This document shows positions 1 through 32,264 of a stretch of DNA of 32,264 nucleotides, in pieces (the first letter of the stretch is position 1; each line of letters begins with the position of its first letter). The DNA comes from Candidatus Komeilibacteria bacterium (GTDB taxonomy: Bacteria; Patescibacteriota; Patescibacteriia; UBA1558; GWA2-36-10). The position numbers and the translations under genes are program-made. The notes under the pieces are model-generated. The model had not been told where the DNA came from. It searched no databases and was given only the letters and a program-made list of their open reading frames with translations. Location of the stretch: assembly GCA_018656065.1 (NCBI GenBank), contig JABHZY010000008.1, forward strand, positions 1 through 32,264, given 5' to 3'.

Positions 1-66
<66 letters not shown>

Positions 67-374
67 CTAGATAAATCTAGATTATATAGAATTTGAGTCT
101 CTAGGACTCAATATTGAAATGTGTTTTATTAAACACTAAAAAAATTTTAAGAAATTGACTAAAAGCTCATCACTTCCAAGTCATTAAAATTATAAGATTA
201 TATTAGGTTGTCTTTATATAATCTCCAAATTGTCAAAATACGTTTTTTTCTATATCAAGAAAAAACAGCAAGGTCCGAAAATATTCAGACACTACTGTCT
301 TTCCTTTATGTGCAACTCTAAGTTGTTTTCAATCAGCTACGAAAGTTTTGTACACTTAAAATTAATGCTCCAGC

Positions 375-403
375 ATTGTATAGCAAAATTAATCTTTTGT
401 CAA
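375..403 (-). promoter_or_regulatory. Probable rRNA promoter, TTGACA-N17-TACAAT
   Basis: Minus-strand hexamers at 403-398 and 380-375 upstream of 16S. Confidence 0.6.
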
Positions 404-420
404 GTGTTTTATTGGCTAAA

Positions 421-455
421 AGAAAAAGGGCCCCACACGCTGTCGCGTGGGGCCC
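421..455 (-). terminator. Intrinsic terminator of the lipoprotein gene
   Basis: gggccccac...gtggggccc stem, followed on the minus strand by a T-rich tail. Confidence 0.8.
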
Positions 456-484
456 TAAGGGTTGTGATCAGTCCGCTGATGGGA

Positions 485-2374
485 CTAATCGGTGATATTG
501 AGTGGTCGCTGGCTGGTGCAGACGACCCGCTTATCGCAGTTGGCCGATTCCTCGGTACTAGTCTCGCCTTCAAGGCGAACTAGCTCATCGCGGCCATTAC
601 ACTTACCCGGGTAAATGTTGCCGGTGTAATGCAACTTAACTTCCATGCCTTCTTCGATAGGAATCTCACCGAGATGCACCCGAACTTCGCTCGGCCTCTC
701 CGAATTGAGATCATCGACCGTAGCATAGAGAACGCTATCATCGGAATAACGAAGCTCGATCACCACCGGTGCCTGATCCTCAAGACGAACGTCGAAATTG
801 AGAGTTGCGATCACGTAGAAGTGCATCATTGCTTCCGGCGGCACGTACCCGAAGGTAGTGCTGTCAGTAGTCTGGGTCGGACCGACCCAGATGCCGATCT
901 CCTCCTGAAAGGAGTATGTCACCGTCTCGTCGTCCGGCTCACCCTCCAGGATGACCGACATATGATCATGCTGGTATGCTTCATCGGTGACCCAGACCGT
1001 CACCGTGTCGGGACCGACACGATGGAAGGTATAGTTGATCGACTCGGTGGTGCCGACGATATTGCCATCGTTGGTCCTCCAGACGTAGTCGAGTACACCT
1101 TCGCCAAACTGAGACAGGTCCACGTCGAGTACACTGACCGTACCCACCGGTGCCGCCGGAGGCGAGGCCGAGACGTTGTCGATAACCAAGGGCTCCAGCT
1201 GATCAGCCGGCGTGATGAGTACCCTGATAGCATCAGCTGCCACAGGCGAACCGTCCTTGAGGACGATAGCCATCACATCGTAGATGCCCAACTCAGGAAG
1301 AGCGTAACTCACATCCTCACCAGTACCGAAGGTGACGTTCTCATTGAGGATGTAGTGCCACTCGATCGAGTCATAATCATCGCCATCCACATCGGCGTGG
1401 AAAGCAATCGGCTCACCAAGCTGCTCCTCATAAGAACCAGCCGACACGTCCACCGTTACCGGATGTTCGTGGATCTCAGGCTCAACACCAAAGATCGAGA
1501 GTCCGATACTCTCAGACACGCCGGTCGCATCGGTCACCTCGACCATAGCGATCAACTCGCCCAGAGTATTCATCTCATACATGCATGTGGGTTGCGTAGC
1601 AACCATCTGCCCGTCCACTGTGATCCGAAACTCGAAGGGCGCCTGCCCTCCATGGAGCACAGTGACCAAGCCAATCTGCTTGCCCAGCTCTACCGTTTGA
1701 GGTAGGGCGATCAAGTTGACATGCATCAAGGGATCAGTCGGCTGCTCGGTAATCAGAACAGACCCGAAGGACTGCTGAGTGTTACCGTTGGCGTCCGTCG
1801 CTCGGAAGATGACTTCATGGTTACCCAGCTCGTAGAGCTGGTAAGCCAACAAGACATCATTGAGAACAACCACCTCACCGTCGACCGAGATCTCGTAGCT
1901 GTAAGGCGGCGTACCACCCCGAGCAATACCGAGAGCCGAGAAGGTCAAGGGCGAGTATCCCCAAGAGTCCGGAATATAGAGCGTAGTCTCCAGGGGAAGT
2001 CCCGGAGGTGCACTCTGACCGGCCACCGCAACGGTAGCCGAATCAACCTCGCCGGTAACCATGTCAATCACCTTGAGCATGATCAGTTCGACCCTTGCCT
2101 CATCGAAGCGCAAAACCTCGATCGGATCATTGCCGACCAGCTCCCCGTGGCGATATAGCTCGTAGCTATACTCGTCACTACCACCAGTGACCATGGGAAT
2201 GGTCGCTGACAGAAAAGGCACGTAATCATCGGTGATGGTCATGCCGAACTGAACATTCAGCTCACTAGGCCCCTCAATAATCGGAGCCAGGACATCATCT
2301 CGTTCGGAACATCCCGTAGCCAGAAGGCTTAGGATGATAAGGCCGCAAAGGACCAAGATGTTCTTGTTCATCAT
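485..2374 (-). CDS. Secreted lipoprotein with PKD/Ig-like repeat domains
   Basis: ORF trimmed to MMNKNILVLCGLIILSLLATGC (signal peptide plus lipobox); AGAAGGAG Shine-Dalgarno just upstream; repeated GG..PYSYEI/TVTVWVTD-type beta-sandwich motifs. Confidence 0.75.
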   Translation of the reverse strand: MMNKNILVLCGLIILSLLATGCSERDDVLAPIIEGPSELNVQFGMTITDDYVPFLSATIPMVTGGSDEYSYELYRHGELVGNDPIEVLRFDEARVELIMLKVIDMVTGEVDSATVAVAGQSAPPGLPLETTLYIPDSWGYSPLTFSALGIARGGTPPYSYEISVDGEVVVLNDVLLAYQLYELGNHEVIFRATDANGNTQQSFGSVLITEQPTDPLMHVNLIALPQTVELGKQIGLVTVLHGGQAPFEFRITVDGQMVATQPTCMYEMNTLGELIAMVEVTDATGVSESIGLSIFGVEPEIHEHPVTVDVSAGSYEEQLGEPIAFHADVDGDDYDSIEWHYILNENVTFGTGEDVSYALPELGIYDVMAIVLKDGSPVAADAIRVLITPADQLEPLVIDNVSASPPAAPVGTVSVLDVDLSQFGEGVLDYVWRTNDGNIVGTTESINYTFHRVGPDTVTVWVTDEAYQHDHMSVILEGEPDDETVTYSFQEEIGIWVGPTQTTDSTTFGYVPPEAMMHFYVIATLNFDVRLEDQAPVVIELRYSDDSVLYATVDDLNSERPSEVRVHLGEIPIEEGMEVKLHYTGNIYPGKCNGRDELVRLEGETSTEESANCDKRVVCTSQRPLNITD

Positions 2375-2387
2375 CGTCTCCTTCTGG

Positions 2388-3476
2388 TTAGAATTCCACC
2401 TGGGCGGTGAACATAAGGCTGTTGAACGAACCACGAAGGTCCGCCTTGGTCTTGTCAGCGAGCGCAGGCGCCCAACTGACAAAGATAGTCATGTCGTTGA
2501 TTGGCTGACAGGTCAGGCCGATGAGCAAGCCGTAAGACAGCCTGCTGTACTCGTTAACGTCGGTATAGAACTGAGAGGCAATGAAGCTCCCCAGATGGTA
2601 ACCGAACACGACGCCGCTGTCTGAATCTTCCTCGTCCTCGGTCGAAACCATGGTATTAGGCTGAGTATTGTGGAACATCCACGAATGCCTGCCGTCGACC
2701 ATGATCTTGGCCATCTTGCCCAGCTTGTCTTCGCCGCCAGAGCGAACGCCAAGGGACAAGTCCCAACGACGATCCTCCTTCTTGAAGGTAACACCAAGCT
2801 TGAAGGCCGGGATGGCCAAGTTGATGTCGCCATTGTTGTAAAGCATCAGACCGGCGTTCATGTCGGTCTGCCACTCCATGTCGTTGACACTGATCGAGTC
2901 AGACTCCTCGTCGGGAGTCATGACTTCAGTCGAGCTGTCGCCAGACTTGCTCTGGTCGATGTCAGTCCGAGGACCGATCAAGCCCGCATCGGCGCTGTCC
3001 GTTTGGATAGGCGCCACAGCAGTCGAATTGCCCGAAGGCGCATCGTAGTAGAGCTTGATGAAGACCTCGTCATCATCCACCGGGATGTAGCGGACAGCCA
3101 GACGCTCAAGACCCTTCTCCCTGAGGAGACGGATAACGCTCTTGAAACGCTTCACATTGAGTCCACCGTCGAGGGTCGCATCAAGCAACTCCTCCTTAAC
3201 GACGCCCGTAGTATCCTGGAGTACCAGGTTTTCGGCGCTCTGCCATCCAATCGAATCATTGGAAACCTCGGCGAAGAACTCGCCGTGGCCATCGTTAATC
3301 GCCTGGATCTTGGCATCGATCCAATCCGGCCAATCGATGTCGTCGGCACAATACTTTTCCAGAGTATCGGCCGTGTTGAAGATCATAGCCTGACTCTCTT
3401 CACCAGCATTGGCAAAGGGAGCTGATCCTACCATCCAGAAGATGATTAGGATCATGAAAAGTTGAAACTTTCGCAT
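2388..3476 (-). CDS. Secreted protein with OMP-like beta-strand C-terminus
   Basis: Signal peptide MRKFQLFMILIIFWMVGSAPFANA; alternating hydrophobic strands and terminal ...FTAQVEF; AAGGAGGGG Shine-Dalgarno. Confidence 0.7.
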   Translation of the reverse strand: MRKFQLFMILIIFWMVGSAPFANAGEESQAMIFNTADTLEKYCADDIDWPDWIDAKIQAINDGHGEFFAEVSNDSIGWQSAENLVLQDTTGVVKEELLDATLDGGLNVKRFKSVIRLLREKGLERLAVRYIPVDDDEVFIKLYYDAPSGNSTAVAPIQTDSADAGLIGPRTDIDQSKSGDSSTEVMTPDEESDSISVNDMEWQTDMNAGLMLYNNGDINLAIPAFKLGVTFKKEDRRWDLSLGVRSGGEDKLGKMAKIMVDGRHSWMFHNTQPNTMVSTEDEEDSDSGVVFGYHLGSFIASQFYTDVNEYSRLSYGLLIGLTCQPINDMTIFVSWAPALADKTKADLRGSFNSLMFTAQVEF

Positions 3477-3698
3477 TTACCCCTCCTTAAGGGTTTTCAA
3501 ACACACAAAAATCGGACACAAACTTCAAAGCCTATAGGGTTGAACTCCTTTTTCTTCCCTATTCTAAAACATTGGTTGTCAACGGACACGCCTACGATCT
3601 CAATTTACCTATGAAATCAGAGGACAGCAGTCCAGACCTAAATTTAGATCAAGATTACTCTCCCTTGATTTACTATTATTCTTTATTTTTGATACAAA

Positions 3699-3727
3699 AT
3701 TATAGCATATTTTTACAAAAATGTCAA
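3699..3727 (-). promoter_or_regulatory. Consensus promoter TTGACA-N17-TATAAT for the 3476-485 operon
   Basis: Minus-strand exact hexamers at 3727-3722 and 3704-3699. Confidence 0.75.
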
Positions 3728-3732
3728 TCATA

Positions 3733-3755
3733 AAACCTCCAGATTACGGAGGTTT
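3733..3755 (-). terminator. Terminator downstream of trmD
   Basis: aaacctcc-agattac-ggaggttt hairpin with T-rich flank. Confidence 0.65.
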
Positions 3756-3779
3756 TTACAAAAAATAGCTAAAATTGGC

Positions 3780-4448
3780 TTATTTCCTATATTTTGTCTG
3801 TTTTTCTCGCCATTTTTTGATTTCACCATGATGACCAGAAAGCAATATCTTAGGGACCTTATAACCCATGAAATCCTCTGGCCTAGTATATTGAGGAAAT
3901 TCTATGTTAAATTCTTTTGTTTTTTTATTGTATTCATCAAAAGATTCATCTTGAACTGACTCTTCTTTACCCACTACTCCTGGTACTAATCTAGACACAC
4001 TATCTATTACACAAGCTGCAGCTAACTCACCCCCTGTTAATACAAAATTACCTAAAGATATTTTTTCATCTATAAAATTATCTATGCGAGAATCTATAGC
4101 CTCATAATGCCCAGCAATCAAAATAAGTCTTTTATATTTAGCCAAACGTTTTACTTCATTTTGGTCTAAGCTTTTACCCTGAGGTGACATTAATATCACA
4201 CGAGTATTTTTGCTCTGGCGTTTATAAATTTTTTTAAGTGTTTTATAAACTGGTTCAATTTGGATAACCATGCCTGGTCCTCCGCCATAAGGAGTATCAT
4301 CAACCGTTTTTCTTTTGTCAGTAGTCTGTTCACGGATATCATGAGAATTAATATTAATTAATTTATTTTCTTGAGCACGTTTCAAGATAGATGAATTAAA
4401 ATAACTATCTAATGACTCTGGAAAAATTGTTAGGATATCAAATTTCAT
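3780..4448 (-). CDS. trmD: tRNA (guanine-N1)-methyltransferase TrmD
   Basis: MKFDILTIFPE, DDTPYGGGPGMV, GNFVLTGGELAA, QYTRPEDFMGYKVP motifs. Confidence 0.95.
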   Translation of the reverse strand: MKFDILTIFPESLDSYFNSSILKRAQENKLININSHDIREQTTDKRKTVDDTPYGGGPGMVIQIEPVYKTLKKIYKRQSKNTRVILMSPQGKSLDQNEVKRLAKYKRLILIAGHYEAIDSRIDNFIDEKISLGNFVLTGGELAAACVIDSVSRLVPGVVGKEESVQDESFDEYNKKTKEFNIEFPQYTRPEDFMGYKVPKILLSGHHGEIKKWREKQTKYRK

Positions 4449-4480
4449 AATTTAATCATATTACATATTTAAATAAAATA

Positions 4481-4505
4481 AAAGACCGCTAAGATTGCGG
4501 TCTTT
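4481..4505 (-). terminator. Terminator/attenuator between KH gene and trmD
   Basis: aaagaccgc-taagatt-gcggtcttt followed by T-rich tract on both strands. Confidence 0.6.
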
Positions 4506-4528
4506 TATTTTAAAATATAAATGTTCGA

Positions 4529-4888
4529 TTATAATTTTAATTCGTCTACGTCTGCATCTACTGTTTCAGTAGCTGGAGCTTCCTCAACTTTAGGAGCTTC
4601 CTCAACTTTAGGAGCTTCCTCTCTAGGAGCTCTTTCTTGACCTTCTTTTTCTGGTTCGTAAACCTTCAAATTGACATAAGAATTGTTCTTGTTGCCAATT
4701 ATACGAAGAAGGGTTCTAAGAGATCTAGCTGTTTGACCTTGCTTACCAATGATCTTCCCCATTTCCTCTGGGTTAACCTTTAGGGTCAAAAGTACGCCTC
4801 TTTCGTCGATATTTCTTTCAACAACTACGTCTTCTGGCTTATCAACTAATTCTTTAACAATCATTTCTAAAAAATCTTTGTCTTCCAT
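4529..4888 (-). CDS. KH-domain RNA-binding protein (YlqC/KhpA-like) with repeated acidic tail
   Basis: NPEEMGKIIGKQGQTARSLRTLLR KH motif; located between rpsP and trmD; APKVEEAPKVEEAPA tail. Confidence 0.85.
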   Translation of the reverse strand: MEDKDFLEMIVKELVDKPEDVVVERNIDERGVLLTLKVNPEEMGKIIGKQGQTARSLRTLLRIIGNKNNSYVNLKVYEPEKEGQERAPREEAPKVEEAPKVEEAPATETVDADVDELKL

Positions 4889-4981
4889 TTCTTTGTTGGT
4901 TAATTATCTTCTTATTAATATTATTCTAAAGTTAAGAATAACTCTAAAATTATATAATTATTTTCGGAGGTCGTCAACAAA

Positions 4982-5404
4982 TTATTTTGCTTCCTCAGTT
5001 TTTGGAGTAGATTCTTCTTTAGCTTCCTCGGGCTTAGCTTCAGGAGTAGCTTCTACAGCCTTAGGAGTTTCATCCTTGGCTGGAGCTTCGTCTTTTTTGT
5101 CTTCAGCTTTATCACCTTCTTTTTTAGCGGCTCTCTTTTTAGAAATACTAACAGATTTTTTCTTATCACCTTCTAAAATACCCGCTTTAATCAAAAGGTT
5201 ATTAGCACTAGCCGAAGCTTGAGCGCCAACTGAAAGCCAATGTTTGATACGATCTTCCTTGAGCGCAGCTTCTTTTTTATGAGGATCGTATTGACCCAAA
5301 ATCTCAAGGTGATCACCATACATATCTTTACTTCTCTCAGAAACTACCACTCTATATAGTGGCTGCTTTTTTCTACCTACTCTTTGTAATCTAATGGCTA
5401 ACAT
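4982..5404 (-). CDS. rpsP: 30S ribosomal protein S16 with long charged C-terminal extension
   Basis: MLAIRLQRVGRKKQPLYRVVVSERSKD...ILGQYDPHKKE. Confidence 0.95.
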   Translation of the reverse strand: MLAIRLQRVGRKKQPLYRVVVSERSKDMYGDHLEILGQYDPHKKEAALKEDRIKHWLSVGAQASASANNLLIKAGILEGDKKKSVSISKKRAAKKEGDKAEDKKDEAPAKDETPKAVEATPEAKPEEAKEESTPKTEEAK

Positions 5405-5548
5405 TTACTAAACTTATTTAATAATAATAACGGGCTGAATATTACTATAATTAAAGACTTATGTCAATATCTGTGCTAATAAAATACTAGACTTTATTTT
5501 TAGGCTTGTTATAATAATAATCAGTTTAAATTAATAAATTTATAAAAA

Positions 5549-6388
5549 ATGTCTAAAAATTTAAAAATAGGTTTTATCGGCCAGGGTTTTATCGGCAAAA
5601 ATTACGCTGATGATTTTGAAGCTAGAGGCTATAATATTGTTAGATATGATATAAATGGCTATGAAGCTGGCAAAGATAAAATAAAAGATTGTGACATAGT
5701 ATTAATAGCAGTACCAACTCCTACTACAGTTAATGGCTTTAATGATTCTATTGTCCAGGAAGTATTATCTTTGATTGGTGAAAATAAAATCGCAGTTATT
5801 AAATCTACTCTACAAGTTGGTACTACAGTCAAAATGCAAAAACTTTTTCCTAATATTACCGTAATGCATTCTCCAGAATTTTTACGAGAAAAATATGCAG
5901 CCGATGATGCCAAACATCCAAATAGAAATATTGTGGGAATTACTGACATAAATAATAAAAAGCTTAAAGAAAAAGCTGAGTTAGTAATGACAACCTTAGC
6001 TAAAGCACCTTACGAATTGATAACTCAGGTAGCCAATGCTGAGATGATAAAATATGGTGGCAACTGTTTATTATATTTTAGGGTAGTTTTCATGAACATG
6101 ATGTATGACTTGGCTGGAAAATATAATCTAGACCACAAAATTATCAAAGAAGCTATGAGTAAAGATCCTCGTATCGGTGATTCTCATCTCAAGGTAATGC
6201 ATAAAGGTGGTCGAGGAGCTGCCGGGCATTGTTTTATTAAAGATTTTGAAGCTTTTATAGAAATGTTATCTTCCCAAAATTTAGACGAACAAAAAAAGGC
6301 CGCTGAAGCGGTCAGAGATCTTAATGTTAAATACATGCGAGACTCAAATAAAGATTTAGATCTACTAAAAGATATCTACGGAAAATAA
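5549..6388 (+). CDS. Short UDP-glucose/GDP-mannose 6-dehydrogenase-family protein
   Basis: GFIGQGFIGKNYA Rossmann motif, VPTPTT, STLQVGTT, SPEFLREKYA, GGRGAAGHCFIKD catalytic-Cys segment; no C-terminal UDP-binding domain. Confidence 0.8.
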   Translation: MSKNLKIGFIGQGFIGKNYADDFEARGYNIVRYDINGYEAGKDKIKDCDIVLIAVPTPTTVNGFNDSIVQEVLSLIGENKIAVIKSTLQVGTTVKMQKLFPNITVMHSPEFLREKYAADDAKHPNRNIVGITDINNKKLKEKAELVMTTLAKAPYELITQVANAEMIKYGGNCLLYFRVVFMNMMYDLAGKYNLDHKIIKEAMSKDPRIGDSHLKVMHKGGRGAAGHCFIKDFEAFIEMLSSQNLDEQKKAAEAVRDLNVKYMRDSNKDLDLLKDIYGK

Positions 6389-6411
6389 ATTTTACTTTTT
6401 AAGTAAAAAAT

Positions 6412-6443
6412 AATAGACTCTCCCGGCGGATTCCGAGAGAGTC
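6412..6443 (-). terminator. Terminator for the 93-aa gene
   Basis: agactctc...gagagagtct stem with T-rich downstream tract on minus strand. Confidence 0.6.
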
Positions 6444-6463
6444 TTCTTTGTAGCGAGCCTGGA

Positions 6464-6745
6464 TCAGGCGACTTCCTTGGCTCTGACCTTCTCCGCCAAC
6501 TCAGGCGAAACACCATAACCTCGAATGGAAGATAGCGCAAACTTATCACGCTTATTCTGACCATTCTTGACGATCAGCTCCCTCTTCTTGCCGAGGTTAA
6601 AGGTGACGATATCTTTGATGGTGACGGCCGTTCTGTTGTGAGGAACAACCGTCCGAACTTCTCCTGAATTCAGGATGCTCCGAAGTCCGTATTGCTCAGC
6701 CTGACTGGCTCCGATGATGACAGTAGCTGCCTTTGGATTACTCAA
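6464..6745 (-). CDS. Hypothetical 93-aa protein in an isolated cassette (TTG start)
   Basis: GAAAGGA Shine-Dalgarno 6 nt before TTG; own promoter and terminator. Confidence 0.65.
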   Translation of the reverse strand: MSNPKAATVIIGASQAEQYGLRSILNSGEVRTVVPHNRTAVTIKDIVTFNLGKKRELIVKNGQNKRDKFALSSIRGYGVSPELAEKVRAKEVA

Positions 6746-6846
6746 TGTGAGTCCTTTCGAATAATGCTAGGTTACTGTGAACTAATCAGTTAAAGGCTCC
6801 TTTCGGGTTTAAATGTACACGCCATCAGTTGTTTGATGGTTTTTTT

Positions 6847-6875
6847 ATAATAATGATTATTGATTATTCTGTCAA
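6847..6875 (-). promoter_or_regulatory. Promoter TTGACA-N17-TATTAT
   Basis: Minus-strand hexamers at 6875-6870 and 6852-6847; 5' end hairpin CCATCA/TGATGG at 6839-6822. Confidence 0.7.
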
Positions 6876-6883
6876 TTAAAAAA

Positions 6884-6904
6884 GCCTCAAGCAAAACTCG
6901 AGGC
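6884..6904 (-). terminator. smc terminator
   Basis: Minus strand GCCTCGAG-TTTTG-CTTGAGGC followed by TTTTTT. Confidence 0.75.
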
Positions 6905-6919
6905 CCTTAAATATATATA

Positions 6920-9493
6920 TTATGAAGCTATCTCATCAGCCTCGTCAAAATTCATAGAAAGTAACTTAGATATACCATCGTCCCCCATAGTAACTCCATA
7001 AATTATCTTAGCTTTATGCATAGTAGCTCTATTATGAGTAATAGCTATAAATTGAGTTTTACTAGATAATTCATCTAATATTTCACTGAAGCGAATTGAA
7101 TTAGCTTCATCAAGCGCAGCATCAACTTCATCAAGCACTACAAATGGAGATGGATTATTAGCAATAATGGCCGAAATTAAGGCGATGGAAGTTAAGGCTT
7201 TTTCTCCGCCCGAAAGCATATTAATGCCAGAAAGTTTTTTGCCTGGAGGAGTGGCTTTTATTTCAATACCATATTGTTTTTTAACTTCTACTTCTTCCTC
7301 TTCAAGCTCTTCGTCTTCTTCACTAACCTCTCTGTTATTAACTTTTGGTTTTTTTATTTCTGAAATATCTAAAATTAATTCTGCCTTACCACCACTAAAT
7401 AATTTTTTAAAATATTGATTAAATAAAATATTGATATTTTTAAAAGCTTTATCAAACTGCTTAGAAATAGATTCTTCTAAATCTTTGATTATCTTTTCTA
7501 AATGCGTTATGGCTTCTGCCAAATCATCACTCTGTTCTTTCAAAAATGTATAACGCTCATTTACTTCTTCATATTCTTCCACGACCACCTCATCAATACC
7601 TCCAATAATACTAAGCTGATTTTTGAGTTTGTTAATCTTGTCTCTAGCTTCAGAAATATTTACGTCCTTTGCTTTAGTCAATTCAAAGCTAGGAAATTCT
7701 TCTGATATTTCTCTATTAAGCTCTTCTTCTCTTGTCTCTAGTCTAGCCAAATCAACTTTTACTTCATTAAGTTGACTATTTTTAGAATTAAAATTAGCTT
7801 GCACCTCTCTAAAACTTCGCTGTGCTTCAACTAAAGAGCGTTTTTTACCTTCTTCAGCTTCATTAAATTCTTTAATTTGTTTTTCAGTATCTTCTATCTC
7901 CTGATTTTTAGCTTCTACCTGCTTACTTAAATTATCTAATTGTTTTTTATTCTCGTCGCTACTACCAGACTTATCTAATAAAGCTTTTTTATCATTTTCT
8001 AATTTATTAAATTCTTCTGTATCTTTAGTTGTCTGCCCTTCAAGTTGCTTCAATTCATTTTCTAAAATAGCTAGACTAGTTCGTGCTTCACCTATCTCAG
8101 CCACTAAGTTATCTTTACTAGATAACATTTTATTAAATTCTTCTTGCCAATGTTTTTTATCCTCTTCTTTATTTACTTTAATCTTTTTGGCGAAAGAATT
8201 CATAGCTTCTGTAATGCTGCCACAAATTTCTTTTAGCTTTGGCAAATCTTCTAAACTTTTTAAGCTATCTAAAGTATTTTGGAAATCTTTTTGCTTATTT
8301 AATATACTATTTACTTTAGTAGCCATTTCTTCTGGAGATAAATCATGACCATTGCTCATTAATTTTTCTTCTAATTTAGAAAACTCGGCTAAAATCTGCT
8401 CTCTCTTGTTCTCTAAAATATTCACCTCTGATTGATTAGTATCCAATTTAGTCTTTTTTTCTTTGAGTAAAAGGCTATTTTTATTTATGTCGTTTTTTAA
8501 ATTATCAATTCTTTGTTTTAGCCATACTACGTCACTCTGACCAGAAGACATTAATTTTAAATCTGAACGGCCCTCTAAAATAGTTTTTTCTTTGAGTAAA
8601 GTATTTAATTCATTTTGATGTTGCCCTAATTTATTCTGTAGAATTTCAAAACTATCTTGACGAGAAGAAGTTTTCTCCTCTTTTTCTAACTTAGTTTGTA
8701 ATTCTATTAACTGTTGATTAAGTTCGGCTACTTCTGTTTGAGCGGCTATAAAAGATTTTCTTTTTTCTGCCAAACCTTTATCTAAACCACCCTTGAGAAA
8801 GCTATAATAATTTGTTTGTAATTCTTTTAACTCTTTACTTAGACTCTCTCTCTTTTCTAATTTCTTCACTTGCCTAGTTAAAGATCTTAATCTTGGTTCA
8901 AGCTCAGCTAGAATCTTATTAGTTTGTTCTAAATTATCTTTAGAGTTATTAACTTTATTAACCGCTTGATTCTTTTTAATTTGAAATTGTTTTACGCCCG
9001 TAGCTTCATCAAAAAAATCTTTTCTTTCTTGAGCTGAAGAAACTAAAATAGAATCAATCATACCCTGCCCAATCACACTGTAGGTACGTTGACCAAAATT
9101 AGCCTTAGCCAAAAGAAGCTGGACATCCAGAAGTCTAACTTTATTATTATTAATCAAATATTCACTATCTCCGTTTCTTTCTACTTTTCTAGTAATAATA
9201 ATTTGTTCATAATCAACGTCGGCTTGTTTATCTTTATTATTTAAATAAAGACTAACTTGAGCAAAACCAAGTTTATTTTTTTTATCAGAGCCAGCAAATA
9301 TTACATCTTCTAACTTTTTTCCACGTAATGTTTTAACACTCTGCTCACCTAAAACCCAACGAACAGCATCGGCTACATTAGACTTTCCCGATCCATTTGG
9401 CCCAACAATAACTGTCAGGTCCCGATTAAAAATCAACGTGCTAGGATTAGCAAATGATTTAAAACCTTGGATTTCTAACTTTTCTAGATACAT
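6920..9493 (-). CDS. smc: Short SMC-like chromosome segregation ATPase
   Basis: GPNGSGKSNVADAVRWVLGEQ Walker A; LSGGEKALTSIALISAI signature; FVVLDEVDAALDEANS Walker B; 857 aa with no recognisable canonical hinge. Confidence 0.92.
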   Translation of the reverse strand: MYLEKLEIQGFKSFANPSTLIFNRDLTVIVGPNGSGKSNVADAVRWVLGEQSVKTLRGKKLEDVIFAGSDKKNKLGFAQVSLYLNNKDKQADVDYEQIIITRKVERNGDSEYLINNNKVRLLDVQLLLAKANFGQRTYSVIGQGMIDSILVSSAQERKDFFDEATGVKQFQIKKNQAVNKVNNSKDNLEQTNKILAELEPRLRSLTRQVKKLEKRESLSKELKELQTNYYSFLKGGLDKGLAEKRKSFIAAQTEVAELNQQLIELQTKLEKEEKTSSRQDSFEILQNKLGQHQNELNTLLKEKTILEGRSDLKLMSSGQSDVVWLKQRIDNLKNDINKNSLLLKEKKTKLDTNQSEVNILENKREQILAEFSKLEEKLMSNGHDLSPEEMATKVNSILNKQKDFQNTLDSLKSLEDLPKLKEICGSITEAMNSFAKKIKVNKEEDKKHWQEEFNKMLSSKDNLVAEIGEARTSLAILENELKQLEGQTTKDTEEFNKLENDKKALLDKSGSSDENKKQLDNLSKQVEAKNQEIEDTEKQIKEFNEAEEGKKRSLVEAQRSFREVQANFNSKNSQLNEVKVDLARLETREEELNREISEEFPSFELTKAKDVNISEARDKINKLKNQLSIIGGIDEVVVEEYEEVNERYTFLKEQSDDLAEAITHLEKIIKDLEESISKQFDKAFKNINILFNQYFKKLFSGGKAELILDISEIKKPKVNNREVSEEDEELEEEEVEVKKQYGIEIKATPPGKKLSGINMLSGGEKALTSIALISAIIANNPSPFVVLDEVDAALDEANSIRFSEILDELSSKTQFIAITHNRATMHKAKIIYGVTMGDDGISKLLSMNFDEADEIAS

Positions 9494-9617
9494 TATATAT
9501 TATGAATAAAAAAATAAACGCTTGAATTAGCGCTATTATTTTAGCATATATTAGAATAATTTTAAACAAATAGAAGAAGGGGGGCGCCTTATAGCTAGCT
9601 CCGTGATAAGTTCTTTT

Positions 9618-9955
9618 TAAAAAAATAGTGACCTCCCAACTAACGAATAGCGAGAGGTCCGGCTGAGCACTGAGACTCAGTTAGATATGGCGTCGCGAGA
9701 CTCAAGTGATGGCTAATGACCGTTCTCCAACTGGAGCAAGAGAGAGAACGAACTTGTCTCGGATTTGAGCTCTCTGTCAGAAAGTACACTTGTACCGACA
9801 AGAGGATCAGTATTCCAAGTAAGGTGCCAACCACCCCAGCCAAAGGCTTGTGAGCCTCGCGACGCGTTGTAGATTGGAGAGCCCTCAGGCCTGCTTGTAG
9901 CAGTCTTCTCTGGTGATGAGACCCGAGGGCTCCCCTTGATATCTATACGCTTCGA
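9618..9955 (-). ncRNA. Candidate structured non-coding RNA of unknown class
   Basis: Promoter TTGACA-N17-TATTAT, multiple paired helices including a 13-bp long-range helix, intrinsic terminator with T7 tract, no ATG on the minus strand of the region. Confidence 0.65.
9619..9659 (-). terminator. Intrinsic terminator of the candidate RNA
   Basis: GACCTC...GAGGTC stem followed by ACTATTTTTTT on minus strand. Confidence 0.65.
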
Positions 9956-9961
9956 TGATAA

Positions 9962-9990
9962 ATAATACTCTAAAATATACTTAATGTCAA
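9962..9990 (-). promoter_or_regulatory. Promoter TTGACA-N17-TATTAT for the candidate RNA
   Basis: Minus-strand hexamers at 9990-9985 and 9967-9962. Confidence 0.7.
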
Positions 9991-10028
9991 TACATAGGGC
10001 TTCGTCGCTAATTTTAGATAAAATAAAA

Positions 10029-10048
10029 ACACCCTCTCTCGAGGGCGT
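10029..10048 (-). terminator. rnc terminator
   Basis: Minus strand cgccctcgagagagggtg then TTTTTA. Confidence 0.6.
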
Positions 10049-10056
10049 TAAATATA

Positions 10057-10749
10057 TTACCATTTTTTAATTTCTATAGCTTGGGCAGCTGCTTGAGTCT
10101 GAGCTTCTTGTTTGCTATATCCTTCCCCCTTAGCTACCAACTCTTTTTCTATATATACTCCCACTACAAATTTTTTATTGTGATCAGGCCCCGATTCATC
10201 CAAAACTCGATAATGTGGTGTTAGACCTGCTTTTTCCTGAGCTCGTTCTTGGAACATGCTTTTAGCATCGATATAAGTCTTATCTTCAATAATCTTAGCT
10301 AAATGAATAATTAAGTTTTCATTAATAAACTTAGCGGCTGGTTCATAACCTTGATCTAGATAGATTGCCCCTACTATTGCTTCAAAAACATTAGCTAAAA
10401 TATACTGACGAGCTTTTTTATTACCATCCTGAGATTCTCCTTTAGATAAATACATAAAATCATATACTCCTAAAGTTTCTGAAACAGAGGCTAGTCTTTC
10501 TCCATTAACCAATGATGATCGCCAGTTGGTCAGTATTCCTTCGGCTTCACTATAATTTCTATAAAGATAGTCAGTTACCACTAATTCTAATACAGCGTCT
10601 CCTAAAAACTCTAAACGTTCATTTTGATCAAAGGTAAAGTTTTTATGTTCATTCAAATAAGAACGATGCACTAAAGCATTGCGTAAATAATCTGTATTTT
10701 TAAATTTGATATCTATTTTACTCTCTAGTAAACTGAGTTGTTTTTTCAT
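10057..10749 (-). CDS. rnc: Ribonuclease III
   Basis: NERLEFLGDAVLELVVTDYLY signature; C-terminal dsRBD KGEGYSKQEAQTQAAAQAI. Confidence 0.95.
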   Translation of the reverse strand: MKKQLSLLESKIDIKFKNTDYLRNALVHRSYLNEHKNFTFDQNERLEFLGDAVLELVVTDYLYRNYSEAEGILTNWRSSLVNGERLASVSETLGVYDFMYLSKGESQDGNKKARQYILANVFEAIVGAIYLDQGYEPAAKFINENLIIHLAKIIEDKTYIDAKSMFQERAQEKAGLTPHYRVLDESGPDHNKKFVVGVYIEKELVAKGEGYSKQEAQTQAAAQAIEIKKW

Positions 10750-10750
10750 A

Positions 10751-11614
10751 CTAATTCAATCCTAATTTCTCCAAACCTTTATTAAAAACATCTTTAGCAT
10801 TATCATACCCTAAGGTTTCTAAAGCCTCTGCTTTTGAAAACCATTTTACATCTTTAAGTTCTGTAACATCTGGTACAATTATTTTCTTATCCTTAGCTTC
10901 CACTAAAAAATATTTAATTAATTTTCTATAAGGTTTTTCGCTTGGCTTATGTACTTTTACTTCTGTCTCACCTATATAGCCTTGGCTAGTTAATTTTTTC
11001 AAACCTGTTTCTTCAGTCAACTCTCTAAGTGCAGCCTCTTCTTCTTTTTCACCAGGCTCAACTCCTCCCTTAGGAAAAGTCCATTTATCATAAGCATCAA
11101 GAATTAAAGCAAAATAATAACCATCATCTTCTTGACGATAAATCATGCCGCCAGCTGACATTTCTTTAATGCCCTGACTACCTAAATCTTGCTTTTCGCC
11201 ATTTTTTATCATCTCTTTATAAATACTGCCTAATACTCCATTTACAAATTTACCACTAGAATCTCCACCAAAAGCTTTGGCTAATTCAATAGCTTCATTG
11301 ATAGCTACTTTAGGTGGTATATCTAAATCTAATTTAAGTTCATAAACACCAATACGTAAAACATTACGATCAGTAACAGTAATTTGATCGATTGGCCATT
11401 CAGGAGCAAAGCTAGTAATAATATTATCTAACTCTGCTTGTTTAGTAGTTACACTTTTTATTAACTCTAAAGAAAAACCCTGATCATCAAAATCAGGTGC
11501 AAATTCTTCTCTTATATAGTTAAAGATTTCTTCTATATCTTTCTTACCCTGTAAAAAATCCCACTCAAAGAGCGTTTGTAGGGCTATTGTTCTGGCTAAA
11601 TGTCTATTGGCCAT
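10751..11614 (-). CDS. NusB-Nudix hydrolase fusion protein
   Basis: N-terminal NusB (RHLARTIALQTLFEWDF, VLRIGVYEL, INEAIELAKAFGGDSSGKFVNGVLGSI) fused to Nudix box GGVEPGEKEEEAALRELTEETGL. Confidence 0.9.
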   Translation of the reverse strand: MANRHLARTIALQTLFEWDFLQGKKDIEEIFNYIREEFAPDFDDQGFSLELIKSVTTKQAELDNIITSFAPEWPIDQITVTDRNVLRIGVYELKLDLDIPPKVAINEAIELAKAFGGDSSGKFVNGVLGSIYKEMIKNGEKQDLGSQGIKEMSAGGMIYRQEDDGYYFALILDAYDKWTFPKGGVEPGEKEEEAALRELTEETGLKKLTSQGYIGETEVKVHKPSEKPYRKLIKYFLVEAKDKKIIVPDVTELKDVKWFSKAEALETLGYDNAKDVFNKGLEKLGLN

Positions 11615-11620
11615 TTAGAA

Positions 11621-11791
11621 TTATTTTACTTTTTTCTCACCTTTGTAATATCCACACTTAGCGCAAGCTCTATGTGGCATTATACTAGCTGCACAATTTG
11701 AACATTTGATGCCAGCTTTTTCTTTCAAAGCAAAATGAGAACCCCTACGTTTTACTGAACCTTTTGTTCGTTTCTTTTTTGGTACACTCAT
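11621..11791 (-). CDS. rpmF: 50S ribosomal protein L32 (not in ORF track, 56 aa)
   Basis: Translated by eye: MSVPKKKRTKGSVKRRGSHFALKEKAGIKCSNCAASIMPHRACAKCGYYKGEKKVK. Confidence 0.93.
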   Translation of the reverse strand: MSVPKKKRTKGSVKRRGSHFALKEKAGIKCSNCAASIMPHRACAKCGYYKGEKKVK

Positions 11792-11887
11792 ATTAAGTAC
11801 TTATAATAAATTAAGTGCTCTGATAATACCCTAAAACTAATTATCAGTCAAGATTAGGAGCTATCAATTTGCTTAAAAAGCTCCATA

Positions 11888-11916
11888 ATTATAGCATATT
11901 TTAGAGGGCTTGACAA
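11888..11916 (-). promoter_or_regulatory. Promoter TTGTCA-N17-TATAAT for rpmF operon
   Basis: Minus-strand hexamers at 11916-11911 and 11893-11888. Confidence 0.65.
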
Positions 11917-11938
11917 AACAAAAATAACATGCTATTAT
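11910..11938 (+). promoter_or_regulatory. Promoter TTGACA-N17-TATTAT for the 12-kb RNA
   Basis: Plus-strand hexamers; -35 overlaps the divergent rpmF -35. Confidence 0.7.
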
Positions 11939-11943
11939 TCGTA

Positions 11944-12147
11944 GTTACTGAGTAACGAACTTTATAAAAAACTGTTTTTAGGTAACTGTGTCCACGACAA
12001 GCATGGGGATCATTTTTCAGATCTAATTCGGCTCAGGCTCAATTTTTTCGAGAAATGATTTTCTTGGGCACAGTTATCTGGAAGCAGATAAACTTATAAA
12101 AATACAAATCAAAATTAAAACCCCGCCAAACTAGCGGGATTTTTTAA
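11944..12147 (+). ncRNA. Candidate structured non-coding RNA of unknown class
   Basis: Strong promoter; hairpin GTTAC-TGA-GTAAC; 14-bp closing helix GGTAACTGTGTCCA (11981-11994)/TGGGCACAGTTATC (12065-12078); inner helix ATCATTT/AAATGAT; hairpin TATCTG-GAAG-CAGATA; terminator; no plausible ORF. Confidence 0.6.
12119..12147. terminator. Bidirectional intrinsic terminator
   Basis: cccgccaaactagcggg followed by T6 on plus; ggggtttt on minus. Confidence 0.75.
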
Positions 12148-12180
12148 TTGTTTTGATTATTAAACATGACATCGTGGATA

Positions 12181-12954
12181 TTATTGAAAATATCCATCCT
12201 TGTCTCTTTCAAGTTTATCAACTGTATCCTTATAATAAGAATCATCATCATTTAAAAGTGTCTTTGCTCTATCTAATAAATCCTGCTTGGATTTATTATC
12301 GCCCGCAGATCGCAAATCTTCCATCAATTGCCTAAAATCATTCATTCTATTAGAATCTACTCCTACATAACCAAAAATATGTTCCATTACCTTCAAATAT
12401 ACATCTAATCTTCTGTTTAATATCTCTTCGTCGTCACTTTCTGATTCCGTTACTTCTTGAACCCCATCCCTTGCTTTCTGCAGATTGAGACTTTCAACTG
12501 TTGTACCTGTCTGTTCGTACAGTGTCTCTGCGCCTACTGCAATATGGTTAAGGTTTACCCATGCCTCTGCTGCCCGTTCTTCTGTAAATTGAATATTTTC
12601 TGCAGATTCAGCGTCAGGTATAACCTTTTTCAAGTTATTTAAAAATCTTTTTGAATCACTTGAGGCTAGCACTAGTTCGTTTCTTATTATATCCGCTCTT
12701 CTCTCTAACATAGAATATTCTCCTAAAATTTCAGCATTAGTTTCTAGAAATCTGTCTAGTTTTTGTGTCGCTACATCTATTCTAGTCTGTAGCAAGTTAT
12801 CGTAAGATTCTATTTGTTCTATCAAGTGTAGTTTTTCAGATTCTAAATCAACCTCTCCCTCCTGCTCTTGCCGTTCCATCACTTTAGGCTCTACTTTAGA
12901 ATTTCCATCGCCACTTTTTTGTAAAGATTCCATTTTACCTTTTTCAAAAATCAT
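12181..12954 (-). CDS. Hypothetical coiled-coil protein
   Basis: Long ORF with high charged/heptad content; start may be internal (MESLQKSG at 12933). Confidence 0.7.
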   Translation of the reverse strand: MIFEKGKMESLQKSGDGNSKVEPKVMERQEQEGEVDLESEKLHLIEQIESYDNLLQTRIDVATQKLDRFLETNAEILGEYSMLERRADIIRNELVLASSDSKRFLNNLKKVIPDAESAENIQFTEERAAEAWVNLNHIAVGAETLYEQTGTTVESLNLQKARDGVQEVTESESDDEEILNRRLDVYLKVMEHIFGYVGVDSNRMNDFRQLMEDLRSAGDNKSKQDLLDRAKTLLNDDDSYYKDTVDKLERDKDGYFQ

Positions 12955-13005
12955 ATTATATAGTTAATTGTATAAATTATTATTCTTCAGTTGTGGTAGA
13001 AAATC

Positions 13006-13395
13006 TTAATTTTGCCTTATTTTCAAAATAATCTTTGTAAAAATCTTTAATAAGATATATGCTGCCAAAATTATGAATGGCGCTATAAAAATAAGTGACA
13101 TTCCAGTTGAAAAACATACAGAACATCCGCTAACATCTACCCTTTTCGTAAAAAAGAAGGCTGCTAGCCAATGTGGCAATGTTAGAGCTAATGCTAATAA
13201 AAATGGCATCCTTGGCTTCTTATAGGCAATAACAAAAACTAAAATAACAAAAAGTGCTAATACTATCTGATACCACAAGGCCACTCTCCAGTCTGCTCCA
13301 TATGGAAATGCACCATCAATCATGAAGCTACTAAAATAAACCATAACACCGATAATGGAGACCCCTAAAAAAATAATCCCTTTCTCATATCTCAT
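13006..13395 (-). CDS. Small multi-pass membrane protein
   Basis: ORF trimmed to MRYEKGIIFLGVSII; about four hydrophobic segments. Confidence 0.65.
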   Translation of the reverse strand: MRYEKGIIFLGVSIIGVMVYFSSFMIDGAFPYGADWRVALWYQIVLALFVILVFVIAYKKPRMPFLLALALTLPHWLAAFFFTKRVDVSGCSVCFSTGMSLIFIAPFIILAAYILLKIFTKIILKIRQN

Positions 13396-13411
13396 ATATC
13401 TTATTTTAATT

Positions 13412-15268
13412 TTATTCTTCTGTAGATGTAGAATTCTCTTCATTTTGAGCTTCCTGCTCAGCCAATAGCTCTTCTTCTGTTACTCCGAATAAGCACACTT
13501 CTTGCCAGGGCCTATAATGACTATAAAAAGTTTCTTCAACTGGTTCCGGCTCATCTGGATATTGCACGCTATAATCAAACTTAGCATCAGCACCATTGTG
13601 GGCTCGTTCAGTACATTTTTCTGTACCAACTGGAATCTCAGTAGTTTTAATTATTTTCTTCTCTGGAGGTGTAACTATATTATAAATCTCTGGCTCTGTG
13701 GTTATGGCAATACGACCATCCTCGGTCCCCCAAAAATCAAAATAAAGTTTTACTCCTTCTATTCGAGCTTGAATCAATATATGTTTGGCTGTGTCATTTT
13801 TAAATCTGTAATCTGGCCATGGATTATAAATGGTAGCATCTGTACCGGCTGGTTCATAATATGAAACTCGATAAGAATGATTACGTCTTTGAGTAATTGG
13901 TAAGCCACTAGCTAGAGTTGCCCTAAAAACAGTTGTACCAATCTGGCAAAGGCCACCACCGTATTCTGGTATGGTTTGGTCTCCTTTAATAACCAGCTCT
14001 TGTTTATAACCACTTTCTCCATCTATATCCCCCAAAGTAGTTATTAATGAAAATTCTTCTCCCGGTTTGATTAACACACCATGAAGAGTATCAGCTCCTA
14101 CATTTATATTATGTATACGATTATATGGACTGCCAGAAAAATCAGATTCACCTGTGCCAATAATTTCTAATATTCCTAAATCATTTACATCTTCATTGTG
14201 AACAGTTGGTTGAGTCTTCATTACGGCAAGTTCTAATTCCAATTCTCCTGAATTAGCCATCACTTGCTCTAAATTTCTAAAAACAACTTCCTGCTCAATA
14301 CTTCTACCTTCTTGGCTAGAAATAAATTCTGTTACTTTACCATTTTTTAAATCAAATCTAGCATCTTGAACTGGTATTTCAACAAATTCACTTATTCCAG
14401 ATTCTTCTAAATAATTAACAAATTTTTCTTGCTCTATACCTACATAATAAGAACCTAAGCTTTGTTTTAATTTTAACCAATTTTTCCAAACGTCATTTGG
14501 CACATTCCAATCTTCTTCTTTAAATGTAACATAAAGATCGCCACGCCTAGAGATATTTAATATTTCCTCTTTATAATCTTCTAAGACGGCACTAGTAATT
14601 AAAGCCTTATCTTCTATTACCTCTAAACTAATATCTGTACTAATTAAACTTTCAATTTGTTGTTTAGTATCAAGTAAGGCTTGATCATAATTAAATGTTT
14701 GGCCTGAGTTTTCAGCAATAATTTGTAAATCATCATCGCCTGCAAAACTAAAGCTAGCTTCTTTTTTTTCTACTAAAACATCTTGAAAACTATCACTCAA
14801 TATCTTTTTATGCTCTTCTTTATCCCAATTATATAATAAGGGGAAGTTTTTTTCACCTATAAAGGTAGTTAATTTACCAATTATATTTTCACTACTCTGC
14901 CAAGCATTCACTTTAAGCAAGCTTTTATCAATATCCCAAGATACTATCATCTCCAGACTATCAGCTGATTTCAAAGCTGTAACACTAGGATTGATTGTTA
15001 CTGTCTTAGCTGGTGATATATAAACAAAGCCTCTTCTGTTTACAAAATCAATTCGTTTATCTAATTTTGCTCTGGCCTCTTCTGCACTTAGACCTCCTAT
15101 CTCGATACCTGACACTTTCATATTAGGTAGAAATTTATCTTCATAGGCATTATCTAAAGCAGCTTCTGCTCCAAAAGTTGCCAAGCCTAAAAATATAAAA
15201 ATAGCGATTATTATAAATAAACGCTTTTTTGAAAAAATATTTTTTTTAGTAATTTCGTCATTCTCCAT
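13412..15268 (-). CDS. VanW-family protein with putative peptidoglycan-binding repeats (YoaR-like)
   Basis: N-terminal TM; MKVSGIEIGGLSAEEARAKL; VanW motifs SPYNRIHNINVGADTLHGVLIKPGEEFSL, GGGLCQIGTTVFRA, RRNHSYRVSYYEPAGTDATIYNP. Confidence 0.88.
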   Translation of the reverse strand: MENDEITKKNIFSKKRLFIIIAIFIFLGLATFGAEAALDNAYEDKFLPNMKVSGIEIGGLSAEEARAKLDKRIDFVNRRGFVYISPAKTVTINPSVTALKSADSLEMIVSWDIDKSLLKVNAWQSSENIIGKLTTFIGEKNFPLLYNWDKEEHKKILSDSFQDVLVEKKEASFSFAGDDDLQIIAENSGQTFNYDQALLDTKQQIESLISTDISLEVIEDKALITSAVLEDYKEEILNISRRGDLYVTFKEEDWNVPNDVWKNWLKLKQSLGSYYVGIEQEKFVNYLEESGISEFVEIPVQDARFDLKNGKVTEFISSQEGRSIEQEVVFRNLEQVMANSGELELELAVMKTQPTVHNEDVNDLGILEIIGTGESDFSGSPYNRIHNINVGADTLHGVLIKPGEEFSLITTLGDIDGESGYKQELVIKGDQTIPEYGGGLCQIGTTVFRATLASGLPITQRRNHSYRVSYYEPAGTDATIYNPWPDYRFKNDTAKHILIQARIEGVKLYFDFWGTEDGRIAITTEPEIYNIVTPPEKKIIKTTEIPVGTEKCTERAHNGADAKFDYSVQYPDEPEPVEETFYSHYRPWQEVCLFGVTEEELLAEQEAQNEENSTSTEE

Positions 15269-15484
15269 TTATTCATTATTAATTTTCAGAATTTCATTTA
15301 AAACATCTTGTGGTTGATTAGAAGTTTGCTGTGAATCTAAATTCAAATATACTTTTTTATCTCTATCCGAAAAATCTACTAATAAACCTTCATCAATAAC
15401 TAATTCTTGACCTGTTTGAGTTTTAAAAAATAAATTATTTCCTTCTTGTCTATCAAAAAACAATTCTAGATTATTAATTATCAT
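15269..15484 (-). CDS. Small hypothetical protein
   Basis: ORF tightly packed between hsp20 and vanW-like genes. Confidence 0.6.
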   Translation of the reverse strand: MIINNLELFFDRQEGNNLFFKTQTGQELVIDEGLLVDFSDRDKKVYLNLDSQQTSNQPQDVLNEILKINNE

Positions 15485-15887
15485 TTTTTATTTTAATATT
15501 AGTATCTTTCTTTTTAGCTTTTGGTAATTCAACAGTCAAAATTCCATTTCTGATAGTAGCCTTAATTTTATCTTCCTGAACGTCAACTGGCAAAATAATA
15601 GACCGAGAAAAGCCTCCCCAATAACATTCTTGATAAAAATAATCCTCTTCCCGAATCATCTCATCTTTAGCTCTTCTACCACGAATGGTTATCATGTCAT
15701 TATCAAAAGAAATATCAATACCATCTGGCTCTACTCCAGCAATTGTGGATTTAATATAAATACTAGCAGCATCTTGATAAACATCTATGGATAATTGCCC
15801 CTCTTCTTCTAGCTCTTCTAGCTCTTCCGCTTCTTCAATTTCTTTAAGCTCCTCTTCTTTATAATTTTTACTTTTCTTTTTAGTCAT
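15474..15887 (-). CDS. Hsp20/alpha-crystallin small heat-shock protein
   Basis: Alpha-crystallin core: DVYQDAASIYIKSTIAGVEPDGIDISFDNDMITIRG...YWGGFSRSIILPVDVQEDKIKATIRNGILTVELPK. Confidence 0.9.
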   Translation of the reverse strand: MTKKKSKNYKEEELKEIEEAEELEELEEEGQLSIDVYQDAASIYIKSTIAGVEPDGIDISFDNDMITIRGRRAKDEMIREEDYFYQECYWGGFSRSIILPVDVQEDKIKATIRNGILTVELPKAKKKDTNIKIKNDN

Positions 15888-16080
15888 TTTTTTTATTTTA
15901 ACATCTCTAAAAGTACTTATATTATAGGATTTATAATAATTTTTGTAAAGGTGTAATCAATTAAAAAAACAGTTCAAAATATTGACTGTCATATATCTAC
16001 CCTTCAATTTGTTATACTCGCCCAAGATATTCAACTATTTGTTGATAAATACACTAATGAACGAAGTGCCGTAGAGCAAA

Positions 16081-16157
16081 TGGTGGGAACGACTGGATTC
16101 GAACCGGTGACCTCTACAATGTCAATGTAGCGCTCTAACCAACTGAGCTACGCCCCC
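16081..16157 (-). tRNA. tRNA-Val(GAC)
   Basis: Cloverleaf by eye; anticodon arm CTACA-TTGACAT-TGTAG; encoded CCA. Confidence 0.9.
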
Positions 16158-16170
16158 AAATAATGAAATA

Positions 16171-16292
16171 CCCTTCGGCTTTACTCAGGGTACCATTCGA
16201 TTATAAAATAACGAGGTCGCAGTTGTAATAAACAACGAAGACCATGAGCGAAGTTCTACAAAATAGAACGAAGTCGAATGGTACCGGAGAGA
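16171..16292. repeat. REP-like palindromic cluster
   Basis: accctgag..gaagggta hairpin, GGTACCATTCGA/TCGAATGGTACC inverted repeat, gttctacaaaatagaac hairpin, repeated gcgaagttc/cgaagtcg units. Confidence 0.5.
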
Positions 16293-16363
16293 GGACTTGA
16301 ACCTCCACGCCCGAAGGCACTTGGTCCTAAACCAAGCGTGTCTACCAATTTCACCACTCCGGC
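16279..16363 (-). tRNA. tRNA-Leu(TAG)
   Basis: Cloverleaf with long variable arm; anticodon arm CTTGG-TTTAGGA-CCAAG; CCA encoded. Confidence 0.9.
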
Positions 16364-16467
16364 ACAATTTAAAATAACGCCTATATTTATACCTAAAATT
16401 TTGATAAATGTCAATAATAAAACAGCTACCATAAAAATATATAGCTGTTTTATATTAGGCTTATTTT

Positions 16468-17664
16468 TTAAATATTTAATTTATCAGCCACAAAATCAAT
16501 ATCCTTATCACCTCGTCCTGAAAGGTTAATTAATATTTTTTTATCTTTCTTCATTTTTTTGGCCAACTTCATAGCAAAAGCAATAGCATGTGAACTTTCC
16601 AAGGCTGGAATTATTCCTTCTACTTTAGATAATTCCATAAAAGCTTCTAAAGATTCTTTATCACTAGCTAATTCATATTTAATTCTTTTGATATCTTTTA
16701 AAAAGCTATGCTGAGGCCCAACTCCAGGATAATCAAGCCCTGAGGCAATAGAGTAAACTGGCTCTGGATTACCCTCTTCATCTTGGAGTAGATAAGTGTG
16801 CATACCATGGATATCACCTGGTTTACCTAAAGTAAGTGTGGCAGCATGATCACCTGGATTTAAACTTCGGCCACTAGGTTCTACTCCATAGATATCTATT
16901 TGCTCATTTTCCAAAAATGCAGAAAAAAGTCCGATCGCATTACTACCTCCACCTACACAAGCAATTAAAGCATCTGGATCTTGTTTAGTAATTTCTTTAA
17001 ACTGTTCTCTAGCCTCTTCACCTACTATGCGTTGAAAATCTCGAACCATCATTGGAAAAGGATGAGGTCCAACTACAGAACCAATCCCAAAAAATGTATT
17101 TTGAGGATCTTTTACAAATTCTCCAAAGGCACTATCCACCGCGTCCTTCAAAGTTTTGGTTCCCATCTTAACCGGCACTACTTTAGCACCAAGTATTTTC
17201 ATACGGAGGACATTAGGCGCTTGCTTAGCTATATCTATTTCTCCCATGTGTATTTCACAAGGTATACCAACTACAGCTGCTGCTGTAGCCAAGGCTACGC
17301 CATGCTGACCTGCACCAGTCTCAGCTAAAAGTTTTTTCTTACCCATGCGTTTAGCAATCAAAGCTTCGCCTAAAGTATGATTTATTTTATGAGCGCCCGT
17401 ATGATTTAAATCCTCTCTTTTAAAATAAATCTGAGCTCCGCCAATCTTAGCACTCAAATTTTTAGCGTAATAAATTGGACTAGGGCGACCTACATAATTT
17501 TTTAATAAATCTCTTAGCTCTTTTTGAAAATCTTCATCATTTTTAATGTTTAAATAAAAACTTTCTATCTCATCAAAGATTGGTTTGAGGTCAGGAGGAA
17601 TTATTTGTCCACCATACTTGCCAAAATAACCATTCTCGTCTGGATTAATATCATATTTTTTCAT
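16468..17664 (-). CDS. trpB: Tryptophan synthase beta chain (TrpB1-like, no adjacent trpA)
   Basis: [54 protein letters not shown]. Confidence 0.95.
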
Positions 17665-17689
17665 AATTTTATAATTAATAATTTAAAAT

Positions 17690-17711
17690 AAAAAACCGAC
17701 TTAAGCCGGCT
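17690..17711 (-). terminator. Intrinsic terminator within the trp leader (attenuator)
   Basis: Minus strand AGCCGGC-TTAA-GTCGGTT followed by TTTTATTTT. Confidence 0.8.
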
Positions 17712-17749
17712 GTCGCAAATAATAAAAACTCTAAGCGCAACGCCAGCTT
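17703..17749 (-). promoter_or_regulatory. trp antiterminator helix
   Basis: AAGCUGGCGUUGC (17749-17737) pairs with GCGACAGCCGGCUU (17716-17703), 13 bp with one bulged A and two G-U pairs; sequesters the terminator 5' arm. Confidence 0.75.
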
Positions 17750-17796
17750 TTAAAATCTTTCCACCAATTTAATTTATTATTTATTAATTTATACAT
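17731..17796 (-). CDS. trpL: trp leader peptide MYKLINNKLNWWKDFKSWRCA
   Basis: ATG TAT AAA TTA ATA AAT AAT AAA TTA AAT TGG TGG AAA GAT TTT AAA AGC TGG CGT TGC GCT TAG; 3 Trp in 21 codons; directly precedes the antiterminator/terminator and trpB. Confidence 0.82.
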   Translation of the reverse strand: MYKLINNKLNWWKDFKSWRCA

Positions 17797-18037
17797 TTTT
17801 AAAATTATTCTTTTTTAATTCTTGTGAGCCTCTAGTCACCGTAGCTACCCCCATGCCTAATTGCTTAGCTATTTCATGCTGAGGAACACCTTGCTTTAAC
17901 AAACGAACCAACTCTAATCTCTTGGGTACGTGTTCCAACTCCGCTGGAGTAAAAATAGCAGTCAAAAAATTTTCCATCTCTTTGATGTCTTTTATACTTA
18001 CTAAATATTTGGCTAAATTTCTTAAATATTTATTCAT
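17789..18037 (-). CDS. trpR: Trp repressor TrpR
   Basis: FTPAELEHVPKRLELVRLLKQGVPQHEIAKQLGMGVATVTRGSQELK, closely matching the TrpR helix-turn-helix (GAGIATITRGSNSLK in E. coli). Confidence 0.88.
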   Translation of the reverse strand: MNKYLRNLAKYLVSIKDIKEMENFLTAIFTPAELEHVPKRLELVRLLKQGVPQHEIAKQLGMGVATVTRGSQELKKNNFKNV

Positions 18038-18068
18038 ATATACTATTACACTAGTATAATAGTATATA
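18037..18068. promoter_or_regulatory. Putative TrpR operator, perfect 12-bp inverted repeat
   Basis: TATATACTATTA-CACTAGTA-TAATAGTATATA; overlaps the trpR -10 and contains ACTAGT. Confidence 0.75.
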
Positions 18069-18084
18069 CTTTATACATTGTCAA
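18056..18084 (-). promoter_or_regulatory. trpR promoter TTGACA-N17-TATTAT
   Basis: Minus-strand hexamers at 18084-18079 and 18061-18056. Confidence 0.75.
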
Positions 18085-18095
18085 GGGCAGCTAAA

Positions 18096-18124
18096 TTGAC
18101 CCAAATAATAAAATAGTCTATAAT
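18096..18124 (+). promoter_or_regulatory. Promoter TTGACC-N17-TATAAT
   Basis: Plus-strand hexamers upstream of the leader hairpin and 106-aa ORF. Confidence 0.7.
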
Positions 18125-18172
18125 TGATTTTATGATAATAAATAAAAGACAAATAAACTTATTGCCTCCTAA

Positions 18173-18255
18173 GCCGCTTTATGAGTGGTAATTTGTTATT
18201 TAAATAATCTGTTTTCTTTAGATACTAAGCTACCGCTCATGAAGCGGTTTTTTTA
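18173..18255 (+). terminator. Large leader terminator hairpin (candidate attenuator or small RNA end)
   Basis: GCCGCTTTATGAGTGGTA pairs over 18 positions (3 G-U) with TACCGCTCATGAAGCGGT, then a T tract. Confidence 0.7.
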
Positions 18256-18276
18256 GTTCATTCCAAAGGAGCAGAG

Positions 18277-18597
18277 ATGAAGGAACAAACAAACACTCGC
18301 CACGTTCTCGGATTACACTCTGAGATCTGGGGAGATTTTAGTGGTCTAATCGGCTACGTAGCAAATCTCCAAGGAGATGTCACGGGATTAAATGGCCAGA
18401 TACACTGGACTTTGTCTGGTGATGTTACTAATATCACAGGAGATGTCACTAATGTCGGCGGAAATATCAGTCGCATCAGTGGAGATGTCACCAAGGTAAT
18501 TGGAGACATCGGACACCTGGCTGGTAGTATCAAAAATCTCAAAGGCCAGAGGACTAAAATCCTTCGTCCTTCAGCTATCGACCACTTTGCGCCATAA
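18277..18597 (+). CDS. Heptad-repeat, probable beta-solenoid protein
   Basis: AAAGGAG Shine-Dalgarno; GDVTNIT-GDVTNVG-GNISRIS-GDVTKVI-GDIGHLA-GSIKNLKG 7-residue repeat. Confidence 0.75.
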   Translation: MKEQTNTRHVLGLHSEIWGDFSGLIGYVANLQGDVTGLNGQIHWTLSGDVTNITGDVTNVGGNISRISGDVTKVIGDIGHLAGSIKNLKGQRTKILRPSAIDHFAP

Positions 18598-18613
18598 AGA
18601 TGCGCAGAGCCTT

Positions 18614-18655
18614 AAAGGACACCAGTTCTAACTCGGCGTCCTTTTCTTTTTGATA
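18614..18655 (+). terminator. Terminator of the heptad-repeat gene
   Basis: aaaggacacc...ggcgtcctttt followed by ctttttg. Confidence 0.65.
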
Positions 18656-21120
18656 AAATAAATCAAAGAAATTATAGCAAAACCCGCTATGATAAAAACT
18701 AAGGCCTTTTTTATATTATTTTTTCTATCGTCCATAATAACTTGGCTAGTGCTAGTACTAATCTCTGTTTCCATGTTTTTATTGGCTTCAATCTTGGCTC
18801 CCAATACTTGTTTAGAAACAGCTATGTCTCCGATGCTAAAAGGTACTAACTTAAAACCACTATCCGTATGACTTAATATCCCCGCCACTAAAATTTCATT
18901 GCCTTTTTTTATCTCTAAATCTTTAGTAGAAAATCTACTATAAATTCTTAACAAATAATCCTCTTCTATATCAGATGCTAAATAAATGTTCTTACCACTC
19001 TTCTTCACTACTATGCCCTTAACATTAACAAGGCTCCCCACACTATCTTCATCAATATCCTCTACTTCCATAATATCTGGCTCTAATAAATTAATTTCTA
19101 CATCATTTTGCCAAATATCTTGAGCTGCTTTTATTTTTATTCTGGGCAAATCGCCAAGTTTAGAAATTTTTCCTTGAATTGTTATTAATTGTCCAGCTTT
19201 TATATCCGGCCAATCTTTATAATAAAAATAAATCTCTACTAGCTCTTCAAAGTTACTCTCAGAAAAATTATAGTCTGCCAAAAATAAGCTACGATCATCT
19301 GAATTCACACTATTTATAACTACGCCCTGTACTATTATTTCTTGATTTTTATCTAAATCTTTTACTTCGGCTACTCCATAAATAATTTTTGAGTTTTCAA
19401 CTTCAACCCCTTGGTCTTGTATAGCATTTTGGACGAAAATATTTTCTATTCCTGGACTAGGCTCATTTATAGTCCACTCATTGTTTTCAGAATCCCAAGC
19501 ATAAGACTTTCCTTCGGGAATTTTTTCATAAGTAATTTCTTGGTATATATTATCCTCGTGATCAAGCAAACGCACTGAGTCACTAGAATTATTTAAAGTT
19601 ATTTTTGTATCTTTTCTATTCAATAATAAATATTTTTTAGTCAAAATTATTGTACTGGTAGAAAATTGATAGGGTTTACTTCCTCCGTCTTGATCATCTA
19701 GCTGCCAAGCATACAGATTTATATCTCTATCAGTAGCATTATAAAGTTCAATCCATTCATTATCATCACTACCTTCTGGATTAGGAATAAATTCAGAAAT
19801 TATTAAATCGTCTTCTGCTAAATCAACAATATCTATTTCTTCAATTTCTGTTTCTGGGCTATCTTCCAGAATTTCTTCTATTTGGTTAATATCAAGTGTA
19901 AATTCTGTCCAATCACTAGCGCCTTCCGTGTCTGTAACTGTTAGTCTAATAGTATAAGAGCCTAAATTTTCAAAACTATGTTTAATTTTTTCTCGGGAGC
20001 TAGTTTGATCATCACCAAACTCCCAAAGATAATCTAAATCTTCAACCTCTGGGTCATAAGAACTCTCAGCTGAAAAAGATATTTTTTGACCAAGTAAAAA
20101 ATCACTGTCCTCTACTGATATTTGAGCTATTGGGGGTTGATTAATTGATATTTGGTTGACCTGGCCTGGCGTAGGTGTTTTAGTCCAAACAAATCCATCT
20201 TCTGATCTGGCATAGGCTCGGCCCTCTGTAGCATTCTGACTATAATTTACTTCTTGGATAATACTTTGATTGTCATCCATAATAATAACCGCATCGCCAT
20301 TAGAATTATTCAAAGATATACCTGTAATATCTTTTGACAATAACAAATAATTATTAGCTAATATTTGCAAATTTAAGCCACTATCAAGATCCAAGGTAAA
20401 AATTCTAGTAGAATTATCTTTTATTTTTAAACCGTCTAAATTTAAAATCTCGGGCCCCTGATTATACAATTCAATCCACTCTTCAGTATCACTGCCGACT
20501 GGATTAGGTAAAAATTCATTAATAATCAGCTGCGACCAAGCTTGTGTATCCTCTTCAGGAGGATCGTCTTCAGCTGGCGGATCATCTACTTGACCTTCGC
20601 TGTTTATTTGTCCGGGTGTACCACCCAAATCTAGACTAACTTGCCAATTATCTGTAGAAGTGGCTAGCAAATCAGTTTTTTCCAAAGAATAACCATCACC
20701 AGCTCCCCAAGCATTATCATAACTTTCTTCTAAATCATAATTAAGCCCTTCATCAAAACTAAGAGCTATACTGGAGCTAGAATTTGGCAAACTCATTACT
20801 GTATCAAAAACATTTACAAGCAAATCTGGATAATCTAATAAAAATTGTTCTGCATCGTCTGCTAAAACAAAAAATTCTTGACTAGCTATGGTAGTTGTAC
20901 CTTGATAAAAATTAATATTGTGATTAGAACCATCAAAAAAACGCCAAGTGCTACTAACTGTAATTTCTTCTGGTCCAGAATTAAAAATTTCTACCCACTC
21001 ATGACCAGCATCACCTCCATCTACGTCATACATAATCTCTGAAATCACCAAATCTATCTCACTAGCCTGAACTTTAAAACAAAATAATAAAATAAATAAT
21101 AAAATCGCTTTTCTCCACAT
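18628..21120 (-). CDS. Secreted/anchored protein with lamin-tail and PKD domains and OB-fold-like region
   Basis: Signal peptide; three LVISEIMYD/LIINEFLPNP/LIISEFIPNP...EWIELYN lamin-tail motifs; PKD YLWEFGDDQTSS; C-terminal TM plus KKKR. Confidence 0.85.
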   Translation of the reverse strand: MWRKAILLFILLFCFKVQASEIDLVISEIMYDVDGGDAGHEWVEIFNSGPEEITVSSTWRFFDGSNHNINFYQGTTTIASQEFFVLADDAEQFLLDYPDLLVNVFDTVMSLPNSSSSIALSFDEGLNYDLEESYDNAWGAGDGYSLEKTDLLATSTDNWQVSLDLGGTPGQINSEGQVDDPPAEDDPPEEDTQAWSQLIINEFLPNPVGSDTEEWIELYNQGPEILNLDGLKIKDNSTRIFTLDLDSGLNLQILANNYLLLSKDITGISLNNSNGDAVIIMDDNQSIIQEVNYSQNATEGRAYARSEDGFVWTKTPTPGQVNQISINQPPIAQISVEDSDFLLGQKISFSAESSYDPEVEDLDYLWEFGDDQTSSREKIKHSFENLGSYTIRLTVTDTEGASDWTEFTLDINQIEEILEDSPETEIEEIDIVDLAEDDLIISEFIPNPEGSDDNEWIELYNATDRDINLYAWQLDDQDGGSKPYQFSTSTIILTKKYLLLNRKDTKITLNNSSDSVRLLDHEDNIYQEITYEKIPEGKSYAWDSENNEWTINEPSPGIENIFVQNAIQDQGVEVENSKIIYGVAEVKDLDKNQEIIVQGVVINSVNSDDRSLFLADYNFSESNFEELVEIYFYYKDWPDIKAGQLITIQGKISKLGDLPRIKIKAAQDIWQNDVEINLLEPDIMEVEDIDEDSVGSLVNVKGIVVKKSGKNIYLASDIEEDYLLRIYSRFSTKDLEIKKGNEILVAGILSHTDSGFKLVPFSIGDIAVSKQVLGAKIEANKNMETEISTSTSQVIMDDRKNNIKKALVFIIAGFAIISLIYFIKKKRTPS

Positions 21121-21190
21121 AAAATAAATTAATAATTATCTTGTCTAAGGCCTGCAGATACAGGCAAACTCCAGGCCTCAAAGAAGACAA

Positions 21191-21601
21191 CTACTCGTTG
21201 TCTTCCAATTGAATCTCTTCTACATCTACGTCCTCTTTAGCAGTTTCATCGCCTGTAACGGCTTTTTTGCTACTACCGCCTAGCATAATTAGGTCAGAAG
21301 CTACTATTTCAGTCATATAATGCTTAATTTTGTTTTTGTCTTCCCAAGAACGATTTTGTAAGCGTCCTTCTAAAAATACTTTGGAACCTTTTTTGAGATA
21401 AGTATTAATAATCTCTGCTAATTTACCCCAGGCCACTATTCTATGAAAATCAGCCCTAGTCTTCTTTTCCTTAGTAGTAGCATCACGCCAAGTATAATTA
21501 GTAGCTACTCTAAAAAGTGCTAAATTTTGCCCCGAAGGTAAGGTTTTAGCCTCAGGATCACTCGCTAAATTGCCAATTAAGCTTACTTTGTTTAAATCCA
21601 T
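21191..21601 (-). CDS. ssb: Single-stranded DNA-binding protein
   Basis: MDLNKVSLIGNLASDPEAKTLPSGQNLALFRVATN...FHRIVAWGKLAEIINTYLKKGSKVFLEGRLQNRSWED. Confidence 0.93.
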   Translation of the reverse strand: MDLNKVSLIGNLASDPEAKTLPSGQNLALFRVATNYTWRDATTKEKKTRADFHRIVAWGKLAEIINTYLKKGSKVFLEGRLQNRSWEDKNKIKHYMTEIVASDLIMLGGSSKKAVTGDETAKEDVDVEEIQLEDNE

Positions 21602-21650
21602 ATCGCTTTTCTTTCTTCTTTCACCTACTTAGGTGAAATTACTTATTATA

Positions 21651-21679
21651 TTGACAAAAAAGCCGTTTTATACTAATCT
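21651..21679 (+). promoter_or_regulatory. Promoter TTGACA-N17-TAATCT
   Basis: Plus-strand hexamers upstream of double terminator and adk. Confidence 0.55.
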
Positions 21680-21726
21680 AGAGTCTGAGACTAACCTAGT
21701 TAGCTCTCAAAATCGCTTTTCTTCGC

Positions 21727-21754
21727 AAAAGCCCCCACTTCGGTGGGGGCTTTT
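21727..21754 (+). terminator. Strong UUCG-capped terminator hairpin in adk leader
   Basis: AAAAGCCCCCAC-TTCG-GTGGGGGCTTTT. Confidence 0.8.
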
Positions 21755-21760
21755 GTATTG

Positions 21761-21792
21761 AGCCGTCTATCTCAGTACCGACGGCTTTATTT
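21761..21792 (+). terminator. Second terminator-like hairpin in adk leader
   Basis: AGCCGTC-N12-GACGGCT followed by TTATTTG. Confidence 0.65.
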
Positions 21793-21950
21793 GTCTCCTC
21801 CATCTTAGAGAAATAAAAAGAGACTGTCAAGAAAAATATTTTAAACTTGCATAAAAATCTACTTGAAACAAAATAATAAGAATGATAAAGTAATTTGAGC
21901 TTCGCTGTTATTTCCATTTGTGATTTTTCTCTAATGTAAAGGACGGATCC

Positions 21951-22610
21951 ATGAATATTGTCATCATCGGCCCGCAAGGTTGCGGCAAAGGAACTCAATC
22001 CTCTCGACTGGTAAAAACCCGCGGTCTAACCCACCTTTCCAGCAGTGACATCCTACGCCACGCTATTCAGAACAACCACAGTCAAGCTGCAGAAATTCGT
22101 CAGGCAATGGATTCCTGTCAACTGATTCCTGACTCCTTGATGTTGGAATTGGTCCAATTCCGCCTATGTGAAGAAGATGTTCAGAATGGCTGGGTCCTAG
22201 ATGGTTTTCCGCGTACCTATCCTCAAGCCGAGGGCCTGATTGACCTACTCCAGAAAATCGGGCAACAAATCGATCTAGTAATCGAAATGCAACTGAGTCG
22301 GGAGCTGTGTATAGCTCGGGCTTGCAAGCGCCTAGTCTGTTCGCAATGCAACTATACCACCAGCACTTGCCAAGCCCAGGTTGGAGATACCTGCCCGCAA
22401 TGTTCTGAATGCCAGCTCAATCACCGCAATGACGATCAGTTAGATGTCGAAGGTCGTCTAAGTGATTACCACAATAAGACCATCATGGCCATCGGTGCTC
22501 TAGGCAATCTCTATCCCCTAGTCACAGTGGATGCTGATGGCACACCCGACCAAGTCTGGACACGTATCCTTGAAGTATTAAACAAACACTCCGGATGTAT
22601 GTCTGGATAA
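21951..22610 (+). CDS. adk: Adenylate kinase with zinc-type LID
   Basis: GPQGCGKGTQSSRL P-loop; DGFPRTYPQAEGL; LID cysteines CSQCNYTTSTCQAQVGDTCPQC; AAAGGA Shine-Dalgarno. Confidence 0.9.
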   Translation: MNIVIIGPQGCGKGTQSSRLVKTRGLTHLSSSDILRHAIQNNHSQAAEIRQAMDSCQLIPDSLMLELVQFRLCEEDVQNGWVLDGFPRTYPQAEGLIDLLQKIGQQIDLVIEMQLSRELCIARACKRLVCSQCNYTTSTCQAQVGDTCPQCSECQLNHRNDDQLDVEGRLSDYHNKTIMAIGALGNLYPLVTVDADGTPDQVWTRILEVLNKHSGCMSG

Positions 22611-22626
22611 CAGAAAGAGAAAAAAT

Positions 22627-22660
22627 ACGGCTCCGCGCAACATGCAGAGCCGTTCTTATT
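22627..22660 (+). terminator. adk terminator
   Basis: cggctccgcgcaacatgcagagccg followed by ttcttattt. Confidence 0.7.
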
Positions 22661-23241
22661 TATAAATAATTTTTGAGAAATGTCTGTCTATGGATAGGAC
22701 TCAAACCAAATTCATCTAAATTCTGATAATGCTGCTTAGTTCCATAACCTTTATGTAGACAAAAATCATAATGCGGAAAAGTTTTATCTAAGGCTATCAT
22801 TAATCTATCTCTATATACTTTAGCTATTATAGAAGCAGCGGCAATTTCCTGATGTTGACTTTCGCCTTGTTTAAAAAATTCAATATGCCTTAGCTTATCT
22901 GGCGCTCCACCAACATAGTCAGCTACAATCCTAGCTCGTCCCTTAGCTTGAGCTAGTAGATCTTGGCCCAGTTCATAAAATAATAAAACATTAGCTACTT
23001 GAATACCATATTTGTCTATAAATTTATTATCTAGAGCTCGGACTGACCAAATAGTATTCTTAATAATCGGTAAAAATAAATCCTCACGCCTTTTGGGTGT
23101 GAGTTTTTTTGAATCTTTAGCCTGGGCTAAAATTTTTTTAGTTCTAAATGAAAAATTATTAAGCACAGCCGCAGCTACAATTGGCCCAGCCAATGGCCCT
23201 CTACCTGCTTCGTCTATACCTATAATAAACTTTTTAAGCAT
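22660..23241 (-). CDS. rnhB: Ribonuclease HII
   Basis: MLKKFIIGIDEAGRGPLAGPIVAAAV; AAASIIAKVYRDRLM; start trimmed from ORF-track start. Confidence 0.92.
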   Translation of the reverse strand: MLKKFIIGIDEAGRGPLAGPIVAAAVLNNFSFRTKKILAQAKDSKKLTPKRREDLFLPIIKNTIWSVRALDNKFIDKYGIQVANVLLFYELGQDLLAQAKGRARIVADYVGGAPDKLRHIEFFKQGESQHQEIAAASIIAKVYRDRLMIALDKTFPHYDFCLHKGYGTKQHYQNLDEFGLSPIHRQTFLKNYL

Positions 23242-23259
23242 AAAGATATTATATAATCT

Positions 23260-23289
23260 TTGACAGAAAAAAGAAATGCTGGCTATAAT
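23260..23289 (+). promoter_or_regulatory. Promoter TTGACA-N18-TATAAT
   Basis: Exact hexamers on plus strand. Confidence 0.65.
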
Positions 23290-23455
23290 AGACAAAGCTG
23301 TCACTCTTTCTCTATCGAGGAGCGAATGGATATGCCCTCATTGCGGTAAACATTGCAACGAAGATTGCGCTGCCTACAACGAAGGCTACGATGGCCTGGA
23401 ACGATGGCGGTGGGAAGTCGCTGAAGACGACGCTCGAACAGACAAGGGAGACTAG
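23276..23455 (+). CDS. Tiny zinc-ribbon-like protein, true start uncertain
   Basis: Open frame ...WICPHCGKHCNEDCAAYNEGYDGLERWRWEVAEDDARTDKGD*; the only in-frame ATG lies inside the promoter. Confidence 0.45.
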   Translation: MLAIIDKAVTLSLSRSEWICPHCGKHCNEDCAAYNEGYDGLERWRWEVAEDDARTDKGD

Positions 23456-23487
23456 GTCCGCATTGACCTAGCGCGTGAACAGAAAAA

Positions 23488-23520
23488 GCGGCGGACCCGA
23501 GGGTTCGCCGCTATCTTTTT
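23488..23520 (+). terminator. Terminator of the zinc-ribbon cassette
   Basis: agcggcg-gacccgagggtt-cgccgct followed by atcttttttt. Confidence 0.75.
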
Positions 23521-23536
23521 TTGTTTAATTTATTTT

Positions 23537-24766
23537 TTAACCTCTTACTTTAGAAGCCTGAGCTATTCTATCAAGCGCTACCATAAATGAAGCAGTACGA
23601 AGATCGGTTTCTTTCTCTTCAGCCATCTGCCAAATAGCCTCAAAACTTGGAATCATTCTTTCCTTGAGTTCTTTATCTACTTCTTCTTCTGTCCAGTAGT
23701 TATTAGAAATATTTTGTAACCATTCAAAGTAAGACACAGTCACTCCTCCGGCATTAGCTAATACATCAGGAATAACTATGACTTTGTTTTTATACATTAT
23801 TTCATCAGCTTCGGGAGTAGTTGGTCCATTGGCTAATTCCACAACAAACTTTGCGTTAATGTCTTTAGCATTCTCTTTAGTAATTTGATTCTCCAAAGCG
23901 GCTGGCACCAAGACATCAACTTCAAGTTCAAATAATTTTTCTTTAGTGATTTCTTCAACACCTTTAAATCCTGCCAATGATTTTGTTGCTTCTTTATGAG
24001 CTATCACTTTATCAATATCTAAACCTTTGTCATTATAAATTATTGCCCGAGAATCAGCCAAAGCGACTACCTTATAGCCAGCGTCATGCATCAACTGGGC
24101 CATAATAGATCCGGCATTACCAAATCCTTGGATAGCTACTTTAAGTTTATTTATTTTTAATCCTAATTTTTCAACAGCTTGATTCAATACATAAAATCCA
24201 CCCATAGCCGTAGCAGAACCCCTACCTAGTGACCCGCCATACTCTAATGGCTTACCAGTTACCACACCTAAAGAAGGCTTGCCTTCCAGCTTAGAAAATT
24301 CGTCGGCCATCCAAGCCATAATCTGAGGAGTAGTATAAACATCAGGAGCTGGAATATCTTTAGCAGGGCCGATTACCTCTCTAAAAGCTCTAACCCAAGC
24401 CCGAGATAATTTTTCTAGCTCTGCTTCAGATAAAGATTTAGGATCCACTATTACTCCGCCTTTACCACCACCCATTGGAATACCAACTACAGCAGATTTA
24501 ATGGCCATCCAAAAAGCCAAGGCCTTTACTTCATCAAGGTCAACTTGTGGATGAAAACGAATTCCACCTTTGTATGGTCCGCGAGCGCTATTATATTGCA
24601 CCCTATAAGCTTGAAAGACCTGTAATGACCCATCGTCCATTCGGATTGGCAGTGAAGCCATTACAACTTTTTCTGGGCTAGATAATCTAGTCAAAACATC
24701 TTTGTCTAGGTTTATAAGCTTAGCAGCTTTTTCTAACTGCCTTAAAGCATTGTCGTATGCATTCAT
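23537..24766 (-). CDS. gdhA: Glutamate dehydrogenase
   Basis: RVQYNSARGPYKGGIRFHPQVDLDEVKALAFWMAIKSAVVGIPMGGGKGGV; AIQGFGNAGSIMA. Confidence 0.94.
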   Translation of the reverse strand: MNAYDNALRQLEKAAKLINLDKDVLTRLSSPEKVVMASLPIRMDDGSLQVFQAYRVQYNSARGPYKGGIRFHPQVDLDEVKALAFWMAIKSAVVGIPMGGGKGGVIVDPKSLSEAELEKLSRAWVRAFREVIGPAKDIPAPDVYTTPQIMAWMADEFSKLEGKPSLGVVTGKPLEYGGSLGRGSATAMGGFYVLNQAVEKLGLKINKLKVAIQGFGNAGSIMAQLMHDAGYKVVALADSRAIIYNDKGLDIDKVIAHKEATKSLAGFKGVEEITKEKLFELEVDVLVPAALENQITKENAKDINAKFVVELANGPTTPEADEIMYKNKVIVIPDVLANAGGVTVSYFEWLQNISNNYWTEEEVDKELKERMIPSFEAIWQMAEEKETDLRTASFMVALDRIAQASKVRG

Positions 24767-24777
24767 ATATTTATTTA

Positions 24778-25728
24778 TTACTTCTTAGGAGTCCAATCTG
24801 GAGCAAGCGGTTTATCTCCTTGTAAGAATTTATAAGCCTGCAAGGCTGCCTTAGACCCCTCTCCAGCTGAAATAACTGCTTGTTTATAGGTAATTTCAGT
24901 AATATCCCCTGCTGCAAAAAGTCCTGGAGTTTTTGTTTCACAATCTCTAGAAATCTTAATTTCTTTACGATCAGTATATTCAACTAAATCACCTAGCCAG
25001 TCTGTTTTAGCCACATGACCAACTTCAATAAATATACCATCGGTAGTAAGCTCATGTTTTTTACCATCTTTAGTTTTATATACATAGGAACTAACCGTAG
25101 TATCTCCTTTTATCTCACTGGTAACTGCATCATAAATAATTTCTATATTTTTAGTAGCCTTAACTTGATCAATTAAAACTTGTTCTCCACGAAATGTATC
25201 CCGACGATGAATTAAATAAACTTGCTTAGCTAATTTACTGGTATATTCAGCAGCATCTAATGCTGAATTACCTCCGCCAACCACTACCACCGTCTTATCT
25301 TTGTAAAGAGGTCCGTCGCAGGTAGCACAATAACTAACTCCTCGGCCAGTAAACTCTTTTTCGCCTGGTACTTCCAAATTTCTAGGTGTTAAACCAAAGG
25401 CTAAAATCACACTCTTAGCCTTGAACTCTGAATTGTCAGTAGTTTTTAAAGTAAAAATTTTATCTTCTTTATTAATAGAGACAATTTCTTTAAAATCTAA
25501 TTTAGTGCCAGTTTTTTCAGCTTGAGTTTTAAACTTTTGAGCCAAATCTAAACCCGCTATAAGCTCAAAACCAGGATAGTTTCCAATATCATCAGTTAGG
25601 GCCATTTGGCCACCAATATCTTTGGAAACAACTAAAGTCTCCATAGCTCGCCGGCTAGTATAAATAGCAGCAGTCAGTCCAGACGGCCCAGCTCCTATTA
25701 TAACTACATCATATATTTTATCTTCCAT
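24778..25728 (-). CDS. trxB: Thioredoxin reductase
   Basis: VVIIGAGPSGLTAAIYTSRR; CATCDGPLYKDKTVVVVGGGNSALDAAEYTSK. Confidence 0.94.
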   Translation of the reverse strand: MEDKIYDVVIIGAGPSGLTAAIYTSRRAMETLVVSKDIGGQMALTDDIGNYPGFELIAGLDLAQKFKTQAEKTGTKLDFKEIVSINKEDKIFTLKTTDNSEFKAKSVILAFGLTPRNLEVPGEKEFTGRGVSYCATCDGPLYKDKTVVVVGGGNSALDAAEYTSKLAKQVYLIHRRDTFRGEQVLIDQVKATKNIEIIYDAVTSEIKGDTTVSSYVYKTKDGKKHELTTDGIFIEVGHVAKTDWLGDLVEYTDRKEIKISRDCETKTPGLFAAGDITEITYKQAVISAGEGSKAALQAYKFLQGDKPLAPDWTPKK

Positions 25729-25732
25729 TTTT

Positions 25733-26053
25733 TTAACTTGAATGTTTATCAATCATCTCAAGTAACACATCTTTACTTTGCATACCAACCATTGTTTCTA
25801 CATCCTTACCATCTTTAAAAATTTTTAAAGTTGGAATACTCATTACTTGATATTCACCAGCCTTAGTTTGATTTTCATCAACATTAAGTTTAGTTACTTT
25901 TACACTTTCTTTATCTTTTAGCTCTTCAGCTAACTCATCTATAATTGGACCTTGCATTTTACATGGTCCACACCAAGGTGCCCAAAAATCTACTAAAACT
26001 ACTCCTTTACTAATTTCTTGATCAAAATTTTGATCTGTTAATTCTAATGCCAT
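25733..26053 (-). CDS. trxA: Thioredoxin
   Basis: LVDFWAPWCGPCKMQGPIIDELAEE. Confidence 0.95.
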   Translation of the reverse strand: MALELTDQNFDQEISKGVVLVDFWAPWCGPCKMQGPIIDELAEELKDKESVKVTKLNVDENQTKAGEYQVMSIPTLKIFKDGKDVETMVGMQSKDVLLEMIDKHSS

Positions 26054-26091
26054 ATGTTTTTTTGTTAATATTAGCTTATTAATTATTTATA

Positions 26092-26352
26092 TTATGTAAC
26101 GTCAAATAGGACGTCAATTAATTTTAACAACTCTTTCTTCTTAGCTACCCTACTACCATCATAGCAACCACTCACTTTATCGTCTACTAATAATTTAGTG
26201 ACTGAATCAAGTGATGCTCTAGCTGCTTTGACCTGACATATAATGTCTTCTATATTGCGCTTTTCATTATACATCTTTTCTACAGCCCTAACCTGCCCTT
26301 CAATGCGATGAAGTTGGGAAACAATACGCTCTGGTTTACAGGTTTTTTTCAC
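26092..26352 (-). CDS. CsoR/CstR-family (DUF156) transcriptional repressor
   Basis: RIVSQLHRIEGQVRAVEKMYNEKRNIEDIICQVKAARASLDSVTKLLVDDKVSGC. Confidence 0.88.
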   Translation of the reverse strand: MKKTCKPERIVSQLHRIEGQVRAVEKMYNEKRNIEDIICQVKAARASLDSVTKLLVDDKVSGCYDGSRVAKKKELLKLIDVLFDVT

Positions 26353-26370
26353 TTTTTTAAAATTAATATT

Positions 26371-26389
26371 TATACCCTATGGGGGTATA
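26371..26389. promoter_or_regulatory. CsoR/CstR-type operator
   Basis: TATACCC-TATGG-GGGTATA inverted repeat just upstream of the repressor. Confidence 0.75.
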
Positions 26390-26419
26390 TTAACATCTCT
26401 GTAAATATTTGTCAAATAA

Positions 26420-26453
26420 AAACGGTCCCGCCCACTAATGCAATTGCACAGCG
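26420..26453 (-). terminator. Terminator of the phosphorylase gene
   Basis: ggtcccgcc...ggcgggacc followed by GTTTTTATTT on minus strand. Confidence 0.75.
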
Positions 26454-26540
26454 AGGCGGGACCTACAGAGAAAGGCTTCCTCCGGGCATGTTCCCGGGCA
26501 CTCTCCCTTAGGAGAATGGTAGGCGAAGCTCCTTGCTCTG

Positions 26541-27374
26541 CTACTCGAAGCTGGGTACGCCCAGCATATCGAAGACGGACTCTTTCCTACCTTCCCGACA
26601 GGGACAATCAGTAGGATGCTCGTTGTCAGCCAACCAGTCCAGTGCCTGAAGGATGCGATTCATCATCTCGGGAACCATAGCCTTCATAGCATCTCCAACT
26701 GCCTGACCATTATGTTTGGCCGGAGCAACGTTGGAGACTCCACACAAGAGTCCGTAGGGTATGGATAGTTCACCAGCCAGAAGAGCTTCCGGAAAAGCAG
26801 TCGGCATACCGACCACATCCACGCCGTCTCTGACGCGTACCTTCATCTCAGCCGGCGTCTCATATCCAGGCCGTTTGATGCTGTTGGCCAGCACAAAACG
26901 ATTATCACTAAGATGATCTCCATTCTCCAGGGCATGCCTGAGATGAGGACAAAACAGATTATTCGTCGGCCTGTAAAAAGCCGACAAATCTGCAAAGCCT
27001 TCTCGTTCGAATGTGTAGTAGTCCTGGACATAATCTATAGCGTCCCCGATGACTACTAGATCACCTTGCCTGAGACCATCCTTCTTGTACGGAGTGCCAA
27101 CGGCTGAAATACCTAAAATACCCCCTACGCGCAGTTTCCAGAGAGCATACATATAGGCTTCCCTATTGAGTCGGCCCGGTGGCAGTGGTTCTCCTGTGTT
27201 GTGATGCCGATCAAGCATGATCAGTTGAAATGCTCGATATTTAAAAACCGAGTAAACAACAGGGCTCCCGAAGGGATTCTCTCTGAGAATGTTACTATGG
27301 CAAGGTAGTCCGCTCTCGGACAACACTTCGCCCATACCAGTACCAGCAATCAAGCCGATTGTCCGAGTTTTCAT
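26541..27374 (-). CDS. Divergent MTAP/purine nucleoside phosphorylase-family protein
   Basis: TIGLIAGTGMG; DRHHNTGEPLPPGRLNREAYMYAL; GISAVGTPYKKDGLRQGDLVVIGDAIDY; VVGMPTAFPEALLAGELSIPYG. Confidence 0.8.
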   Translation of the reverse strand: MKTRTIGLIAGTGMGEVLSESGLPCHSNILRENPFGSPVVYSVFKYRAFQLIMLDRHHNTGEPLPPGRLNREAYMYALWKLRVGGILGISAVGTPYKKDGLRQGDLVVIGDAIDYVQDYYTFEREGFADLSAFYRPTNNLFCPHLRHALENGDHLSDNRFVLANSIKRPGYETPAEMKVRVRDGVDVVGMPTAFPEALLAGELSIPYGLLCGVSNVAPAKHNGQAVGDAMKAMVPEMMNRILQALDWLADNEHPTDCPCREGRKESVFDMLGVPSFE

Positions 27375-27460
27375 GGTTTCCACCTTTCAATTCAATGCAG
27401 TGAACAAACTTGTGCTAAAAGCACGCGAGGCCTATTTATCTAATCTTAATTTCATTAAAG

Positions 27461-27478
27461 TGTCAATAAATATTGACA
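27461..27478. promoter_or_regulatory. Back-to-back -35 elements of divergent promoters (perfect palindrome)
   Basis: TGTCAATA-AA-TATTGACA; minus side TTGACA-N17-TTAGAT. Confidence 0.55.
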
Positions 27479-27550
27479 ACTTAGCTAAAATAAGACATAT
27501 TATAGCATGTTCCCGTTCACTCATCACCCCCGATTTCATGGAGGAACCTA

Positions 27551-27829
27551 TTGAAAAATAATGATCCGCGTCCCAAGCTATGGAGAACTCTATTACTGTT
27601 TGGCATCATCATTGTACTACTAGTCGGTCTTAGTGAATTAGCTAAGATCAAAAAATCACGCCAACAGTATACGCCTCGTAATGAGGTAAACGTAGAAGAA
27701 CAAACTGAGCCCAAAGAGATCCCTCTACCGGACTGGGTCAAGGCAGTCGCTCTGACTGCCGTTCTGGTACCACTGACCAAGCATGTCTGGCGTCACCGCC
27801 ACGATCATTCTGACTACATACGTCGCTAA
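27551..27829 (+). CDS. Small single-TM hypothetical protein (TTG start)
   Basis: GGAGG Shine-Dalgarno before TTG; LWRTLLLFGIIIVLLVGLSELAKI TM segment; own terminator. Confidence 0.65.
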   Translation: MKNNDPRPKLWRTLLLFGIIIVLLVGLSELAKIKKSRQQYTPRNEVNVEEQTEPKEIPLPDWVKAVALTAVLVPLTKHVWRHRHDHSDYIRR

Positions 27830-27849
27830 ACCTCCTAAAACCGGAAAAC

Positions 27850-27877
27850 CCCGAGCTCACCGGCCCGGGGTTTTTCT
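27850..27877 (+). terminator. Terminator of the small TM-protein gene
   Basis: aaccccg-agctcaccggcc-cggggtttttc. Confidence 0.75.
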
Positions 27878-27917
27878 ATTAGCTAATATTAGCTAAAATT
27901 ATCTATTCTTAGTAGAA

Positions 27918-28892
27918 TTAAGCATCAATCTCTTCATCATTCTCATCTCTAATTTCTCCAACTATTTCCTCTAATATGTCTTCCATGGTCACTAGACCTA
28001 ACAAATCATCACCTCTTATAACAATAGCCATATGACTATGCCCCCGACGCATTTTATTAAACACGTTATTTATCTTTTCTTCGGGTTTTAACTTAATAAT
28101 AGGTTGAACAAAGTTTTCTAATTCTTTTTCTCTATGTTCACTATTTAAAACCTTCATAATATCTATAACGTGTACATAACCAATAATATTATCTTTTTGA
28201 TTATGATAAACTGGATAACGAGAAAAACCAGATTGTCCCATAAAATAGGCCACTTGATCAACATCCGCATCATCATTTAAAACTTTCATTTTATAACGAG
28301 GTGTAATTACATCTTTTACTTCACGATCATTAAATTCCAAAACATTCATGATCATTTCATGTTCTTCAAATTCTATAGTACCTTCCTCTACTGCTAAACG
28401 ACTTAGGGCCTTAAATTCTGTTTCTGATACTTTTTCACCAGATTTACCTCTAGTAAGTAATGCTAATAGTTTTTCCAAAATGTATACTATTGGGAATAAT
28501 ATAAGTTGTAAAGTATATATAACAGGCGCAAATAATAAAGCAATCCTAACTGCATTTATCTGAAAATAAGCCTTAGGGTACATTTCTCCAAATATTAAAA
28601 TAAGCAAGGTCATTACACCGGTGGCAATACCAGCTCCAGCTGTACCAAAAATATCCATAGCAGCTACAGTAGCTAAGGAGGCTGCACCAATATTAACTAA
28701 ATTATTACCTAATAAAATAACTACTAGTAATTTATGTTTTTTGATTAACAAGCTTTGTAGTAGTTCTGCATTCTTCTTTTTGTCTAAAACTAGCTCTTTT
28801 ACCTTGGCTGAAGATAAAGAAAACATAGCAATCTCCATACCAGAGAACCAAGAAGAAAGAGCTAATAAAATAACTAATGTAAGGTAAATCAT
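27918..28892 (-). CDS. CNNM/HlyC-CorC-type DUF21 plus CBS-pair membrane protein
   Basis: WFSGMEIAMFSLSSAKV; GNNLVNIGAASLAT; DREVKDVITPRYKM; DDLLGLVTMEDILEEIVGEIRDE. Confidence 0.92.
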   Translation of the reverse strand: MIYLTLVILLALSSWFSGMEIAMFSLSSAKVKELVLDKKKNAELLQSLLIKKHKLLVVILLGNNLVNIGAASLATVAAMDIFGTAGAGIATGVMTLLILIFGEMYPKAYFQINAVRIALLFAPVIYTLQLILFPIVYILEKLLALLTRGKSGEKVSETEFKALSRLAVEEGTIEFEEHEMIMNVLEFNDREVKDVITPRYKMKVLNDDADVDQVAYFMGQSGFSRYPVYHNQKDNIIGYVHVIDIMKVLNSEHREKELENFVQPIIKLKPEEKINNVFNKMRRGHSHMAIVIRGDDLLGLVTMEDILEEIVGEIRDENDEEIDA

Positions 28893-29028
28893 ATTTTTCT
28901 AATAAAAACAGGCCAAAACAGGCCTTTTTTAAAAATAGCTTAATTTTTTATATTATTAGGACTAGCTTCGTCCAAATTCATCATAATTATATGATAGCAA
29001 ATCTTAGCAGATTTATCAAAAAAATTTA

Positions 29029-29103
29029 TGGTGTCCTCGAGAGGGATCGAACCTCTATCTAAGCCTTAGGAGGGCCTTGTTCTATCCATTGAACTACGAG
29101 GAC
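29029..29103 (-). tRNA. tRNA-Arg(CCT)
   Basis: Cloverleaf by eye; GTCCTCG/CGAGGAC acceptor; CTCCTAA anticodon loop; CCA encoded. Confidence 0.9.
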
Positions 29104-29122
29104 TTATTCTATTTATTGCCTG

Positions 29123-29137
29123 TCCGCCTCTGGCGGA
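29123..29137. repeat. Short palindrome, REP-like
   Basis: TCCGCC-TCT-GGCGGA. Confidence 0.4.
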
Positions 29138-29396
29138 AACTATAGGGTCAAAAAATGATGCTTTATTATTTTCTATCTTAATATTAGAGTAAATAATGTG
29201 TCGTAATATATTTTATACATCCTAATAACAACTATAGTGCTAAACTTACTCTAAAAGCCTAATCATTCTAATACAAAGCAAATAAAAAGTCTACATTTAA
29301 CCCCAAATTATACCCATTTTAAGCCCTTTACATAAGGGTTTTTATTAGTTACTATTAAAGAACTAATTATTTTAATTTAACATCTAATATAAGCTT

Positions 29397-29813
29397 ATGT
29401 TTTCAAAAAATAAAGCTGCTGTACCCTCTGGCAAAAACATTGAAACTATCATTGGACCATCCGTTAAAGTAGAAGGAGATTTTAAAGGTGAGGGGGATTT
29501 AGTGGTCGAAGGTATTGTACAGGGTAGCCTACAAACTAAAAATAACCTAAAAATAGGTCAAAATGCTTTAGTTGAGGCTAATATTAACGCAAATAATGCT
29601 TTTATCTCTGGTAAAGTAAAAGGCAATATTATTGTCAAAGGTAAGGTAGAAATCACTGGCACCGGCATTGTTTTGGGTAATATTAAAGCTCAAATCATTT
29701 CTATCGAGAGCGGCGCTTTAATTAAAGGTGATTTAAATATGCCAGTTGGTAATATTGCTATCGCTGAGCCTAAACCAGAATTAAAACGCGAAGATTTAAA
29801 GGAAGATAAATAA
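29397..29813 (+). CDS. Bactofilin
   Basis: TIIGPSVKVEGDFKGEGDLVVEGIVQGSLQTKNNLKIGQNALVEANINANNAFISGKVKGNI solenoid repeats. Confidence 0.9.
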   Translation: MFSKNKAAVPSGKNIETIIGPSVKVEGDFKGEGDLVVEGIVQGSLQTKNNLKIGQNALVEANINANNAFISGKVKGNIIVKGKVEITGTGIVLGNIKAQIISIESGALIKGDLNMPVGNIAIAEPKPELKREDLKEDK

Positions 29814-29832
29814 TTTTTAATCTCAGGAGTTT

Positions 29833-30573
29833 ATGTATCTATATATTTATGACTCCTTTCTTAATGATAAAAAGTACGCTGACCTTTTAATTAAAATTGA
29901 AAAGAGGCTTACTGATCTAGGCATCAAAGGAAAGATTGCTCGTCTGTCTATCTTGAAAAATATGAAAGAGATGATTACAGATGGAGTTAAAGAAGGAGTA
30001 GAGACTGTAGTTGCTATTGGCAATGCACAAACTTTTGCTAAAGTCATCAACGTGGTGGCTGATTTAGATGTTGCTCTAGGACTGATTCCTGTAAATAACG
30101 ATGATGAAATTGCAAAGATACTAGGTATACCACCCAAGGTAATGGCTTGTGATGTCCTAGCTTCTAGAATTATTAAAAGAATAGATTTAGGAAAAATAAA
30201 TAATTATTATTTTGTAAACACCGCCCAAATAGAAAACGGCAATGTTACAATTGAGTATAAAGATTTTAAAATTTCTCCCATCACTGAAAAATCTAAAATC
30301 ACTTTGTACAACTTCGCTAGTGGCATAGCTAACTCATCGCCAGTTGATGGTGTCTTAGAAGCAGTCATCACTCCAATTAAATCTTCTATCTTTGGTAAGA
30401 AGAAAATAGAGGAGACAGTTCTGCCTTTTACTAAAATAAAAATTGGTAGCCAAGCTGAAGAACAGGTGGCAATACTGACTGACGAACAGATTATAATGAA
30501 AACGCCTGCTGAGATCACGGTAGCGCCTGCCAAGCTAAAAATAATAGTTGGTAGTGATAGACGCTTTGAATAA
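29833..30573 (+). CDS. Degenerate diacylglycerol/lipid kinase-like protein
   Basis: VVAIGNAQTFAKVINVVADLDVALGLIPVNNDDEIAKILGIP aligns by eye with the DAGK catalytic core, but the GGDGT and GTGND motifs are lost. Confidence 0.6.
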   Translation: MYLYIYDSFLNDKKYADLLIKIEKRLTDLGIKGKIARLSILKNMKEMITDGVKEGVETVVAIGNAQTFAKVINVVADLDVALGLIPVNNDDEIAKILGIPPKVMACDVLASRIIKRIDLGKINNYYFVNTAQIENGNVTIEYKDFKISPITEKSKITLYNFASGIANSSPVDGVLEAVITPIKSSIFGKKKIEETVLPFTKIKIGSQAEEQVAILTDEQIIMKTPAEITVAPAKLKIIVGSDRRFE

Positions 30574-30601
30574 TATAAAAAATTAGTCGAGCAATTAAAA
30601 C

Positions 30602-30631
30602 AAAAAACCCCTTATTTTAAAGGGTTTTTTA
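30602..30631. terminator. Convergent bidirectional terminator
   Basis: aaaaaaccccttattttaaagggtttttt. Confidence 0.75.
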
Positions 30632-30673
30632 AGTTATTTAAAAATGTTGTACAAGTTATGTGTTCTATTTTTC

Positions 30674-31411
30674 TTAGTCTTTTTTTGGAGCATCAATTAC
30701 TTCTGGCTGGTCTTTTTTATTCTTACCAAAGCCTAAAACTATATATTGTTGAGCTACTGAGAAGACAGTACTAAGAAACCAATAGAATGTTAAACCTGCT
30801 GGAAATCGTGAACCAATAAAAACTGTAAAGATCGGCATTAAATACACCATTTGAGCACTCATATTAGCCATGCCACCACCAGCGCCTGGTTTCTTTTTAG
30901 CCATCAACATTTTTGATTGCCAGAATTGGCCTAGTCCAGCCAAGATTGCCAAAGGAATACTCTTCTCAGCAAAATTTATAAAACCAAAAGCTATTGGATC
31001 TAGCATTCCTGGATTGACCACAAAAGAATAAAGAGAATCCATGGCATTTTCATTTGTCAGACCATTAAAGAAAACTCGATAGATGGCAAACAGAAAAGGC
31101 AATTGGATTAACATTGGCATACAAGAAGAAAGTGGATTAACACCCTTCTTCTTATAAAGAGCCATTAGCTCTGGCCCCATCTTATCTTTATCATCCTTGT
31201 ATTCTTCTTTCAATGCTTCTATTTCTGGCTGAAGAGTGGCTAATTCTTTTTGAGATTTAATAGATTGCTTTGATGGAATATAAAGAATTAATTTTATAAT
31301 CGCAGTAATTACTATAATAGCCACACCTATGTCATGTCCTGGTATAACATTATATATATAAACCAGTAAGTTAAAAATTGGTTGGTAAAAAATTGTAGAA
31401 AAAATTTCCAT
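30674..31411 (-). CDS. yidC: Membrane insertase YidC
   Basis: GHDIGVAIIVITAIIKLILYIPSKQSIKSQKELATLQPEIEALKEEYKDD; FTVFIGSRFPAGLTFYWFLSTVFSVAQQYIV. Confidence 0.95.
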   Translation of the reverse strand: MEIFSTIFYQPIFNLLVYIYNVIPGHDIGVAIIVITAIIKLILYIPSKQSIKSQKELATLQPEIEALKEEYKDDKDKMGPELMALYKKKGVNPLSSCMPMLIQLPFLFAIYRVFFNGLTNENAMDSLYSFVVNPGMLDPIAFGFINFAEKSIPLAILAGLGQFWQSKMLMAKKKPGAGGGMANMSAQMVYLMPIFTVFIGSRFPAGLTFYWFLSTVFSVAQQYIVLGFGKNKKDQPEVIDAPKKD

Positions 31412-31425
31412 GTTGTTTTATTATT

Positions 31426-31662
31426 TTATTTAATTGGATCGTGTCCACCAGCTGATAGAGGATTACAACGTAATATTCTCCAGGTAGTTTTAAGTCCACC
31501 CTTTAAAATCCCATGTTTATTTATAGCTTGGTAGCCATATTCTGAACAATGGGGATGAAAACGACAAAAACCATGCGGATGATAGACTTTAAACCAGCCC
31601 TGATCTGGAGATAAGGTCTTTTGATATAAACGAATTGTTTTTAATAATATCTTTTTTAACAT
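31426..31662 (-). CDS. yidD: Membrane protein insertion efficiency factor YidD
   Basis: IRLYQKTLSPDQGW...CRFHPHCSEYGYQAINKHGILKGGLKTTWRILRCNPLSAGGHDP. Confidence 0.95.
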   Translation of the reverse strand: MLKKILLKTIRLYQKTLSPDQGWFKVYHPHGFCRFHPHCSEYGYQAINKHGILKGGLKTTWRILRCNPLSAGGHDPIK

Positions 31663-32010
31663 CTAGCCCTTATTATAAAGCCTGCTCTTCTCAAAAGCAA
31701 AATTTATTTGTTTTTTGATAGTAGTAAAATCAAGCTCTAATACTCTTTTTTTAGCTATTATTAGCACAGAATAACCTGTTTTAAGCTGTGGTAATAACTC
31801 TCTAGTCACCTCTCTAAAATGACGGGCAACTTTATTACGAACTACGGCTTTTTTATCAACTTTAGTAGAAACAATAAAACCAATTTTAGTAATCTCCTCT
31901 TTATTAGCCTTATATTTTATAGCCATCTCTGGTAAAAAAAAGGTTTGGCCTGTTTTGACCAAGTCCTTTATCTCTTTATCTGTATGTAATCTATTTTCTT
32001 TAGGCAACAT
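31663..32010 (-). CDS. rnpA: Ribonuclease P protein component
   Basis: KIGFIVSTKVDKKAVVRNKVARHFREVTREL. Confidence 0.93.
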   Translation of the reverse strand: MLPKENRLHTDKEIKDLVKTGQTFFLPEMAIKYKANKEEITKIGFIVSTKVDKKAVVRNKVARHFREVTRELLPQLKTGYSVLIIAKKRVLELDFTTIKKQINFAFEKSRLYNKG

Positions 32011-32036
32011 AAGATTTGCCCTAATATTAGCACAAA

Positions 32037-32177
32037 TTAAACTGCTAGCTCTTTTCTACCCCTAGCTCTCTTCCTGCTTATAATACGACGACCAGTCTTA
32101 GTGGCCATTCTAGCACGGAAACCATGAGTTTTAGCTCTCTTTCTGGTATTTGGTTGATAGGTTCTTTTAGTAGACAT
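32037..32177 (-). CDS. rpmH: 50S ribosomal protein L34 (not in ORF track, 46 aa)
   Basis: Translated by eye: [46 protein letters not shown]. Confidence 0.95.
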
Positions 32178-32264
32178 ATCTTGATTTCAGAATTTCTTAA
32201 ATATTTTAACCACCAAACAATAACATATTATAAATATTTTTTCAAGGGCTAAGATAAATAAAAA

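Follow-up and report, generated by a model that had tools for sequence, protein, structure and literature searches.

In Candidatus Komeilibacteria bacterium (genome G000), the window analysed here, a stretch of 32,264 nt from contig JABHZY010000008.1, carries a minus-strand unit (9990-9619) between rnc and smc. It consists of a promoter, a strongly folded predicted transcript of about 335 nt and an intrinsic terminator, and its same-strand neighbours are a NusB-Nudix fusion, rnc and smc. Upstream lies rnc (10057-10749, minus strand), encoding RNase III with the Pfam domains Ribonuclease_3 and dsrm, which has its own terminator at 10049-10028. Downstream lies smc (6920-9493, minus strand; Pfam SMC_N), preceded by a promoter-like site with an extended -10 at 9566-9538. 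The fusion of NusB to a Nudix domain occupies positions 10751-11614 of the window, also on the minus strand.

The promoter of the unit is of the sigma-70 type, TTGACA-N17-TATTAT (9990-9962), with 11 of 12 consensus matches in the promoter scan, and it is kept in the two orthologs described below. It is followed by a 5' leader, AUCGAAGCGUAUAGAUAUCA (9955-9936, taking the inferred start), which can be aligned in three species and is mostly single-stranded in the ortholog folds. The unit ends with an intrinsic terminator (9659-9619) whose stem, GACCUCUCG...GGGAGGUC, spans 9659-9630 and whose T-run lies at 9625-9619. This terminator was read from sequence and fold, the loop limit of the terminator scan having passed over the stem; one of the orthologs (G002) has a terminator as well. 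Both ends of the transcript are thus predicted from the sequence. The initial annotation had described this promoter, a transcript of about 340 nt devoid of ATG and a terminator with a T-run, and we find all of them, including the lack of any ATG in the transcript. The unit is GC-rich, 0.51 versus 0.37 in the window. The rnc terminator on one side and the promoter-like site before smc on the other indicate that it is separate from both genes. Since the RNA immediately precedes smc and shares its strand, one might still regard it as a cis-acting leader or attenuator of this gene. But a complete terminator and a separate extended -10 promoter-like site stand between the two, and in relatives smc has a matching site in front of it irrespective of what the gap contains, which makes such a role quite improbable.

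The fold and its conservation in three species

The minimum free energy of the predicted RNA is -137.7 kcal/mol, compared with a mean of -103.4 (sd 5.9) for shuffled sequences, i.e. a z-score of -5.8, and none of 100 shuffles folds as well. Helix A, GGGGAGCCCUCGGGU/GCCUGAGGGCUCUCC (9935-9921 with 9890-9876), encloses the hairpin CUGCU-ACA-AGCAG (9903-9891), as had been proposed. A long-range helix B then pairs GCGUCGCGAGGCUCA (9865-9851) with UGAGUCUCGCGACGC (9704-9690), and no shuffle out of 100 gives an equal helix. The initial annotation was right about this helix and short on its length, given as 13 bp where we count 15. The domain that it closes (9850-9705) is multibranched and poorly conserved, and includes the previously noted hairpin CUCC-AGUU-GGAG (9736-9725). 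Between helix B and the terminator lies hairpin C (9680-9663). It had been read as CUGA-GUC-UCAG; the hairpin is there, and the pairing CUGAG-UCUCAGUG-CUCAG is to be preferred because the ortholog has CUGGA-UCUCAGUG-UCCAG.

Searching the DNA of 93 related genomes, we obtained one clear ortholog, which has the same location in G002 and comes with a promoter (TTGACA-17-TAATAT) and a terminator. This was the only match with a convincing E-value, the remaining ones being short and terminator-like. A third copy of the RNA, in G003, emerged when the sequence preceding smc was inspected across the family; it again has this location and a TTGACA-17-TAATAT promoter. Its elements come in the same order: promoter, leader, helix A, long-range helix GUCGCGAG/CUCGCGAC, hairpin and terminator-like hairpin. 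G002 and G003 are two further species of the genus, and their RNAs have fold z-scores of -6.8 and -8.2, respectively. Among 384 genomes of the class, a covariance model built on the 5' part of the three sequences matched no others. G001, from the same genus, has a shorter and weakly structured unit (z-score of -1.6) that the model does not match. The RNA had been called an orphan, and this holds for the RNA type, which is confined to three species among these 384 genomes.

Between G000 and G002 we found 14 compensatory pairs in which both sides changed, when independent substitution would lead to 6.7 (P = 0.0045); controls with slid partners gave 0 to 2 such pairs. From these two sequences alone, RNAalifold finds covariation in 11 of 72 consensus pairs. 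Helix A shows compensatory changes at three core pairs among the three species, A-U to G-C once and C-G to U-A twice, and hairpin C has two compensatory pairs relative to G002 with an invariant UCUCAGUG loop. G003 contributes further compensatory changes in helix A (A-U to G-C, C-G to U-A). For this genome, covariation was counted on hand-aligned helices only, because the MAFFT alignment of its interior is poor. The statistics are thin because there are three sequences of this exact type among the genomes searched, and we regard these two- and three-sequence numbers as supportive rather than conclusive.

The primary sequence has been much less constrained. Identity to the nearest ortholog is 64%, versus 60% and 65% at the four-fold degenerate sites of rnc and smc, respectively. 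The RNA thus matches the identity of four-fold sites: its pairing has been maintained, but its sequence is almost free to drift. The 3' strand of helix B, almost invariant in G002, is one of the short elements that stand out from this background.

Coding potential and known RNA classes

The initial annotation named codon periodicity in homologues, as opposed to base-pair covariation, as the pattern that would speak against a structured RNA. The homologues show the latter: the fold is kept in G002 and G003, there are compensatory pairs, and substitutions are indifferent to frame. Between G000 and G002 they fall 44/35/39 over the three frames of the RNA, compared with 14/5/70 in rnc, and the indels have lengths of 1, 2, 3, 7 and 10 bases. 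We found no protein-coding signature in the RNA, either in the reading frames of the three species or in the substitutions and indels between G000 and G002. A messenger for a short peptide could use the longest frame in G000, which starts with TTG and has 67 codons' worth of product (67 aa). Yet there is no ATG, no codon periodicity, and the frame is not kept, the longest ones having 35 aa in G002 and 36 aa in G003. Hence, we deem this explanation very improbable.

An Rfam scan of the window, suggested beforehand as a check that a significant hit would have decided against the proposal, returned no match at the gathering level and nothing relevant up to an E-value of 10. The RNA had been set apart from RNase P RNA and tmRNA by eye, and the covariance models concur: neither RF00010 nor RF00023 matches it, and it shows neither the conserved core of the former nor the tRNA-like domain of the latter. 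The genome has its true RNase P RNA at G000:C6:85701-86039 and its true tmRNA at G000:C6:291214-291600. 6S RNA (RF00013) was also rejected, since the model does not match and the fold is multibranched instead of a rod with a central bubble. The absence of SRP RNA matches in the family raised the prospect of a diverged SRP RNA. As had been noted for the SRP signals, neither RF00169 nor RF01854 recognises the RNA, and the candidate was dropped as Ffh is absent too: its M domain is missing from all 21 family genomes, so that no SRP RNA is expected. The 6S and both SRP RNA models gave no matches in these 21 genomes, and they do give matches in control genomes. SRP loss in Parcubacteria has already been published (PMC4508563).

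The SRP thus appears to have been lost family-wide. There is no ftsY or ffh between smc (6920) and rpsP (5404), and the classical gene order puts them between smc and rpsP-trmD.

The size of the RNA, similar to those of RNase P RNA and tmRNA, and the lack of SRP RNA and 6S matches in the family are what one would cite for a diverged housekeeping RNA. But with the first two present elsewhere in the genome and Ffh missing throughout the family, and given that such RNAs do not diverge as quickly as silent sites, we find this exceedingly improbable.

The rnc-smc gap and other RNA units

Fourteen of 20 family genomes have in the rnc-smc gap one or more units that are driven by a promoter and contain no long reading frame. 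These units are usually GC-rich and end in a terminator, and their sequences rarely align. In 9 of 17 units there is a long-range helix that no more than 1 in 100 shuffles equals; units without a significant fold include L037_0, L039, L040_0 and L045_0. The gap is almost nonexistent in L048 and L049, which have no such unit, and in L045 it contains an ORF of 130 aa beside the structured unit. In L036-L039 the gap has an ORF on the opposite strand, and its start resembles a signal peptide. GC-rich opposite-strand ORFs for secreted-looking proteins, with a common DAWTNVGSEIGTT-type motif, occur in the gap of these loci and of L082. Among the 80 nearest GTDB rnc loci outside the family we found no such arrangement, with the possible exception of a GC-rich structured gap in Jacksonbacteria (L109); smc closely follows rnc in these loci, or a protein gene lies between them, or smc falls outside the stretch fetched. 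The rnc-smc locus is thus a variable slot, refilled across the family with other RNA or small-gene units.

The 8-mer TGAGTCGC is shared by five units that belong to different genera; in 200 shuffle sets, no 8-mer occurred in as many units. A family-wide search for this motif (as GAGTCGC) with promoter spacing gave three matches, one of which is the rnc-smc locus, when some 2-3 are expected by chance. The spacing limits of the pattern leave out some known units. Since the matches are no better than chance, the motif is not a marker of a genome-wide class.

The unit might be one of many short-lived cassettes that come and go in this lineage, made of a strong promoter, a GC-rich insert and a terminator, and its RNA might have little function or be a decaying remnant. 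The differing slot contents in relatives, including the secreted-protein-like ORFs of L036-L039 and the 130-aa ORF of L045, would fit, as would the many strong promoters of G000 that precede short GC-rich units. Yet compensatory changes and fold z-scores below -5 in three diverged species imply that structure has been selected for longer than decay allows, and we find a cassette of this type an unlikely origin of the RNA.

The most interesting rival, which we also hold to be unlikely, ties the RNA to the adjacent RNase III: double-stranded character itself would be the function, as substrate, decoy or sensor, with selection for long helices and freedom in the sequence. Every family member that has a unit has it next to rnc. 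What the units share is a long-range helix of some 9-15 bp, their sequences being largely different, and in this RNA helix A adds another 15 bp. On the other hand, the helix B 3' strand and the UCUCAGUG loop are conserved in sequence, and L048 and L049 do without such a unit. In E. coli, the autoregulatory leader of RNase III is the rnc 5' UTR. The RNA described here resembles it in being structured, with long helices, and in adjoining rnc, but it forms a transcription unit of its own, downstream of that gene. Its separate promoter, placed after the rnc terminator, rules out a cis autoregulatory leader of the E. coli type. One might extend this to the whole family and speculate that the gap is a dedicated slot for helix-closed RNAs, selected for double-stranded shape and hardly for sequence, with a shared role, possible coupling to RNase III and TGAGTCGC as the only sequence hallmark; we consider this doubtful.

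The window contains a second structured RNA unit (11944-12150, plus strand), with a promoter at 11910-11938 and a terminator at about 12120-12146, between an rpmF-like L32 ORF and the ORF at 12181-12954. It folds into a rod with a closing stem of 22-24 bp, a one-sided bulge of 10 nt in CCACGACAAGCAUGG, a stem of about 14 bp and a GGCUCNGGCU apex (z-score of -8.8). It is conserved in the family and also found at Komeilibacteria (L091) and Kerfeldbacteria (L116) loci. In 12 diverse sequences, 19 of 46 consensus pairs show two-sided changes and 27 of 552 cells are broken; the CUGUGUCCACGACAAGCAUGGG element is nearly invariant. This unit has no Rfam match. It is possibly an unrecognised 6S-like RNA, RF00013 having no matches in the family. 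Being far better conserved, it has more promise than the rnc-smc RNA as a widespread new RNA family of these bacteria.

Some other units of G000 deserve mention. Helix-closed units with strong promoters and no long frames occur at L184 (C21 ~50742, minus strand), L064 (C6:30399, plus strand) and L198 (C28 ~5497, minus strand). At L070 (G000:C6 ~108927-109350, plus strand) a strong promoter is followed by apparent tandem c-di-GMP-II riboswitch aptamers, one with an Rfam match of 74 bits and a second similar copy recognised by eye, and by a response-regulator-like ORF. Genome-wide there are about 95 perfect TTGACA-N17-TANNNT sites, compared with 14 for a reversed-pattern control. Many precede short ORFs with a GC content of 0.45-0.58 (37% in the window), some with signal-peptide-like starts.

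A probable lineage-specific structured RNA gene

Taken together, these results point, with a probability of roughly 0.6, to an autonomous, lineage-specific gene for a structured noncoding RNA that probably acts in trans. The part of this reading that concerns an autonomous structured RNA gene is supported, as a prediction from three sequences, by the promoter and terminator, the fold, the covariation and the non-coding pattern of change. With no Rfam match and a range of three species, it is a new RNA family of a known kind. Its strong sigma-70-type promoter and intrinsic terminator would give a transcript of about 335 nt, expected to fold into the 5' leader, helix A, the domain closed by the long-range helix B, hairpin C and the terminator. 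Selection would hold the helices and a few short elements (the leader, the 3' strand of helix B and the UCUCAGUG loop), while the rest drifts at about the rate of silent codon sites. RNase III or an enzyme like it might trim the long helices, and the stable RNA might act in trans, using its exposed leader and loops to bind a protein or target RNAs. We infer the trimming and the action in trans from the anatomy of the gene, i.e. the strong promoter, the terminator, the GC-rich closed domains, the conserved leader and the invariant loop.

Gene anatomy, intergenic position and fast turnover between species are reminiscent of bacterial trans-acting intergenic sRNAs. Unlike typical sRNAs, this RNA is longer, more structured and has a domain closed over a long range. 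It also recalls the orphan structured RNA classes obtained by comparative genomics, for example in a study of 104 motifs (PMC2864571), which were found by conserved structure without a known function, and like them forms an autonomous unit. But those classes have numerous members similar in sequence, whereas here there are three species whose sequences can barely be aligned. Noncoding RNA in Patescibacteria has received little study, and we found almost nothing on it in the literature.

An RNA gene that keeps its fold and loses its sequence at the rate of silent sites is of a sort that homology searches and Rfam miss, and the rnc-smc gap is a concrete place to find such genes. If double-stranded shape alone matters, this would be an unusual mode of selection on RNA.
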